Shown here: positions 1 through 64,000 of the stretch, one piece after another
Numbering within the stretch: the first letter of the stretch is position 1
How the letters are laid out: each line of letters begins with the position of its first letter
Assembly (NCBI GenBank): GCA_012517325.1
Contig: JAAYVF010000008.1
Coordinates: 62,001 to 126,000, forward strand
Length of the DNA stretch: 64,000 nt
Reading direction: 5' to 3'
DNA from: Myxococcales bacterium
Lineage (GTDB): Bacteria; Lernaellota; Lernaellaia; Lernaellales; Lernaellaceae
Program-made: the position numbers and the translations under genes
The notes under the pieces: generated by a model
What the model saw: only the letters and a program-made list of their open reading frames with translations
What the model was told of the DNA's origin: nothing
Databases searched by the model: none

Positions 1-96
1 TTTCGCTTTCCGGAACGTATGGCCTGACCTCTGAATCACCGAGAAATTACTGTGTCATTGCAATCGGCTTCCCAAAACATGTAAAGGAACGAGTCT

Positions 97-420
97 ATGG
101 CGAACAAAATTTTCGTGGGAGGCCTCTCCTGGTCGACCGACAGCGAAGGCTTGAAGAACGCTTTCTCCCAATACGGTGAAATCGAGGAAGCGATCGTGGT
201 CAGCGACCGCGAGACCGGCCGCAGCCGCGGCTTCGGCTTCGTCACCTTCGCCAGCGCCGATGCGGCCAAATCCGCGTTGGCCCTCAACGGCACCGAGCTC
301 GACGGCCGGACCATCCGCGTCGATACCGCCAGCGAAAAACGGCCCGGCGGCGGCGGTGGCGGCGGTGGTCGTGGCGGCGATCGTGGCTCGCGCTTCGGCG
401 GCGGCCGCAATCGTTTCTAG
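97..420 (+). CDS. RRM-domain RNA-binding protein, glycine-rich tail
   Basis: A 107-residue single RNA-recognition-motif protein. The RNP2 motif IFVGGL is at residues 5-10 and the RNP1 motif RGFGFVTF at 44-51, with the normal spacing for one RRM domain of about 80 residues. The tail from residue 83 is nearly all Gly, Arg, Asp and Ser and ends GGGRNRF, as in the short glycine-rich RNA-binding proteins of cyanobacteria and many deltaproteobacteria. These bind single-stranded RNA and are often cold-induced; that role is family knowledge. A purine-rich ribosome site (AAAGGAACGAG) precedes the ATG. The gene is monocistronic, with a strong terminator 33 bases after the stop. Confidence 0.95.
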
Positions 421-453
421 TCGCGAAACCGACTAAATCCATTTGATTTTTAT

Positions 454-500
454 CTACCCCTTGGAGGCCCCGCCCGGGCCTTTCAGGGGTAGTGTTTTTT
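454..500 (+). terminator. Rho-independent terminator of the RRM gene
   Basis: Outer arms CTACCCCT and AGGGGTAG enclose a second GC-rich stem (GGCCC/GGGCC), followed by TGTTTTTT at 493-500. It sits directly downstream of the RRM gene stop. Confidence 0.85.
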
Positions 501-637
501 AAAGACAGCTATCACGGCAAGGTCTTTCGGCAAGAATCAAGGCAAGCACCGGCGGGACGCCGGTGGTCCCGGTGCCGGCGTCAAATCGCGACCGGGCGCG
601 CGGGCCGTTGCCGGCCGCTCAATTCCAGAACGGCGCG

Positions 638-674
638 TAAAACAAAGCCGGCCGATCCAGGCGGACCGGCCGGC
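638..674 (-). terminator. Rho-independent terminator of the acetate/CoA operon
   Basis: Reading the minus strand, GCCGGCCG (674-667) pairs with CGGCCGGC (654-647) and is followed by TTTGTTTT. It lies about 20 bases past the stop of the P-loop/DRTGG gene, where the operon should end. Confidence 0.7.
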
Positions 675-694
675 CACTGGTTTCGCGGTAATAA

Positions 695-1732
695 CTATTT
701 TTTCAGGACGTCGAGCTTGACGTGCGCCTTGGCCAAATCGGTGAGGAGTTCGATTTTCGCTTTGTCGTCGGTGGTGAGCAGCGGCTCAACCTGGCCGATT
801 TTCTGCACCGTGGTGTAGGTGTCCCAGGGCACGAGCAGCACCGGAATCCTGGCCTCGGAGGCCTTGGACAGGATGTTGCCCGGCGGCAGCAGGTTGTTGG
901 TCAGCACGATGCACGACGAGGCGGTTTCGAGCGCGGCCAGGATCATGTCGCTGCGGTCGCCCGAGGTGATGATCAGCTTGTTGGGCTTTTCGAACAACGG
1001 GTGGCCGATCGCCGAGGAAACCGACATCGCGCCGAGGAACAGGTTCTCGACGACGCGGTCGAGGCCCAGTTCGCCGGCGACGACCCGCGCGAAGAGCCGT
1101 TCGACCAGGTACTTCACCGGCAGCGCCCGCAATTCGGGTTGTTGCGGAATCACCCCGAGGATCGGGATGCCGGTCGACGCCAGTTCCTCGCCGAAGGTGT
1201 GCTGGAAGTCTTCGAGATCCTGCACCTTGTTGATGATGACGCCGGCCATCCGGGCGCCCTCGTCGTCGATGTAGTTCTTGTAGAAATGGATTTCGTCGAG
1301 CACCGAATCCTCGTCGCCGCCGACGATCAGCAGCAGTTCGGCTTCGGCGTACTTCGCCAGGGAGATCGGATCCAGGTGGACCGAGGCGCCGAACGACAGC
1401 GAACCGCCGGCCTCGATGAACAGGTAGTCGCGGTTGCCGGCCGCGGCGACCATTTCGCCGATCTTTTCCTTCGTGCCGGACCGGTCGTACATGTACCGCA
1501 GCTTGGCGTGCTCGAAGCCGATCGTGATGTCCTCGGGCTTGTTGTCGAGCTTCCAGAGGGCGGCGAACAGGGCGGCATCGTGATCCCAGAGCCTTTTCTT
1601 GCGATAAAGCAGGCGGTCGCCGATAGGCTTGATGTAACCGCAAGTCCCGCCCAAGGCTGATGCAATTCCCACGATGAGGCAGGTTTTGCCGGCGCTTTTA
1701 CCGGTTGAGGCAACGACGAGCTTCTTCATCAC
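695..1732 (-). CDS. P-loop NTPase with DRTGG domain (Pta N-terminal-like)
   Basis: A 345-residue soluble protein. The Walker A loop ASTGKSAGKT is at residues 8-17, in a BioD/CobB-type ATPase fold. The second half contains GDRSDMILAAL, which matches the signature of the DRTGG domain (GDRTD). The same pair of domains forms the N-terminal, non-catalytic part of long phosphotransacetylases; here it stands alone and the catalytic domain is absent. It is the last gene of a three-gene reverse-strand unit, and its ATG shares one base with the stop of the ADP-forming acetyl-CoA synthetase gene, so translation is probably coupled. A regulatory or sensing role in acetyl-CoA/acetate conversion is inferred from domain and neighbours; no enzymatic reaction can be assigned. 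Confidence 0.85.
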   Translation of the reverse strand: MMKKLVVASTGKSAGKTCLIVGIASALGGTCGYIKPIGDRLLYRKKRLWDHDAALFAALWKLDNKPEDITIGFEHAKLRYMYDRSGTKEKIGEMVAAAGNRDYLFIEAGGSLSFGASVHLDPISLAKYAEAELLLIVGGDEDSVLDEIHFYKNYIDDEGARMAGVIINKVQDLEDFQHTFGEELASTGIPILGVIPQQPELRALPVKYLVERLFARVVAGELGLDRVVENLFLGAMSVSSAIGHPLFEKPNKLIITSGDRSDMILAALETASSCIVLTNNLLPPGNILSKASEARIPVLLVPWDTYTTVQKIGQVEPLLTTDDKAKIELLTDLAKAHVKLDVLKK

Positions 1733-3873
1733 TAGGCTCCTTTGACGGAATGGCGAAGCAAAATTCGCGCATCCAACGCTTTCGCGCCCATTCCCTGGTC
1801 GTAAACCACCAGAGGGTTAATTTCAATATCGTTGATTTCGTCGAACGTTCTGAGCACCGCGCCCACCCGCAAAATGGTGTGGAGCAGCGTGTCGATGTCC
1901 TTCTGCTTTTCGCCGCGAACACCCAGCAGCAAGGGGAAGGATTTGATCTCCTGGATCATCCGGCCGGCCTCGTTGTACGAGAGCGGAATGGCGCGGAAGG
2001 AAACGTCCTTCATCACCTCGACGTAAATGCCGCCCAGGCCGAACATGACGATCGGGCCGAACGACGGGTCGCGCCGCGCGCCGATGATCGTCTCGGTGCC
2101 CCTCGGCACCTGCTCGGCGACCTCGACGCCCTCGAGCACCGCGTTGGGATTGTGGGCGCGGCAGTTGTGCATGATCGCCTCGTGCGCGTCCACCACTTCC
2201 TGGCGGTTGTCCAGATCCAGGGCGATGCCGCCGGCGTCGCTCTTGTGAATGATGTCCTTCGAGACGATCTTCATGACGACCGGATAGCCGATTTCCTCGG
2301 CCGCTTTGACCGCCTGGTCGAGATTGCGGGCGACCACGCTCTGCGGCATCGGGATGCCCGCCGCCTTCATCAGCGTCTGGGCCTCGTGGGCCAGCAGGAA
2401 ACGACGGTTGTCGGCGCGCACGCCGGCGAGCACGCGTTGGATGGTGTCGTAGTCGAATTCGGCCGCCAGCCGGTCGACGATGCCCGCGTCGCCGCGGTCT
2501 GTCTGCCGGTTGCGCGTCACCTGATAGCACGCGCCGAGGCAGGAAACCGCCTCGTAGACGTCGCCGAAGATCGGCCGGCCCTTGCCCTTGAGCTCGGTGA
2601 TCGCCGCCTCGATGGCCGGGCCGCCGAAGAAGGAAAAGATCAGCGGCTTCTTCGGCATCGCCGGAGCCATCGCCCGCTCGATCGTGCCGGGCAGGCTGTG
2701 GGCGTCGAGCACCGCCGTCTGGCAGCCCAGGACGATCAGCGAATCGACGTTGTCGTTGTGCAGCGCGGCGCTGATGGTTTTGTCGTAATCGTCGATCAAC
2801 GCCTGGCCGGTGATGTCCACCGGGTTTTTCAGCGAGCCGAAGTCGGGCATCGAGCCGGCGAACATCCGCTGCATCTCGGCGATGTTGTCGTACAGGTTGA
2901 CCTCGAATTTTTCGCAGGCGTCGGTGGCCAGCACGCCGATGCCGCCGCCGTTGGTGAGGATCACCGTGTTTTCGCCCTTGGGCAGGGGCGTATCCTGCAG
3001 GAACTTGCACCAGTTGAGGGCTTCCTGGATGCTCTCGGCGCGCAGCACGCCGCACTGGCGCATGATGGCCGAGAAGACCTCATCGGCGCCGGCGAGCGAG
3101 CCGGTGTGCGAGGCAGCGGCCATGGCGCCGCGCTTGGACCGGCCGGATTTGATGACGATGATCGGTTTTTTCTTCATCGCTTCCGGCAGGATTTGCACGA
3201 GCTTGGCGCCTTCCTTGACGCCCTCGATGTACATCAGCACGACCTTGGTCAGGTCGTCCTCGACCAGGTAGGTCAACAGGTCGGCTTCGTCGACGTCGCA
3301 CTTGTTGCCGACCGAAACCACGGCCGAGAGGCCGATTTTTTCGGTCTTGGTCTTGCCCATCATGGCGATGCCCAGGGCGCCGCTCTGGGTGATGATCGCC
3401 ACGCCGCCCTGTTCGACGTCGCTCGGGCCGAAGGTGGCGTTGATCGAGGCCGCCGAACTGTAGACGCCGAAAATGTTCGGGCCCAGGACGCGCATGCCGG
3501 CTTCGCGGGCGATGGCGACGATGCGGTTTTCCTCCTCGAGGTTGCCGACTTCCGAGAACCCCGAGGTGATGACCGACAGGTGTTTGGCGCCGGCTTTGGC
3601 GCATTCCTCGACCGCGCCGACGACCAGTTTGGCGGGGATGGCGATGGTCACCAGGTCGATCCCGCCCGCGATCTCGCCGAGGCTGCGCACGGCGGGGATG
3701 CCGTCGATTTCGCCGCCCTTCGGATTGACGGGGTAGATCTTGCCCTGGTAGCCGCTGCCCAGGATGTTCCGCAGCACCTTGCTGCCGATCTTGTCCGGGT
3801 TCGTCGAGGCGCCGAGCACGGCGACGCTCCGGGGCTTGAAGAGATACTGGATGGTTGATTCTTGGCTGCTCAT
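1732..3873 (-). CDS. ADP-forming acetate-CoA ligase, fused alpha-beta
   Basis: A 713-residue single-chain acyl-CoA synthetase (NDP-forming). It interconverts acetyl-CoA (or a related acyl-CoA), ADP and phosphate with acetate, CoA and ATP in the cytoplasm. Domains in order: CoA-binding Rossmann domain (about 10-140, SVAVLGAS near the start), succinyl-CoA-ligase-like domains (about 150-460) and a C-terminal ATP-grasp domain (about 490-710). The phospho-acceptor His is probably H256 in SHTGSLAG. The length fits fused alpha-beta members. The upstream CoA-transferase-GNAT gene ends 3 bases before this start and the downstream DRTGG gene overlaps it by one base, so the three form one operon. Substrate preference cannot be read from sequence. 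Confidence 0.95.
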   Translation of the reverse strand: MSSQESTIQYLFKPRSVAVLGASTNPDKIGSKVLRNILGSGYQGKIYPVNPKGGEIDGIPAVRSLGEIAGGIDLVTIAIPAKLVVGAVEECAKAGAKHLSVITSGFSEVGNLEEENRIVAIAREAGMRVLGPNIFGVYSSAASINATFGPSDVEQGGVAIITQSGALGIAMMGKTKTEKIGLSAVVSVGNKCDVDEADLLTYLVEDDLTKVVLMYIEGVKEGAKLVQILPEAMKKKPIIVIKSGRSKRGAMAAASHTGSLAGADEVFSAIMRQCGVLRAESIQEALNWCKFLQDTPLPKGENTVILTNGGGIGVLATDACEKFEVNLYDNIAEMQRMFAGSMPDFGSLKNPVDITGQALIDDYDKTISAALHNDNVDSLIVLGCQTAVLDAHSLPGTIERAMAPAMPKKPLIFSFFGGPAIEAAITELKGKGRPIFGDVYEAVSCLGACYQVTRNRQTDRGDAGIVDRLAAEFDYDTIQRVLAGVRADNRRFLLAHEAQTLMKAAGIPMPQSVVARNLDQAVKAAEEIGYPVVMKIVSKDIIHKSDAGGIALDLDNRQEVVDAHEAIMHNCRAHNPNAVLEGVEVAEQVPRGTETIIGARRDPSFGPIVMFGLGGIYVEVMKDVSFRAIPLSYNEAGRMIQEIKSFPLLLGVRGEKQKDIDTLLHTILRVGAVLRTFDEINDIEINPLVVYDQGMGAKALDARILLRHSVKGA

Positions 3874-3876
3874 TCC

Positions 3877-5775
3877 TTACTTCCTGAACATCATCTTGAG
3901 TTCGTAAACGCCCTCGGCCATCGACTTGGTCATGTCGTAGCCCGCCTTTTCGAACAGGCGCAGCATGGGCTTGTTTTCCACGAGTACTTCCGCCGTAAAA
4001 CCGAGCAAACCTTGTTTCTTGGCAAGGAACGTCAGGTAATTGAGCAATTCGGTGCCGACGCCCATGTTCTGGAATTCGTCGCGCACCACGAAGGAAACCT
4101 CGGCCGTGTGCGAACTTTCGTCGACGCAGTACTGGCCGACGCCGACCACCTTTTCCACCTCGGCGCTGGGATCGAAGGCCAGGAGCACGATCTCCTTGGT
4201 GTAATCGATCACCACGAATTCCTGCAGCCGCTCGTGCGGCATGTCCTTGCGCACCGAGATGAACCGGCGATAAAGGCTGTTGTCCGACAGGTCGTAGAAA
4301 AAATCCTTGAGCAGCGACTCGTCGCTGATCTTGACCGGTCGCACGAACAGCTCGAAGCCTTTACGCGTGACGCGGAAGGCTTCGATCTCGTCGGGGTACT
4401 CGCCGCGCTTGCCCGGGATGAACGCCTGGTCTTTGTAAATCAGGTTGTGCCGCTTGGCTTCTTTAATCAGCCAGGCGCGGTGGTTCGGGTGCGCGATGGC
4501 GATCAGCGACATGGCGCGGTCGCGGATGTTCTTGCCGTGCAGGTAGGCGATGCCGTATTCGGTCACCACGTAGTGGATGTCGCCGCGGTTGAGCGTCGCG
4601 CCGGAGCCTTCCGAGAGGAACGGCACGATGCGCGACACCTTGCCGCCCAGCGCCGTCGACGGGATCGTCAGGATGGACCGGCCGCCCCGGGACAGCACCG
4701 CGCCGCGCATGAAATCCGCCTGGCCGCCGATGCCGCTGTAGAACATGCTACCGATCGATTCGGCCGTCGCCTGGCCCGTCAGATCGACGGCCAGGGCGCT
4801 GTTGATCGCCACCATCCGGTCTTGCTTGGCGATGATCAGCGGGTCGTTGGTGTAGTCGATGGTGCGGAACTGAATGCCGGGATTGTCGTGAATGAACTGA
4901 TAGGTTTCCTCGGTGCCCATGCTGAACGAGGCGACCGTCTTGCCGGCGTCGATGGTCTTGCGGGAGTTGTCGATGACGCCCTTGATGATCAGCCGCGCCA
5001 GCCCCTCGCTGAGCAGCTCGGTATGCACGCCGAGGTGTTTCTTGCCCGAAAGCGCATCGAGAATGGCGTTGGGCGTCGCGCCGTAGCCCACCTGGATGGT
5101 GTCGCCGTCCTGGACCAGGCGCGCCACGTAGCCGCCGATTTCGCGCATCACGTCGGTATTGGCTTCCGGCTCGTAGCGCAGCAGCGGCTCGTCGTGCTGA
5201 ATCAGAAAATCGACGTCCGAGATGTGAATGAAGCCGTCGCCGTGCACGCGCGGCATGTAGCGGTTCACCTGGGCGACGACCAGATCGGCCTTCTCCGCCG
5301 CGGTTTTGACGATGTCGACGCTGATGCCCAGGCTCATGTAGCCGTGGGCGTCGGGCGGCGAAACCTGGATCAACGCGACGTTCACCTCGACCATGCCGGT
5401 CCGGAACAATTCGGGCACCTGCGAAAGGAAAATCGGCGAATAATCGGCGAGGCCCGTGTTGATCGCGCCGCGCGAGCTGTCGCCGATGAAGAACGAATTG
5501 TGGCGGAAATTGGCCTTGAATACCGGTTCGGTATACGGCGCCACGCCCAGGGTCCAGACCTGGAAAACCTCGGCGTCGAACAGCGATTTCGGATTGTTTT
5601 TAACGTACTCGGCCAGCGACCGCACCAGATATTGCGGCTCGCCGCAGGCCGTGCCGACAAAGATTTTGGCGCCGCGGTGGATTTTCTGAAAAATCCGGTC
5701 TTCCGCCAGAAACTTATCCGGATACTGCTGCCGCATCAAATCGAGATAGTCCGGTTGATGCAATTCGATACCCAT
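3877..5775 (-). CDS. Acetyl-CoA hydrolase/transferase fused to GNAT acetyltransferase
   Basis: A 632-residue fusion. Residues 1 to about 445 form an acetyl-CoA hydrolase/CoA-transferase of the 4-hydroxybutyrate/succinyl-CoA:acetate type, with the glycine-rich motif SGIGGQADF and the C-terminal family motif TEYGIAYLHGKNIRDRA. From about residue 455 to the end is a GNAT N-acetyltransferase domain, with the acetyl-CoA loop QNMGVG at about 569-574. The first part moves CoA between acids; the GNAT part should acylate an amine, most likely a protein lysine. It is the first gene of the acetate module. In Pat-type regulators a GNAT domain is fused to an ADP-forming synthetase-like domain; here it is on the CoA-transferase while the synthetase is the next gene. 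The target is unknown. Confidence 0.92.
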   Translation of the reverse strand: MGIELHQPDYLDLMRQQYPDKFLAEDRIFQKIHRGAKIFVGTACGEPQYLVRSLAEYVKNNPKSLFDAEVFQVWTLGVAPYTEPVFKANFRHNSFFIGDSSRGAINTGLADYSPIFLSQVPELFRTGMVEVNVALIQVSPPDAHGYMSLGISVDIVKTAAEKADLVVAQVNRYMPRVHGDGFIHISDVDFLIQHDEPLLRYEPEANTDVMREIGGYVARLVQDGDTIQVGYGATPNAILDALSGKKHLGVHTELLSEGLARLIIKGVIDNSRKTIDAGKTVASFSMGTEETYQFIHDNPGIQFRTIDYTNDPLIIAKQDRMVAINSALAVDLTGQATAESIGSMFYSGIGGQADFMRGAVLSRGGRSILTIPSTALGGKVSRIVPFLSEGSGATLNRGDIHYVVTEYGIAYLHGKNIRDRAMSLIAIAHPNHRAWLIKEAKRHNLIYKDQAFIPGKRGEYPDEIEAFRVTRKGFELFVRPVKISDESLLKDFFYDLSDNSLYRRFISVRKDMPHERLQEFVVIDYTKEIVLLAFDPSAEVEKVVGVGQYCVDESSHTAEVSFVVRDEFQNMGVGTELLNYLTFLAKKQGLLGFTAEVLVENKPMLRLFEKAGYDMTKSMAEGVYELKMMFRK

Positions 5776-5999
5776 CAGTCGCTCCCACTGTATCGATCAT
5801 TCCACGGGTCGAGCATTCGCGTTTCAGTGATACGGCAAGTTGGGTTTAATGCCGCCCGTCCGAGATGTCAACCAGCAAATACGCCAGATTTTACAAGCAA
5901 TTCGATTCAATCATCCAGTCAATAGCATATCGACCGTCAAAGGGAAAAAGGTGAGCCGATTTGCTTTTATGCCGGCATTCACATAAATTACCCGGCGTC

Positions 6000-7046
6000 A
6001 TGGCTGAATTGCTGAATCTGCAAGATATTACCAAATGTTATGGCCGCGCCAGCGCCCTTTCCGGGCTGACTTTCACCCTGCGGTTGGGCGAACTGCTCGC
6101 CCTGGTGGGCCCCTCCGGTTGCGGTAAAACCACGGCTTTGCACATCATCGCCGGCCTGCTCGACCCCGACGGCGGCCAAATCGCCTTCGCCGGCCGCGAC
6201 TGGCGAAGTGAATCCCCCGCCGCCCGGAACGTCGCCCTGGTCTTCCAGGACGGGGCGCTCTATCCCCATCTGACCGTGGCGAAAAATCTGGGGTTTCCGT
6301 TGCGCGCCCGCCGGCAGGCCACGACCGAGGCCGTGGCGCGCATCGCCCGGCGGCTGGAAATCGAACCGTTGCTCGACCGCTATCCGCACGAATTGTCCGG
6401 GGGCGAACGCCAGCGGGTGGCGCTGGGCCGGGCGCTGATCCGGCGGCCCAACCTGCTGCTCTTGGACGAGCCGCTTTCCAGCCTCGACCCGCTGCTGCGC
6501 GAAAAGCTGCGCGGCCTGATCCGCGACCTGGTGGACGAGACCGGCGTCGCGACGGTTTTCGTCACCCACGACCAGGCCGAGGCCATGGCGATGGGCGATC
6601 GGCTCGCGGTGATGCGCGACGGCCGGGTGATTCAGTCGGGCACTCCGCGGGAAATCTACGAGCGGCCGACCCACGAATTCGTCGCCCGTTTCTTCGGCGC
6701 GCCCGCGATGAACCTGCTGGCCGGCGAATTGCGGCAGGGCGTCGTCCGCGGCCCGTGGGGGGAAGTTCCCTGCGATCACCCGCTCGACCGGCCGCGCGTG
6801 TTGTGCGGTTTCCGTCCCGAGGCGGTCGTGCCGGTCGAGGGCGAATCGCGCCTGTGCGGCACCCTGGCGCGGGTCGAATACCAGGGACCGGTGAAAATCG
6901 CGACGGTCCGCCTGCCGGAGGCGGAAATCCGCCTGCGGTTGCACCGCGACAAAGACCTGCCGGCGGCCGGTGAGCCGGTCCGCCTGGGTCTGGCGTCGGC
7001 GGAAGTGCACCTGTTCGACGCCGTCACCGGAGAACGGCTGGCATGA
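6000..7046 (+). CDS. ABC transporter ATP-binding protein (MalK/UgpC type)
   Basis: A 348-residue cytoplasmic ATPase of a carbohydrate-type importer. Visible motifs are Walker A GPSGCGKTT, Q-loop FQDG, signature LSGGERQR, Walker B LLLLDEP and the switch His in VTHDQ. A C-terminal extension of about 110 residues fits the TOBE regulatory domain of MalK/UgpC proteins. The start is taken at ATG 6000 (MAELLNLQD), where homology begins; a TTG at 5961 in the same frame is possible, and neither has a strong ribosome site. It opens a four-gene operon and its stop overlaps the next start (ATGA). The imported solute cannot be told. Confidence 0.93.
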   Translation: MAELLNLQDITKCYGRASALSGLTFTLRLGELLALVGPSGCGKTTALHIIAGLLDPDGGQIAFAGRDWRSESPAARNVALVFQDGALYPHLTVAKNLGFPLRARRQATTEAVARIARRLEIEPLLDRYPHELSGGERQRVALGRALIRRPNLLLLDEPLSSLDPLLREKLRGLIRDLVDETGVATVFVTHDQAEAMAMGDRLAVMRDGRVIQSGTPREIYERPTHEFVARFFGAPAMNLLAGELRQGVVRGPWGEVPCDHPLDRPRVLCGFRPEAVVPVEGESRLCGTLARVEYQGPVKIATVRLPEAEIRLRLHRDKDLPAAGEPVRLGLASAEVHLFDAVTGERLA

Positions 7047-7903
7047 GCGAGCGCCGCGCGCCGATCGTCCTTCGCTACCTGGGGCCGCCGATCGGGCTGG
7101 CCCTGATCGTCTGGGCGGCGCCGCTGGCTTACGCCCTGGCGTTGTCGTTTACCGACGCCGGACCGGGCGGCGCGGGCCAACTGATCGGCCCGTCCAATTA
7201 CCTCCGCCTGCTCGGCGATCCGCTGTTCGGCCGGGCGATCCTGGCCAGCCTGTTGTTCGCCTGCGGCGCGGTCGTGCTGCAGGTCGGCCTCGGATTCGGC
7301 CTGGCGCTGACGGCGCTCGAATCGCCCCGACGAAAGCTGCTGGTGACCTTGCTGCTCCTGATGCCGTGGACCTTGTCGGACATCGCGGTGGCGCTGGTCT
7401 GGCACGAGTTTCTCGGCGAGGAGGGCGGCCTGTTGAACTGGCTGCTAGCCCAACTGTCGCTCGGGCCGTTGCCGTGGAAAACGCACGCCGGCTTCGCGTT
7501 CGGCGCCTTGTGGATCGCCACGCTCTGGCACGGGCTGGCGCTGTCGGCCCTGTTGCAACTGGCCGGTCTGGCCTCGCTGCCGAACCACCTGCTCGCGGCG
7601 GCGCGGCTGGACGGCGCCTCGCGCCTGATGATGCTGCGCCACATCCTGTTGCCGCATCAGCGGCGGATGCTGGGCGCCAACGCGCTGCTGGTCTGGATGG
7701 GCGCGATGGTTTCCTTCACCCTGCCGTTCGCCTTGACCGGCGGCGGGCCGTTGCGCGCCACGGAACTGGTGGCGTTGTTCACCTATCGCACGGCCTTCGG
7801 CGGCCGGATGGAACTGGGCTACGCTTCGGCGCTGGGAATGGTCATTCTGGCGCTGTACGCGGTGTTCGCGGCGATGTACCTGCGCCTGCGGAGGCCGGCA
7901 TGA
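7043..7903 (+). CDS. ABC sugar-type permease, MalF-like
   Basis: A 286-residue inner-membrane permease with about six hydrophobic helices. The cytoplasmic coupling loop near residue 190 reads LAAARLDGASRLMMLRHIL, the EAA motif of MalF-type permeases. It should form the translocation channel with the next gene product. It overlaps the ATPase gene and the second permease gene by 4 bases each (ATGA), which indicates coupled translation and fixed stoichiometry. It lacks the long periplasmic loop of E. coli MalF, as is usual for CUT1 permeases outside enterobacteria. Confidence 0.92.
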   Translation: MSERRAPIVLRYLGPPIGLALIVWAAPLAYALALSFTDAGPGGAGQLIGPSNYLRLLGDPLFGRAILASLLFACGAVVLQVGLGFGLALTALESPRRKLLVTLLLLMPWTLSDIAVALVWHEFLGEEGGLLNWLLAQLSLGPLPWKTHAGFAFGALWIATLWHGLALSALLQLAGLASLPNHLLAAARLDGASRLMMLRHILLPHQRRMLGANALLVWMGAMVSFTLPFALTGGGPLRATELVALFTYRTAFGGRMELGYASALGMVILALYAVFAAMYLRLRRPA

Positions 7904-8703
7904 AGCCGCATCGCCGGTGGCTGATCCTGCCGCTCCTCCTGCTCGCCGGTTATGCCCTGCTGCCGCTGTTCTGGCTGGTGCGCCTGTCGCTGACGCCGGA
8001 AATCGAAATGCATCGCTGGCCGCCGACGTTCTGGCCCGTCCAAACCACTTTCGCCTATTACGCCGAAATCCTCGGCGGCGCCATTTTCTGGCGACAACTC
8101 GGCAATTCGCTCGCGGTCTGCCTGCCGGCGACGGCGGTCGCGCTGGCCCTCGGGGCGCTGGGGGCCTACGGCCTGGCGCGGCATCGTTTCCGCTATCGCG
8201 ACGCGGTGCTGCTGGGCTGCCTGGCGCTGCACCTGGCGCCGGGCGCGGCCAACATGACCGCCATCTATCGCCTGGCCGAAAACCTGAACGCGTTCGACAG
8301 CCTGCCGTTCGTCGCGCTGCTCAAATCGGGCGGCGTCGTGCTCGCGATGTGGACCCTGACCGCGACGTTTCAAAACGTCCCCGTGCGCCTGGAGCAGGCG
8401 GCGCGCCTCGACGGCCTGTCCGCGCCGTCGGTCTTCTGGCGCGTGACGCTGCCGCTGGCCTGGCCGGGGCTGTTCGCCACGGGGCTGCTGCTGTTCATTT
8501 CCTCGTGGAACACGTTTTTCCTGCCGTTCCTGTTGCTCGAGGATCCGCAAAAAATGACGCTCACGGTCGGACTGTACCGCTATTTCAGCGAGCACGGTTT
8601 CGAGCAGGGCCACGTGGCGGCGTATCTTTTACTTTCAATCCTGCCGGTGCTGGCGCTCTTCGCGCTATTCCGCCGGCGGTTGTGGAGCCACCTTGCGAAC
8701 TAG
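7900..8703 (+). CDS. ABC sugar-type permease, MalG-like
   Basis: A 267-residue inner-membrane permease beginning MKPHRRWLILPL. Five to six helices are visible, and the coupling motif EQAARLDGLSAPSVFWRVTL is typical of MalG-type subunits. The ATG at 7900 overlaps the previous stop (ATGA). The same frame is open upstream but that stretch is out-of-frame reading of the MalF-like gene. It pairs with the MalF-like permease. Confidence 0.92.
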   Translation: MKPHRRWLILPLLLLAGYALLPLFWLVRLSLTPEIEMHRWPPTFWPVQTTFAYYAEILGGAIFWRQLGNSLAVCLPATAVALALGALGAYGLARHRFRYRDAVLLGCLALHLAPGAANMTAIYRLAENLNAFDSLPFVALLKSGGVVLAMWTLTATFQNVPVRLEQAARLDGLSAPSVFWRVTLPLAWPGLFATGLLLFISSWNTFFLPFLLLEDPQKMTLTVGLYRYFSEHGFEQGHVAAYLLLSILPVLALFALFRRRLWSHLAN

Positions 8704-9910
8704 AACCGTTTTTCTCGGACTGCTGTTGTTCTGCCTGCTGGCAAGCTTGGGCTGTTCGCGCCCGGAACCGGTCGCGCCGGCGCATTTCACCCTGCTCGTG
8801 CCGTCGTGGTACGCCCCCGATAAACTCCCGGCCCTGCAAACGGCGCTGGCAGCCTGGCCGAACGTCGAGGCCAAGGTGCTGGTCGGCAAGCGCGACGCGA
8901 TTTTTCAAAAGATTCTGCTCGGCGCCAAACGCGGCGACTTCGCCGACGCGGTTCTGGCGCGCAACGAATGGATCGGCCCCCTCGTCGAGGCCGGCGCGCT
9001 CCGACCCCTGCCTCCCGAAGCGGCGGAACTGGTGCGCGGTCAGGCGCTGCCGGCTTTGCTGCCGGCCGTCAGTGACCGGCAAAGTGTCTGGGCCGTGCCT
9101 TTCGACGCCGACGTGATGGTGCTCTGGTACCGGCGTGATCTGGCCGCGGCGGCCGGCGTGACGCCGCCCACGGACCCGGCGCAATGGGATCTGAACCGCC
9201 TGGCGGAAATGGCGCGACGGCTGCAGGGCGAAGCGCGCGGTTTCGCCTTTTCGGCGCAGCGCTACCCCAACGCGGCGCTCGCTTTCCTGCCGTGGTATTT
9301 CGCTCAGGGCGGCGATCTGGCCGACGAATCGGGCCGGCTGCGGCTCGAGGCGCCCCAGGCCGCGGCGGCTCTGGCGTGGCTGCAATCGTTGATCCAGGCC
9401 GGCGCCTGTCCGTCCGGCGTGGCCGGGATGGAACAAAACGACGTCTTCAACGGTCTGGCGGGCGGCGCCTACGCCATGGCCGTGGGCGGCTCGTGGGACC
9501 GGGGCATGCTGGCAAAGCAAAGCGCCTTCGCCGGCCGGATGGCGTCCCTGCCGGTGCCCCGGGCCACGCTCATCGGCGGCTGGTCGCTGGTGTTGCCGGC
9601 GGGCGGCAAGCCCGGATGCCTGCCGTTGCTGACCGCCCTGTTCGCCGCTGCGGTGCAGCGCGACAAACTGACGCAGAGCGGCTGGCTGCCGGTGCGGCAA
9701 GACCTGCTCGACGACCCCTGGTTCGCCGCCTCGCCCGACGGCCCCGCGTTCCGCCAATCCCTGGCGATCGGCCGCGCCCTACCGCTGCACCCGCGCCTCA
9801 ACGCGGCGCTGGACGAAATCGCCACGATGCTGGCCGAGGTGTTTCTCGAAAAGGCGAAGTCCGAGCAGGCCGCCGCGGCGGCGGCGGCGAAAATCGCCGG
9901 GTTGAATTAG
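8693..9910 (+). CDS. Extracellular solute-binding lipoprotein of the ABC transporter
   Basis: A 405-residue binding protein. A TTG start at 8693 overlaps the MalG-like gene by 11 bases. A signal peptide of 20 residues ends at a lipobox (SLGC) with Cys21 as the lipid anchor. The body resembles family 1 (maltose-type) solute-binding proteins: FHFTL-like first strand (FTLLVPSW), a DVMVLWYRRDL segment, and a hinge-rich C-terminal half with the motif GGWSLVLP. It delivers the solute to the permease pair. Placing the binding protein last in the operon is less common than first. The solute is not predictable; no catabolic sugar gene is adjacent. Confidence 0.88.
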   Translation: MRTRTVFLGLLLFCLLASLGCSRPEPVAPAHFTLLVPSWYAPDKLPALQTALAAWPNVEAKVLVGKRDAIFQKILLGAKRGDFADAVLARNEWIGPLVEAGALRPLPPEAAELVRGQALPALLPAVSDRQSVWAVPFDADVMVLWYRRDLAAAAGVTPPTDPAQWDLNRLAEMARRLQGEARGFAFSAQRYPNAALAFLPWYFAQGGDLADESGRLRLEAPQAAAALAWLQSLIQAGACPSGVAGMEQNDVFNGLAGGAYAMAVGGSWDRGMLAKQSAFAGRMASLPVPRATLIGGWSLVLPAGGKPGCLPLLTALFAAAVQRDKLTQSGWLPVRQDLLDDPWFAASPDGPAFRQSLAIGRALPLHPRLNAALDEIATMLAEVFLEKAKSEQAAAAAAAKIAGLN

Positions 9911-9946
9911 CAGGTCGGATTCCGGCCGAGAGTCAAATCGAAAAGA

Positions 9947-10651
9947 TCAGGTGCGCCGCTTCGCGAAAAACGCGTCCCACCAGATCGAGAAGACGCCGAT
10001 ACCGAAAAACAGGCCGTTGAGCGCGCCGCCGAGCATCACCAGAAAAGCCAGCGAGGGATTCCACTTCGTCGCCCACCAACCGCCGACGTCCAGCAACATG
10101 CCGACAAAACCGATGAGCATCGCCGCGATCTTGAATTTCGCGGGCAACGGCGTTTGCAGCAGCAACCAACCTAGCACAAAGCACAACAGGCCGATGCCGA
10201 ACAGGTGCTGGTGCGAAACCATCGCCAGCCGCGCCCAGGACATGCCGGTGTCGGCGGTCGTCGTCGTGGCCACTTCCGCGAACGTGGTCAGCGGCCGGAA
10301 CGAACCGATGCCCGCGGGGTTGTGACAGCCGATGCACTGCGCGTCGAGAATCTCCTTCACCGGCCCGAAGGTATCCTGGGTCGCCCCGCCCTTGATCCAG
10401 GCAAGGATCGTTTGAACCTGGCCGTCGTCTTTCAGGTTGGGCCGCATCGATCCCTGGATTTTCGCCGACAACAGCGTTTTTTCCGGCTCGCCGTGAAAAT
10501 GGAGGACGATGTCGCGCGGGGTCAGCCCGGGTTGGCCGTCGGCCAGATGCATCGCGAAATACAGGTTGGCCAGCGCGGTGAGATACCCCAGGCCGATGAC
10601 CAAGGCGAACAGCGAAGCCAGAATTTTGCGCAAACGAGTCGCTTCGTCCAT
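9947..10651 (-). CDS. Membrane protein with one c-type haem motif
   Basis: A 234-residue inner-membrane protein. One N-terminal helix (about 9-30) is followed by a periplasmic stretch of about 100 residues holding a single haem-binding motif CIGCH (106-110), then three helices (about 143-162, 172-192, 198-222). The haem motif sits in CIGCHNPAGIGSFRPL, a context seen in putative periplasmic cytochrome domains. It is monocistronic and convergent with the ABC operon. It probably carries electrons or senses redox state at the membrane; partner enzymes are not adjacent. I do not recognise a named family. Confidence 0.75.
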   Translation of the reverse strand: MDEATRLRKILASLFALVIGLGYLTALANLYFAMHLADGQPGLTPRDIVLHFHGEPEKTLLSAKIQGSMRPNLKDDGQVQTILAWIKGGATQDTFGPVKEILDAQCIGCHNPAGIGSFRPLTTFAEVATTTTADTGMSWARLAMVSHQHLFGIGLLCFVLGWLLLQTPLPAKFKIAAMLIGFVGMLLDVGGWWATKWNPSLAFLVMLGGALNGLFFGIGVFSIWWDAFFAKRRT

Positions 10652-10738
10652 GGGCCGGTCCCTTTGATGGTTGGCAGGTGATTCTGCTTCCCTTGAAAAC
10701 TAAACACGGTCGCCGAACGGGTCAACAAGAACGGCCGT

Positions 10739-12046
10739 TTATTCGCCGCCGCGGTACAGCGGCAATCCCGACCAATCCGCCAACCAAGCCAGCGGGCGCG
10801 CGACGCGGCCGTAGCCGATCATCCAGTGGTGGCCCAACGCGTGCCGCGCGACGAATTCGAGAAACGCGCGGCCGCCGCCCGGCAGGCGGACCCGCACCGG
10901 GTTGCCGGGAAATTCCAGATCCGTCGCCACCGCCTCGCCTTCGATCACGCCCATCCGGTACGTGCCGGCGCGGCCGACGAGGTTGACCAGCGTCACCGGT
11001 CCCGGTTTGCCTGGAAACAAGACGCACACTCCCTCATCGGCCAGGCGCACCGGCGCCAAGGTCACCTGTCGCGGATCGGCGGCGAGGCTCGGGTGGCCCG
11101 CGCCACAGTGCGAGAACAGCGCCGTGCCCGCCGCGTCGTCAACGTCCAGCAGATCCGTGTTGTGGGTCGGGCCGCCGGTCAGGCAATGCATCATGACCTG
11201 GGCCACCGCGCCGTTGACGTCGCCCTCGCAGGCGACGACGAAATCCTCGGCGGCCAGCCGCGCGGCCGCCAGGCAGAAGCGCCCCATGTAGTCGGGATAG
11301 CAATCCACCGCTACCGCGCCCAACCGATGCCGGACGCGCCACTCGTTCAGCGCCAGCAGCACTTTCGCGGCCTGACGGCCGGCCGCGGGCGTCGCCTGGT
11401 TTTTCATCCCGGCTTGCGCCGCCGTCCAACCGGCCTCGGCGGCGGCGTCGGTGATCGCCTCGACGGCGGCGGCGAACCGGCGCGCCGACAGCGGCACGAC
11501 TTCCGGGCCGAGCCGGCGGCGCAGTTCCAGTTCGTCGACCGCGATTTCGGTCATGCCGAAATTGCGGTGGCCGAGCAGGCCGACGCGAAGGTTTTGCAGG
11601 CGCGAGCGCAGGCCGGCGGCCCGGGCGAATTCGGCGATGAGCCGGCGAACCTCGGGGTCGTCCGGTTCGCCCAGGCAGAAGACGAACGGCATTCCCAATT
11701 CGGCGAGCACCTGGTCGAGTTGCTGCGTGCCGCAGAGCGAGCCCGTGTGGACCCCGCGCCGCGCCCAAGTCAACACCGGCACCCCCAAGCGTTTGACGAG
11801 CCGCACGGCCAAAAAGTCATCGCTCCAGGTGGCCGTCAGAATCACCAACCCGTCCAAACGGGCTGCATAAAATCGTTCGAATGCCTCGTCCGCCGCGTCG
11901 ATTTCCGTGACGACCGCCGGATGAACCACCCATTCCTCGCCCGCTCCGGCCAGAGCCGCGGTGATTTCCCGCAACAGCCCCGCCGCCTCGGCGAAGCCCA
12001 CCTCATTCGGGTGCGCGACGGCCGCCAGTCCGATCCGTGGTTTCAT
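10739..12046 (-). CDS. L-fucose/L-arabinose isomerase-like protein
   Basis: A protein of about 435 residues starting MKPRIGLAAVAHPNE. Fold and motifs match the FucI/AraA-like superfamily: an N-terminal domain with GLVILTATWSDDF, and in the second half a probable metal-binding set with Glu in ACEGDVNGA, Asp in LLDVDDA and a C-terminal His pair in ALGHHWMIGYG. Such enzymes isomerise aldoses and ketoses with Mn2+. It is shorter than E. coli FucI (591 residues), like the many uncharacterised members. Two in-frame ATGs (12049 and 12046) follow a GGAGCGGAGG site. The ATG/TGA overlap with the upstream kinase gene suggests a two-gene sugar or sugar-acid pathway. Substrate unknown. Confidence 0.83.
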   Translation of the reverse strand: MKPRIGLAAVAHPNEVGFAEAAGLLREITAALAGAGEEWVVHPAVVTEIDAADEAFERFYAARLDGLVILTATWSDDFLAVRLVKRLGVPVLTWARRGVHTGSLCGTQQLDQVLAELGMPFVFCLGEPDDPEVRRLIAEFARAAGLRSRLQNLRVGLLGHRNFGMTEIAVDELELRRRLGPEVVPLSARRFAAAVEAITDAAAEAGWTAAQAGMKNQATPAAGRQAAKVLLALNEWRVRHRLGAVAVDCYPDYMGRFCLAAARLAAEDFVVACEGDVNGAVAQVMMHCLTGGPTHNTDLLDVDDAAGTALFSHCGAGHPSLAADPRQVTLAPVRLADEGVCVLFPGKPGPVTLVNLVGRAGTYRMGVIEGEAVATDLEFPGNPVRVRLPGGGRAFLEFVARHALGHHWMIGYGRVARPLAWLADWSGLPLYRGGE

Positions 12047-13041
12047 CATGCCTCCGCTCCGTTCGCCGGCCCGTCCGCCGCCGCATCCGGGACGGCGCGC
12101 GGGCATTCCACGAGCCGCCAGGGCTGCTGATCCTCGCCGATTTCAATCAAAAAATCCGTCAGGCCGAACCGGCAATTCCCCAGCACCTGCCGGCCGTGCA
12201 CGGCGGTCAATAACAGGTAGGGTTTGACGAAATCGGCCGTTTCCTCGTCGCTCATGCCCTGTCCGGCGGCGCGGCGCAATTCGCGCTCCTGCGCGGTGCG
12301 CCATTCGCGAATCTTGGCCAGCGAGGGAATCCGCAGCACGACCAGCACATCGAGCCGGTTCCACACCGATTCGTACGCGCCGAGCGCTTCGTTCAACGCC
12401 CGGCCGTACCGCCCGTCGGGATCGTTCTCCCGCTCCCAGGCCATGACCTCCGGCTGCGTACTCTTCAGGCGGTCGAGCAGATCGGCCGGCAAGACCGGCG
12501 CGCCAACCAGCCAGCCTTCCAGCAGAATCACCGCCGGCCGGCCGTGAAAAACGGGCCAGCGCTCGGGCGGCAGGCGATCGCCTTTGCCGTCGTGCAGCGA
12601 TTTGTCGAATTGCGGCAACCGCGTCGAATCCGTCGCCGTGGCCGTCGACAGGGTGTCGAGCACCCGGTGCGCCAGCGCGAGGTCGTGCGTGCCGGGGTTG
12701 CCGCGCGAAACCCGATAGTAGGGGTTGTCGGGATGGCCGGCTTGCAACGCCTGCCGCTCCGGCCACGGCAGATAAAAATCGTCGATGGAAAGCGCGACCG
12801 CGGCCAGACCCAATTCGCCGAGCAGAAAACGCAGCAGCGCCGCGCCGGTGGTTTTGCCGGAGCCTTGCGGCCCGTTGAGGCCGACCAACAGCGGCGCATC
12901 GCGGCCCGCGCAGCGCGCGGCGATTTTATTGGCCAGCGGCCAGTAGACACGCGCGGCGGCCGGCGCCAGATTTTCGTCGAGACGCAATTCCAGGCGTTGA
13001 AAAGCGGCCAGGCGCCGGAGCCAGGGGAAATCGCCGGTCAT
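12046..13041 (-). CDS. D-glycerate 3-kinase-like P-loop kinase
   Basis: A 331-residue kinase starting MTGDFPWLRR; a GGGGA site lies 7 bases before the ATG. The Walker A motif GPQGSGKTT is near residue 60 and the family motif SIDDFYLP follows about 40 residues later, as in plant-type D-glycerate 3-kinase (GLYK) and yeast YGR205W-like proteins. The family phosphorylates D-glycerate with ATP in the cytoplasm; a related hydroxy acid or pantothenate-like substrate cannot be excluded. It overlaps the isomerase gene that follows. The frame stays open far upstream but that part is opposite-frame reading of alaS. Confidence 0.85.
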   Translation of the reverse strand: MTGDFPWLRRLAAFQRLELRLDENLAPAAARVYWPLANKIAARCAGRDAPLLVGLNGPQGSGKTTGAALLRFLLGELGLAAVALSIDDFYLPWPERQALQAGHPDNPYYRVSRGNPGTHDLALAHRVLDTLSTATATDSTRLPQFDKSLHDGKGDRLPPERWPVFHGRPAVILLEGWLVGAPVLPADLLDRLKSTQPEVMAWERENDPDGRYGRALNEALGAYESVWNRLDVLVVLRIPSLAKIREWRTAQERELRRAAGQGMSDEETADFVKPYLLLTAVHGRQVLGNCRFGLTDFLIEIGEDQQPWRLVECPRAVPDAAADGPANGAEA

Positions 13042-13190
13042 CGCGTTTCCCCGCCGGGCGGAAGCTTTATACCGGTTGATGAGGACGAAAAGACGCGGAG
13101 CGTCGACCACCGGCGAGTCCGTTTCTCGAATCGCAACATGGTCCACCCCGCCCGGAGGCCGAACGGCCGCCGAAAAACGATCGCCGCCGG

Positions 13191-15800
13191 CTACATGGCG
13201 CGAATCGCGGCCAGCGCCGCCGCCAGGGCCTCGTCGAGCTTGCCGGCATCGGACCCGCCGGCCTGCGCCATGTCGGGTTTGCCGCCGCCGCCCCCGCCGA
13301 CCGCCTGAGCCGCCGGTTGGATGATCTTCCCGGCGTGGAAACGGTTGGTCAGGTCGGGTGTCACCATGGCGATGAGCAGGGCCTTCCCGCCGGCGTTGGC
13401 CGCCAGGAAGAGCACGCCCGAGCCGAGCTTGTCGCGCAGCGTCGCGGCGAAATTGCGCAGTTCCTTGGGATCTTCCAGGGCGATGATGTCGGCCAGCACC
13501 TTGACCCCGCCGATCTCCTGTACCTTTTCGAGGATGCCCTGCCCGGCCTGACCGGCCAGTTGGGCTTTGAGCTTTTCGATTTCCTTTTCGGCCGCCTTGT
13601 ACTGGGCCAGCAGCTTTTCGGTCCGCTCCACCAGTTCGGCGGGCGCGGCCTTGAGCAATTCCGCGGCGGTCCGCAGGCGTTCGTCGAGGGTCTGGAAATG
13701 GGCCACGGCGGCGTCGCCGGTCAGGGCCTCGATGCGCCGCACGCCGGCGGCCACCGAACCCTCGGCGACGATGACGAACGAGCCGATCTGGCCGGTGCGC
13801 TGCAAATGGGTGCCGCCGCACAGCTCCAGGCTTTCGCCGTCACCGATTTCGATGACGCGCACCGTTTTGTCGTACTTTTCGCCGAACAGGGCCATCGCGC
13901 CGGCCTTGACCGCCGCGTCGTAGTCGCGCTGGGTGGCGGACACCGGTTCGTCGGCCATGATCATTTCGTTGACGCGGGTTTCGACGGCCAGCAGTTCCTC
14001 CTGCTTCATCGCCGCGTAATGGGTGAAGTCGAAGCGCAGGCGCTCGGGGGCGACGAGCGAACCGGCCTGCTTGGCGTCGGGGCCGAGCACCTCGTGCAGC
14101 GCCTTGTGCAGCAGGTGGGTCGCGGTGTGGTTGCGCTGGATGCGCAGGCGGCGGACCGGGTCGATCGCCAGGGTCACGCGCCGGCCGACGGCCACCTCGC
14201 CCTTACGGACGCGCACCAGGTGGGCCACCAGCCCGCCGACGTGCCGCGCGTCGGTCACGTCGGCCAGGGCGTCGCCGCTGAGCACTTTTCCCTGGTCGCC
14301 GAGCTGGCCGCCCATTTCGGCGTAAAACGGCGTGAGGTCGGCGTACAATTCGCCCGCCTCGCCGGCCGCCAGGTGGTCGACCGCCGCGCCGTCGCGCACC
14401 AGGCCGATGATTTCGGCTTCGGCCTTGAGGTTGTCGTAACCGACGAATTCCGTCGTGAAACCCTTCCCGAGCAGTTCGCGTTGGCCAGCCGACAGCGCCG
14501 CGGCGCCCGAGCCTTCCCACGCGGCGCGGCTCTGATTACGCTGCCGTTCCATCGCCTGGTCGAAACTCGCCTTGTCGACCGTAACGCCGCGGTCGCGGCA
14601 AATGTCTTCGGTCAGATCGAGCGGGAAGCCGTAGGTATCGTACAGTTTGAACGCCAGCGCGCCGTCGAGCACGCCCTGGGTGCGGGCCAGTTCGGCGTTG
14701 AGCATTTTCAGGCCGGTTTCCAGCGTCCGCAGGAAACGTTCCTCCTCGTTCTTGACGACCTTGGCGATGTACGAGGCGCGGTCCTGCAATTCGGGATAGG
14801 CGCCCTTCATCGTGGAAATCACCGCGCCGCCGACCTGATACAGGAACGGGTCCTTCAGGCCGAGCAGCACGCCGTGACGGGCCGCCCGCCGCATGATCCG
14901 CCGCAGCACGTAGCCGCGGCCTTCGTTGGACGGCAGCACGCCGTCGGCGATCAGAAAGACGATCGCGCGGATGTGGTCGGCGACGACCCGCATGCTGACG
15001 GTCGTATCCGGATCGGCCAGGTACTCGTGGCCCGAGAGGCGGGTGGTCTCGCGATGAATCGCCGTGAACAGGTCGGAATCGTAGTTGGTCTTGCAGCCCT
15101 GCAGCACGGCGGTGATCCGTTCGAGGCCGGCGCCGGTGTCGATCGACGGGCGCGGCAGCGGCGTGAGCTTGCCGGTTTCGTCGCGGTTGTATTGCATGAA
15201 GACGAGGTTCCACAGTTCGAGGAAGCGATCGCCCTCGCCGTCGATGGTGCCCTCGAAGTCGGGGCCTTGATCGTAAATGATTTCGCTGCACGGGCCGCAG
15301 GGGCCGGTGTCGCCCATCGACCAGAAGTTTTCTTTCTCGCCGAAGCGCACGATCCGCTCGGGCGGCACGCCGACCTGGGTGCGCCAGATTTCGGCGGCTT
15401 CGTCGTCGGTTTCGAAAACGCTGGCGTACAGTTTATCCGGGTTGAGCTTGTAGACCTGGGTCAACAGTTCCCAGGCGAAGCGGATCGCGTCTGGTTTGAA
15501 ATAGTCGCCGAAGCTGAAATTGCCGAGCATTTCGAAAAACGTATGGTGGCGGGCGGTGCGGCCGACATTTTCAAAATCGTTGTGTTTTCCCGACACCCGC
15601 AGGCATTTCTGGCTGGTGGTGGCGCGGCGCGTGCCGATGTCCTGTTCGCCCAGGAAAACGCTCTTGAATTGGACCATCCCCGCGTTGGTGAACAACAAGG
15701 ACGGATCCTTTTGCGGCACCAGGGGCGAACTGGGCAACACGCGGTGTTGCTGTTTAGCAAAATAATCGAGAAATGCCTTGCGGACTTCATTGCCGGTCAT
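13191..15800 (-). CDS. alaS: Alanyl-tRNA synthetase
   Basis: An 869-residue AlaRS, close to the usual 875. It charges tRNA-Ala. Order: class II catalytic domain (about 1-240), tRNA-recognition domain (about 240-450), editing domain with the zinc set HTATHLLH and CGGTHLQ (about 560-680), coiled coil (about 720-760) and C-terminal DHHA1-type domain ending in a glycine-rich VGGGGGGKPDMAQAGG loop. The start MTGNEVRKAF at 15800 follows a GGAG site and begins where AlaRS homology begins; 14 more in-frame residues upstream are not needed. It lies 149 bases upstream of the glycerate-kinase-like gene on the same strand. Confidence 0.98.
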   Translation of the reverse strand: MTGNEVRKAFLDYFAKQQHRVLPSSPLVPQKDPSLLFTNAGMVQFKSVFLGEQDIGTRRATTSQKCLRVSGKHNDFENVGRTARHHTFFEMLGNFSFGDYFKPDAIRFAWELLTQVYKLNPDKLYASVFETDDEAAEIWRTQVGVPPERIVRFGEKENFWSMGDTGPCGPCSEIIYDQGPDFEGTIDGEGDRFLELWNLVFMQYNRDETGKLTPLPRPSIDTGAGLERITAVLQGCKTNYDSDLFTAIHRETTRLSGHEYLADPDTTVSMRVVADHIRAIVFLIADGVLPSNEGRGYVLRRIMRRAARHGVLLGLKDPFLYQVGGAVISTMKGAYPELQDRASYIAKVVKNEEERFLRTLETGLKMLNAELARTQGVLDGALAFKLYDTYGFPLDLTEDICRDRGVTVDKASFDQAMERQRNQSRAAWEGSGAAALSAGQRELLGKGFTTEFVGYDNLKAEAEIIGLVRDGAAVDHLAAGEAGELYADLTPFYAEMGGQLGDQGKVLSGDALADVTDARHVGGLVAHLVRVRKGEVAVGRRVTLAIDPVRRLRIQRNHTATHLLHKALHEVLGPDAKQAGSLVAPERLRFDFTHYAAMKQEELLAVETRVNEMIMADEPVSATQRDYDAAVKAGAMALFGEKYDKTVRVIEIGDGESLELCGGTHLQRTGQIGSFVIVAEGSVAAGVRRIEALTGDAAVAHFQTLDERLRTAAELLKAAPAELVERTEKLLAQYKAAEKEIEKLKAQLAGQAGQGILEKVQEIGGVKVLADIIALEDPKELRNFAATLRDKLGSGVLFLAANAGGKALLIAMVTPDLTNRFHAGKIIQPAAQAVGGGGGGKPDMAQAGGSDAGKLDEALAAALAAIRAM

Positions 15801-15964
15801 GATTGTTTCTCCACACGCTGTCGCTTCATGCTTCGCGGGCACAAAACGTATCTTTCCCCGCCGGACCTGTCAACCTGGAAGGAATAAGGACGGCGCTTGG
15901 TTGTCATTTCGGCCGAACGGAGAGATCGCTTTCTTTTTTCTGGTAACAGGTTTTTCGGCCCGCC

Positions 15965-16002
15965 CAAAAAAACAGCCCCGCGAGCCGGGCTCGCGGGGCT
16001 GT
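15965..16002 (-). terminator. Rho-independent terminator of the first porin gene
   Basis: A perfect 13-bp stem (ACAGCCCCGCGAG / CTCGCGGGGCTGT) with a 5-base loop is followed on the minus strand by a run of about seven T. It lies 22 bases past the porin stop codon. Confidence 0.9.
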
Positions 16003-16024
16003 CGACGAAACGAGATTCAGACGT

Positions 16025-17248
16025 CTAGAACATGACCTGCGCTTGCAATTTGAGTTGGTCGTTGGCGATGCCGGTCTGATCGTCATCACCCTTCTTGGTC
16101 AGGACTTTTTCCCATTCTTCGCCGCGATAGATGTAGTTGAGGGACAACATCGCGTTGTAACCCTTGATGTAGTAGTTGACGCCGCCGACGATGTCGGTCA
16201 ACGCGTCTTGCTCGCTGGCCGGGTGCTTCTCTTTGTCGTTCAGGGTGTCGGGATCCAGGTAGTCGTAGCGGGCCACGATTTCAACCGGAACCTCGAACAC
16301 CGGCCCGAAATTGTAGCCGGCCATCAAGTAATAGGACATGGTGGTCAGTTCGTAGGTGTCGTCCGCGCGGTCGTCTTCGAAGTTCGTCGCCGGATCCTTG
16401 CTGTCCCACGCGTAGGTGCCGTAGAACAATTCGCCGATCAGGGTCAGGCCGAAAGGAGCCAGGTAATCGACGCCGCCGTTCAGGAACATGACCGACACAT
16501 TGTGGTTGGTCAATTCGCCGTCTTTGACTTCATTCGCATCGAGCGGAGTGCCGTACCACAGGTTGGCGCGGATGTTCAGGCCTTCCACCGGCGGTTTGCC
16601 GATCAAGCCGAAGTGAATGTCCTTGCCCGTATTCTGATCCAGGTAGTCGACGTTGCCGACCGGGTCGGTGCCGCCCGGAGCAATCAACGCCGGAGTATAC
16701 TGCCGGCCATTGTACACGCCGAGGTTCGCGGCCAGGTACTTGGTATCCAGGTTGAGGTTCAAACCGGTCTGCCGTTGACGGCCGAAGATGTTGCGGTTCA
16801 TGAGCGGCATTTCGATGGTCTTGAACGTGCCGCTGTTGATGGTGCCGTGATAGGTCATATCCGGCTTAATGCGGCCGACGTAAATGCCGGTGTACGGAAT
16901 GTAGAGGAAGCCCAACTTCAGGTCCAACAGGCTGACCGAACCGGCGGTGGTGTCGGCGGTCATGGTGGCCAAATAGGTGACGTGCTTGTCGACCACCCAA
17001 CCGTTCACGCCCAGTTGGAAATAGTTGACCGTGAATTCCATATCCTTGCCATTGTCCATGGCCTGCGGATTGCCGTCCTTGTCGGCACCGAGGGTCTCAT
17101 CGCCGACGTAGTAATTGAAGCCGGCCTTGAAGAGTCCATTCAAGGTGGCGCTGCCGAAACCGGCGTTCACCGATTGCTGTTCGGCGGCCAGCGCGAAGCC
17201 AGCAGTCAACAGCAAAACGGTTAACGAAATGACCAACATTCTCTTCAT
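16025..17248 (-). CDS. OprO/OprP-like outer-membrane porin, copy 1
   Basis: A 407-residue precursor. A 21-residue signal peptide ends ALA, followed by alternating amphipathic strands and a C-terminal Phe (LQAQVMF), the usual outer-membrane beta-barrel signature. The pattern around YVGRIKPDMTYHG, FGRQRQTGLNL and GVYNGRQY resembles the phosphate-selective porin O/P family. The start has a textbook AAGGAGGT site 8 bases upstream; the longer reading from 17413 is rejected. A second, clearly homologous porin gene lies directly upstream on the same strand, separated by 400 bases that contain a promoter. Selectivity (phosphate, pyrophosphate or other anion) cannot be deduced. Confidence 0.88.
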   Translation of the reverse strand: MKRMLVISLTVLLLTAGFALAAEQQSVNAGFGSATLNGLFKAGFNYYVGDETLGADKDGNPQAMDNGKDMEFTVNYFQLGVNGWVVDKHVTYLATMTADTTAGSVSLLDLKLGFLYIPYTGIYVGRIKPDMTYHGTINSGTFKTIEMPLMNRNIFGRQRQTGLNLNLDTKYLAANLGVYNGRQYTPALIAPGGTDPVGNVDYLDQNTGKDIHFGLIGKPPVEGLNIRANLWYGTPLDANEVKDGELTNHNVSVMFLNGGVDYLAPFGLTLIGELFYGTYAWDSKDPATNFEDDRADDTYELTTMSYYLMAGYNFGPVFEVPVEIVARYDYLDPDTLNDKEKHPASEQDALTDIVGGVNYYIKGYNAMLSLNYIYRGEEWEKVLTKKGDDDQTGIANDQLKLQAQVMF

Positions 17249-17445
17249 TCTACGACCTCCTTTTGATGAGATATGGTGATTGTCTTGCATTGGATTCCCT
17301 GCTTTAGCCAACCTTTTCAGTCCGCGGAATTCGCACCACGAAATCGGCGGACGGTTGTCATCGAACTCATCGTTCCCGATTTTCCGACCATTCCGATCTG
17401 AAAACTCGGTCATTGCACCACGTCCAAATTTTCAAAGATTGAGCT

Positions 17446-17459
17446 AATAAGCGATTATT
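17446..17459. promoter_or_regulatory. Palindromic operator candidate upstream of porin copy 1
   Basis: AATAA-GCGA-TTATT is a perfect inverted repeat, 198 bases upstream of the porin start. The AATAAGCGAT core recurs twice upstream of the second porin (18999-19011 inverted, 19118-19128 direct). A shared regulator is inferred. Confidence 0.4.
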
Positions 17460-17499
17460 GTTCCGCACTTGTTAATTGGTTTCACTGAATAATGGGCTA

Positions 17500-17528
17500 T
17501 CAATAACGCGCCGGATTCTACTTGTCAA
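17500..17528 (-). promoter_or_regulatory. Sigma-70-type promoter candidate for porin copy 1
   Basis: On the minus strand a perfect -35 TTGACA is followed after 17 bases by TATTGA. It would give a leader of roughly 245 bases before the porin start codon. Confidence 0.4.
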
Positions 17529-17648
17529 CCAATTTCAACAAGCGCCCAGCCAGCCTATTTTCTTGTCAATGAGCCTAAATTACCTTGTTTTTCAAATGTT
17601 TTTCGCCGTTATTGGCACCGGGTGAAAAACCTGTTTGAATTTCTCCCG

Positions 17649-18908
17649 TTAAAAAGCGACCTGCGCCTGCACCTTCAACTCGTCGTTGTCGATGCCGGTC
17701 TGATCGCTGTCGCCTTTTTTCGTTAAAACGTTTTCCCATTCCTCGCCATGATGAATGTAGTTCAGCGAGATCATGGCGTGATAGCCCTGCAGGTAATAGT
17801 TGACGCCGCCCATGATATCGGTCAGGGCATCCTGATCGCTGAGCGGATGGCCGTCTTTGGTCTTGTCGTTCAAGGTGTCGGGATCGAGGTAATCATAACG
17901 GGCCAGCACTTCCACCGGCACGTTCAGCTTCGGACCGAAGTTGAACCCCGCCATCACGTAATAGGACAAGGTTTGCAGGGTGTAATCCTCGCTCAGCGAC
18001 CGGTCGTCGGTTCCTTGTCGATCGTGCGAGAATTGCAAATCCGCGCCGGGGTTTTTCTTGTTCCACGTGTAATCGCCGTAAAGCACCTCGCCGACCAATA
18101 CGACGCCGCAGGGCCCCAGGAAGTCGATGCCGCCGTTGACGAAGATGATCTTGGCGAATTGATCGCGCAGCGAGCCCTGATCATCCTTGAAGTTATCGAC
18201 CGGCATGCCATACCAGACGTTCGCGCGAACCTTCAAACCTTCCAATACGGGCTTGCCCACCAGGCCGAAATGAACGTCCTTGGTCGTGTTCTGGTCGAGC
18301 CAGTTCGCGTTGCCGACCGGCTGCAAGGCGTTTTGCGGCACGAAGGACGGGAAATATTCGCGCCCGTTGTAGATGGCCAGATTGGCGTCCACGTAGGGCG
18401 TGTTCACGGCGATATCCAGGCCGGTCTGGCGGGTGCGCGGAAAGACCAGCCGGTTCATCAACGGTTCGTCGATCGTTTTCCACATTTGCTCGGGCAGCGA
18501 ATTGTAGTAGGTCATTTCCGGCCGAATCCGGCCGACGACGAAGGTCGTATAGGGGATGTAGCTGAAGCCGAGTTTCAGATCGAGCACGCTCATGGCGTTG
18601 GTCGCCTGGTCGTAGGCGATCGTGGAAAAATAGCCGACGCGGTTATCCACGACCCAACCGTATACCTTGAGCAGGAGAGTATTGAGGACGAATTCCGTGT
18701 CCTTGCCGTTATCCATCGCTTGCCGCTGGCCGTCGGTGTTTTCCCCGAGGGTTTCGTCGCCGATGTAATAGTTGAGGCCGGCCTTCATCGTGCCGCCCAG
18801 ATTGATCGCCCCGAAACCGGCCATCAGGCCGCCGTTCGAATCGGCCGCCAGCGCCGAAGTCGCCATTAGAATGGATGTCAGGATCAGGAGGATGAAGCCT
18901 TTTTTCAT
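17649..18908 (-). CDS. OprO/OprP-like outer-membrane porin, copy 2
   Basis: A 419-residue paralogue of the downstream porin. The signal peptide (MKKGFILLILTSILMATSALA) ends ALA, and the chain ends in Phe (VQAQVAF). Long stretches match copy 1, for example YYIGDETLG, LDQNT-KD-HFGL, RYDYLDPDTLND and SDQTGI near the C-terminus. The main differences are insertions in probable surface loops, for example GADLQFSHDRQGTDDRSLSED. An AGGAAAGGAGG site precedes the start. A recent tandem duplication is the simplest explanation; diverged loops suggest different selectivity or escape from surface recognition. Confidence 0.88.
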   Translation of the reverse strand: MKKGFILLILTSILMATSALAADSNGGLMAGFGAINLGGTMKAGLNYYIGDETLGENTDGQRQAMDNGKDTEFVLNTLLLKVYGWVVDNRVGYFSTIAYDQATNAMSVLDLKLGFSYIPYTTFVVGRIRPEMTYYNSLPEQMWKTIDEPLMNRLVFPRTRQTGLDIAVNTPYVDANLAIYNGREYFPSFVPQNALQPVGNANWLDQNTTKDVHFGLVGKPVLEGLKVRANVWYGMPVDNFKDDQGSLRDQFAKIIFVNGGIDFLGPCGVVLVGEVLYGDYTWNKKNPGADLQFSHDRQGTDDRSLSEDYTLQTLSYYVMAGFNFGPKLNVPVEVLARYDYLDPDTLNDKTKDGHPLSDQDALTDIMGGVNYYLQGYHAMISLNYIHHGEEWENVLTKKGDSDQTGIDNDELKVQAQVAF

Positions 18909-18998
18909 ATCGTCGCGCCTCCTTTCCTTGTGGAAAGCAAGGAAATGTTTTTGCCGAGTGTCGAACCGATCAAAACAATGCACCTGGGCATTTTAAAT

Positions 18999-19011
18999 AA
19001 TATCGCTTATT
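18999..19011. promoter_or_regulatory. Operator candidate upstream of porin copy 2, inverted copy
   Basis: AATATCGCTTATT is the reverse complement of AATAAGCGATATT and differs at only one position from the motif at 17446. It is 91 bases from the porin start. Confidence 0.35.
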
Positions 19012-19084
19012 AATCAATATGTTAGAATGATAAAGATCGCTGCGGATCTTCGATGGATTATCTAACCTATGGTCTATAAAGCGC

Positions 19085-19113
19085 TTTTATCAAAACTTGG
19101 TAAAAAAAGTCAA
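19085..19113 (-). promoter_or_regulatory. Sigma-70-type promoter candidate for porin copy 2
   Basis: Minus strand TTGACT, 17-base spacer, then ATAAAA. A third AATAAGCGATA motif abuts it at 19118-19128, just upstream of the -35 box, a position suited to an activator. Confidence 0.35.
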
Positions 19114-19268
19114 GAAAAATAAGCGATACCCACAAGCCTAATAATCTGCGTCGATTTCATCCCTTTTCGCCACGCGATGCGAATTCGGGTTTGTTTTCCT
19201 TGCCTTTATTGTAATTTGAGCTATCATGTATCCATTGCGTACACGATGAATTCCGGAGGAACTCTGTC

Positions 19269-19676
19269 ATGCACCACAAGGAAGCGGTATCGACTACCCG
19301 AGCGCCGGGCGCCATCGGCCCATATTCTCAAGGCATCAAATGCGGTAATTTCGTGTATACCTCCGGTCAATTGCCGATCGATCCCGAAACCAAAAAAATA
19401 CCTGACGATATTCAGGATCAGGCGCGTCTGGCCCTCGGTAACGTGGCCGCCGTGCTTTCCGCCGCCGGTTCGGGCTTGTTGGATGTCGTCAAAATGACCG
19501 TTTTTTTGCTGAATATCAACGACTTTGGCAAGGTCAACGAAGTCTATAAAGAATTTTTCGACGACGACAACGCCAAACCCTATCCGGCCCGCAGCGCCGT
19601 TCAAGTAGCCGCTCTGCCCGGTCCGGTGGGTTGCAAATTGGAAATCGAAGCCGTCGCCATTCTTCCCGCCAAATAA
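19269..19676 (+). CDS. ridA: RidA-family reactive imine/enamine deaminase
   Basis: A 135-residue member of the YjgF/YER057c/UK114 family. RidA trimers hydrolyse 2-aminoacrylate and related imines released by PLP enzymes such as threonine dehydratase. Family marks are APGAIGPYSQGI near the N-terminus, YTSGQLPIDP, and the substrate-binding Arg in YPARSAV near residue 109, followed by a short C-terminal strand. The start has a GGAGGAA site. It stands alone, 82 bases upstream of a glycosyltransferase gene on the same strand. Confidence 0.95.
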   Translation: MHHKEAVSTTRAPGAIGPYSQGIKCGNFVYTSGQLPIDPETKKIPDDIQDQARLALGNVAAVLSAAGSGLLDVVKMTVFLLNINDFGKVNEVYKEFFDDDNAKPYPARSAVQVAALPGPVGCKLEIEAVAILPAK

Positions 19677-19758
19677 AAGGTTCTTGGACTATTCGCGGGC
19701 CGGAATCGCGTCAAAGCAAACCGGCCGCGCCGCTTGACCGACCGGGAGACAGCCGTTC

Positions 19759-21435
19759 ATGCGTATCGGTCGCCTGCGACCCTGGATCTGGCCTTTGCTT
19801 GTCCTGCTATGCGCGGCCTCGTTCATCGTCAACCTTGCGGTCATCATCGCCGACCAGATCGACGACGCCTACGATCCGATGCATCTGGAAAAAACGGGCC
19901 GTCTGCTGGCGCACGCGCTGCAAGGCAACGCGGCGGCCTGGGAAGCTTTTCGGCTCGATACCGCCGCTTCGAGCTACCCGTCGTTGATTCATTACACCAC
20001 CCTGCCCGTCCGCTGGATCGCCGGCGACGTCCCGCGGGCCGGCGCGGTGACCGTCGCGGTCTGGTCGCTGCTGGCGATCCTCTCGGCCTTCGGGATCGGC
20101 CATCTGCTGGCCGGCGACCGCGCGGGGATGTTCGCGGCCCTGTTTACGGCGTTGACCCCCGGGCTGTACCGTTTCAGCCGGATGGAAATGGTGGATGTGC
20201 CGCTGGCCGCGGTCGTCACCCTCGCGATCTTTCTGTTGTTGCGCAGCGATGGCCTCTTGCATCGCGCGCCGTCGCTGGCGTTCGGCGCGGTCTGCAGCGT
20301 GGGGATGATGACCAAACAGTCTTTTCCCCTCTATCTCGCCGTACCTTCCCTTTATTTGATTCTTGCCGGGTACCTCGAGGACAAATCGGAGGCGCGCCGG
20401 CATCGTCTGCTGAACGTCTTGATCGCCGGGGCGATGACCCTGCTGGCCGGAGTCGCGGTGCTGGTTCCTAATTTACATGCCTGGTTCACTGGACGGCAGG
20501 TGGTCCGCGCTTTCTACCTGCAAACCGACGAAGCCGGGTTTTTGGACAACCTGCGGCTGTTGATCACCGACGGCTTGGGGCCGATCCTCTCCGTCCTGAC
20601 GCTGATCGGCTTGTTGGTCGTTTCCAAGAAGGATCGCGGCGTTCGCACGTTGATTCTCTGGCTGGCGGCGCCGCTGTTGGTGTTGCACATCACTTACGGG
20701 ATGCTCAGCACCCGTTATTTATTGCCGCTGCTGCCCGCCGGGACGGTGCTGGCCGCCCTGGGGCTGGAGCAACTGCCGGCGGTGGGATCGCGTTCGCGGC
20801 GCATCGCCAAGGCGACCGTGCTGATTCTGTTGGTGGTCGCCGCGACGGCCTACGATCACCTGCGGCCCGAGCAGACGGTGTTTTCGTTCGAATCCTACGA
20901 AAATCGGCTGCATCTCGTCGGCGTTCCCCGCCCGCAACGCAGCAACTGGGGCCTGGCGCCGCTGACGCAGGCCTTGGAGACCAACAGCGCCGACGCGCGC
21001 GTCATTCTGCTGATCGATTCGCCCTTCACCTCGATGATCCAGGGCCGGCTCTGGATGCTGGATCCGCTGGCCAACGTGACCAATCTCTTTGAATGGGCGT
21101 CGGTCGGCCGGACGCCGCCGGGCTTGGACAACGACGATACGCTGCGCGAATACCTGTCGGCGGCGGATTTTCTCGTGGTCAAGACCGGATTCAATCGCGA
21201 TGTCCGCAATTATTCGCAACCGCAGGACGTGGACGCGCACTTCGCCCAACGGGTGTTTCAGATCTTTTTCGAGATCAAGCCCCACTTCGAGCTGATCCAA
21301 CACTTCCCTTATCCCGAGGATATCGGGCCGATCCTGCTTTACCAACGCCGACAGGGGGAACCGGCGGAGGCTACAACAGCGCCTCCGAATGAAGTTCGCC
21401 GCGAAATACGTAGCGCACCGGACCTTGAAGAGTGA
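19759..21435 (+). CDS. GT39/ArnT-like membrane glycosyltransferase
   Basis: A 558-residue protein with an N-terminal signal-anchor and about ten further hydrophobic helices to residue 370, then a soluble periplasmic domain of about 180 residues. The first loop contains DQIDDAYDPMHLEKTG, whose acidic residues match the position of the catalytic Asp/Glu of ArnT/PMT-type (GT-C fold) enzymes. Such enzymes move a sugar from a lipid carrier to lipid A, protein or another envelope acceptor. The 3' end overlaps the convergent dapF gene by 65 bases, so the last 21 residues are encoded opposite dapF. Acceptor and donor are unknown. Confidence 0.82.
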   Translation: MRIGRLRPWIWPLLVLLCAASFIVNLAVIIADQIDDAYDPMHLEKTGRLLAHALQGNAAAWEAFRLDTAASSYPSLIHYTTLPVRWIAGDVPRAGAVTVAVWSLLAILSAFGIGHLLAGDRAGMFAALFTALTPGLYRFSRMEMVDVPLAAVVTLAIFLLLRSDGLLHRAPSLAFGAVCSVGMMTKQSFPLYLAVPSLYLILAGYLEDKSEARRHRLLNVLIAGAMTLLAGVAVLVPNLHAWFTGRQVVRAFYLQTDEAGFLDNLRLLITDGLGPILSVLTLIGLLVVSKKDRGVRTLILWLAAPLLVLHITYGMLSTRYLLPLLPAGTVLAALGLEQLPAVGSRSRRIAKATVLILLVVAATAYDHLRPEQTVFSFESYENRLHLVGVPRPQRSNWGLAPLTQALETNSADARVILLIDSPFTSMIQGRLWMLDPLANVTNLFEWASVGRTPPGLDNDDTLREYLSAADFLVVKTGFNRDVRNYSQPQDVDAHFAQRVFQIFFEIKPHFELIQHFPYPEDIGPILLYQRRQGEPAEATTAPPNEVRREIRSAPDLEE

Positions 21436-22210
21436 GGTCCGCGATCCGGCCCTCGACCTGCCGGAAATCGACGATCAGCGTTTCGCCGCCGCGCGTCAGC
21501 AGGCGGACGGGCGGTTTAACCTCGCCCGCCAGGCCCAGGGTCACCGCCGCGGCCGCGCAACCGGTGCCGCAGGCCAGGGTTTCGTCTTCCACGCCGCGCT
21601 CGTAGGTGCGGATCGCCACGTCTTGCTCGCCGAGGATTTGCACGAAATCCACGTTGGTGCCGCGCGGCGCGAAAGCCGGGTGATGGCGGGCCGGGCGGCC
21701 CCACCCGACCACCGGCACCGCCGCGAGGTCGGCGACGCGCCAAACCGCGTGCGGCACACCGGTATCGATCGCGGCCAGTCGCACGCGGCCGCCGGCCGTT
21801 TCGATTTCCACCGCCGAGCGGTAATCGCGCGGCGGCGTCAGCCCGACGCGCACCTCGCGGCCGCCGAGCACCCAGCCGCGGATCAGCCCGACCTTCGTGC
21901 GGAAGGTCAGCGTCTCGCCGGCCAGGCCGGCATCGTGGGCGAAACGGGCCGCGCAGCGGCCGCCGTTCCCGCACATCTCGGCTTCCGAGCCGTCGCTGTT
22001 GAAGAAACGCCAGGCGAAATCGGCCTCGCCCCGCGGATCGGCTTCGAGCAGGATGACGCCGTCGGCGCCGACCGACAGTGCGCGGCGGCAGACGGCGCGA
22101 ACCCAGGGCGCCGCCCGATCCGGATCGAGCCACCGTTGGCGGTTGTCCACGAGGATGAAATCGTTGCCGCTGCCGGACATTTTGGTGATCGGAATCGCGC
22201 GATCGCTCAT
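21371..22210 (-). CDS. dapF: Diaminopimelate epimerase
   Basis: A 279-residue enzyme converting LL- to meso-diaminopimelate for lysine and peptidoglycan synthesis. The two catalytic cysteines are C80 in EMCGNGGR and C213 in ACGTGCAA, with FNSDGSEAE before the first. The start MSDRAIPITKMSGSGNDF fits the family. It is the last gene of a four-gene reverse-strand chain and overlaps the small lipoprotein gene by 4 bases (ATGA). Its 3' end overlaps the opposing glycosyltransferase gene. Confidence 0.97.
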   Translation of the reverse strand: MSDRAIPITKMSGSGNDFILVDNRQRWLDPDRAAPWVRAVCRRALSVGADGVILLEADPRGEADFAWRFFNSDGSEAEMCGNGGRCAARFAHDAGLAGETLTFRTKVGLIRGWVLGGREVRVGLTPPRDYRSAVEIETAGGRVRLAAIDTGVPHAVWRVADLAAVPVVGWGRPARHHPAFAPRGTNVDFVQILGEQDVAIRTYERGVEDETLACGTGCAAAAVTLGLAGEVKPPVRLLTRGGETLIVDFRQVEGRIADLTLQGPVRYVFRGELHSEALL

Positions 22211-22506
22211 GGCTGGTCCGCCTCGTCGGTTTCGTCCGCGGCCGGCGGCGTGGCTTCGGGCGTCGGTTCGGGAGTCAGGTCCCGCGCGCGCAGCCGGGCC
22301 GGATCGCCGGCCTGTTCAAACAAGCCGTCCGCCCCCAGCTCGGCCCCGAACGGTTCCGGCGTATTCTGTTTCCATCCGGACGGGATTTGCTCGTCGGCCG
22401 GCCGGGTTTCGTCGCGCGGAATCAGCTTTCCTCGGCGGCCGCAACCACCGGCCGCCACGAGCGTCAAAACCAGAATAAAAAGCAGGATGACCGGCCACGG
22501 TTTCAC
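22207..22506 (-). CDS. LptM (YifL)-like small lipoprotein
   Basis: A 99-residue lipoprotein. The chosen start is a GTG at 22506, six bases after GAAGGAG; the ATG at 22539 lies inside the upstream gene and lacks a good site. The signal peptide ends AAGGC, and the sequence at the anchor is CGRRGKL, matching the CGxKGPL pattern of LptM/YifL, which helps assemble the LptD outer-membrane translocon in E. coli. In E. coli yifL is also directly upstream of dapF, so gene order supports the call. The tail is Pro-, Glu- and Thr-rich and disordered. It is longer than E. coli LptM (67 residues). Confidence 0.7.
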   Translation of the reverse strand: MKPWPVILLFILVLTLVAAGGCGRRGKLIPRDETRPADEQIPSGWKQNTPEPFGAELGADGLFEQAGDPARLRARDLTPEPTPEATPPAADETDEADQP

Positions 22507-22522
22507 CGCGCGCTCCTTCTTT

Positions 22523-23440
22523 TCACTGGACCAAGGCATAAGGGAACAGGTTCGAGCAGTCCTGGTTTCCGGTCCAGCAAACGGCGACCGAACCCGTCGC
22601 CGGAACGTCCGCCGGTACGACCGCCTGCAAATCGTTGTCCGACCCGACGCCGAGAATCTCGGCTTCGATCATCGACTCGGGTTGGCCGAACCAAACCGTC
22701 AGCTCCGTTCCCGTTTGGAATCCCCGCCCGAAAACGCCCACCGCCTGGCCGCCGACGATCTGCCGGCTCGGCGCAACCGCGGCAATCCAGGGTTGCGTCG
22801 CGTCGGCGGTCGGGATCAACACGAGATCGGCCAGCGTCAGTTCGCCCGGTTCCGTCAACCGCACGCGGGTGAACGAGGCGAGCGACAACTCGGGCTGCAC
22901 CTCGATGATCGTTTCGCCGAGCGGCATTTCCAGGTGATAATACCCTTCCGCGCCGGTCTCGATCTCCGTCTCGAAGGCGATTTCCTGGTAATCGGCCAAC
23001 GGCGTCCCGTCGAGGTAGGTGATTCGCCCCTCGATCGTCCCGTAGGCCTCCAGATTGATCGTCAAATCCAAATCGGCTTTACTGACTTGCACCGTGCGCG
23101 ATCCGCGATACAGGCCGAAACCGTCTGCCGTCAAGCAATTGACCTCAATCAACCGCTGGCCGGCCGTCAGATAAACCAGGAACGAGACTTCCTCGTCGTC
23201 CGCCAAATCGGCCACCCACAAGGATTTGCGGATCAACGCCATACCCGGCCCGTTGACGAGCAATTCAATTTCCACGATATCCGGCGGCAGGTCGGCTTTC
23301 GCACCCAGGTACGCGTACACTTTCGCTTGCCATGAACCGCCGGCGTCATCGGGCCGCGAAGCGGCGCAGGCGACCAGCAGGGCGACGACGCTCGCCGATA
23401 AAATCAAGAGACAAATCGCCGACTTTCCGGATCGCCTCAT
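22523..23440 (-). CDS. Lipoprotein with TIG/IPT-like C-terminal domain
   Basis: A 305-residue secreted lipoprotein. The signal peptide ends in the lipobox LVAC. The middle shows beta-rich repeats like carboxypeptidase-regulatory-like domains (TIEGRITYLDGTPLADYQEI), and the last 85 residues fit a TIG/IPT Ig-like fold (AVAPSRQIVGGQAVGVFGRGF; VVPADVPATGSVAVCW). These domains mediate protein or sugar contacts on the cell surface. A GGAGG site precedes the ATG, which overlaps the FecR gene stop (ATGA). Exact function unknown. Confidence 0.75.
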   Translation of the reverse strand: MRRSGKSAICLLILSASVVALLVACAASRPDDAGGSWQAKVYAYLGAKADLPPDIVEIELLVNGPGMALIRKSLWVADLADDEEVSFLVYLTAGQRLIEVNCLTADGFGLYRGSRTVQVSKADLDLTINLEAYGTIEGRITYLDGTPLADYQEIAFETEIETGAEGYYHLEMPLGETIIEVQPELSLASFTRVRLTEPGELTLADLVLIPTADATQPWIAAVAPSRQIVGGQAVGVFGRGFQTGTELTVWFGQPESMIEAEILGVGSDNDLQAVVPADVPATGSVAVCWTGNQDCSNLFPYALVQ

Positions 23441-24369
23441 TTCGGGTTCGCCTCCGGAAAACGAATGTGAATCCGCACCGCGACCCGATCCGCTTGGGGC
23501 TGCACCCCGGCGGGGAGCCGCGAGAAATCGTCGGGGTACGGCAGATCCTCCTCGCGCAGGCCTTCCCGCAGGCCGGCCGAGTGGAACGCATCGAAATCCG
23601 CCCCGCCTTCTCCTTCCTCGGCCAGCAGCAAACCCTGATCGTTCGGGACGCCGCCTTGCTGGGACGACAACCACCGGCTCTCGACCAGATGCATCGCCGA
23701 ACCGGGCCGATGCTGCCAAAGATATTGATTGGCGACCTCCGTCTCCGCCAGCAGGGATGGCGCGGCGGCGGCGGTTTCATCCGGCGTCAGCACCCGGAGT
23801 TTACCGTCCTCGGACGTGACGATCGCGCCGGCGGCCAATTCGGCGACGTTGCTCGTTCCGCCTTCGCGCCCCAGCGGGCGAACCTCGCCGGCGAGGTTGT
23901 AGATCCGGGAGCGCCCCGCTTGCGGATCGTATTCGACCACGAAATAGGCGTTGTGCCCGGCGGCGGCGAGATTCGGATCGTCGACGCGGACGGTATGGCG
24001 GTAATTGGGACGCGGCCGGACCAACAGGCGCAGCGAGCCGGCGTTGAGGTGGAAAAAGTTGACGCGGGCCCGGTCTTTCAGATTGTGAATGCTTCGTTCC
24101 ACGACCAGGTCGGTATTGGAACCGACGTAAACGATCAATTGGCCGCCGAACTGCAGCTTGGCGCGGCCGGCGCCGTCGGTGGTCAGCCGGTCGTTTTCGA
24201 AGATCTCAAAACCGGCATCCGCCAGAATCGGTTCGGGCAGACCGGCGCGCTCGAGGCGCACCACGCCATCGGCGGCGATCACCATGCCGCGCGGTTCGTC
24301 GGTCTGGGCTTGCGCCGACACCGTCGCCGCCAGCAGCAGGACCAGGAGAATGAGCCCAATTCGACGCAT
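23437..24369 (-). CDS. FecR-domain secreted protein
   Basis: A 310-residue protein with a cleavable signal peptide ending SAQAQ. Residues about 25-185 match the FecR domain fold: GMVIAADGVVRLERAG, then FEIFENDRLTTDGAGRAKLQFGGQL, then LVVERSIHNL. Unlike classical FecR there is no N-terminal anti-sigma helix and no transmembrane segment, so this is the stand-alone periplasmic type. Its role is probably ligand or envelope interaction. It is first in the chain leading to dapF; a terminator separates it from the Rnf operon upstream. Confidence 0.8.
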   Translation of the reverse strand: MRRIGLILLVLLLAATVSAQAQTDEPRGMVIAADGVVRLERAGLPEPILADAGFEIFENDRLTTDGAGRAKLQFGGQLIVYVGSNTDLVVERSIHNLKDRARVNFFHLNAGSLRLLVRPRPNYRHTVRVDDPNLAAAGHNAYFVVEYDPQAGRSRIYNLAGEVRPLGREGGTSNVAELAAGAIVTSEDGKLRVLTPDETAAAAPSLLAETEVANQYLWQHRPGSAMHLVESRWLSSQQGGVPNDQGLLLAEEGEGGADFDAFHSAGLREGLREEDLPYPDDFSRLPAGVQPQADRVAVRIHIRFPEANPK

Positions 24370-24383
24370 GCCTCACCCGTCGG

Positions 24384-24415
24384 AAAAAACAAGCATTGTT
24401 ATCATAACGGCTTGT
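24384..24415 (-). terminator. Rho-independent terminator of the Rnf operon
   Basis: On the minus strand ACAAGC pairs with GCTTGT around an inner GTTAT/ATAAC stem and is followed by TTTTTT. It lies 36 bases past the rnfE stop and just before the fecR-type gene, so the two units are transcriptionally separate. Confidence 0.75.
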
Positions 24416-24450
24416 CGTTGAACCGCAAGATGCGCCGAAACGCCTTGGCT

Positions 24451-25068
24451 TTATTTGGCTTCCTTGCGCGTGAGACGATTGATGACGGCCAGCATCGAGC
24501 CGAGGCATAAAAAGGCGCCCGGCGGCAGAATCATCACGATGATCGGCACGTATTGGCCACCGGCCGCATCGGCCAGCGCGGTGAGCACCGGGATTCCGAA
24601 AACCGTGCCGTTACCCAGAATTTCGCGGACCGATCCGATCGCCGTCAATGCCAGCGTGAAGCCGATCCCCATGCCGATGCCGTCCAAAGCGGAATTAAGC
24701 ACCGGGTTACGGTTCGCAAAGGCCTCGGCGCGACCCAGGATGATGCAGTTGACGACGATCAGCGGGATGAAAATGCCCAAGGCTTTGTAAAGTTGGTGAA
24801 AATAGGCGTTCATAGACAGGTCGACGATGGTCACGAAGGCGGCAATGACCACGATATAGGCCGGGATGCGCACCTTGTTGGGAATCACGTTCCGCAAGGC
24901 CGAAATCAGAATGTTGGAGCAAACCAGCACGAACGTCGCGGCAATGCCCATGCCGATGCCGTTTTTGGCATTGGTGCTGGTCGCCAGCGTCGGGCACATG
25001 CCTAAAACAAGGCGGAACGTCGGGTTTTCGGCGACGATGCCATTGGTCAAATCCTTCCACAGCGACAT
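24451..25068 (-). CDS. rnfE: Rnf complex subunit RnfE
   Basis: A 205-residue integral membrane subunit with six helices, homologous to RnfA and NqrD. It starts MSLWKDLTNGIVAENPTFRLVLGMCPTLA, and Cys25 (MCPTLA) and Cys108 (VNCIILG) are the conserved cysteines that in RnfA/RnfE and NqrD/NqrE pairs bind an intramembrane iron centre. It is the last gene of rnfABCDGE, 5 bases after rnfG. Confidence 0.96.
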   Translation of the reverse strand: MSLWKDLTNGIVAENPTFRLVLGMCPTLATSTNAKNGIGMGIAATFVLVCSNILISALRNVIPNKVRIPAYIVVIAAFVTIVDLSMNAYFHQLYKALGIFIPLIVVNCIILGRAEAFANRNPVLNSALDGIGMGIGFTLALTAIGSVREILGNGTVFGIPVLTALADAAGGQYVPIIVMILPPGAFLCLGSMLAVINRLTRKEAK

Positions 25069-25073
25069 GGCCG

Positions 25074-25826
25074 TTACTCCGTTAAATCCTTGCCCGCGAT
25101 GGGCGGGGGTGTTTTGGTGATTTTCGGCAGGGGAACGGCCGCCGGCAGCTTCGGATCGGCGACACCGCCTTCTTCCAACTTCGCGTCGGGTGTCGGTTCG
25201 GCCGGTGGCACCGCAAGCGCGGCCGCAGCCGACGCGGCCGGTTCGCCGGTCAGGGCGGCGCGGTTATCGCGGAACCATTCGAGCCCTTCCTTAATGGAGC
25301 CGACCACGGCGCGGGGGCTGATCGTGGCGCCGGACAAGGCGTCGATCTCACCGCCGTCTTTTTTCACCCGCCAATCGGTGTTTTCCAGGTTGCGCGGTTG
25401 TTGACCCTTGAACACGATCTGGTGAATCCATTTGACGTTGGTCGCGATGTTCGAGCCCAGGCCGGGCGTTTCGCCGTGAATGACCGCTTTGTAACCGATC
25501 AGATTCCCGGCGATATCCAAACCGATCATGCTTTGGATCTCGCCCGCGTAGCCTTTTTTCGAGGAAATCAAGTAAGCGAAACCTTTCGGCTGCCCATCGG
25601 ACATCGCCACGTAAACGGCCTTTTTTCCGCCGATGTTTTCTTTCTTCTCGATGGTTGCCCCGCCGGCGAGAATCGGTTCCAGGACGAGCTTGGCCGCATC
25701 CTTCGCCTCGGCCTCGGCCGCCGTGGCGATCGGTTCCTTCGTCATGCTGTAAACCTGCGCCAGCGCCACGGCGCTGATGATGCAAATCGCTCCCAGTACC
25801 AGGCAGAGGTTCAGTATCTCTTTCAT
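25074..25826 (-). CDS. rnfG: Rnf complex subunit RnfG (FMN-binding)
   Basis: A 250-residue subunit with one N-terminal helix and a periplasmic FMN-binding domain. The flavinylation site is in DALSGATISPRAV, where the Thr of SGAT takes covalent FMN from ApbE. The start MKEILNLCLVLG at 25826 overlaps the rnfD stop by 4 bases. The C-terminal 60 residues are Pro/Ala-rich and low-complexity, longer than in E. coli RsxG, and probably disordered in the periplasm. No apbE gene lies in the window. Confidence 0.95.
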   Translation of the reverse strand: MKEILNLCLVLGAICIISAVALAQVYSMTKEPIATAAEAEAKDAAKLVLEPILAGGATIEKKENIGGKKAVYVAMSDGQPKGFAYLISSKKGYAGEIQSMIGLDIAGNLIGYKAVIHGETPGLGSNIATNVKWIHQIVFKGQQPRNLENTDWRVKKDGGEIDALSGATISPRAVVGSIKEGLEWFRDNRAALTGEPAASAAAALAVPPAEPTPDAKLEEGGVADPKLPAAVPLPKITKTPPPIAGKDLTE

Positions 25827-26848
25827 CCTGGACTCCCAACCTTCTTGGCGCTTTCCGCCACGAAACCGAATTTTTTCGGTTTGGTGTAACGGTCGATGAT
25901 CGGCACGACGGCGTTCATCAGCAAGATGGCGAAAGAGACGCCCTCGGGATAGCCACCGAAGAGGCGAATGACCACGGTGAAGATGCCGCAGCCCATGCCG
26001 AAAATTAACTGGCCGCGCCCGGTTAGCGGCGAGGTCACCATGTCGGTGGCCATGAACAAGGCCCCGAGCATCAAACCGCCGGCCAGGACGTGGAACAAGG
26101 CGTTCGGATAAAGTTCCGGTTTGTACCAATGGAAAATCTGGCCCATCACCGCCACGGTGCCGATGAAGGACACCGGCGTTTGCCAGCTGATGTATCCCTT
26201 GTAAAGCAAAAACGCCGCGCCCAGCAGCAGCGCGATCGCGCTGGTCTCACCCATACTGCCGCCGATCTGGCCGATCGCCAGATCGACCCAGTTGACGATT
26301 TGATCGGACGCCAGCGGCTTGTTCATCAAAATCGCTTCCTTGGCCAGGCCCAGGGGCGTCGCGGCCGTCACGGCATCGGTGATGACCCGACCGAACAACG
26401 GCCGCGGCACGGGCCAGGTCGTCATCTGGACCGGGAAGCTGATGAGCAGGAACACGCGACCGATCAGCGCCGGGTTGAAAATGTTGTGCCCCAGGCCGCC
26501 GTAAACCATCTTGCCGAAACCGATGGCGATCACGCAGCCGATCAGCACCATCCACCACGGCGCATTGCCCGGCAGATTCAACGCCAACAGCAGACCCGTC
26601 ACCGCCGCCGAACCGTCGGTCACGTAGAGGCTTTTTTTGAACAGCCTGGTGAACAGGTACTCGACCGCCAGACAGCCGATGATGCCCACCACGATCGTCA
26701 GGGCCGCGCGAACGCCGAAATAGTAAATCGAGATCAACGCCGCCGGGGTGAGCGCGCCCACCACCGACCACATGATCCTGGGCACCGAATCAGGCCCGCG
26801 CAGGTGGGGACTGGAAGAAACGATCAAGCGAGAACTGGTTTCCGTCAT
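25823..26848 (-). CDS. rnfD: Rnf complex subunit RnfD
   Basis: A 341-residue integral membrane subunit, homologous to NqrB, with about nine helices. It begins MTETSSRLIVSSSPHLRGPDS, a conserved RnfD opening. The probable covalent FMN site is DAVTAATPLG, a variant of the SGAT/AGAT consensus. The true start overlaps the rnfC stop (ATGA); the longer in-frame reading is inside rnfC. It forms part of the ion pathway. Confidence 0.96.
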   Translation of the reverse strand: MTETSSRLIVSSSPHLRGPDSVPRIMWSVVGALTPAALISIYYFGVRAALTIVVGIIGCLAVEYLFTRLFKKSLYVTDGSAAVTGLLLALNLPGNAPWWMVLIGCVIAIGFGKMVYGGLGHNIFNPALIGRVFLLISFPVQMTTWPVPRPLFGRVITDAVTAATPLGLAKEAILMNKPLASDQIVNWVDLAIGQIGGSMGETSAIALLLGAAFLLYKGYISWQTPVSFIGTVAVMGQIFHWYKPELYPNALFHVLAGGLMLGALFMATDMVTSPLTGRGQLIFGMGCGIFTVVIRLFGGYPEGVSFAILLMNAVVPIIDRYTKPKKFGFVAESAKKVGSPG

Positions 26849-28164
26849 TGCGATTTTTTCCTTCTCGCCATGACCTCGGCCTTGCCGAGGCGCAGCCACT
26901 GCACCAATGGAATCCCCGAGGGACAACCGAAGGCGCAGGAACCGCATTCGATGCAATCGAGCACGCCTAGACTTTCGGCTTCCGGGAAGTTATTGGCCTG
27001 CACCTGGTGAACCAGATCGGTCGGCGCCAGACCGGCCGGGCAGCCCCGGATGCAAGCGCCGCACCGGATGCACGGCCGCAGATCGATCGCCTGAACCATC
27101 GCCGCCGGCAGGCACAGCACACCGCTGCTTCCTTTAATGACGGGTGTATTCAGGTTGTATTGCGCCAGGCCCATCATCGGACCGCCGCTGATGACCTTGG
27201 CGAAGGGCTCGATGGCGCCGCCGGCCGCTTCGATCAGCCAATGGATCGGCGTGCCGCAACGCACCCGCAGGTTTTTCGGTTCTTTGATCGCCTGGCCGGT
27301 AACGGTGACGATCCGTTCCATTACCGGTTGGCCGAGCACCACCGCGTCGTGAATCGCCGCCAAGGTGCCGACGTTCTGCACCACGGCGCCCACGTTCATC
27401 GGCAAACCGCCAGTCGGCACCTGCCGGCCGGTGCACGCGAAAATCAGCTGTTTCTCCGCGCCCTGCGGATAACGCACGTGCAGGTCGACCACCTCGATGT
27501 CGTCCGCCCCGGCGGTTTTTTGCCGTAAAAGGGCGATGGCGTCGGGCTTGTTGCGCTCGATGCCGATCCTGCCTTTTCTCACCCCGAGAATGCGCAGGAC
27601 GATCCGCAGTCCGGTGAGAATCCGTTCGGGTTCCTCGAGCATCAACCGATGGTCGGCGGTCAGGTAGGGTTCGCATTCGACCCCGTTGGCGATCACCGTA
27701 TCGATTTTGAACTGCGCCGGCGGTTTGAGTTTCACGTGCGTCGGGAATGTCGCGCCGCCCATGCCGACCACGCCGGCCCGCTGCACGGCCTCGAGCAATT
27801 GCGCCGGATCGGCGGTTTGCCAATCGGTCAGCGGCGTGAAGGCGACGGTCTCGTCCTGGCCGTCGTTGTCGATCACGATGCTCGGTAATGGCTTTCCCAA
27901 GGGGTGGTCGCGCGGCTCGATCTTGCGCACGACGCCCGACACGGGACTGTGGATATAGGCGCTGACAAACCCCGACGGCTCGGCCAGCGCCTGTCCCCGC
28001 AGCACGCGCTCGCCGCCTTGGACCAGCGGCTTGGCCGGCGCGCCCAGATGCATCGATAAGGGCAACACCATCTCGCCGGGCGGCGGCAGAACTTCCACCG
28101 GCCGGCCGGCTGAAAACTTGAATTCGGGTGGATGCACTCCGCCGCGGAAACGCCGGATGCTCAT
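26845..28164 (-). CDS. rnfC: Rnf complex subunit RnfC
   Basis: A 439-residue peripheral subunit that takes electrons to or from NADH. Order: short N-terminal barrel-sandwich domain with HPPEFKFSAGRP, a complex-I 51-kDa-like domain with an NADH/FMN glycine-rich region (GMGGATFPTHVKL), SLBB domain, and two [4Fe-4S] motifs near the C-terminus, CIRCGACIRGCP and CIECGSCAFGCP. It is about the size of clostridial RnfC and lacks the long repeat tail of E. coli RsxC. It overlaps rnfB and rnfD by 4 bases each. Confidence 0.97.
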   Translation of the reverse strand: MSIRRFRGGVHPPEFKFSAGRPVEVLPPPGEMVLPLSMHLGAPAKPLVQGGERVLRGQALAEPSGFVSAYIHSPVSGVVRKIEPRDHPLGKPLPSIVIDNDGQDETVAFTPLTDWQTADPAQLLEAVQRAGVVGMGGATFPTHVKLKPPAQFKIDTVIANGVECEPYLTADHRLMLEEPERILTGLRIVLRILGVRKGRIGIERNKPDAIALLRQKTAGADDIEVVDLHVRYPQGAEKQLIFACTGRQVPTGGLPMNVGAVVQNVGTLAAIHDAVVLGQPVMERIVTVTGQAIKEPKNLRVRCGTPIHWLIEAAGGAIEPFAKVISGGPMMGLAQYNLNTPVIKGSSGVLCLPAAMVQAIDLRPCIRCGACIRGCPAGLAPTDLVHQVQANNFPEAESLGVLDCIECGSCAFGCPSGIPLVQWLRLGKAEVMARRKKSQ

Positions 28165-29195
28165 GCGCTCTCCTTTGCGGCCGAGGGTTGCTTGGTTTTT
28201 TTCGGCCGAGGCGCAATCTGAATGACGCCCTGCTCGTCTACCATTTCAATGGCTTCGAAGTTGCAAGTATCGTGGCACTTGTGGCAACGCACGCATTGAG
28301 CCGCGTCGACCACGTGCTTTTCCTTGCGTTCACCGGTAATGGCCCGGGACGGGCAAACCCGGGCGCACAACGTGCAGCCCGTGCAATGTTCGTTGATCCG
28401 CGCCGTGTAATGCGGCCCGGCGAAATCGGCGATGCTGTGGGTCGGACAGACCCGGGCGCAAGCGCCGCAGCGAATGCATTTTTCCGGGTTGATCACCGCC
28501 ACATTGTTTTGCAGCTCGATCGCTTCAACCGGACAGGCCTTGACGCACTTGCCGCAGGCGATGCAGCCGACCTTGCAATTCGACGTGACCTCCTTGCCGC
28601 GGTCGTGGTTGCGACAAAGCACCAGCACCTGTTTGGACGCCGGCTGCACCGAAATCAGCGACCGCGGGCAGGCGGCGACGCATTTGCCGCACGAGGTGCA
28701 GCGCTCGGGAATCACCCGGGCCAAGCCGTTTTCCACCACGATGGCGTCGAACGGGCAAGCGCGCTTGCAATCGCCGAACCCGAGACAGCCATAGCGGCAA
28801 CCGAGTTGGCCGCCCAGCATGTTGGCCGCCTTGCAGGAAGGAACCCCACGATATTCGAACCGCAGTTTGACGTGCTCGGCACTGCCCTGGCAAAAAACCA
28901 TCGCCTCTTGCGAATCGGTTTCGGTGACGGTCAGATCCAACAGCTTGGCCAGGGATTGGCGCGCTTCCGGCGAGGTGACCGGGCAAGCATTGATGGATCC
29001 GGTGCCCGCGACCAGCGAACCGGCCCATCCGGCGCAACCCGGGTTGCCGCACGCGCCGCAGTTCACGTTCGGCATGAACTTGAGCACTTCCTCGAGCCGC
29101 GGATCGACCGCAACGGCGAAGAAGCGCGCGGCCACGCCCAAGCCGACGGACGAAAGTAACCCAATACCTGTCAGTACAAGGATGGATTCGATCAT
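28161..29195 (-). CDS. rnfB: Rnf complex subunit RnfB, long polyferredoxin form
   Basis: A 344-residue subunit: an N-terminal membrane anchor, an ApbC/Fes-type [4Fe-4S] motif CGACGNPGCAGW, then a run of ferredoxin-type motifs: CRYGCLGFGDCKRACP, CTSCGKCVAACP, CIACGKCVKACP, CIRCGACARVCP, CTGCTLCARVCP and CVRCHKCHDTC. About seven clusters are predicted, against three in the short E. coli RsxB (192 residues). It accepts electrons from reduced ferredoxin. Long RnfB proteins are typical of anaerobes such as Acetobacterium. The gene lies 4 bases after rnfA. Confidence 0.96.
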   Translation of the reverse strand: MIESILVLTGIGLLSSVGLGVAARFFAVAVDPRLEEVLKFMPNVNCGACGNPGCAGWAGSLVAGTGSINACPVTSPEARQSLAKLLDLTVTETDSQEAMVFCQGSAEHVKLRFEYRGVPSCKAANMLGGQLGCRYGCLGFGDCKRACPFDAIVVENGLARVIPERCTSCGKCVAACPRSLISVQPASKQVLVLCRNHDRGKEVTSNCKVGCIACGKCVKACPVEAIELQNNVAVINPEKCIRCGACARVCPTHSIADFAGPHYTARINEHCTGCTLCARVCPSRAITGERKEKHVVDAAQCVRCHKCHDTCNFEAIEMVDEQGVIQIAPRPKKTKQPSAAKESA

Positions 29196-29199
29196 TGGA

Positions 29200-29781
29200 C
29201 TATCCCTTGACCAGGCCGGCGAAACCCATGAAGGCCAGACTCAAAAGCCCGGCGGTGATGAGTGCGATAGCGGTCCCTTGCAACGACTCCGGAATGTCGG
29301 AGGTCTCCATCCGTTCGCGGATGCCGGCGAAGATCACCATGACCAGGGTGAAACCCACCGGCGCCGAGATGGAGAAAACGAGCATCTCGAAAAAATTGTA
29401 ACCCTTCTGAATATTCAACACCGCCACGCCGAGCACCGCGCAGTTGGTCGTGATCAGCGGCAGATAAATGCCCAACGCCCGGTACAATACCGGACTGATT
29501 TTCAGAATCACCATCTCGACGAACTGCACCAATGCGGCGATGATTAGAATGAAGGCGATCGTTTGCAGATAGCCCACGCCTAGCGGTTCCAGAATGTAGT
29601 ATTGCGTCAACCAGGTCACGATGCCCGCTAGCGTGATGACGAAAATCACCGCCAGGCCCATGCCGATCGCGGTTTCGATTTTTTTTGAAACGCCGAGAAA
29701 CGGGCAGATCCCAAGGAAACGGCTCATCACGAAGTTATTGACCAGAATGGCGGATACACCTAGGAGAATCAAACTAGTCAT
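29200..29781 (-). CDS. rnfA: Rnf complex subunit RnfA
   Basis: A 193-residue integral membrane subunit with six helices, homologous to NqrE. It starts [30 protein letters not shown], with the conserved Cys in GICPFLG and a second in TTNCAVLG. It is the first gene of rnfABCDGE; the order is that of E. coli rsxABCDGE, not the clostridial rnfCDGEAB. The complex couples ferredoxin:NAD+ oxidoreduction to Na+ or H+ transport. No confident promoter was seen upstream. Confidence 0.97.
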
Positions 29782-30199
29782 GGCTGACTAAACTCCCACG
29801 CTGTGGCGCGATGATTCTACACATTTTCAATGCCGAGGCAAGTGAATAAAGCATGTTTATTGAGAATTGATGTCATTATCAAACTCCCCATCGTTTTCAG
29901 GAAAAATCACCGAAATTCAATTTTATTCTAATAAATCAAACAATTACAAATATTCCCACTTCCGGAGAAAATAATTAATGAGAATTTTGTTCAATATTGA
30001 AATGAGCAGTTTTGAATTGTTCTCAACCGCGCTTTTCCAACAGTGCCGACATTTCGATGCCTGGCGGCGAAAGCAAATCGAGCCGTCCCCGCAGCCGTAT
30101 ACATCGACGACGGTAATGTCTCGGTGAAATCCATCCGCCGGCGCCGGCTGCTTGACAGTGATTGAAAATAGTCCAAGCTTGTCGCCTGGAGGCGTACAA
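29782..30199. other. 418-base divergent spacer, rnfA / ECF sigma factor
   Basis: No gene is supported. About 29820-30020 is strongly AT-rich, unlike the surrounding DNA. A TTGACA hexamer occurs at 30152 but has no good -10 box. A 92-codon minus-strand open frame (29944-30222) has no ribosome site or recognisable features and is not called. Confidence 0.6.
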
Positions 30200-30826
30200 A
30201 TGCCGTTTAACTTGCCGCCCAAGAGGAGTGTCCAGATTAGCGAAGGACGAGACCGGATCGATCACGGAGAGACAGTGCACGACGACGATAAAATCCTGGT
30301 GGAACGATTCGTCAAGGAAGGCGACCGGTTTGCCTTCGAGGTGATCGTCAAGAAATACCAGCGGATGGTTTATTTTCTCGCCCTCAAAATGGTGGGCAAC
30401 CATCAGGACGCGGATGAAGTGGCGCAGAAAACCTTCGTTTCGGCTTACAAGAATCTGGCCGGTTTCGAAGGCCGCGCCAGCCTGAAAACCTGGCTCTTTC
30501 GCATTGCGATGAATTACTCGAAAAACCTGATCCGCGATCGGGCGCGTCACATGGGCGAGGAAGTGACGGAACGCAGCGCGACCGACTACAGCACCGTGGA
30601 AAACGATATCGACAACCACGAGCGGCGGCAGATCGTGCGGCAGGCGCTGGAAAACCTGCCTCCCCGGCAGCGGGAGGTGTTGCAGATGCGGGCCTTCGGC
30701 GACATGAGCTTCGCCGAAATCGCCCAGGCCTCGGGCATTTCGGTATCGGCTGCCAAAGTAAACTATCATTACGCGGTCAAAGCCCTGAAGGGGCTGATGG
30801 TCAATCTGGGAGAAAGCCAAGCATGA
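30200..30826 (+). CDS. ECF-type RNA polymerase sigma factor
   Basis: A 208-residue RpoE-like sigma factor. Region 2 (about 40-110) reads FVKEGDRFAFEVIVKKYQRMVYFLALKMVGNHQDADEVAQ, with the DADEVAQ core-binding motif. Region 4 (about 140-195) reads LENLPPRQREVLQMRAFGDMSFAEIAQ, an HTH for the -35 box. The start at ATG 30200 is supported by CTGGAGGCG upstream; a TTG at 30152 is less likely. The next gene, a zinc-finger anti-sigma factor, overlaps it by 4 bases, so the pair is co-translated. The envelope-related third gene suggests it answers an envelope or folding signal. Confidence 0.93.
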   Translation: MPFNLPPKRSVQISEGRDRIDHGETVHDDDKILVERFVKEGDRFAFEVIVKKYQRMVYFLALKMVGNHQDADEVAQKTFVSAYKNLAGFEGRASLKTWLFRIAMNYSKNLIRDRARHMGEEVTERSATDYSTVENDIDNHERRQIVRQALENLPPRQREVLQMRAFGDMSFAEIAQASGISVSAAKVNYHYAVKALKGLMVNLGESQA

Positions 30827-31512
30827 CGTGCGAAAAAACCACCGAACAACTCATCGACTGGCTGGAAGGCGAATTGCCCTCCGAAATCGCCGAAGAGGTG
30901 GCCGAGCACGTGAACCGTTGTCCGGATTGTGCTCGCGAAGTCAACCAGATCCGGCAGGCGCTGGCGGCGGTGACGCATCCGGCGGAAGACCCCGGCGAAG
31001 CCTATTTCGATCTGTTCTATGCCCGCGTGCAGCGGCACATCGCCGACGAAGCCGTGCAAACGCCGTGGTACAAACGGTGGTGGGAACGATTGACGACGCC
31101 CGCCATGCTGTATCGCGTGGCCGCGGCGACCGCCACCCTGCTGGTGGTTCTGGTCGGCACGATGTCCTACACCGGCCGCCTGCGTTCGAACGACGCGCAA
31201 CCCTCGATGGCCAAGTTGCACGGCAATTACGCCGTGATCGCCAAAAAGGGCCGTCTGGTGGCCGCCACCCGGGTCGATCCGGACATGCGTCAGGCGGTCG
31301 ATTCGCTGGAAGGCGACGAGATCGACAAACTGCAAGTCGAAATGGCCAAGGTGCTGCTCGGACAACTCACCCATTCCAAAGTCATGGTGCTGCCCGGCTC
31401 GCTGACCGAACACCCGGTGGTCAATTCGCCGCTCGTGGTGGACCTGAGCGAGGAGGAACTGACGGCCGTCACCGATACCGTCTCGAAAGACATCAACAAG
31501 TGGACCCTCTAG
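30823..31512 (+). CDS. Zinc-finger (ZAS/zf-HC2) anti-sigma factor
   Basis: A 229-residue single-pass membrane anti-sigma factor. The N-terminal zinc site is C3 plus H29-x3-C33-x2-C36 in HVNRCPDC, the ZAS fingerprint. One helix at about 98-116 (VAAATATLLVVLVGTM) separates it from a periplasmic domain of about 110 residues. It should hold the adjacent sigma factor until a signal releases it; CxxC-type zinc sites can sense redox, but most are structural. Its stop codon lies inside the left inverted repeat of the MITE-like element that follows. Confidence 0.9.
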   Translation: MTCEKTTEQLIDWLEGELPSEIAEEVAEHVNRCPDCAREVNQIRQALAAVTHPAEDPGEAYFDLFYARVQRHIADEAVQTPWYKRWWERLTTPAMLYRVAAATATLLVVLVGTMSYTGRLRSNDAQPSMAKLHGNYAVIAKKGRLVAATRVDPDMRQAVDSLEGDEIDKLQVEMAKVLLGQLTHSKVMVLPGSLTEHPVVNSPLVVDLSEEELTAVTDTVSKDINKWTL

Positions 31513-31666
31513 CAGGGTGTTGAAAAACACCCTGCGTACGATCCATGGATGGATCGCCATTTTCGGCAACATCCGAAGTTGCCGAAAATGAAGCGAAATA
31601 AAAACCACGCTTTTTATTGAGCGTAGTTGAAAAAGGCCAGGACGACCTTTTTCAACAGCCTGCTAG
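31509..31666. mobile_element. MITE-like element with 20-bp terminal inverted repeats
   Basis: The 158-base segment starts CTAGCAGGGTGTTGAAAAA and ends with the near-perfect inverse, TTTTTCAACAGCCTGCTAG; the arms differ at two of 20 positions. Internally it holds three further hairpins: GCAGGGTGTT/AACACCCTGC (loop GAAA), CATTTTCGGCAAC/GTTGCCGAAAATG and GAAAAAGG/CCTTTTTC. It contains no gene. The architecture is that of a non-autonomous miniature transposon. It lies between the anti-sigma and Spy-like genes. Confidence 0.7.
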
Positions 31667-31676
31667 GGAGCCGAAA

Positions 31677-32201
31677 ATGCGTCGCCTCGCGTTGATTCTG
31701 GTTGCGCTCTGCCTGTCGGTCATTCCGGCGTCCGCCGCCTGGGCCCAGCAGGATCAGAAGCAAGATTCGTCCGCGCGGCGCGACGAGGCCATCCACCGGT
31801 TGGAAATGGTGCGCCTGTACCGGCTGGTGGAACTGCTCGATCTGAATTCCGATGAATCGGCGCGGCTGTTCCCGGTGATTCAAAAATACGACCAGCAATT
31901 CCGCGAAATCATGGAACAGAAGGAACAGGCCTACGTCAAGCTGAACGATCTGGTGAAGCAAGCCAACCCGGCCGAAAGCGAAACCAACCGCACGGTCGAT
32001 GAAATCCTGAGCCTGGAACAAAAAGCCATGAAGGTTCGCGAAAGCGAATACCGCGACCTGCGCCGGCAACTCAACGCCGAGCAGACCGCGAAGTTCCTGC
32101 TGTTCGAAAAACGCTTCCAGGTCGAATTGCAGCGCCTGCTCAACGACGTGCGCGAACAGCGCGTCAAAGGCAAGATGAAAATCGACAAGAAATCGAAGTA
32201 G
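31677..32201 (+). CDS. Spy/CpxP-like periplasmic protein
   Basis: A 174-residue exported protein. The signal peptide ends SAAWAQ. The mature chain is almost entirely charged helix with two LTxxQ-like segments, LDLNSDESARLFPVIQKY and LNAEQTAKFLLFEKRF, as in the Spy/CpxP/heavy-metal-sensor family of periplasmic chaperones. Its basic C-terminus ends KIDKKSK. An AGGGAG site just beyond the MITE-like element serves as ribosome site. Its position after an ECF sigma/anti-sigma pair fits an envelope-stress regulon. Whether it is still co-transcribed depends on read-through of the hairpins upstream. Confidence 0.75.
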   Translation: MRRLALILVALCLSVIPASAAWAQQDQKQDSSARRDEAIHRLEMVRLYRLVELLDLNSDESARLFPVIQKYDQQFREIMEQKEQAYVKLNDLVKQANPAESETNRTVDEILSLEQKAMKVRESEYRDLRRQLNAEQTAKFLLFEKRFQVELQRLLNDVREQRVKGKMKIDKKSK

Positions 32202-32217
32202 CCGCCCGCCCGTCTCG

Positions 32218-35200
32218 CTACCGGATCGACAACGAACCCTGATCCAGCACCTGCCGGACTTTTTGCGCCAGGCCGAACACCGAATAGGGTTTGGCGAGGA
32301 AGTGCAAATTGGGCTCCAGAACGCCTTGGCTGACGATGTGGTCGTCGGTGTAGCCGGAAGTAAACAGCACCCGGAGCGTGGGCTGATACTCTTGCGCCCG
32401 GTCCGCCAGTTCGCGGCCGTTCATCCCCGGCATGATCACGTCGGTGAGCATCAGGTCCACCTCGTTTTTCACCGTCAATAAAATCCGCAAGGCGTCGTCG
32501 CCGTTGGCCGCCGACAGAACGCGATAGCCGAGCCGGCTCAATTGCTTCTCGGTGGTTTCGCGCACCATGTCCTCGTCCTCGACCAGCAAGATCGTCTCGC
32601 GGCCCGTCGGCAGAACCTCGTCACCGCCGCCGGTCGCTTCGACTTCCGGTCCTGCCGCCAACCGCGGCAGCAGAATCCGGAATACGGAACCTTGGTGGGG
32701 CGTCGATTCCACCTCGATGTCACCGTTGTGTTGGGCCACGATGCCGTAAACCGTCGCCAGGCCCAGACCGGTGCCTTTGCCCTTGGCCTTGGTGGTGAAG
32801 AACGGCTCGAAAATCTTCCCCAGCAACTCCGGCTCGATGCCGCACCCGTTGTCGGCCACCGACAGCATCACGTAACCGGCGGCGACGAGCTGCGGCCTTT
32901 TCTCGCGATCCTTCGCGGTCGGCGCGAACTCGCCGGTGGCGATCGTCAGCCGGCCGCCGTCGGGCATCGCGTCGCGGGCGTTCACCGCCAGATTGATGAT
33001 GATCTGCTCGATCTGCGTGGGATCGACCAGGACCAGGCCGATGGACGGGTCGAGCTTCAATTGCAGTTCGATATCCTCGCCGATGAGCCGCCCCAGCATT
33101 TTCCGCAGGTTTTCCACGACCTGATTCAGGTCGACCACTTTCGGTTCGATGATTTGCTTGCGACTGAACGCCAGGAGCTGCTTGGTCAGCGCGGCGGCGC
33201 GCTCGACCGCCCGGCCGATCTCGACCAGATTCTCCGCCGCCTGATGTTCGCGGGGAATGATCATCTCCGCCAGGGAAACGTTGCCGGCGATGCCGGTCAG
33301 CAGGTTGTTGAAGTCGTGCGCCACGCCGCCGGCCAGCCGGCCGATGGCTTCCATCTTCTGCGCCTGGAAGAGTTGCGCTTCGAGCGCCAGCGAGCGCCGT
33401 TCGGCGCGAATGCGCTGCAAGGTGATCGACGCCTGGTGGGCGAAGGTTTCGACCAGGTTCAGGTTGATTTCGGTTCCCAGCCGCGGCACCACCACCATGC
33501 TGCCGTAGAGCTTGCCTTGCCAATTCAGCCCGACGACATAGATCCGCTCCAGGTCGAACGTCCGGCTGACGACGGGGATCATGGCTTTGTTCAGTTGGCT
33601 GAAAAACGCCAGATACTTTTCAGCAGGCAACGAGAACAGCCGGCCGCTCAACAGATCGCGCCGCGTCTCTTCGCTGGGCCGAGGAAAGTTCATGCCGATC
33701 GGGCTCATGCCCAGGAACTCGACGACGCTCTCCATCCGCCAGCCGATGCCGTGGACGGTCCGGCAGACCACGCTCTCGGACCCCTCCTCGAATTCGTTGA
33801 CCAGGGTGATGGCCGGCGTCACGATGCGCTGCAGTTGCTCGCCGATCACTTCGTAGATTTCACCTTCGTGGGACAACCCGGCGAAGGCCATCGCGGTTTC
33901 GGAAAGAATCGCCAGGTCGCGGGCGTTTTTGCGATCGCGCTCCTCGGCTTCCTTGCGCTCGGTGATGTCGCGCGTCAGGCCCATCACGCCGCGCGGCCGG
34001 CCGTCGGGCCCACGCAGGAACGTCAGGCGCGTCTCCGCCCACAACGTCAGGCCGTCCCGGCGATACAGTTCGATCTCCACCGCGCGGTGACCGTGCGGTT
34101 CCAGGTAGCGCGCGGCGTTGGCCTCCAATTCCTCGGTCAAGGCCTGGATGAACCGTTGATACGAAAGCGACGTCATTTGCCGGTCCAGCGGCAGCGCCAG
34201 CATTTCCCGCACCGAAAAGCCCAACATCGCCTGCACCGACGGGCTGATGTAGGTGTAACGGAAATTCAGGTCCATGCTCCAGATGACGTCGGTGAGGTTT
34301 TCGGCCAGCAGGCGGTAGCGTTCCTCGCTCTTCGCCAGGTGATTCGCCGCGTGATTCCGCTCGGTCACGTCGCGGATGCTGCCCTGCAACGCCACCGGCT
34401 CGCCGCGCTCGCCCGGAATCCAGGAAGTGGCGATTTCCACCTCGAGGACCGCGCCCTGCTTGGAAATGATGGAAATCGCGAATTGCAGCGAAGTGGAGCG
34501 TTGGTCGGCCGGCTTGGCCAACTCGCTTTTCAGCACCTCGCGGGTGTTGGCCGCCGAGGCGGGCCCGATGAAATCGCCCAGTTCATGACCGATCATTTCC
34601 TCGGGCGAGAAGCCGAAGAGCCGGCGGGACGAAGGGCTGATATACGTCAAACGCAGTTCCGGCAGCGTCGCCATCCAGATCACATCGGATGAATTGTCCG
34701 CCAGCAGGCGGAAACGGCGCTCGCTTTCCTTTTGCTCCTCCTGCAATTTTTTCAGCGTCGCCGCTTCCTTGGCGTAGCTGTGTCGCCGGCGCAGCAACCG
34801 TTCGGCTTTCGCGAGCGACAGGACGACACAGCCGAGGAAAAAACCGATCCAGACACCGTTCATGCTTATCGCACCGGGCAACAGGCTGCCCGACACTAAC
34901 AGCCCGAACACCACGCCGCCGCCCAGGTAGAACGTCCAGGCCAGCAGAAACGGCGGGGCCAGCGGATTGTCGCGGCGCCAGGACGCCAGGGTGACGAAAA
35001 GCAGGAAAGGAAAAAGCAGGATCGTCAGCAGCATCAGCGCCCAGACCGCGATCGAATAATCGATCAGTCCCATGGCCGTCAGGATCGGCGCCAACACGAT
35101 GATGAGCTTGAAGACTCCGTCCCATTGCGGCAGGTAGTTCCGGATGTTGAGAAAGCGCCGGAAAAATTCCATGCCGAAACAAATCGTCAGGCCGCCGAAA

Positions 35201-35994
35201 AGCACCGGCCCGTATTGCGCCAGCCACGGGCGATTGGGCCAGATGTATTGGTGCGTCAAACCGCTCAGGCAAAGCTGATAGAGCACGAAGGACAGCAGAA
35301 AAATCAGGTAGTAAAGGTAGTCGATGTTGCGCAGCGCGATCAGCAGCGTCAGGTTGAACAACAGCAAGCCGAACAGGATCCCCAGACCGACGCCGACGAT
35401 CAACAGAAAACCGCGATCGTATTCCTCGAAGGTCCGCGGATCCCAGACCGAGGCCCACAGCAGCAGCGGATCCTGGCTGACGAAGCGCAGATAGATTTCC
35501 TGCCGTTCGCCGGGCGCCAGGTGGAAGGAAAAAACCGCTTGCCGCTTGTCGATTTCACGATCCCGAAACGGCCGCCGGAAATCAACCGTCTTTTGCTGAT
35601 AACGACCGTCGCCCAGGGGGAAAAAGGCGTCCAGCGTCTGCAACACCGGCATCTCGCAAATGAGATAGCGGGTGAGCGCCCGTTCGGTACGATTGTGGAT
35701 GGTGAAGCGCGCCCAGACCGCCGCGTGCGTCAAACCGAAGTTGGGAACCTTGTCGTGGCTGGGCGCAAACCGCGCGGTCAGCGGCTCTTGCGTCACCCGC
35801 TCGATCGACCATTCATTTTTTCCGTCGATCAGGGTTTCGAGGTAAGGGCCAAGTAGGGTCCGCGACCGGCTCGCGTCCAGCTCCAACACCTCCGCGGCTC
35901 GACCCTGAACCGGAACGACCAACAACAAAAGGAACCACGCCAAACCGAGCAACCGCCCCGATTGAATAAATCTAAAAAATATACGTTTTGCCAT
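32218..35994 (-). CDS. Hybrid sensor histidine kinase (7TMR-DISM, PAS, GAF, REC)
   Basis: A 1258-residue membrane kinase. Order: signal peptide; 7TMR-DISM extracellular domain (about 30-165); seven-helix 7TMR-DISM segment (about 175-385); short coiled coil; PAS domain 1 (about 425-540); PAS domain 2 (about 550-670); GAF-like domain (about 690-860); HisKA with the phospho-acceptor H893 in [13 protein letters not shown]; HATPase with [19 protein letters not shown] and [11 protein letters not shown]; and a C-terminal receiver domain with the acceptor D1185 in [11 protein letters not shown] and a conserved Lys in FLAKPYS. The ligand is probably a carbohydrate or small molecule, as proposed for the DISM class. 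No response-regulator gene is adjacent. The start at 35994 precedes the signal peptide. Confidence 0.93.
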
Positions 35995-36249
35995 TATCGC
36001 CCTAACACGAATCCCACCCCCCACCGTACCTCGGCGGTTTACCATACTTATTTTTCTCGGGTGATCAATAGCTGAACGGATTTGGCACTCAGTGAATCAT
36101 TCGCGTCTTTCGAATAATTGAGTATACAATCCCATCGGTGTTTTTAACAAGTCATTTTTTTAACGAAATAGTTAATTCAGAGAGGCAACAATTCCGGTTT
36201 CAGGTAGCCGCCATCACTCCGGACCGACGGCGGACTGCCGCGCGCGATA

Positions 36250-36606
36250 TCAACGCAACAGATTGATCAGATGCGCCGCCAACCATCCGACGATAAAGAT
36301 GCCGCCGACCAGCAGGCTGTAATCCCGCCAGTCTTTCATTGTGGCTTTTTCACCGTTGGCCGTCCGGCCCGAGAAACGGGTGATATCGAACAGGCGGGCC
36401 AGGATCGTCGCGATCAGCACCAGCCAAAAGACCAGATCAAGCGGATGAAACCAGGGCCATTTGTTGATGACAATCGAAATCGTCAGGAAAAGCAGAACAC
36501 CGGTGCCGAGCAGCATCCAAACCGCACGAAGCAACGCTCCCAGACAACTGCTGGACGACTCTGGCTGAGCGGCGACGGCCGGTTCGACTTCTTTGCTCTT
36601 TTTCAA
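36250..36606 (-). CDS. Small membrane protein, unknown function
   Basis: A protein of about 118 residues with a charged N-terminus and three helices (about 26-46, 54-74 and 94-116). No ATG is available; TTG 36606 is preferred because GGAGG lies five bases upstream, although TTG 36618 is also in frame. I do not recognise the family. It lies about 250 bases upstream of the hybrid kinase gene on the same strand. Confidence 0.6.
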   Translation of the reverse strand: MKKSKEVEPAVAAQPESSSSCLGALLRAVWMLLGTGVLLFLTISIVINKWPWFHPLDLVFWLVLIATILARLFDITRFSGRTANGEKATMKDWRDYSLLVGGIFIVGWLAAHLINLLR

Positions 36607-36967
36607 TTTCGCCTCCAAAAATGTCGCTACGCCGCGCCATTCGGAACAAATGGCATGGCTGTCCCGAACAGCAGGTCGAAAACGGCAAATTTTTGGATGG
36701 CGGCCCGACCACCCGGTTAGGTCCTGCGACGATCATCCGATCGTCACACCCTTGGGAAAATCCTTGCGGATCAAGGAGCGGAAAATCAAACAACGGATGC
36801 AGTATAAGCTTTTGTCGCCGAATGTAAAGATTCCGCCTGGTCGGCCGTATTTTTACGGCTGTAATTGCTCAATATCGGATAACATTTTTCCGGTTGCCAG
36901 GAATTCCCGAATTTTGATAAGTATTCGTTTGGCGCGAAAAAAAACGACTACCTCGGGAGGAACGGCA
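36607..36967. other. 361-base divergent spacer
   Basis: Between the small membrane protein and the lectin-like lipoprotein. A plus-strand open frame runs through it in phase with the lipoprotein but has no ribosome site. I see no gene, repeat or convincing promoter; the right half is AT-rich. Confidence 0.5.
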
Positions 36968-37717
36968 ATGCCCTACCGGAAAATGGCGTTCGGTTCGCTT
37001 TCGCTGCTGGCGGGTCTGGCGGCGCTGCTTTTCGTCTGGTCCTGCGACAACGGTGACGAGGATGACCCGGCCGGTCTGGCCGCCGGCGAATGGGTGCTGG
37101 TGGAAGCCGCGGCCTGGGACGGCGACCGGATCGTGCTGACGCCCGATCAGCCCGACACCGTGGGCGGCGCCTGGTACACGGCCTCGTTCGACCTGGCGCT
37201 CGACTTCGACCTGCGGTTCGACGTCTACCTGGGCGATCACGACGAGGAAGGCGCCGACGGCATCGTCTTTGTGATCGCCACCGAAAGCGTCGCCGCGCAA
37301 ACCGGCGAAGGGCTCGGCTACCAGGGCATCGTGCCCTCCATCGGCATCGAACTGGATACCTACCCCAACGACGGCGCGCACCTGGGAGGCAACCTGGGCG
37401 ACCCGCTCGACGACCACCTCGCCGTCGATGTCGACGGCTCGGCGGATCACCACAACTCGACCCGCCCGCTGGTGACGCTGCCCAACCTCGAGGACGGCAC
37501 GGTGCACGATCTGCGGGTGCGGTGGACGGCGGCGACGGAGCTGTTGGAGGTGTTTCTGGATTCGACCGCGCCGACGATTTCCTACGACGAGGATTTCATC
37601 GACCAGAACCTCGGCGGCGAAACCCTGGTGCGCCTGGGCTTCACCGGCTCGACCGGCGTCTACAGCAACGTGCAGTACATCGTGCCGGTGAAATTCGCCA
37701 GCAACCGCGGCGAGTGA
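36968..37717 (+). CDS. L-type lectin-like lipoprotein
   Basis: A 249-residue lipoprotein. The signal peptide ends in the lipobox VWSC, followed by an acidic linker. The rest resembles a legume-lectin-type beta-sandwich: GGAWYTASFDLALDFDLRFDVYLG, then the characteristic EGADGIVFVIATES, GLGYQGI, SIGIELDTYPN and a C-terminal LVRLGFTGSTG. These segments carry the usual metal- and sugar-binding Asp and Asn residues (AD in GADGI; DTYPN). It is likely anchored on the cell surface or in the periplasm to bind a carbohydrate. The ATG follows GGGAGG. Confidence 0.82.
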   Translation: MPYRKMAFGSLSLLAGLAALLFVWSCDNGDEDDPAGLAAGEWVLVEAAAWDGDRIVLTPDQPDTVGGAWYTASFDLALDFDLRFDVYLGDHDEEGADGIVFVIATESVAAQTGEGLGYQGIVPSIGIELDTYPNDGAHLGGNLGDPLDDHLAVDVDGSADHHNSTRPLVTLPNLEDGTVHDLRVRWTAATELLEVFLDSTAPTISYDEDFIDQNLGGETLVRLGFTGSTGVYSNVQYIVPVKFASNRGE

Positions 37718-37721
37718 TCGC

Positions 37722-37787
37722 TCACCCTGAACGACACTTTTCGTCACCCTGAACGACACTTTTCGTCACCCTGAACGACACTTTTCG
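37722..37787. repeat. Tandem 22-base repeat, three full units
   Basis: TCACCCTGAACGACACTTTTCG starts at 37722, 37744 and 37766, and its first ten bases start again at 37788 where they form the first arm of the REP-like palindrome. The array looks like a partial duplication of the REP arm. Confidence 0.85.
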
Positions 37788-37844
37788 TCACCCTGAACTT
37801 GTTTCAGGGTCTGAAGCCCGGATGCTGAAACAAGTTCGGCATGA
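37788..37844. repeat. REP-like palindrome (CTGAACTTGTTTCAG family)
   Basis: Arms of about 20 bases around GAACTTGTTTCAG and CTGAAACAAGTTC. This is a familiar dispersed intergenic repeat of proteobacterial genomes. Translation through it gives the known spurious peptide AELVSASGLQTLKQVQGD, so a frame there should not be called a gene. Confidence 0.8.
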
Positions 37845-37875
37845 CGGATTGGTCGGCATTTCCCCCTCATCCCTG

Positions 37876-37900
37876 CCCTTCTCCCACGAAGGGAGAAGGG
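37876..37900. repeat. Intergenic hairpin repeat
   Basis: CCCTTCTCCC and GGGAGAAGGG form a perfect 10-bp stem with a 5-base loop. Similar C/T-rich hairpins are dispersed in many genomes. Confidence 0.5.
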
Positions 37901-38039
37901 AAAGCAGTTTCGCCCTTCGCCCTTGCATGGGGTCGGGGGTTCCGGCTTGCGCACAGAAAGACAGTGATCGTTTTTTTTCGCGGTTCGGCCGATGGACCTC
38001 AACGACACCGGCCCGCGAAACGGTCGAAAACGAAGCCGA

Positions 38040-40607
38040 TCACTTGAACCGGAACTCGCCCTCCTTGAAATCGACTTTCACCTGTTGGCCCGTTTTGATT
38101 TCGCCGGCGATGATTTTTTCGGACAACGGCTCCAGCACGTGCTCCTGAATGGCCCGTTTGAGCGGCCGGGCGCCGTAGGCCGGGTCGTAGCCGATCTCGG
38201 CCAGCCGGTCCTTGGCGCGCGCGGACAGATCCAGAACGATCTCGCGCGCCGCCAGCAGTTTTTCGTACCGCGCCAGTTGGATGTCCACGATGCGCCGGAT
38301 GTCGTCCTTGCCCAGCCGGTTGAAGATCAGGATCGCGTCGACCCGGTTGAGGAACTCGGGGCGGAACGTCGCCCGCAACGCCTCGTTGGCCAGCCGTTCG
38401 ATCTCGGCCCGGTCGTCGAGTTCCAGCATGTACTGACTGCCGACGTTCGAGGTCAGGATCAGGATCGTGTTGCGGAAATCGACCGTGCGCCCGTGGCCGT
38501 CGGTCAGGCGGCCGTCGTCGAGCACTTGCAACAAGACGTTGAACACGTCGGTATGCGCTTTTTCGATCTCATCCAGCAGCACCACGCTGTACGGCCGGCG
38601 GCGGACCGCCTCGGTGAGTTGGCCGCCCTCGTCGTAGCCGACGTATCCCGGCGGCGCGCCGATCAGCCGGCTGACGGTGTGCTTTTCCATGTATTCGCTC
38701 ATGTCGAGGCGCACCATGGCGCGCTCGTCGTCGAACAGGAACTCGGCCAGCGAGCGCGCGAGTTCCGTCTTGCCCACGCCCGTCGGGCCGAGAAACAAAA
38801 ACGAGCCGATCGGCCGGTTGGGATCGGCGATGCCGGCCCGCGACAGGCGGATGGCTTTGGCGACGCGCGACACGGCCTCGTCCTGCCCCACCAGTCGCGC
38901 GCGCAGGCGCTCTTCCATCTTGAGCAGCCGCCCGCTTTCCGTTTCGAGCATTTTCGACAGCGGAATGCCGGTCCATTTGGAAATGACGAAGGCGATGTCC
39001 TCGTCGGTCACTTCCTCGCGCACGAAAGCGCCGGCTTGTTGTTCTTGCTTCAGTTCGTTTTGCAACGAAGCCAGCCGTTTGCCCAATTCCGGCAACCGGC
39101 CGTATTCCAGCTCGGCGGCCCGCTGCAGATCGCCGACGCGCCGCGCGTTTTCCATCTCGGTTTTCAGTTGATCGCTCTCCTCGTTGACCTGGCGAATCCG
39201 GCCGACCAGGTCGCGCTGCCGCTGCCACCGCGCCTTCATTTCGTCCGTCTGTTTCTGCAAGGCCTTGATTTCCTCGTCCAGCTCGGCGAGGCGGCTCTTG
39301 TCCTTGTGTTTTTCCATCAACAGCGCCTGCCGCTCGACCTGTAGCCGCACGACCCGGCGCTGGATATCGTCGATCGGCGTGGGCACGCTTTCGATTTCCA
39401 TCTTCAGCCGACTGGCCGCTTCGTCGACCAGGTCGATGGCCTTGTCGGGCAGAAAGCGGTCGGCGATGTAGCGCGCCGATAGCCGCGCCGCCGCCACCAG
39501 CGCCGCGTCCTGGATGCGGATGCCGTGATGCACCTCGTACTTTTCCTTGATGCCGCGCAGGATGGCGATGGTGTCCTCGACCGACGGCTCGCCGATAAAA
39601 ACGGGCTGGAAGCGGCGTTCGAGCGCTTTATCCTTTTCGATGTGCTTGCGGTATTCGTCCAGCGTGGTGGCGCCGATGCAGTGCAGTTGGCCGCGCGCCA
39701 GGGCGGGCTTGAGCATGTTGGCCGCGTCCTGCGCGCCCTCGGCCGCGCCGGCCCCAACGACCGTATGCAGTTCGTCGATAAACAAGATGACCCGTCCCTG
39801 GGCGGCGGCGATTTCCTTCAGCACGGCCTTGAGCCGGTCTTCGAATTCGCCGCGGTATTTGGCGCCGGCCACCAGCGCGCCGAGATCCAGCGCCAGGGCG
39901 CGCTTGTCCTTCAGGCTCTCGGGCACGTCGCCGGCGACGATCCGTTGGGCGATACCTTCGACAATGGCCGTCTTGCCGACGCCGGGTTCGCCGATCAGCA
40001 CCGGGTTGTTTTTCGTCCGGCGCGACAGCACCTGGATGGCGCGGCGGATTTCCTCGTCGCGGCCGATCACCGGATCGAGCTTGCCCTGGCGGGCCAGTTC
40101 GGTCAGGTCCTGACAATATTTTTCAAGCGCCTGGAACTTCGCCTCCGGGTCGGAATCGGTGACGCGGTGCGAGCCGCGCACTTCCATCAGGGCCTTGAGC
40201 AGGTCGTCGGTGCGGATGCCGTGCTTGCGAAAAGCGGCCTGCAGCGATTTGCCCGCGCCGCCCGCGACGGCCAGCAGCAGGTGCTCGGCCGAAAGGTAGT
40301 CGTCCTTCATCTGGTCGGCGATTTTCTGCGCGGCGTCGAACAGCACGCTGAATTCGTGGCCGGCATGGACCTCGGCCCCGTGCGCCTTGGGCAGGCGATC
40401 GATCACCTCGCGCACATCGGCCTTCAACGCGTCGGGCGAAGTGCCGAGTTTTTCCAGAATCGGCCTGATCAGGCCTTCTTCCTGATCGAGCAGCACGGCA
40501 AATAGGTGCGCCGCCAGGATTTCCGGGTTGCCGTTTTCACGGGCGAGGCTTTCCGCCCCGGCCACGGCCTCGCGCAGTTTGACGGTCATTTTTTCGAAAG
40601 AAATCAT
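38040..40607 (-). CDS. clpB: ClpB disaggregase
   Basis: An 855-residue AAA+ chaperone that dissolves protein aggregates with DnaK. Order: Clp N domain (1-145), first AAA+ domain with GEPGVGKT and FIDELHT, coiled-coil middle domain (about 400-525), second AAA+ domain with GPTGVGKT and LLDEIEKA, and C-terminal small domain. The start [15 protein letters not shown] fits the family, though the ribosome site is weak. A promoter candidate lies in the 3' end of the upstream gene. Hsp20 is divergently encoded 1 kb away. Confidence 0.98.
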
Positions 40608-40686
40608 TGTCTTTCATTTCCTTACGTCACTGGTCTGCCCCGGCCGGACATCGCAGGCCGAGGAATCGCCACTTTATTTCGCATGA

Positions 40687-40715
40687 AAAATAAGGCTGCC
40701 AGGGCGCAATATCAA
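40687..40715 (-). promoter_or_regulatory. Promoter candidate for clpB
   Basis: Minus strand TTGATA, 17 bases, TATTTT. It overlaps the stop of the upstream gene; TSS near 40680 gives a leader of about 75 bases. The CTTGATA element also resembles a heat-shock -35, but no CCCCAT -10 is seen. Confidence 0.4.
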
Positions 40716-41386
40716 GATTCCGGCTTTTTTAAATTGACCTGCGGAATCTCCATCAACCGATCCATTATTTTGTTGAGATGGTCGCGGATGGTTCGGGACT
40801 CCTGCCAGATTTCGCCGAGGGAATCCTCCTCGATGAAGGACTCTTTCTCGACCTTTTGCGCCAGGTTTTCCGCCGCCTGCACCAGCAATTTCCAATTTTT
40901 CTGAAATTCGGTCAGCGGTTTACGCCCGCCACCCGGGCGGCGCCGGCCTTTTCCTTTAACCACTTGCCGCAACCGGCGCACCGAAAAGGATTGATCCACC
41001 GCCTGACACCCGATACGCGATCGTTCCTCGGTATCGGCGACCTGATAAAGCACCGAATGGTGCGAGGGTGGCAACTCCTTGGCCTTTTCGAGCGGCAAGA
41101 AACGGAAGTTCACCGCGACATGAAGAAATCGGCGCAAGGCCGATTCGGAGAACGGCAGATCGGAACGCTCGCAAAGTCGGCGAAAGGACATGTTTTTCAG
41201 TGGATTTTGGGAGGAAATCTGCTCGAGGTCGTCCTGAAAAAAATGGTGAATGAGGTAGTCGCCGATTTCTTTGGCCCGCAAGGTCAGTTCGGATTCCATC
41301 AATTCTTTTTGGCCGTGCAGAAAACGAATCGCTTCATCGATTTGCCGATCCTCATGGAGAATCACGGCCTTTTTTTCGGAATCCAT
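40712..41386 (-). CDS. Putative DNA-binding protein, unknown family
   Basis: A 224-residue soluble protein. The start MDSEKKAVILHEDRQ follows GGGAGGAAAAACG. The middle has a segment resembling the helix-turn-helix end of ParB-like proteins (AVDQSFSVRRLRQVVKGKGRRRPGGGRKP), followed by a basic linker and a predicted helical C-terminus. No catalytic motif is visible. It sits between clpB and hsp20, with a promoter that faces away from hsp20, so a regulatory role in the stress genes is possible but not shown. Confidence 0.6.
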   Translation of the reverse strand: MDSEKKAVILHEDRQIDEAIRFLHGQKELMESELTLRAKEIGDYLIHHFFQDDLEQISSQNPLKNMSFRRLCERSDLPFSESALRRFLHVAVNFRFLPLEKAKELPPSHHSVLYQVADTEERSRIGCQAVDQSFSVRRLRQVVKGKGRRRPGGGRKPLTEFQKNWKLLVQAAENLAQKVEKESFIEEDSLGEIWQESRTIRDHLNKIMDRLMEIPQVNLKKPES

Positions 41387-41418
41387 CGTTTTTCCTCCCG
41401 ACTTTACCAACGTCATCA

Positions 41419-41447
41419 AACTTAGTCTTTTTTATTTTTTTTGTCAA
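41419..41447 (-). promoter_or_regulatory. Promoter candidate for the putative DNA-binding protein
   Basis: Minus strand TTGACA, 17-base A-rich spacer, TAAGTT. It is back to back with the plus-strand promoter candidate at 41455, the two -35 boxes being 7 bases apart. Confidence 0.4.
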
Positions 41448-41454
41448 TTAGGCA

Positions 41455-41482
41455 TTGACAGCCAAAAGAAGCGATTTATTTT
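41455..41482 (+). promoter_or_regulatory. Promoter candidate for hsp20
   Basis: TTGACA, 16-base spacer, TATTTT. The leader of about 110 bases contains the hairpin AAGCCC-GAC-GGGCTT (41529-41543), which could affect initiation. No CIRCE operator is present. Confidence 0.4.
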
Positions 41483-41600
41483 TTAGCCGTAAATAAGAGG
41501 CGCCGCCAAGAGGCCGAACAGGGAAAAAAGCCCGACGGGCTTCGCGGCGATGAAAAAAATAAATACAAACGTCAACTTGGAAATAAGAGGAGGAACGACC

Positions 41601-42047
41601 ATGGCAATCATCAGATGGAATCCGACCCGGGAAATCGACACTTTTCAGCGTGAAATGGGCCGCTTGTTCAACGATTTCTGGGGCACCCGCTCCCTCAACG
41701 ACGACAACCTGATCGGTCAATGGAGCCCGGCGGTCGACATCTTCGAGGACACGGAAAACTACCTGGTTTCCGTCGCCCTCCCCGGTCTGAGCCAGAAGGA
41801 GATCAAGGTCAACATCGAGAACAACATGCTGACCATCAGCGGCGAGCGGAAGCTCGACAAGGAAGACAAGCGCGAAAATTACGCGCGGATCGAACAGTTC
41901 TACGGCACCTTCACCCGTTCGTTCTCGCTGCCCAACACCATCGCCGCCGACAAGGTCGAGGCGCACATGGAAAACGGCATCCTGAAGGTGACGCTGCCCA
42001 AACGCGAGGAGACCAAACCGAAGCAAATCGAAGTGAAAGTCCACTAA
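41601..42047 (+). CDS. Hsp20 family small heat-shock protein
   Basis: A 148-residue alpha-crystallin-type holdase. The alpha-crystallin domain (about 42-138) begins SPAVDIFEDTENYLVSVALPGL and ends NGILKVTLPK, the family signature; the C-terminal tail KQIEVKVH carries the IxV anchor motif for oligomer assembly. An AGAGGAGGAA site precedes the ATG. It ends at a strong terminator. Confidence 0.97.
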   Translation: MAIIRWNPTREIDTFQREMGRLFNDFWGTRSLNDDNLIGQWSPAVDIFEDTENYLVSVALPGLSQKEIKVNIENNMLTISGERKLDKEDKRENYARIEQFYGTFTRSFSLPNTIAADKVEAHMENGILKVTLPKREETKPKQIEVKVH

Positions 42048-42074
42048 TCAAGACCGACGACGAATGCAAACGAA

Positions 42075-42105
42075 AAGCGAGGGGCTGGAGCTCCTCGCTT
42101 TTTTT
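42075..42105 (+). terminator. Rho-independent terminator of hsp20
   Basis: AGCGAGG pairs with CCTCGCT and is followed by seven T, 28 bases past the hsp20 stop. Confidence 0.9.
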
Positions 42106-42273
42106 AACTCCCCGCCGGTTTTTCAGCGGTTTACCACCGCGCGATAGAGCGCCCAAGCCGCTTGGTATTTATCGTGTATTTTCTTGATTTCCACGAATGA
42201 CTGGCATAGATTTCGCTCTCGCAACCAAACTTTTGCACAAATATACGAACCGGCAACCTAGAGCAAACCGACC

Positions 42274-43704
42274 ATGGCGAGAATCGCTTTTTGCCAGGAA
42301 TTTCTTTATTCCTACATGAGTTTCACTGCTCTGTCGGCGGCTCTCAAACAGGCCGGGCATCAGGTTGAATTGTTTTGTTTTTCCGGTTTGTCCGATCGAC
42401 CGATTCTGGATGATTTGATCCGGTTTAAGCCGGATCTGGTCGGCTTTTCCGTACTTACTCCCAGTCGCGATTGGTCCTTGGCGACGGCAAAACGGATCAA
42501 GAGTCGGCTGGATACCCTCGTCATTTTCGGCAATCTTGAAGCAATTTTTCACCCGGAGGTGATTGAAAATTCCGCGGTGGACATCGTCTGCCGCTGGGAA
42601 GGCGAGGCGCCGCTGCTGGAATTGGCCCGGCGACTGGACCGGCGACTTTCGTATGACGATATTCCCGGATTGTGGGTTAAAACATCGGTCGGCATCGCAC
42701 GCAACGACCACCCCGGCATCCTGACGGACCTCGATGCCGCTCCGTTTCAAGACCTCGCCTTGTACGACAAATATTCCTATTTCCGCCACAGCCGGGTTCT
42801 GCCAATTCTCTGCGGTCGCGGTTGTCCGTTCAACTGCCGTTATTGTTTCAATCCTCTGTTGCGGGAATATTACGGCGGTCGCCGCTATTTGCGAAAACGC
42901 CGTGCGGAGCGGGTCATCGAGGAATTGCGGCGGCATGAGGCCGACCGTTTTTTCAAACACGTGTTGATCGTCGATGAAACGATGTGGAACGACAACGACT
43001 GGTTGCGCGAGTTTTTGCTTCTTTATCGTCGGTACGTTCACAAACCGATCATCGCCAACTATCGCTTCGGCGCCTTGCGGGACGAGGATTTTTTACTGAT
43101 GAAGCAAGCCGGCGTGGAAGCCTTGATTGTCGCGTCGGAAACCGGAGACGAGGAGCAGCGTCGGACGCTTTTAGGAAAAAACGTCGCCAACGAGGAAATC
43201 ATTCGTGTTTGCCGGCGACTGCGCGAAGTCGGCATCGCCGTCGGGTGCAGTGTTTTTTTCGGCTTACCGGGCGATAGGGTGAACGATCATCTGCGGCGGT
43301 TGGCCTTTTTCCGAAAGTTGAACCCGACCTATCTCTGGAGCACCTTTTTTCAACCCTATCCCGGTTTGGCCCTGACCGCGGACCCCGTCGTGCAGGCCGC
43401 CTTGCCGGCGAACGTGGAATTCCATCCGACCTATCACCACGACATCGTGCTGGACGTTCCGGAAAAAGAACGGCTGGCGCGGTTGAAAAAAATCTATTTT
43501 CTTTGCGTTAAATTCCCCCGCCTTTCGTCGTGGTTCATGCGGTTGACGAAATGGGATATCCCGTTGTTGTTCAGTGGTCTTTTCTTTCTTCATTTTGCCT
43601 ACTACGCCAAGGTTTTCGAACGTTTGTCCTTTCGCCAATACCTGGCTCACGTGCGCTTGCTGGCGCTCAAACCGCTCTGGAAATATATCCTTGCCAAAAA
43701 TTAA
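42274..43704 (+). CDS. B12-binding-domain radical SAM protein 1
   Basis: A 476-residue radical SAM enzyme. Residues 1-125 resemble a cobalamin-binding domain (SFTALSAALKQAGHQVELF; LVGFSVLTPS). The [4Fe-4S] cluster motif is CPFNCRYC (CxxxCxxC). The C-terminal 120 residues have hydrophobic segments (LLFSGLFFLHFAYYAKVF) that may associate with membrane. Relatives in this class methylate or rearrange lipids, hopanoids, sugars or antibiotics; the reaction here is unknown. A second member follows 265 bases downstream. Confidence 0.85.
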   Translation: MARIAFCQEFLYSYMSFTALSAALKQAGHQVELFCFSGLSDRPILDDLIRFKPDLVGFSVLTPSRDWSLATAKRIKSRLDTLVIFGNLEAIFHPEVIENSAVDIVCRWEGEAPLLELARRLDRRLSYDDIPGLWVKTSVGIARNDHPGILTDLDAAPFQDLALYDKYSYFRHSRVLPILCGRGCPFNCRYCFNPLLREYYGGRRYLRKRRAERVIEELRRHEADRFFKHVLIVDETMWNDNDWLREFLLLYRRYVHKPIIANYRFGALRDEDFLLMKQAGVEALIVASETGDEEQRRTLLGKNVANEEIIRVCRRLREVGIAVGCSVFFGLPGDRVNDHLRRLAFFRKLNPTYLWSTFFQPYPGLALTADPVVQAALPANVEFHPTYHHDIVLDVPEKERLARLKKIYFLCVKFPRLSSWFMRLTKWDIPLLFSGLFFLHFAYYAKVFERLSFRQYLAHVRLLALKPLWKYILAKN

Positions 43705-43969
43705 GGACGCGCACTGTTCAACCGCTATTTTTTTGGCCATTATTGGTCAGATTTTGTTCGATTGATTGACAGGGAACAACCGTGATGATAAAAAGAACTT
43801 TAAAGAAAATGGCGACAAAACCGCGCCAAGTTTTCTAATCGATCTTTCTCACGAACGGCAACTCAAGCACTGGCGATAACCGATCGAGATCGAGAATTTG
43901 AACAACATGGTATTAACAACGGATAAATGTTGCCTGGATGGGCAAATTCACGGAGACTAGAGATAACAA

Positions 43970-45481
43970 ATGAAGCAACGCGTTTGTTTCGTTAATGCTC
44001 CCTATGACGGACCGATTGCCGGCATTTGGAACGATGTTTTCCCTCCCCTGACCATTCTGTCCTTGGCCGCGTATGTCCGTCGCGAACGCCCCGCGATCGA
44101 TGTTTCGATTATCGACGGCCTGCGGATCGGACCGAGCAAAGCCATGGTCGAGGCGTTGGCCAGTCCCGCTCGGATTTTTGCGGTCACGTACGTGAGTTTC
44201 AATGCCAGCACGGCTTACCGCTTCATCAATTCGTTGAAAAAAGCGCGGCCCGAGGTGATTGTCATCGCCGGCGGAACCCACGTCACCAGCCTTGAAAACG
44301 ATGCGTTTGAAAAAAGCGCGGTCGATTGGGCGGCCCACGGCGAAGCCGAGGAAACCCTCGTTGAACTGCTGGACCTGTTGGACGGTGGCGGCGATCCAGC
44401 GAAAATTCTCGGGCTGCTGTACCGCGAGGACGGCCGGGTGGCGCGGACACCCAATCGCCCCTTGATGGAAGACATCAATACTCTTCCTTTCCCCGCGCGC
44501 GACATGGTCAACCTCCGCGACTATTCGGGGATCTACGTCGCCCACCACAAACACAACCAACACATCCTTTCGGGTAGAGGGTGCGTCAACAATTGCTGGT
44601 TTTGCGCGCGAACGGTGTGGAAACGGCAAAAGCCCTGGCAACGACTGCGACGTCCCGACAACATCGTCGCCGAATTGCGGGAAATGCGCGATCGCTACGG
44701 CGTGCGCGAGTATTTCGACATGGGCGACGAGTTCAACAGCTCCGAGAAGTGGGCCACCGAAACCGCCACCGCGATCGCCGACGCGAATTTGGGCTTGGAT
44801 TGGCAAACGTTTTCCCGCTCGACGCCGGTTACCGACGAAATGGCGGCCGCGATGAAGGCTTCCGGATGTTGGTTGGTTCACCTCGGCATCGAATCCGGCA
44901 ACCAGGCCACGCTCAACGGCATCGGAAAAAACATCACTCTGGAGCAGGCCCGGCAAGCCGCCGCCATCTACCAGCGTCACGGCATTAAGGTGGTTGGCTT
45001 GTTCATGTTGTTCAACGCTTGGGAACAGGATGGCCAATTCATGTACGAAGGCGTCAAGGAATCCGAGCAAACGCTCGCCTTTGCCCGTTCGATGCTTAAG
45101 GAAAAGCTGGTCGACTCGATCACCTGCTCGCCGGCCATGCCGTATCCCGGTGGATTGCTATTCGATGCCGCCATGCGCCACTCGATCATTCCGAAAGAAA
45201 AGTTCGACGATTGGGGCATCTGGGATCACGCCTGGAATTCAGTGATGACCCTTCCCGGCATTACCATGGCGGGAAAGTGGCGCGTGAAACTGAAAGGCAT
45301 CTGGATTCAATCGTGGTCGTTGATTTTTTCTCGACACCTGAATTTCTCGCATGCCATTTGGGGTCGCGGCTTGGGGATGTTCAAAATGGTATTCGGCTCG
45401 ATGGTGGATGGTTTTCTGAAAATCACCGGAAAAAAGCCGTCCCGACATTTCGGCCGCTATTTGGCCAGCTTCGAGGATTAA
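43970..45481 (+). CDS. B12-binding-domain radical SAM protein 2
   Basis: A 503-residue paralogous radical SAM protein. N-terminal cobalamin-binding-like domain (PPLTILSLAAYVRRERP; VIVIAGGTHVTSLE), then the cluster motif CVNNCWFC, and DMGDEFNSSEKWA and LGIESGNQATLNGIGK of the radical SAM barrel. The C-terminus again has a hydrophobic stretch (LIFSRHLNFSHAIWGRGLG). The start follows a GGAG site (CACGGAGACTAG). Tandem radical SAM/B12 genes often belong to a biosynthetic pathway for a lipid or natural product. Confidence 0.85.
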   Translation: MKQRVCFVNAPYDGPIAGIWNDVFPPLTILSLAAYVRRERPAIDVSIIDGLRIGPSKAMVEALASPARIFAVTYVSFNASTAYRFINSLKKARPEVIVIAGGTHVTSLENDAFEKSAVDWAAHGEAEETLVELLDLLDGGGDPAKILGLLYREDGRVARTPNRPLMEDINTLPFPARDMVNLRDYSGIYVAHHKHNQHILSGRGCVNNCWFCARTVWKRQKPWQRLRRPDNIVAELREMRDRYGVREYFDMGDEFNSSEKWATETATAIADANLGLDWQTFSRSTPVTDEMAAAMKASGCWLVHLGIESGNQATLNGIGKNITLEQARQAAAIYQRHGIKVVGLFMLFNAWEQDGQFMYEGVKESEQTLAFARSMLKEKLVDSITCSPAMPYPGGLLFDAAMRHSIIPKEKFDDWGIWDHAWNSVMTLPGITMAGKWRVKLKGIWIQSWSLIFSRHLNFSHAIWGRGLGMFKMVFGSMVDGFLKITGKKPSRHFGRYLASFED

Positions 45482-45602
45482 CTACTGCCGCCGGGCGATA
45501 AAAAACAAGAAACCACATCCAAGTCAACCTTGCCCGAAGCCCGGCGGATGATCGGAGTTCCCTCTGATTACTTTCCCCGACCACGCTTCTTCAAGGGATT
45601 AA

Positions 45603-45631
45603 TTGACAAATCCGCGCGGTAATTGTAGATT
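45603..45631 (+). promoter_or_regulatory. Promoter candidate for the membrane propeller protein
   Basis: TTGACA, 17-base spacer, TAGATT. It would give a leader of about 45 bases to the ATG at 45682 and shows that this gene is transcribed separately from the radical SAM pair. Confidence 0.5.
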
Positions 45632-45681
45632 TCACTCCTCTTGGCGATGGGTCGAAAAATGATTCCCTAACCCGAGGCACG

Positions 45682-47106
45682 ATGTTCGCCATTCCTTCAT
45701 TTTTTTTCACCCTGGCTGTCCTCTTTTGGCGATCTCTTGCGCAAGGCGCGAGAAAAAAAAACAAACCGCGGATGGCCTTGTTTTTTCGCCGTCTCGCCGC
45801 CGTCAACCTGATCTTGTTGGTTTTTATTTGCGCCTATTGGGACCGACCGTTCTGGGTTGGTTTTCTTATCGATAATCCCTGGCTTTGGGCCGCTTCATTT
45901 ATTCCGGCGGGTTGCTGGGCCGCTGTCCGGCATCGTCGATCGCCGAATTGGCGAAAGACCCTACTGCACTTTTTTCTTGTCTACAATTTACTGCTACCGC
46001 TATTTCTTCAACTCTGGTTTGTACTGTTTTACACCGTCCGAGACGACGATTCATGGCGGGTCGAGGCTGATTCCCGGATCAAAGTCCTGTTTTCACAGAA
46101 GCGCGCCGAAGAATTGCGTCCGTGGATGAGCCCCAGCGACAAAAACCGGGATCCGCGACGTTCGGTCAGCGATCCGCGGATCTTTTTCCCCTCGGCGGAT
46201 CCCGAACTCATTTATTTGGGCAATGGACAGGAAGATCCGCCGACTTCGGTCCGGGGGCGACAAGCTTTACTATTGGTGGAACGGCGGACCGGCCGCCTGC
46301 GCCAGGCTCTTTTTGGCCAGACGATCATTCAAGGCACCTGCTTACCGAATAAAAAATGTTATCTGACTAGTTCCTCGAACAACACGTTTTTTGTTTGGGA
46401 CGAGACACGGCTCGCTTTCGAGCGGACGCTGAAGTTTCCCGCGCCCTATCGTCCGCGCTGGGTGTTTCCCGACGCGACCGGCGACACGCTTTACCTGGGA
46501 TTCGACGGCAAGCCCCGGATCGAACGATTGGATGCCGTCACCCTCAATGGCTTGACCGAAAGGACCATCGATCAAAGCCGAGCCGGTGGCTTGGCTTATC
46601 TTTTACGCGATCCAACCAGCGGTGAACTTTACGCGCTAACCGAGGAAGTGATTCTTAACGACCGTCCGATTACCCGCCTGACCGCCGATTTACAGGCCGT
46701 CGCCTCCTTTCGCCTGCCCTGGCTTCGGCTTTTGTGCGGACAGGGCTATTTGATCAGCATGGTCATCGACAACGACCGCAAGGAACTGTATGCCACCGCG
46801 ATTCTGGACGGCGCCGTCTACATTTTTGATTTGACCAGCGGCCGTTATGTTGGCCAGGTGCCGGTGGGCGTCGGCGTCCGCCAATTGGCCTACGATGCGG
46901 TCGGCCACCGCCTGTTCGCGTCGAATTACGTTGACGGCACCATTACCGTTCTGGATATGACGACTCGACAATCGACGGATCGCATTTTTATAGGAAAGCG
47001 CGCCCGCGAGATGTTCTACGACTCGACCAACGATCGCTTGTACGCCACCAGCGTCAATGGCTGGCTGGAAATCGATGTCTCGGCCGGTAAAAAACCGGGT
47101 GTTTGA
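45682..47106 (+). CDS. Membrane protein with beta-propeller-like domain
   Basis: A 474-residue protein. Residues 1-125 contain four helices; the remaining 350 residues form repeated strands such as GDTLYLGFDGKPRIERLDAVT, KELYATAILDGAVYIFDLTSGRYVG and HRLFASNYVDGTITVLDMTTRQ, typical of YncE/NHL-type beta-propellers. A periplasmic or surface propeller anchored by helices is inferred. The gene is AT-richer than most of the window. Function unknown. Confidence 0.7.
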   Translation: MFAIPSFFFTLAVLFWRSLAQGARKKNKPRMALFFRRLAAVNLILLVFICAYWDRPFWVGFLIDNPWLWAASFIPAGCWAAVRHRRSPNWRKTLLHFFLVYNLLLPLFLQLWFVLFYTVRDDDSWRVEADSRIKVLFSQKRAEELRPWMSPSDKNRDPRRSVSDPRIFFPSADPELIYLGNGQEDPPTSVRGRQALLLVERRTGRLRQALFGQTIIQGTCLPNKKCYLTSSSNNTFFVWDETRLAFERTLKFPAPYRPRWVFPDATGDTLYLGFDGKPRIERLDAVTLNGLTERTIDQSRAGGLAYLLRDPTSGELYALTEEVILNDRPITRLTADLQAVASFRLPWLRLLCGQGYLISMVIDNDRKELYATAILDGAVYIFDLTSGRYVGQVPVGVGVRQLAYDAVGHRLFASNYVDGTITVLDMTTRQSTDRIFIGKRAREMFYDSTNDRLYATSVNGWLEIDVSAGKKPGV

Positions 47107-47203
47107 TCCCGTTCGGGCCATTCGAACCGCGACAGATTCGCGTACTACTAGTCGCGCCCACCACGAAAATCAGGAATTTCGCACAGTTCGAGAAAAGCAG
47201 TAT

Positions 47204-47232
47204 TTGAAAAATTCAACGCAATCGGTCATAGT
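47204..47232 (+). promoter_or_regulatory. Promoter candidate for the acyl-CoA synthetase gene
   Basis: TTGAAA, 17-base spacer, CATAGT, 37 bases before the start codon. Confidence 0.35.
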
Positions 47233-47268
47233 AGCCGAACAACCTTTGTAGTTAAGCGGGAGTAAACC

Positions 47269-49197
47269 ATGAGCGAGATTATCTGGCGTCCATCAGGAGA
47301 CTACCTTACCAAAAGCAACATTGCGCGCTTTATGAAAAAACACGGCATCGCCGATTACGACAATCTGATCCGGCGCAGCGTCGAGGATACCTCCTGGTTC
47401 TGGGACGCCGCGATGAAGGATCTCGGCATCGAATGGTACAAACCCTACGAAAAGGTGCAGGAAGGCGGCTTCCCCTGGGCCAAGTGGTTCGTCGGCGGCC
47501 AGACCAACGTCGTGCTCAATTGCCTCGACCGCCACGTCCGCGACGGCCGCGGCGACCACCCGGCGCTCATCGCCGAGGACGAAGCGGGCAATGTCGTCCG
47601 GCTGACCTACGCCGAACTCGATCGCGAGGTCTGCAAGACGGCCAACGCGCTCAAGGCCGCCGGCGTGGGCCGCGGCGACTTCGTGGGCATTTACATGCCG
47701 ATGGTCTACCAGATCGTCGTCGCGTTTTTCGCCACGATGAAAATCGGCGCCATCGTGATCCCGGTTTTCTCCGGCTTCGGTCAAAAAGCCCTGTCCGACC
47801 GTCTCGGCGACGCCAAGGCCAAGGTGCTCTTCACCGCCGACGGCACCTTCCGCCGTGCCAAGCCCGCCGCAGTCAAGGCCGAGGCCGATCTCGCCGTGCG
47901 CGACGTGCCTTCGATCGTCAAGGTCGTTTACGTCGAACGCACCGGCCAGCCGGTCAACGTCGTGCCGGGCCGCGACGTGACCTGGAACGATTTCATCAAG
48001 GGCCAACCCGATACCTGCCCGACCGAGGTGATGGCAGCCGAGGATTACTGTCTCGTCATCTATACCTCCGGCACCACCGGCAAACCGAAGGGCACCGTGC
48101 ACACCCATGCCGGCTGCCTGGCGCAGATGGGCAAGGAACTGGGTTACGCCTTCGACGTAAAGCCGGACGACAACTTCTTCTGGTTCACCGACATCGGCTG
48201 GATGATGGGCCCGTGGGAAATGATCGGCGTGCAGATCTTCGGCGGCACGTACCTGCTCTTCGACGGCGCGCCGGACTATCCGCAGCCCGACCGCCTGTGG
48301 GAACTGGTTGAAAAACACCGCCTGACGCACCTGGGCATCTCGCCCACCGCGATCCGGCTGCTCAAGGGCAGCGACGAATCGTGGGTGACCCGGCACGACC
48401 TCCGTACGCTCAAGTACCTGGGCTCGACCGGCGAACCGTGGGACCCCGAATCGTATACCTGGTTCTTCGAAAAAGTCGGGCAGAAGCGTTGCCCGATCAT
48501 GAACATTTCGGGCGGGACGGAAATCGTCGGCTGCCACCTGATGCCGCTGCCGATCTCCGACCTGAAACCGTGCACTCTGCGCGGTCCGGGCCTGGGCATG
48601 GACGTGGACATCTTCGACGAAAACGGCCGGTCGATGCCGGTGGGCATCGGTCACCTGGTCTGCAAAAAGCCGGCGCCGTCGATGACCAAGGGGTTCCTCA
48701 ACGATCCCGAACGCTACCTCAACACCTATTTCTCGGTGTTCGACAACATCTGGTTCCACGGCGACTGGGCCGAGCGCGACGCCGACGGCTTCTGGTTCCT
48801 GCGCGGCCGCTCCGACGACACCATCAAGGTCGCCGGCAAGCGCACCGGCCCGGCGGAAATCGAGGCGGCGGTGTTGCAGCATCCGGCGACGAAGGAAGCG
48901 GCGGCGATCGGCGTTCCCGACGAATTGAAGGGCGAAACGGTGGTCTGCTTCGTGTCCTTGCAGCCGGGCTTTACCGAAAGCGAGGCCGTGCGCAAGGAAA
49001 TCAGCGATCAGGTCGTCAAGGATCTGGGCAAGACGCTGCGGCCCAAGGCGATCTACTTCGTCGACGATCTCCCGAAAACCCGCTCGGCGAAAATCTTACG
49101 CCGGGTGATCCGCGACAAGTTCCTCGGCAAGGACATGGGCGACATCGCCTCGTGCGCGAATCCGGTCGCCATCGAGGGGATCGGCAAGGCGCGGTAG
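47269..49197 (+). CDS. AMP-forming acetyl/acyl-CoA synthetase
   Basis: A 642-residue enzyme forming acyl-CoA from acid, ATP and CoA through an acyl-adenylate. The AMP-binding loop is YTSGTTGKPKG, followed by the A5 motif ISGGTEIVG and the A8 hinge GRSDDTIKVAGKRTGPAEIE. The C-terminal catalytic Lys is about K608 in PKTRSAKILRR, the residue acetylated in Acs-type enzymes to switch them off. Overall it resembles acetyl/propionyl-CoA synthetase, but the A8 variant is not that of E. coli Acs, so substrate is open. The start has GGGAG. Confidence 0.93.
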   Translation: MSEIIWRPSGDYLTKSNIARFMKKHGIADYDNLIRRSVEDTSWFWDAAMKDLGIEWYKPYEKVQEGGFPWAKWFVGGQTNVVLNCLDRHVRDGRGDHPALIAEDEAGNVVRLTYAELDREVCKTANALKAAGVGRGDFVGIYMPMVYQIVVAFFATMKIGAIVIPVFSGFGQKALSDRLGDAKAKVLFTADGTFRRAKPAAVKAEADLAVRDVPSIVKVVYVERTGQPVNVVPGRDVTWNDFIKGQPDTCPTEVMAAEDYCLVIYTSGTTGKPKGTVHTHAGCLAQMGKELGYAFDVKPDDNFFWFTDIGWMMGPWEMIGVQIFGGTYLLFDGAPDYPQPDRLWELVEKHRLTHLGISPTAIRLLKGSDESWVTRHDLRTLKYLGSTGEPWDPESYTWFFEKVGQKRCPIMNISGGTEIVGCHLMPLPISDLKPCTLRGPGLGMDVDIFDENGRSMPVGIGHLVCKKPAPSMTKGFLNDPERYLNTYFSVFDNIWFHGDWAERDADGFWFLRGRSDDTIKVAGKRTGPAEIEAAVLQHPATKEAAAIGVPDELKGETVVCFVSLQPGFTESEAVRKEISDQVVKDLGKTLRPKAIYFVDDLPKTRSAKILRRVIRDKFLGKDMGDIASCANPVAIEGIGKAR

Positions 49198-49245
49198 GGG
49201 AAAGGCCGAAAGTAACCGGGTGATACCAACCATTTCCGCGTGGGT

Positions 49246-49314
49246 GGATTCTTCGCTTACCGGCTCAGAATGACCGGTTCGCGAGGTTGTCATCCTGAGC
49301 GTCGCGAAGGATCT
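49246..49314. repeat. REP-like palindrome (CCTGAGCG...CGAAGGATC family)
   Basis: GGATTCTTCGC...GCTCAGAATGAC is inverted as GTCATCCTGAGC...GCGAAGGATC, an imperfect 25-base dyad. The downstream reading gives the well-known spurious peptide RSFATLRMT. It lies in the convergent gap between the acyl-CoA synthetase and macro-domain genes. Confidence 0.8.
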
Positions 49315-49346
49315 CTTCTTCGCATTCAAAAAATTGGCGATACGTT

Positions 49347-49856
49347 CTAACCCAGCAGCCGCTGGTAAACCTGATATTCCTCATCGGTGAAACAGCAGAA
49401 GCGCACCTCCTCGATTTCCGCGTGCGTCGCGAGAAACTCGCGGACGGCGGCGACGGCGATGCGCGCCGCCTGCACCAACGGATAACCGTAGACGCCGGTG
49501 CTGATGCAGGGGAAGGCCACCGTGCGCGCGCCGACGGCGACCGCCGTTTCCAGGCTGCGCCGGTAGCAGGAAGTGAGCAAAGCCGGTTCGCCCTTGGTGC
49601 CGTTTACCAAGAAGGGGCCGACGGTGTGGATCACGAATCGGGCGGGCAATCGGTAACCCTTGGTCGCCTTGGCGTCGCCGGTGTCGCAACCGTTGAGGGT
49701 GCGGCATTCCGCCAGCAGTTCCGGGCCGGCCGCGCGGTGAATCGCGCCGTCCACCCCGCCGCCGCCGAGCAGCGAGCGATTGGCCGCGTTGACGATCGCG
49801 TCGACCGGCTGAAAGACCACGCCCTCGGGCACCGCCCGGATTCGTTCCGCCGCCAT
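49347..49856 (-). CDS. Macro-domain protein (ADP-ribose deacylase type)
   Basis: A 169-residue single macro domain. The ADP-ribose-binding loops are visible: [23 protein letters not shown] (residues about 17-40) and the second loop [10 protein letters not shown]. This arrangement belongs to the YmdB/MacroD-like group, which hydrolyses O-acetyl-ADP-ribose or removes ADP-ribose from proteins or DNA. It starts one base into the stop of the preceding lipoprotein gene (TAATG), so translation is coupled. Confidence 0.93.
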
Positions 49857-50515
49857 TACTTGGCCCCGCTTTCCACGCCGCCGAGCAAAGTCACGGCCAG
49901 CGTATCGTGTTTCCAGGCGTGAACGTCGGGCATCTTGGCAAACAGCCAGCCGGTCCAATCGGGCTTGCCGGTTTCGCGGATCACCACCTTGGCGGCCGGA
50001 TTGTTCGGCTCGCCGCCCTCGCTGATGATGGCCTCGGAGGTCATCTTGAAGGCGGGCAGAAACGACACGACCTCGATCTCAACCGACGAACCCTCGATCT
50101 TCGTCTTGCCGCCGACCGGCAGCACCAATTCCTTGCCCGCGCCGCCTTTCGGGCCGACGCTCAGCTTGACCCGCGACCAACGCTTGGCCACGGCCTCGTC
50201 GACCTGAATCGGCCGGCCGGATTTAAACCCGGGCCCGCCCATCATGCCCTCGGGCATGGCCGGTTTTTCCTCGGAACCCGACTGGGCGCCTTGCGGCTGC
50301 ATCAGGCGATCGAGTTCCAGGCAGCATTCGGCGGCCATGGCCCGGGCGTTTTCATCGCAGCAATCCTGCAGTTGCTTCAGATCGGCGGCCGGTCCAACCG
50401 GCGCGTTGGCCGGGCCCGAACCCATCAGCGCCGCCAGGTCGTCGGCCTTTTCGGCTTTCTGGCAGGCGGCGAAAAGCAAAACCGCAAAAATTAAAATCCA
50501 AAACCATTTTTTCAT
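49856..50515 (-). CDS. DUF2155-like lipoprotein
   Basis: A 219-residue lipoprotein. The signal peptide ends at the lipobox FAAC. After a linker with a Cys-rich [14 protein letters not shown] segment, residues about 105-219 match the DUF2155 pattern: [11 protein letters not shown]..., [46 protein letters not shown]2155 proteins are mostly periplasmic and uncharacterised. The start at 50515 has a CAGGAGAA site; the upstream frame extension is not used. It is co-translated with the macro-domain gene. Confidence 0.75.
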
Positions 50516-50728
50516 CGGGTGTTCTCCTGCTTGAACCGTTTTGAATCTAGCCGAAATCGCCAAGCAATCCAATGTGGCTGACGAACCGCCAAGGCACAAA
50601 ATGGATGTCTTATTATCGGGACCGACGCCTATGCGCGCTTTTCCCGATTTCTCCTTCCCGATTCGGCCTCGACGAATCCACCTTCTTTCGGCTAGATTAA
50701 GTCGCTAACCAAACGGAGGAAACGAACG

Positions 50729-51313
50729 ATGCCGAATTTGACCTTGCTGCTGATCGCCTCGCTGTCGCTGACTTTCTTGTTGGCGGCGACCGTCGAAGGC
50801 GCGGACTGGCCGAAAGAACCGGGCGAATACGCCGAATTCGATACCACGGAAGGCTCGATCATCATCAAATTGTACGATCAGGACGCGCCGCTCACGGTGC
50901 AGAACTTCGTCGATCTGGCGACCGGCAAAAAAACCGGCAAACCGTTCTACGACGGCCTGATCTTCCACCGCGTGATCCCCGACTTCATGATCCAAGGCGG
51001 CTGCCCGAAGGGCACCGGCACCGGCGGCCCCGGCTACACCATCAAGGACGAATTCAGCCCGAAACTCCGCCACGACGGCCCGGGCGTCCTGTCGATGGCC
51101 AACGCCGGCCCGAACACGGGCGGCAGCCAGTTTTTCATCACCATTAAGGCGACGCCCTGGCTCGACGGCCGGCACGCGGTGTTCGGCAAAGTGGTGAAGG
51201 GCATGGACGTGGTGAACAAGATCGTCTCGGTGCCCCGCGACGGCCGCGACAAGCCGCTGAAGCCGGTCACGATTAAAAAGGTGACCATTCAACGGGTCGA
51301 GGCGGGCAAATAG
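50729..51313 (+). CDS. Secreted cyclophilin-type peptidyl-prolyl isomerase
   Basis: A 194-residue PPIase with a signal peptide ending VEGA. Catalytic signatures: [13 protein letters not shown] (catalytic Arg), [16 protein letters not shown] and [12 protein letters not shown]. It speeds proline isomerisation of exported proteins in the periplasm. The start follows ACGGAGGAAA. It ends with a strong terminator before the tRNA genes. Confidence 0.95.
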
Positions 51314-51340
51314 CGCGCCGCGAGAAACGAATAAAACAAA

Positions 51341-51371
51341 AGGCCCCGGGCTTTCGCCCGGAGCCTTTTTT
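51341..51371 (+). terminator. Rho-independent terminator of the cyclophilin gene
   Basis: AGGC/GCCT and CCGGGC/GCCCGG arms with a short loop, followed by TTTTTT, 27 bases past the stop. Confidence 0.9.
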
Positions 51372-51373
51372 CG

Positions 51374-51464
51374 TGGCGGAGAGAGAGGGATTCGAACCCT
51401 CGGAGCGCTTTTGACGCTCACACACTTAGCAGGCGTGCACCTTCGGCCACTCGGTCATCTCTCC
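51374..51464 (-). tRNA. tRNA-Ser (anticodon GCU)
   Basis: Cloverleaf on the minus strand: 5' GGAGAGA pairs with 3' TCTCTCC, discriminator G, and an encoded CCA (51376-51374). Anticodon loop CTGCTAA gives GCU, reading AGC/AGU. The long variable arm (GAGCG...CGCTC) is typical of tRNA-Ser. TTCGAATC T-loop is present. Confidence 0.92.
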
Positions 51465-51483
51465 GAACTTCTTCGATTTTCAG

Positions 51484-51568
51484 CGGAGGGAGAGGGATTC
51501 GAACCCCCGGAACGTTGCCGCTCAACGGTTTTCAAGACCGCCGCCTTCGACCACTCGGCCATCCCTCC
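51484..51568 (-). tRNA. tRNA-Ser (anticodon UGA)
   Basis: Cloverleaf on the minus strand: 5' GGAGGGA pairs with 3' TCCCTCC; discriminator G. Anticodon loop CTTGAAA gives UGA, reading UCN codons. Long variable arm (TTGAGCGGCAACG). The bases after the discriminator are CTG, so CCA is not encoded and must be added. It is the first of two tRNA-Ser genes, 19 bases upstream of the GCU gene. Confidence 0.92.
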
Positions 51569-51664
51569 GTGGGTGAGCGCCGAGGCTCCTCACGGCCGTT
51601 CTCTCCCTCGGCCGGCGCTTGGCCATTCAGACGGCACCGAAAAGCCGCCCGTCGAAAGGCCTAT

Positions 51665-51693
51665 CGTATAGCATCCCGATTCCGCTAAGTCAA
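51665..51693 (-). promoter_or_regulatory. Promoter candidate for the tRNA-Ser pair
   Basis: Minus strand TTGACT, 17-base spacer, TATACG. It would start transcription about 90 bases before the tRNA-Ser(UGA) gene. Confidence 0.5.
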
Positions 51694-51753
51694 CTCATGT
51701 TCCTGCGGGGCCACATCAATCACAACACATTGATTATAGGGCTTTTTTCGCTC

Positions 51754-51782
51754 TTGACAGTCTATGGGCGGCCACTTAAGCT
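51754..51782 (+). promoter_or_regulatory. Weak promoter candidate for the cDPGS-like operon
   Basis: A perfect TTGACA at 51754-51759, then 17 bases to TAAGCT, a poor -10. It diverges from the tRNA promoter. Confidence 0.25.
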
Positions 51783-51859
51783 GGCAGCGCGAATGTGGAA
51801 AGGAAGACCGAACGCTGGAACACTCAACTGCATCTTCGCCACGCAACAAGGAGATTATC

Positions 51860-53182
51860 ATGTCGGTCAAAAAAGTGCTGATCGCCGGGGCCGGCGGACG
51901 CGATTTTCATAACTTCAACACCTGTTACCGGGACAATCCGGACGTGCAGGTCATCGCCTTCACCGCGACCCAAATTCCCCACATCGACGGACGGCTGTAT
52001 CCCGCTTCGCTGGCCGGCAAGCTTTATCCCGACGGTATCCCGATCGTTCCCGAGAGCGAATTGCTCGGGTTGATCCGCAAGCACAAGATCGACGAGGTCG
52101 TCTTCTCCTATTCCGACGTCAGCCATCAATACGTGATGGAGCTGGCGGCCAAAGTCACCGCCGCAGGCGCCAGTTTCACGTTGCTGGGAACGCGCTTCTC
52201 GATGATCAAGGCCAAGGTGCCGATCGTTTCGATCTGCGCGGTGCGCACCGGCAGCGGCAAGAGCCAGACGACGCGCCGGGTGATCAAGCTCCTGCAAGCC
52301 GCCGGCAAGCGCGTCGTGGCGATCCGCCACCCGATGCCCTACGGCACCCTGGCGAAACAGAAGGTGCAACGGTTCGCCGAACTGGCCGACCTGGACAAGC
52401 ACGAATGCACCATCGAGGAACGCGAGGAGTACGAGCCGCACATCGTCAGCGGCATCGTGGTTTACGCCGGTGTCGATTACGGCGCGATTCTGCGCAAGGC
52501 CCAACAGGAAGCCGACGTCATCGTCTGGGATGGCGGCAACAACGACTACTCGTTCTACCAGCCGGACCTGGAAATCGTGGTGGCCGATCCGCACCGCGCC
52601 GGGCACGAATCCACCTATTATCCGGGCCTGACCAACGTGCTGCGCGCCGACGCGGTCGTCATCAACAAGGTCGAAACCGCCGATCCCAACGACGTGGCCG
52701 CCGTGCGCGAGAACGTCCGCCACTTCAATCCGGGCGCCACGATCATCGAGGCGGCGAGCCCGCTGTTCGTGGAAAACCCCGAAGCCATCGCCGGCAAACG
52801 CGTGCTGTGCATCGAGGACGGCCCGACCGTCACCCACGGCGAGATGACCTACGGCGTGGCCGTGATCGCCGCCGAGCGCTTCGGCGCCGCGGAACTGGTC
52901 GATCCGACTCCCTGCCTCGCCGGCGAATACGACGCGCTGTTCGACAAGTACCCACACCTGACCTGCCTCCTGCCAGCCATCGGCTACGGCGAGCAGCAGA
53001 TCGCCGACCTGCAGGCCACGGTGGACACCATCGATTGCGACACTGTAATCATCGGCACCCCGATCGACCTGCGGCGGCTGATCGATTTCGGCGACCGGCC
53101 GACCGTGCGGGTGAACTACGAGCTGCAGGAAATCGGCAAACCCGATCTCGCCGACGTGCTGCGGGCGAAGGGCCTGATCTGA
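51860..53182 (+). CDS. Cyclic 2,3-diphosphoglycerate synthetase-like protein
   Basis: A 440-residue soluble protein resembling archaeal cyclic 2,3-diphosphoglycerate synthetase (cDPGS). N-terminal Rossmann part (VLIAGAGGRDFHNFN), then a P-loop in CAVRTGSGKSQTTRR near residue 140, and a GTPase-like segment with DVIVWDGGNNDYSF and VVINKVETADP. In Methanothermus this enzyme closes 2,3-diphosphoglycerate using ATP; bacterial homologues are uncharacterised. The ATG follows AAGGAG. Its stop overlaps the next start by one base (TGATG), in a run that leads to carbamate kinase. Confidence 0.82.
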   Translation: MSVKKVLIAGAGGRDFHNFNTCYRDNPDVQVIAFTATQIPHIDGRLYPASLAGKLYPDGIPIVPESELLGLIRKHKIDEVVFSYSDVSHQYVMELAAKVTAAGASFTLLGTRFSMIKAKVPIVSICAVRTGSGKSQTTRRVIKLLQAAGKRVVAIRHPMPYGTLAKQKVQRFAELADLDKHECTIEEREEYEPHIVSGIVVYAGVDYGAILRKAQQEADVIVWDGGNNDYSFYQPDLEIVVADPHRAGHESTYYPGLTNVLRADAVVINKVETADPNDVAAVRENVRHFNPGATIIEAASPLFVENPEAIAGKRVLCIEDGPTVTHGEMTYGVAVIAAERFGAAELVDPTPCLAGEYDALFDKYPHLTCLLPAIGYGEQQIADLQATVDTIDCDTVIIGTPIDLRRLIDFGDRPTVRVNYELQEIGKPDLADVLRAKGLI

Positions 53183-53733
53183 TGCGGCGGGCGGCCATCG
53201 TCCTGCTGCTGTTCTGCCTGGCGCTGGCCGGAACCGCGGCGGCGACCACCCTGCGGCAGTTGACGCTGGCCGAACTCAAAGCCAGGGCGGCGCGCATCGC
53301 CGAACTCGAAGTCGTTTCCACGATCAACGAAGAAGGCGGCGACATGCCGTTCACGCTGGCCGTCTGCCGAGTGCGCCGCAATCTGCGCGGCCCGGCCGGC
53401 GACAGCGTCGTGCTGCGCGTTCCCGGCGGCAAGCGCGGCGACCTGACCGCCCTGGTGCCGGGCGCGCCGCTGCCCGAGGTCGGCGATGTTTTCGTCGCCT
53501 TCCTGGAAGCCGACCCGGCGGCCTACCGCGGTCGTCCGGTGTGGCGCCCCGTCGCCCTTGGCCAGGGGATGTTCGCCCTGGTGGAACGCGGCGGCGCGAC
53601 CTGGGCGATCCAGGTGCTCGATCGCGCGCCGGAGCGGTTCCGCGCTTGCGGCGACGCGGCCGCCGACTGCTTGCGCCGGTTGAATGTATTGGGACTACCC
53701 CTTGCCGAATTGGACCAACCGGCGGGCGAGTAA
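53182..53733 (+). CDS. Secreted protein of unknown function
   Basis: A 183-residue exported protein. A signal peptide (MRRAAIVLLLFCLALAGTAAA) ends AAA. The mature part resembles a small beta-rich domain (FTLAVCRVRRNLRGPAGDSVVLRVPGG; VGDVFVAFLEADPA). No family is recognised. It starts one base into the upstream stop (TGATG) and its own stop overlaps the next ATG (TAATG). It may be a partner of the adjacent metalloprotease. Confidence 0.65.
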   Translation: MRRAAIVLLLFCLALAGTAAATTLRQLTLAELKARAARIAELEVVSTINEEGGDMPFTLAVCRVRRNLRGPAGDSVVLRVPGGKRGDLTALVPGAPLPEVGDVFVAFLEADPAAYRGRPVWRPVALGQGMFALVERGGATWAIQVLDRAPERFRACGDAAADCLRRLNVLGLPLAELDQPAGE

Positions 53734-53744
53734 TGGAGGCGGCG

Positions 53745-54914
53745 ATGCGGCGAGCGATTTTCGGGGCGGTGCTGTTACTCGGCGGTTTGCTGCTCGCGGT
53801 CCCGGCGAGCGCCTTCCAATACGCCGACTGCAACGGCCATCCCTGCGCCTGGCAGTCGATGCCGCCCGCTTACGAGATCCAGGAACCGCTGGGCGTCGAC
53901 ATCGAGGACGAGGCGGCCGTCGAGGAAATCCAGGCTTCCTTCAACCGCTGGGATTTCAACCACCAAACCTTCTGCGCGCCGCTGGCGTTCGATTACCAGG
54001 GCCGCACCGCCACGAAAAAACCGACGGCGCAGGACTATCACAACGTCGTTTCGTTCCGCACCAGCAATTGGCTGGTCAGCGCCGACGCTTTGGCGATCAC
54101 GCTCCTGTATTCCGACGCGAGCGGCCGGCTGCGCGAGGCCGACATCGTTTTCAACGCGGTGAATTACCGGTGGACGGCCGGCGAGTCCGACACCGACCAT
54201 AATCTGTATTCCATTCGCGCCACCCTGACCCACGAAGCGGGGCATTTCTGGGGCCTGGATCATTCCAGCGACAAGTTCGCCACGATGAACGCCTACTACA
54301 AACCCAACATCGTGGTCGAGGATCTGGACGAGGACGACATCCGCGCCGCCGCCGAGCGTTACTGCGACTCGCCGCTGCCGGCGGACGACGCCGACGAACA
54401 GAACGACTCGTTTTCCTACTTCGCCGATCTGGGCGACCGCACCGAGGTGACCGACCGACGCCTGTATGACGACGACTGGTACCGGCTGGACTTGAAACAG
54501 GGCAAGCGGCTGAAGTTGATCGTCACCGACGAATCGCCCGACCGGTACAAGCGGCTGGAACTATACGACCTGCAAAACAACCTCGTCGACGAGCAGGACT
54601 GCATCGGTGATTGCGCCCAGGCGCTGGGCGAAGCCGGCGAAGCCCGACGCGTCGCGCTGCGCATCACCGGCGGGTTCGATCATCACACCATCGAAACCGC
54701 GCGCTACGACGTCCGCTTCGCGCAAGTCGAACCCGGCGACGAGGGCAACCTGACCGACGACGATTCGGCCGACACCGCGGTCGACGCCCAAGGCGGCAAC
54801 GGCCGCGGGTGCGGGTGCGAGGTGGGCGCGGGCCGGTCGGAAGCCGATTGGGGCTTCGCGGCGACGGCGCTGTTGTTGGGCGTGGCGCTGCTCCGCCGCC
54901 GTCCCGTTCGTTAA
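53745..54914 (+). CDS. Secreted matrixin-like metalloprotease with MYXO-CTERM-type tail
   Basis: A 389-residue secreted zinc protease. Signal peptide ends ASA. The zinc site is HEAGHFWGLDHS (HExGHxxGxxH), followed by a Met-turn ATMNAYY, the metzincin signature. After about residue 240 comes a pre-peptidase-like domain (LKQGKRLKLIVTDESPDRYKRLELYD). The C-terminus has a CGC motif, a hydrophobic stretch and RRR (CGCEVG...ALLLGVALLRRRP), the MYXO-CTERM-type arrangement, which sorts and cleaves surface proteins in myxobacteria. The start at 53745 has GGAGG six bases upstream; ATG 53733 (TAATG) is also possible. Confidence 0.85.
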   Translation: MRRAIFGAVLLLGGLLLAVPASAFQYADCNGHPCAWQSMPPAYEIQEPLGVDIEDEAAVEEIQASFNRWDFNHQTFCAPLAFDYQGRTATKKPTAQDYHNVVSFRTSNWLVSADALAITLLYSDASGRLREADIVFNAVNYRWTAGESDTDHNLYSIRATLTHEAGHFWGLDHSSDKFATMNAYYKPNIVVEDLDEDDIRAAAERYCDSPLPADDADEQNDSFSYFADLGDRTEVTDRRLYDDDWYRLDLKQGKRLKLIVTDESPDRYKRLELYDLQNNLVDEQDCIGDCAQALGEAGEARRVALRITGGFDHHTIETARYDVRFAQVEPGDEGNLTDDDSADTAVDAQGGNGRGCGCEVGAGRSEADWGFAATALLLGVALLRRRPVR

Positions 54915-54926
54915 AGGAGACCGTTA

Positions 54927-55886
54927 ATGGATCTGTATCGCAGCGATCGTCAGACCGTGCTGGTGGCCCTGGGCGGCAACGCCCTGATCCGCGCCGGCGA
55001 CGTCCCCGACATCGAAACCCAGGAAAAAAACGCCGAGGACATCGTCAGCAAGCTGATGGTGCTGGTCGAGCGCGACTTCAACCTGGTGGTGACGCACGGC
55101 AACGGCCCGCAGGTCGGCAACTCGCTGCTGCGCAACGAACTGGCCGCGACGCGGCTGCCGCGGATGCCGCTGGACCTGCTGGTCGCCGAAACCGGCGGCT
55201 CGATGGGCTACCTGCTGCAACAGGCCTTTCTGAATAAAATCCGCCAGACCGAATGCCGGCGCTACGTGGTGACCGTCATCACCCAGGTCATCGTCAGCCC
55301 GAACGATCCCGCCTTCCTGCGGCCGAGCAAGCCGATCGGCATGCATTATCCGCAGGAAGAAGCGGAAAAGCTGATGAAGGAATTCAACTGGCAGATGATC
55401 GAGGACGGCAAGTCCGGCTGGCGGCGCGTCGTGCCCAGCCCGAAACCGCTCAAGATCGTTCAGCGCCACATGATCCGGCACTCGGTCAACGAGGGCAACA
55501 TCGTCATCGCGGCGGGCGGCGGCGGCATTCCGATCATGGTCAATAAGGAAGGCAGCTACGAGGGCATCGAGGCGGTGATCGACAAGGACCTCTCCAGCTC
55601 GATGCTCGCCTCGGAGATCAAATCCGACACGCTGATCATCCTGATGCAGGAGCCGAAAATCTACGTCGATTTCAACACGCCCAAGCAGCGCGCCCTCGAA
55701 CGCGTCGGCGTTTCCGAAATCACCGATTACCTCGCCGAGGGCCACTTCCCGGCGGCCAACATCGGGCCCAAGGTCGACGCGGCCATCCAGTTCGTGCAGC
55801 GCGGCGGCCGGCGGGCGATCATCACCAGCCCCGATCGGCTGGCGCCCGCGCTCGACGGCCTGGACGGCACGACGATCGTTCCGTGA
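54927..55886 (+). CDS. arcC: Carbamate kinase
   Basis: A 319-residue enzyme that makes ATP from carbamoyl phosphate (or the reverse). Family marks: VALGGNALIRAG, THGNGPQVGN, IAAGGGGIPI and ASEIKSDTLIILMQEP, all of the amino-acid-kinase fold. An AAAGGAGA site is 7 bases upstream. Usually it ends arginine deiminase or purine-degradation pathways; no arginine deiminase, ornithine carbamoyltransferase or ureidoglycolate gene is in the window. It follows the protease gene by 12 bases. Confidence 0.96.
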   Translation: MDLYRSDRQTVLVALGGNALIRAGDVPDIETQEKNAEDIVSKLMVLVERDFNLVVTHGNGPQVGNSLLRNELAATRLPRMPLDLLVAETGGSMGYLLQQAFLNKIRQTECRRYVVTVITQVIVSPNDPAFLRPSKPIGMHYPQEEAEKLMKEFNWQMIEDGKSGWRRVVPSPKPLKIVQRHMIRHSVNEGNIVIAAGGGGIPIMVNKEGSYEGIEAVIDKDLSSSMLASEIKSDTLIILMQEPKIYVDFNTPKQRALERVGVSEITDYLAEGHFPAANIGPKVDAAIQFVQRGGRRAIITSPDRLAPALDGLDGTTIVP

Positions 55887-56024
55887 CGGCGGATCGCGAT
55901 CGGGCGTCAACTGAGACCCATTAACAAGTTACTCTCGCGCCTGTTCGCCGGGATTTGCCGCTGTAAAAAGCCGCATGATAAGGTACACTACCAAGTCGGT
56001 TTTCAAACAATAGGTTGAACCGCG

Positions 56025-58181
56025 GTGAAAAAAGGTTTTTTCCTGCTTCCCCTTTTGGGACTGGCGACCGGTTTGATTCTCAACGCCTTCGCCAAGGCGT
56101 TGGAATTCATGATGATCGCCAATTTCCTGCAGGTCCTGATCCTCAGCCTGGCGTTCTTTTTTCTCGCCCTGGGATTGCTGCGCGATGAAGCGAAACGGCG
56201 TCGCACGGCCGGCCTGATCGGCGTGGCGGCGGTCGCGGTCGCGGTCTTCGCGGCCAGCCAGTTCAACCGCGATTTCGCTACCATCGCCCTGGCCAGCGCG
56301 ATCTATTATCCCGTGCCGCTGCCGCGCTCGGGCTTCTTCAACCAGTTGTCGCTGGTCGTCTTTTTATTCGGCGTGCCTTGGCTGATGCGATCGGCGGGCC
56401 GGGCCTTCGCCGACCGGCTCGAACAAGCCGATCCGGCGCAGCCGCTGCACCTCGGTTTGTTCCTTGCCGGCTTCGCCGCCGGTTTCACCCTGGTGTACAC
56501 CGTCGGCTTCTTCGGCCCCTTCGGCTGGCTGTTGACCGGCCTGGCATTGCTGTTGTTGGTGGCCGTGCCCTGGCCGGTCGCCGTCGCCGCCCTCGCGGCG
56601 CTCGGCGCGGTGCTCGGCGCCTACCAACTTTATCCCCAGCACAGCTTTTTCGCCTTCGGCATCACCGAATACCGCTACCTCGGCAAGGATTTCGGCCGCG
56701 ACATCAAGCTGGACTTCATCGAATACGGCCAACCGCCCTGCCTGGGCGTGGTGATCGACAACGTCATGATGACCTGCGAATGCGTCGAGCCTTCGTGGAT
56801 CCCCAAGGAATGGGATTTCATCGTCCGGGCGATTCTCTACCCCGAGCGCTTCGTGCCGCAGCGCGATCCGCGCGATCCGCTGCCCGCGGTTCCCGACTGG
56901 TGGAAAGAGAATTTGCGCGTGCTTTCGCTGGGCCACAGCGGCACCGGCCCGACCAAATCGCTGGAAATCTACAGCGGGCCGAATCAAAACCGCGTGGTGC
57001 AATTCGACCCGGCCCTCGCGCGCGGCCTGTCGCAAACCTACCGCTCCTACACCGACCATTCGCAGTATTCGAAGGAATCGATCAACGAACTGGCGAGCGG
57101 CGATTTTCGTACCGAGCTGCGGCAGGCGGCGCTCGCCGGCGGCGGCTACGATTGGGTGTTTTACAGCGGCATCGGCACCAAGACCTACCAACTGCCGCGC
57201 AGCTATCTCTACACCGAACACTATCTGCTGACGAAGGAAGGCGCGGCGTTGCTCTTCGATCGGGTGCTGAAGCCGGACGGCGTCTTCTTCCTCGATTGGG
57301 GCTCCTCGGACACTCAGGAATCGCGGTATTTCGTCGCCTCCTTCCCGAAAACCGTGACGATCGCCGCGTTCTGGACGACGGAATCCGAATACCCGTTCTC
57401 CGGCAATCCGCTGCTGTATGTGGTGGCCTCGAAGGATGCCGCCAAGATCGCCGCCGTCAAAGAACGGATGAAACAGCTCAGCGGCATTTATGAGGTGGAT
57501 TTCAGCGAAAACCTGCCCTTCTATCGAACCACCGACAACCGGCCCTTCCTTCAGCCCGACCTGCACTGGGTGTTCACCCTGTGCCATCTTTTGCTGTTGC
57601 CGCTGGTCTATTTCTGCGTCCGGCTATTCCGGCGCCGGCTGGCGCTGACCGCGGGCCCCGCCGCCTGGAAAGCCGGGTGGTTATTCGTGCTGATCGGACT
57701 GGCTGCCGGCATGGGCGAGACAATCTTCGCCTCGTTCAATCCCTTCGTCCGCGGCCCGTTCGGCCTGACTTCGTGGTCGGTTCAACACCTGGCTTTTCTG
57801 CTGGCGACGGCGATCGGTTTTCTGGCCGTGGCGGCGATCCGCTCGCCGCGCCGCTTGCCGACGCGCCTCGCCCCCGTCTTGATCGTCGCCGCCCTGGCGT
57901 TGCTGTTTGTCCTGTCTGAACGGAATGCGGTTTTTCTGACCGCGCCGCTCGCCGGCCTCGGTTTCGGTTTCCTGCTGGCGGGTCAAATCCGGTCGTACCA
58001 GGGCGATGAGCTGATCTACGCCATCGCCTGCTATTGTCTCGGTCTGGCGCTGGCCCTGTGGTTTCTGGAAATCCCGTTCTACTTCGGCGGCTACCGGGTC
58101 GTCGCGGGGCTGACCGGCGCCCTGGCGCTGGCCGTGGGTTGGTGGGGGCGGCGGCTGAACACCTGGGTGAAACCGGCATGA
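56025..58181 (+). CDS. Membrane protein with spermidine-synthase-like domain
   Basis: A 718-residue protein from a GTG start. About five helices at the N-terminus (1-200), a soluble Rossmann-like domain (about 205-510) and six or more helices to the end. The middle domain resembles spermidine/spermine synthases: VLSLGHSGTG takes the place of the usual VLVIGGGDG SAM loop, VVQFDPALA fits the following acidic turn, and GGYDWVFYSG the strand after. The SAM loop is altered, so catalysis is unsure. The last base of the stop overlaps the next ATG; a membrane aminopropyl- or methyl-transfer, or a non-catalytic adaptor role, is inferred. Confidence 0.72.
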   Translation: MKKGFFLLPLLGLATGLILNAFAKALEFMMIANFLQVLILSLAFFFLALGLLRDEAKRRRTAGLIGVAAVAVAVFAASQFNRDFATIALASAIYYPVPLPRSGFFNQLSLVVFLFGVPWLMRSAGRAFADRLEQADPAQPLHLGLFLAGFAAGFTLVYTVGFFGPFGWLLTGLALLLLVAVPWPVAVAALAALGAVLGAYQLYPQHSFFAFGITEYRYLGKDFGRDIKLDFIEYGQPPCLGVVIDNVMMTCECVEPSWIPKEWDFIVRAILYPERFVPQRDPRDPLPAVPDWWKENLRVLSLGHSGTGPTKSLEIYSGPNQNRVVQFDPALARGLSQTYRSYTDHSQYSKESINELASGDFRTELRQAALAGGGYDWVFYSGIGTKTYQLPRSYLYTEHYLLTKEGAALLFDRVLKPDGVFFLDWGSSDTQESRYFVASFPKTVTIAAFWTTESEYPFSGNPLLYVVASKDAAKIAAVKERMKQLSGIYEVDFSENLPFYRTTDNRPFLQPDLHWVFTLCHLLLLPLVYFCVRLFRRRLALTAGPAAWKAGWLFVLIGLAAGMGETIFASFNPFVRGPFGLTSWSVQHLAFLLATAIGFLAVAAIRSPRRLPTRLAPVLIVAALALLFVLSERNAVFLTAPLAGLGFGFLLAGQIRSYQGDELIYAIACYCLGLALALWFLEIPFYFGGYRVVAGLTGALALAVGWWGRRLNTWVKPA

Positions 58182-60145
58182 AAAAGATCAACCTCTCGCT
58201 GACGCTGGCGATCCTTTCCGGGTACTGGGTGCTGGTCACCGAAACCTGGTCGCCGCTGTACCGGTGCAACCTCTTGTTTCACCCGCTGATCGGCGTCGCG
58301 GTGACCCTCTTCTTTTTCATCTTCCTGTGGCGCGATCGATCGCAGCAACCCGACGAACATCCCTGGCTGGGCACCGTGCTGCCCGCCGTCGTTTTGTCGG
58401 CGGTGCTGGGCGCGTTGCGCACGGCCTATCCGAACCACCTCGCCGACCTGCTGCTGCTTCTCCTCTATCCCCTGTGGGCGATCCGCGATCTTCGTTCCCG
58501 GCCGGAACGGTTCGTCCGCCGCTGCGCCCTCTTCTTCTTCGTCGCGGTCGCGGTCACCGGCCTGATTTTCGGCGGCGCCCTCGGCGGCCGGGCGGTGAAA
58601 AATTACCTGTTGCTGCACCGCGTCGCCGCCGATGCCTTCGTCGTTTTCGCCTTGCTGGCCGTCGCTTTTTCCTGGCGGCGGCAGTGGCGCGCGGGCGCGA
58701 AATTCCGGGAACTGGCCGGCGCCGTTTTCGGGCCGCGGCGGTGGGTGCCCGTGCTGCTCGCGGCGGCCGTGATCGCCGTGACGATTTACGAGGCCGCGCA
58801 AGGCCGCGCCGACCCGACCTATCGCTTTCACCTGTCGACCTTCACCGTCGAGCGCCGCGGGCCGCACGAACAGGACGTGCTGCCGGCCGGTTTCAACGAG
58901 CCGCGCCTGGCCAGCAAAACGCAAAGCTGCGGCGGCACGCCGGGCTGCCACGATTCGCTGATCGAGGACATGAAAATCTCGACGCACGGGCGCTCGATGC
59001 TCACCCCCTACATGCAGAAAAACATGGAGCTGCTGGCGGACGAGATCGGCGAGCAGAACATGATCACCTGCGGCGGCTGCCATTACCCGCGGATGATGTT
59101 CGAGCGCGACGTGTCGCTGCGGCAGTCCTACACCGAACAGAACTACTCGTGCACTTTCTGTCACCAGATCTCCGGGGCGCATCTGCTGCCGGACCGCCGC
59201 AAGTCGGAAATCTCGGTGCGCCTGCGGCTCAATCACCTGCGGATGTTCGATCACGGCGGGCGGGACGCGATCACCCCCTTCGACCGGCTGCTGGTCAACC
59301 TCAATCCCTTCGGGCACCGCCGGGTCTTCACCCGCGACCTGTACTTCACCAACGAATATTGCCAGGCCTGCCACCGGCTGCAGATCCGCGAGACGGTCGC
59401 CACGCCGCTCACCGCGCCGCTGTGCATCGACTGCCACATGCAGCCGCGCGAACTGCTCGGGTTGCCGGGCAAGGAACGCAACCACGTTTTCCCCGGCACC
59501 AACACCGCCAACCCGCATGCGTTAGGCGATCAGGCGACGGTTGAAATGATCCAAAAGTACAGCCTCGGCGACCTGCCGCTGCCGATCAAAGGCTGGGGCA
59601 GCTTCTGGGAGCCGCGCAACGCCAAGGGCAAACGGCAGATCTGGGTCCACCAGAAATTCCTGCCGCTGACCGAACCGACGCCGGGCGGCGACTTCACCTT
59701 GCGGGTCATCACGATTAACGCCAGCATCGACCACGTTTTTCCGGGCGGGCCGCTCGACCTCATCGACTGCTGGCAGCGCGTCGTCGTGAAAGATCAGGAC
59801 GGCCGGGAAATCTTCCGGGTCGGCGATCTGGCCGCGGACAACCAGCTCGATCCGGCCGCGCACAAGCTCGGCGGTTACATGATGGGCGAGGACGGGCGGT
59901 TGGTCGAACGCAACCGCGTCTGGCAGATCAAGGAAAAGGTCGTGACGCGCGGCCTGCCCTTCCGCGTCAGCACCAACGACGACTACACCTTCCGGCTTCC
60001 CGAAAACACGCGGGCGATCCAGGTCGAATCGCAATGGCTTTTCCGCAAACTGAACCAGGATTTCGTCGACTGGGCCTACGACCGCTCCGGCTTCACCACG
60101 CCGGTGGTCGTTATGGCCGAGACCGCCGCGACCATCCCCTTCTAG
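58178..60145 (+). CDS. Membrane-anchored multihaem cytochrome c
   Basis: A 655-residue protein. Residues 1-205 contain six helices, with His147 as a possible b-haem or quinone ligand. The periplasmic part has haem motifs CGGTPGCH (CX5CH, 251-258), CGGCH (298-302), CTFCH (325-329), CQACH (395-399) and CIDCH (416-420). The last 230 residues form a beta-rich domain without motifs. The protein probably passes electrons from the membrane quinone pool to the periplasm. It overlaps the spermidine-synthase-like gene by 4 bases (ATGA), so the two work together. Confidence 0.85.
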   Translation: MKKINLSLTLAILSGYWVLVTETWSPLYRCNLLFHPLIGVAVTLFFFIFLWRDRSQQPDEHPWLGTVLPAVVLSAVLGALRTAYPNHLADLLLLLLYPLWAIRDLRSRPERFVRRCALFFFVAVAVTGLIFGGALGGRAVKNYLLLHRVAADAFVVFALLAVAFSWRRQWRAGAKFRELAGAVFGPRRWVPVLLAAAVIAVTIYEAAQGRADPTYRFHLSTFTVERRGPHEQDVLPAGFNEPRLASKTQSCGGTPGCHDSLIEDMKISTHGRSMLTPYMQKNMELLADEIGEQNMITCGGCHYPRMMFERDVSLRQSYTEQNYSCTFCHQISGAHLLPDRRKSEISVRLRLNHLRMFDHGGRDAITPFDRLLVNLNPFGHRRVFTRDLYFTNEYCQACHRLQIRETVATPLTAPLCIDCHMQPRELLGLPGKERNHVFPGTNTANPHALGDQATVEMIQKYSLGDLPLPIKGWGSFWEPRNAKGKRQIWVHQKFLPLTEPTPGGDFTLRVITINASIDHVFPGGPLDLIDCWQRVVVKDQDGREIFRVGDLAADNQLDPAAHKLGGYMMGEDGRLVERNRVWQIKEKVVTRGLPFRVSTNDDYTFRLPENTRAIQVESQWLFRKLNQDFVDWAYDRSGFTTPVVVMAETAATIPF

Positions 60146-60161
60146 CCGTCATCGACGGCGA

Positions 60162-62279
60162 TCATTCCAGCCGGCATTCGGCGGTTTCGGCGAGGGTTCG
60201 CCGCACCCATTCGGCTTGACGCGGATCTTCCAGCAGGGCGAGCGCTTCGCGAAACGAACGGCAGGCCAGGTCGCGACGGTTTTGCTCGACTTGCAGCCGC
60301 CCCAACTCGACCAGCAGGCTGGCCCTGGCCTCGCCGCGAAGCCGCGCGATGCGCCCGGCGAGAAAATCCTCCGCCCAGGCCGCTCCCTTCACCGGTCGCG
60401 CCGCCGCCAGCATCCGGCCGGCGACGTCCGCCAGTTGGCCGTCGTCATACCGGCCTTGTTCGGCGCGTTCGAGCTGCCGCTCGGCCTCGTCGAATTGTCT
60501 TAACAAAACCAGATTCCGCGCCAGGCCCAGGCGCACGAGCGCTTCTTGAGTGCCGCCGGCGGCCGTCCGTTCCAGCACCCGGCGCAACAAGGCCACGGCT
60601 TCGGCCACGCGATCCGTATTCGCCAGCGCTTCGGCTTCGGCCAGATCGATGCCCGTGACCTCATCCGGCAACGTGATCGCCCGCAGCGGATCGAGCGTCG
60701 CGAACACCGCCGGCCAATCCCGTTTCGCCTGGTAAAAATAGACCTGTTCCAAAAGCAGGGAATAGCGAACCACCCGTTCGGCGGTATGGGTTTCGAGCAA
60801 GGGCGTGAGAAACCCCTCGAAAGTGCCGGCAGGCACGGCGCCGGCGGCCTCGGCCGTGGCGACGCCGTGCAACGCCCAGAGCTGCGAGCCGATCGTGCCG
60901 TGCCGCAAAACGGTCTCCCATTCGGCCAGCGCGGCGGCGGGTTGCCCGGCCTGGTAAAAATCCTCGGCCAGATGAACCCGCGCGTTGTCGTCGCGCGGCG
61001 CGGCCAACAAAAACAGTCGATGCAGGGCGGCGGTTTTGGCCGGATCGCCGGTCAGCAACCCTTGCTGGCCTTCGCTGACCATCCGCCGCACGGTCGCGCG
61101 ATCCAGGCCGGGAAACGGCATCGGCCGCAGGATCCCGCCCAGATGATGACCGGACGGCTCGCCCAGCGCGGCGACCGTCGCCAGACCGGTTTGGACACCC
61201 ACGAACAACAGGGTAACGGCTGCGACGAAAGACGAGGCAAGCCGCAGCCGGCGCGATTCGTCCGTCGTTCCGGCGATGCAAGCGGCCCACGCGGGCAACG
61301 CCAGGTAGGGTCCCAGCAGATACCAGCCGCGCTTGGTGTCCACCGCGGTAAAGGCCAGCAAAGGAACCAAAAAGAACGCGGCGAAGGCTGCGTCGGCGCG
61401 ACGGAGTCGGCGATGCATCCCCCGCTCGATCAGGAAGGCTGTTAAAAAGACGAGCAGCAGGCCGCCGCGCAAATCCGTCGCCAGTTCGCGAAAATAAAAA
61501 AACGCGCCGAACAGCGGCTCGCCGGTCGTGTTGCGGAAGTCCGTCAGAAATTCCGCCGCCAACCCCTCGCGATGCCAGTAAGCCCATGCGCCCGCCGATA
61601 GGCAGACCGCCGACCACATCAAGGCTCGCCGCCAGCGAACCGCCGGTTCGCCCGTGAAGCACCAAACGGCGCCGGCCGGCGCGACCGCTAAAAGCAGCAC
61701 GAGCTTGGTTTGCGCCAGCGTGGCCGATATCAGCACCACCGCGAACCAGGCGACCCAGTGGATTTTTCGCTCGGCCAGTAAAAAGAAAAACAACAGGGTC
61801 GCCGCGGCGGCGGTCACCGCGATTTCCAGGTTGAACGACTGGCCCGCCTTCCAGGCCACCGGCGTCGCCAGAAACGCGGCCAGCGGCAGAGTCGCCGCGA
61901 GGCGCCCCGGCGCGGCGAGCCAGCCCGCGCCGGCGAGCGCGGCGCACGCCAGCAACCAGAAAAACAGCAGCGGCGCGGCCAGGCTCCAGTAAGCGCCGCC
62001 GGCCCATAACCACGAAATCGCGCCGACGAAATAGGGCAACGGCAGATAGCGCGCCGGGTGCGCGGCGAACAATGACCACAGACGGGCCGGATGCGCGGCC
62101 AGATTCCGCGCCACCTCGGCGGTGAAATGATAATGCAGGTTGGAGTCGTACCCGACGGGAATCAGGTTGCGCCAATGCCACGTCGCCAGCACCGCGGTCG
62201 AGCCCAGACCCAACGCCAACAGAAGCAGCACCGTCAACCGACGGATCGCTTTGCCGGTCGGCGCTTCTCGCTCGGCCAT
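60162..62279 (-). CDS. Membrane glycosyltransferase-like protein with TPR-like tail
   Basis: A 705-residue protein. The first 430 residues have about eleven helices; the first loop has GYDSNLHYHFTAEVARN, suited to a GT-C-type catalytic Asp. Residues 440-705 are helical and TPR-like: FYQAGQPAAALAEWETVLRHG, ALANTDRVAEAVALLRRVLER and VLLRQFDEAERQLERAEQG. TPR tails in this class bind protein partners. It ends 16 bases from the convergent cytochrome gene. It starts 28 bases after the OPT gene on the same strand. Confidence 0.72.
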   Translation of the reverse strand: MAEREAPTGKAIRRLTVLLLLALGLGSTAVLATWHWRNLIPVGYDSNLHYHFTAEVARNLAAHPARLWSLFAAHPARYLPLPYFVGAISWLWAGGAYWSLAAPLLFFWLLACAALAGAGWLAAPGRLAATLPLAAFLATPVAWKAGQSFNLEIAVTAAAATLLFFFLLAERKIHWVAWFAVVLISATLAQTKLVLLLAVAPAGAVWCFTGEPAVRWRRALMWSAVCLSAGAWAYWHREGLAAEFLTDFRNTTGEPLFGAFFYFRELATDLRGGLLLVFLTAFLIERGMHRRLRRADAAFAAFFLVPLLAFTAVDTKRGWYLLGPYLALPAWAACIAGTTDESRRLRLASSFVAAVTLLFVGVQTGLATVAALGEPSGHHLGGILRPMPFPGLDRATVRRMVSEGQQGLLTGDPAKTAALHRLFLLAAPRDDNARVHLAEDFYQAGQPAAALAEWETVLRHGTIGSQLWALHGVATAEAAGAVPAGTFEGFLTPLLETHTAERVVRYSLLLEQVYFYQAKRDWPAVFATLDPLRAITLPDEVTGIDLAEAEALANTDRVAEAVALLRRVLERTAAGGTQEALVRLGLARNLVLLRQFDEAERQLERAEQGRYDDGQLADVAGRMLAAARPVKGAAWAEDFLAGRIARLRGEARASLLVELGRLQVEQNRRDLACRSFREALALLEDPRQAEWVRRTLAETAECRLE

Positions 62280-62307
62280 CTTCGCCCGCTCCCGCGCGCC
62301 GGGACGC

Positions 62308-64000
62308 CTATTTTTCCGGCGTCGCCGCGCCCGCCTTGCCCTTGAGCACGACGACCGCGATCACGCCGACCAACGCCAACAACGCGATCACCGACAGCGC
62401 GCTCGCCACCGCGTCGGACACCGGCACCGCCGGCAGTTCGATTTTCAAAAAGATGAAGAACGCGATGATGATGCCCATCAGCGATTCGCCGGCGATCAGG
62501 CCCGAGCCGAAGAGGACGCCGCGGTGCTCGGCTTCCTTTTCGCGCTCCCGGCCGACGATTTTGGCGATCGCCGCCGCCGCGACACCGCCCAGTAGAATCG
62601 GCCACGACAGCGACCACGGCAGGTAAATGCCGACCGCGACCGGCATCACGTAGGTGCGGAACGAGCTGTTGCGGCGTTTGAGGATCTCGTCGCAAACAAC
62701 CAGCGCCAGGCCGACGACGACGCCGAGGCCGACCATGCCCCAGGGCATCGTGTTGTCCGCGCCGAACATCGCCTTGGTGATGCTGGCGAACAGGTTGGCT
62801 TGCGGCGCCTTCAGAAAGTCGACGCCTTCCTTCACCCGGATGCCGATGCCGTAGCTGGCGTGCAGCACCGTGAGGATCGGCGCGATGATGAACGACGCCA
62901 CCACCGAGCCGATGATCATGCCCCACTGCTGCGACGCGGGGGTCGCGCCGACCAGGTGGCCGGTCTTGAGGTCCTGGCTGACGTCGCCGGCCGTGCAGGC
63001 GGCGCAGCAGACCACGCCGGCCACGCCCAGCACCGCGAGGATGCCGGCGTCGCCGCGCATGCCGAACACCAAGAGCAACGCCGAGGCGAAGAGCAGCGTG
63101 CTGATCGTCATGCCCGACACCGGGTTGTTGGAGCTGCCGACCAGTCCGACGATGTAGCTCGACACCGCCACGAAGAAGAACGAGGCGATGATCATCGCCA
63201 CGCCCGCCACCGAGCCGATCGACAGGCTGCCGGTCAGGAAAATGTACAGCACGAAAATCAAGACGCTGATGGCGATCAGCAAGGGCAGAATCACGCCGAG
63301 GTGGACGTCCCGGTCGGTGCGCAACCGGGCCGGGGCCTGCCCCTTGGCGCTCTGGTAGCCGGCGACGGCCCCTTGAATGCCCTTCACGATACCCTGGCGG
63401 ACGCTGACGATCGACGAGAGGCCGGCGACGATCATCGCGCCGACGCCGATGAAGCGGATCTGCGTGCTCCAGGTGCCGTACATCGTATCGAGCACGCTGT
63501 CGGGCCCCGCCGGATAGCCGTTGAACAGGTAGAAGCCCGGAATCATTATCAGCCAGCCCAACGCGCCGCCGAGAAAGATCAACAGCGACACGTTGAAGCC
63601 GATGATGTAGCCCACCGCGACCAGCGCCGGCGAGATGTCGCCGCCGAAGTACACCGCGCTACGGCCCGCCCGGAACGCGCCCTCGACCGTGCCCTTGAGC
63701 AGCCGCACGCCGGCGATGAAGAACTTGAACACCATGCCCAGACCGATCGCCGAGACGACGTACCACACGCCGCTGCCGCCGCGCTCGCCGACCTCGAGCA
63801 CCTCGGCGCAGGCCACGCCCTCGGGGAACTTCAGCTCCTTTTCCTCGACGATCAGCGCCCGACGCAGCGGGATCATGAACAGCACGCCCAGCACGCCGCC
63901 GAGCACCGCGATCAGCGTCGTCTCCCAATACTTGAACTCGGACCAGACCCCTGTGATGACCAGCGCCGGCACGGTGAAGATGATGCCCGCCGCGACGCTC
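62308..64000 (-). CDS. OPT-family transporter, N-terminus beyond window
   Basis: At least 563 residues of an oligopeptide-transporter (OPT) family membrane protein; the frame runs off the window at 64000, so the N-terminus is missing. Thirteen or more helices are seen. OPT marks include the FTVPAL segment at the edge, GFNVSLLIFLGGALGW, SSNNPVSGMTIS, ACTAGDVSQDLKTGHLVGATP and the C-terminal GSGLIAGESLMGI. Bacterial OPT proteins import peptides or metal-chelates. It probably shares a transcript with the glycosyltransferase-like gene that follows. Confidence 0.93.
   Translation of the reverse strand, partial: SVAAGIIFTVPALVITGVWSEFKYWETTLIAVLGGVLGVLFMIPLRRALIVEEKELKFPEGVACAEVLEVGERGGSGVWYVVSAIGLGMVFKFFIAGVRLLKGTVEGAFRAGRSAVYFGGDISPALVAVGYIIGFNVSLLIFLGGALGWLIMIPGFYLFNGYPAGPDSVLDTMYGTWSTQIRFIGVGAMIVAGLSSIVSVRQGIVKGIQGAVAGYQSAKGQAPARLRTDRDVHLGVILPLLIAISVLIFVLYIFLTGSLSIGSVAGVAMIIASFFFVAVSSYIVGLVGSSNNPVSGMTISTLLFASALLLVFGMRGDAGILAVLGVAGVVCCAACTAGDVSQDLKTGHLVGATPASQQWGMIIGSVVASFIIAPILTVLHASYGIGIRVKEGVDFLKAPQANLFASITKAMFGADNTMPWGMVGLGVVVGLALVVCDEILKRRNSSFRTYVMPVAVGIYLPWSLSWPILLGGVAAAAIAKIVGREREKEAEHRGVLFGSGLIAGESLMGIIIAFFIFLKIELPAVPVSDAVASALSVIALLALVGVIAVVVLKGKAGAATPEK

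Follow-up and report, generated by a model that had tools for sequence, protein, structure and literature searches.

A conserved gene pair encoding a spermidine synthase-like membrane protein and a predicted membrane-anchored pentahaem cytochrome

Does a membrane protein that resembles spermidine synthases act together with the multihaem cytochrome encoded beside it, and would it do so as an enzyme? The question is raised by ORF1 and ORF2, two genes in the window, by which we mean the whole 64,000-nucleotide stretch of DNA analysed (Table 1). An earlier note on this DNA had described the two genes as overlapping by 4 bases, and its coordinates were confirmed, the overlap reading ATGA; an identical ATGA overlap occurs in another pair, G007:C34. 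The automatic ORF call places the start of ORF2 further upstream, at a TTG at 58034, but homologues favour the ATG.

Table 1. Positions of ORF1, ORF2, their features and recurring neighbours in the window
Feature	Position	Strand	Remarks
B12-binding radical SAM protein	42274..43704	+	Found repeatedly as a neighbour; linkage loose here
Second B12-binding radical SAM protein	43970..45481	+	Loosely linked here
Membrane beta-propeller protein	45682..47106	+	At other loci its relatives are found repeatedly near the pair; here the linkage is loose, at a distance of about 9 kb
ORF1	56025..58181	+	718 aa, spermidine synthase-like membrane protein; GTG start at 56025, stop at 58181; predicted 7 TM - soluble domain - 7 TM
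ORF1 N-terminal helices	56037..56621	+	Seven predicted TM helices, residues 5-199
ORF1 soluble domain	56622..57566	+	Spermidine synthase-like alpha/beta domain, residues 200-514; predicted periplasmic
ORF1 Cys239...Cys253	56739..56783	+	Sole cysteines invariant in 7/7 relatives
ORF1 altered SAM loop, GHSGTG	56931..56948	+	Residues 303-308; GxG(D/E)G in true synthases
ORF1 YDWVFYSGIGTK	57147..57182	+	Corresponds to the DxxD catalytic loop but has lost its aspartates
ORF1 C-terminal helices	57567..58148	+	Seven predicted TM helices, residues 515-708; cytoplasmic loops positively charged
ATGA stop/start overlap	58178..58181	+	4 bases, ORF1/ORF2
ORF2	58178..60145	+	655 aa, predicted membrane-anchored pentahaem cytochrome; ATG start at 58178
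ORF2 N-terminal membrane domain	58193..58798	+	About seven TM helices
ORF2 His35	58280..58282	+	Periplasmic end of TM2; conserved 19/20, one gap; predicted b-haem ligand
ORF2 His147	58616..58618	+	Periplasmic end of TM6; conserved 20/20; predicted b-haem ligand
ORF2 haem site 1	58928..58951	+	CX5CH (CGGTPGCH), noncanonical
ORF2 haem site 2	59069..59083	+	CXXCH (CGGCH)
ORF2 haem site 3	59150..59164	+	CXXCH (CTFCH)
ORF2 haem site 4	59360..59374	+	CXXCH (CQACH)
ORF2 haem site 5	59423..59437	+	CXXCH (CIDCH)
ORF2 C-terminal beta-rich domain	59645..60142	+	Residues 490-655; found also in soluble cytochrome relatives

Conservation of the gene pair

Each of the seven full-length ORF1 relatives found (four genomes, two phyla) adjoins an ORF2 relative. 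ORF1 precedes ORF2 on one strand in the window, G007:C34 and G199:C69, the two genes are convergent in C113, C18 and G005:C238, and ORF2 precedes ORF1 in G007:C216. Over these seven pairs, the identity matrices of the partners correlate with r = 0.97, a value matched by 2 of 5040 permutations. Among 291 genomes of two phyla, full-length relatives of both genes were present in four, which represent only about two lineages, and one gene alone occurred in none. The proposal that the two genes are a conserved unit is thus borne out by adjacency and co-divergence as well as by co-occurrence in genomes. A scan of a wide collection confirmed two relatives, and further phyla may be involved; a search of plasmids gave no match.

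Adjacency in all seven cases across three arrangements led us to reject chance neighbours. It also weighs against an inherited neighbourhood or shared regulation without any joint function, as the convergent pairs cannot share a transcript, and the other membrane spermidine synthase-like genes surveyed (see below) do not lie by multihaem ORFs. Although the pair is drawn from just two lineages and an ATGA overlap is a common arrangement, we regard such a mere neighbourhood as quite improbable.

The pairing does not extend to either family as a whole. Close ORF2 relatives at C79, G005:C148 and G007:C34b have a tetrahaem protein as their partner in place of ORF1, indicating that ORF1 is not required by the whole cytochrome family. 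No multihaem ORF was found near seven other membrane spermidine synthase-like genes (five in G000, the genome of the window, and two in its relative G005). At 18 loci of the wider family, a multihaem ORF occurred within about 8 kb at L095 and L101 only; this count is rough, as our own scan did not re-score an ORF1-like gene in 8 of the 18. A coupling to cytochromes that is general to all membrane spermidine synthase-like genes is unsupported by either survey. These genomes commonly encode such proteins, which tend to be annotated as enzymes.

The cytochrome encoded by ORF2

Five haem motifs had been noted in ORF2, and these proved to be four CXXCH sites and one CX5CH site, in which each of the 20 homologues keeps all 15 haem-site residues (cysteines and proximal histidines). 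Five c-haem sites are therefore well supported by sequence conservation. Four distal histidines are likewise conserved in all 20 homologues, and H353 in 12. A literature search on CX5CH found nothing. ORF2 passes the Cytochrome_C7 profile (PF14522; 27.0 bits against a cut-off of 24.8) and stays below the cut-off for Ni_hydr_CYTB, prokaryotic cytochrome b561 (PF01292; 15.8 against 30.1 bits, E = 0.013). For the N-terminal region, a low-confidence model gave seven helices and a home-made predictor five to seven, making seven more likely than the six counted previously. The membrane histidine pair H35/H147 is predicted to be able to hold one b haem. ORF2 is predicted to be a cytochrome of the inner membrane that carries one b haem and five c haems and ends in a beta domain.

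NapC/NrfH and CbcL are inner-membrane quinol-cytochrome proteins that consist of a membrane anchor and a periplasmic multihaem domain, and in CbcL a b-haem membrane domain is fused to c haems. ORF2 would share the membrane anchor with a periplasmic multihaem domain, but differs in that the membrane domain comes first, in probably holding one b haem, and in its C-terminal beta domain. Its haem-domain motifs resemble those of cytochromes c7/c554 (PF14522, PF13435), and soluble relatives of ORF2 share its C-terminal domain, whereas the added membrane domain and the widened CX5CH first site set ORF2 apart. ORF2 and its relatives would add a family of membrane cytochromes in which a b haem is predicted next to five c haems, one of them at a noncanonical CX5CH site.

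An altered spermidine synthase-like domain

ORF1 gave no match in Pfam, where the curated cut-off of PF01564 was not reached, and matched PRK04457 weakly (E = 0.1). Profile comparison yielded matches to SAM-methyltransferase and spermidine-synthase structures (1uir/3anx at E = 0.33), and the top Foldseek match, obtained with a low-confidence model, was human spermine synthase (3c6k, E = 0.011). The deepest relative, G007:C216, passes Spermine_synth (PF01564; 34.9 against a cut-off of 22.9). The spermidine synthase-like fold between two sets of helices that had been proposed for ORF1 gains indirect, tentative support from profiles, Foldseek and this paralogue, while the direct resemblance of ORF1 itself is weak. 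A Pfam match of one relative to Flavi_NS4A was dismissed as a false match to a membrane helix, and homology between the membrane domains of ORF1 and ORF2 was unsupported (6% probability by profile comparison).

The earlier note had also pointed to an altered SAM loop. The alteration extends to all seven full-length relatives, in which a G-x-S pattern replaces the GxG loop, and none of them keeps the loop intact. ORF1 has SGIG where D-x-x-D is expected; the DxxD aspartates are missing in six of the seven relatives, and both are kept in the deepest one (FLDGLD). With a deepest relative that still has both aspartates and reaches the Spermine_synth cut-off, ORF1 has the appearance of a branch of this superfamily that has decayed. 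The remodelled loop, FYxGIG, is itself strongly conserved (6/7), and a YYPxPxP loop in the N-terminal helix region (residues 94-100) is conserved in 6/7. C239, C253, D328 and D424 are conserved in all seven, and the two cysteines are a possible disulfide or ligand pair. The nucleotide pocket is partly conserved: most relatives have an acidic pair following strand 2, and six of the seven have a GD ahead of the loop, which leaves room for a ligand and hence for some catalysis.

A domain outside the cytoplasm with seven helices ahead of it was predicted in 7/7 relatives from low-confidence models and the home-made predictor, and K+R counts were 15-22 inside versus 7-9 outside. The topology follows from helix parity given by this predictor; in some relatives it set a seventh helix within the ORF1 domain, and for one cytochrome it placed the haem domain on the wrong side. 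Single-chain structure models were poor (pLDDT 43 for ORF1 and 46 for ORF2) because the alignments held just 3-4 sequences. As modelled, the spermidine synthase-like domain of ORF1 probably faces outside the cytoplasm. SAM is not expected in the periplasm.

These features bear directly on the suggestion that the locus links aminopropyl chemistry to electron transfer. AdoMet decarboxylase (PF02675) had no match in G000 (96.75% complete) and none in G005; the profile detected the enzyme in 8 of 14 control genomes, and an unrecognised decarboxylase is possible. G007 and G199 do have an AdoMet decarboxylase, together with a separate full-score Spermine_synth gene. A genuine aminopropyltransferase could draw on the fold-level resemblance of ORF1 and on the deepest relative with its PF01564 score and both aspartates, yet ORF1 itself has neither the catalytic aspartates nor GxGxG, its domain is predicted to be periplasmic, the decarboxylase was undetected in G000, and genomes that do have it carry separate full-score Spermine_synth genes. 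We therefore rejected ORF1 as an active aminopropyltransferase, and an aminopropyl link to electron transfer is hardly credible.

A proposed periplasm-facing redox complex

We give an even chance to the reading that the pair encodes a complex for electron transfer that sits in the inner membrane, faces the periplasm and is probably quinol-linked, ORF1 being a partner without catalytic activity. ORF1 and ORF2 would be subunits of one complex, in which ORF2 is the redox subunit. Its predicted b haem, near the periplasmic face of the membrane domain, would carry electrons between the quinone pool and five c haems that form a chain in the periplasm. ORF1 would be a dedicated 14-helix partner whose periplasmic spermidine synthase-like domain, devoid of aminopropyltransferase catalysis, may now support the cytochrome as a scaffold or a ligand-binding module. 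The sequences themselves establish the conserved pairing, the co-divergence, the conservation of haem sites and histidines and the loss of the catalytic aspartates, whereas we infer the physical association, the topology, the b haem, the quinone link and the non-catalytic role. The undescribed membrane redox complex suggested earlier is a fair reading.

Alternatively, ORF1 could be an extracytoplasmic enzyme that modifies or matures ORF2, by analogy to fungal NHMT (AN4663). NHMT is a seven-transmembrane methyltransferase whose target is the N-terminal histidine of secreted LPMOs; outside fungi, its 7TM domain has not been reported (PMC10349129). As predicted for ORF1, seven helices are followed by a spermidine synthase-like domain, and GxG(D/E)G has a substitution at its acidic position (PMC10349129). 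In contrast to ORF1, with its seven further predicted helices, NHMT ends after the soluble domain and is a SAM methyltransferase. Co-divergence of ORF1 with ORF2 and the persistence of the acidic pair and the GD in most relatives would suit such an enzyme. However, bacteria are not known to supply SAM to the periplasm, the GxG loop of ORF1 is more eroded than that of NHMT, and these genomes also encode close relatives of ORF2 that retain all haem sites without an ORF1 neighbour, so that we consider a modifying role unlikely.

A third possibility is that ORF1, as an active enzyme or a subunit that binds a ligand, acts on some substrate in the periplasm or membrane that is not SAM, while ORF2 carries the electrons and the pair works as an oxidoreductase. 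The FYxGIG loop and the four invariant residues C239, C253, D328 and D424 would fit a repurposed Rossmann-like domain, and the nearby B12-radical-SAM genes point to a pathway for some unusual lipid or metabolite. Against this stand the lack of a known substrate or catalytic signature and the abundance of B12-binding radical SAM genes (33-73 matches per genome), while the C18 locus has no radical SAM genes nearby; we hold this role to be doubtful, on a par with the preceding one. Slightly less doubtful, and still tentative, is an extension of the preferred non-catalytic complex to a new class of redox complex, in which a decayed extracytoplasmic spermidine synthase domain is the obligate partner of a one-b/five-c quinol cytochrome and forms a single system with the membrane beta-propeller and the B12-radical-SAM enzymes.

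Membrane spermidine synthase-like proteins of PF01564 share the predicted layout of ORF1, with seven TM helices, the domain and six or seven TM helices in three examples. ORF1 differs from them by its score below the cut-off, the loss of GxGxG and the aspartates, the invariant Cys pair, and the constant pairing of its full-length relatives with a cytochrome. This provides evidence for a branch that gave up its chemistry and is now bound up with an electron carrier, and the role of the wider family becomes testable. It also suggests where, in bacterial lineages that have received little study, complexes for electron transfer might be sought.

In the literature, we found no paper linking the two families besides a table on Geobacter (PMC10599522), and none discussing the neighbourhood it lists. 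There, GSU2502 of Geobacter sulfurreducens, annotated as spermidine synthase and located beside omcT and omcS by locus number, is down-regulated together with multihaem cytochromes (PMC10599522). Compared by annotation and locus number alone, GSU2502 resembles ORF1 in carrying a spermidine-synthase annotation near multihaem cytochromes; its neighbour OmcS is an extracellular nanowire cytochrome, whereas ORF2 is predicted to be membrane-bound.

Conservation of the gene pair

The earlier note had described a membrane protein resembling spermidine synthase (ORF1, 718 aa) and a multihaem cytochrome (ORF2, 655 aa), and had suggested that they could form an undescribed membrane redox complex, which would join aminopropyl-type chemistry to electron transfer. 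Both reading frames were found where it had placed them, with an overlap of 4 bases (ATGA), the GHSGTG loop in ORF1 and five haem motifs in ORF2 (four CXXCH and one CX5CH). By tblastn and profile searches, paralogues and orthologues of both were recovered over most of their length; since both are conserved in homologues, chance reading frames are excluded.

A search for co-occurrence in genomes revealed that the pair is conserved, with an ORF2-like gene adjoining each of seven ORF1-like genes in three arrangements. The genome of the window (G000) contains three pairs (contigs C8, which includes the window, C113 and C18), and G199 one. The single pair of G005, from another genus of the same family (PMZC01000061, L038), is convergent. 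G007 has two pairs: on contig C34 (CAINDP010000034, L037) ORF1 precedes ORF2 with a 4-base overlap as in the window, and on C216 the order is reversed. In a set of 7 genomes from the phylum of the window and 284 from that of G007, full-length relatives of both genes occurred in these four genomes and of one alone in none; others carry more distant relatives of each. By contrast, no multihaem ORF was found within about 8 kb of five other membrane spermidine-synthase-like genes of G000 and two of G005. Partner identities of ORF1 and ORF2 were correlated (r = 0.97; 2 of 5040 permutations gave a value as high). As these four genomes represent two lineages, about the number from which the pair is sampled, joint inheritance of paired paralogues is a better reading of this correlation than independent coevolution.

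Features of the pair, related loci and neighbours
Feature	Locus	Coordinates
ORF1	window (+)	56025-58181
ORF2	window (+)	58178-60145
First haem site of ORF2	window	58928-58951
Membrane beta-propeller family	window	45682-47106
Membrane beta-propeller family, near pairs	L007, L038, L074, L075, L008	
ORF2 relative with membrane tetrahaem cytochrome	L008	4508-8049
ORF2 relative with membrane tetrahaem cytochrome	L037	2289-5890
ORF2 relative with membrane tetrahaem cytochrome	L022	1507-5015
Wider-family gene with five-haem cytochrome	L101	8033-12694
Aspartate-rich protein	L009	12943-15399
Aspartate-rich protein	L008	9006-10385

Haem sites and partners of ORF2

All five haem sites and the distal histidines 270, 380, 436 and 519 were invariant in 20 relatives of ORF2, while H353 occurred in 12 of them; the membrane histidines H147 and H35 were present in 20 and 19, respectively. 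Based on this conservation, ORF2 is predicted to carry one b haem on the periplasmic side and five c haems, of which four or more would have a histidine that could serve as second ligand. Across the window and the 20 relatives the first haem site widens stepwise from CX2CH through CX4CH and CX5CH to CX6CH; the series points to descent of a noncanonical c-haem attachment motif from the canonical one. Judged by sequence, the haem domain is a cytochrome c7 relative, since it passed the PF14522 cut-off; the C-terminal beta domain is common to soluble relatives.

At three loci the partner of a close ORF2 relative is not ORF1 but a membrane tetrahaem protein, and the two genes likewise overlap by 4 bases; thus, partners of the cytochrome are of two kinds. 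At a further locus, a membrane spermidine-synthase-like gene of the wider family (PF01564 superfamily) with an intact GxGGG loop is followed directly by the gene for a five-haem, lipoprotein-like cytochrome that is a relative of ORF2.

Family, location and possible role of ORF1

ORF1 alone remained below the Pfam and NCBIfam cut-offs. A profile of five relatives matched solved structures of SAM-dependent methyltransferases (E 0.0037) and spermidine synthase (E 0.33), and the best Foldseek match of the poor ORF1 model (pLDDT 43) was human spermine synthase. The spermidine-synthase link is firmer through the G007 C216 protein, which matches the ORF1 profile (E 1e-73), exceeds the PF01564 cut-off (34.9 vs 22.9 bits) and retains both aspartates (FLDGLD) lost in the other six of the seven relatives. 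The SAM loop is indeed altered, as had been noticed from the sequence, the glycine loop being G-x-S in all seven. The aspartate after strand 2 and cysteines 239 and 253 are likewise invariant; the GD preceding the glycine loop and a new loop, FYxGIG (F/Y varies in one), are each found in six.

Model helices and a dynamic-programming predictor agreed on seven helices before the domain and, in the ORF1 of the window, on seven after it. The predictor placed the domain outside in all seven ORF1 relatives and in three of three wider-family members; the distribution of positive residues agrees, as a consistency check rather than an independent test, loop assignments having been fixed beforehand. As the predictor misplaced one cytochrome of the three and, for some relatives, called a helix within the domain itself, the domain is only probably outside the cytoplasm. 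If so, its site would be out of reach of cytoplasmic SAM. Independently of topology, no AdoMet decarboxylase match was obtained in the G000 or G005 genomes; G007 and G199 each have one, together with a separate full-score Spermine_synth gene. The main rival reading, that ORF1 is an extracytoplasmic enzyme, has a precedent in fungal NHMT (PMC10349129).

The best reading is an electron-transfer complex facing the periplasm, in which ORF2 would be the redox subunit and ORF1 a non-catalytic partner. Pairing and residue conservation were observed; that the two proteins form a complex, that quinones take part and what ORF1 does in it are inferences, and the structural models are of low confidence. 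In Geobacter, GSU2502, annotated as spermidine synthase, adjoins omcT and omcS by number, and all three are down-regulated when a regulator is mutated (PMC10599522); the comparison with ORF1 is by annotation and locus number.

Neighbourhood of the pairs

Two kinds of gene are found repeatedly around these loci, for membrane beta-propeller proteins of one family and for radical SAM proteins that bind B12; in the window, they lie 9-14 kb upstream of the pair with unrelated genes between. In G005 (L038), the propeller frame and the start of the cytochrome gene share 4 bases. Most of the strong propeller-profile matches outside the query alignment lay no more than about 13 kb from a pair or a related cytochrome; as these genes had first drawn attention by being neighbours, the proximity is at most suggestive. 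B12-binding matches number 33-73 per genome in the four genomes; they often occur in clusters, and many seem to belong to radical SAM proteins. Because they are so numerous, enrichment near the pairs is suggestive only. Two further genes (L009 and L008) encode proteins that are predicted to be secreted and contain long stretches of low complexity rich in aspartate.
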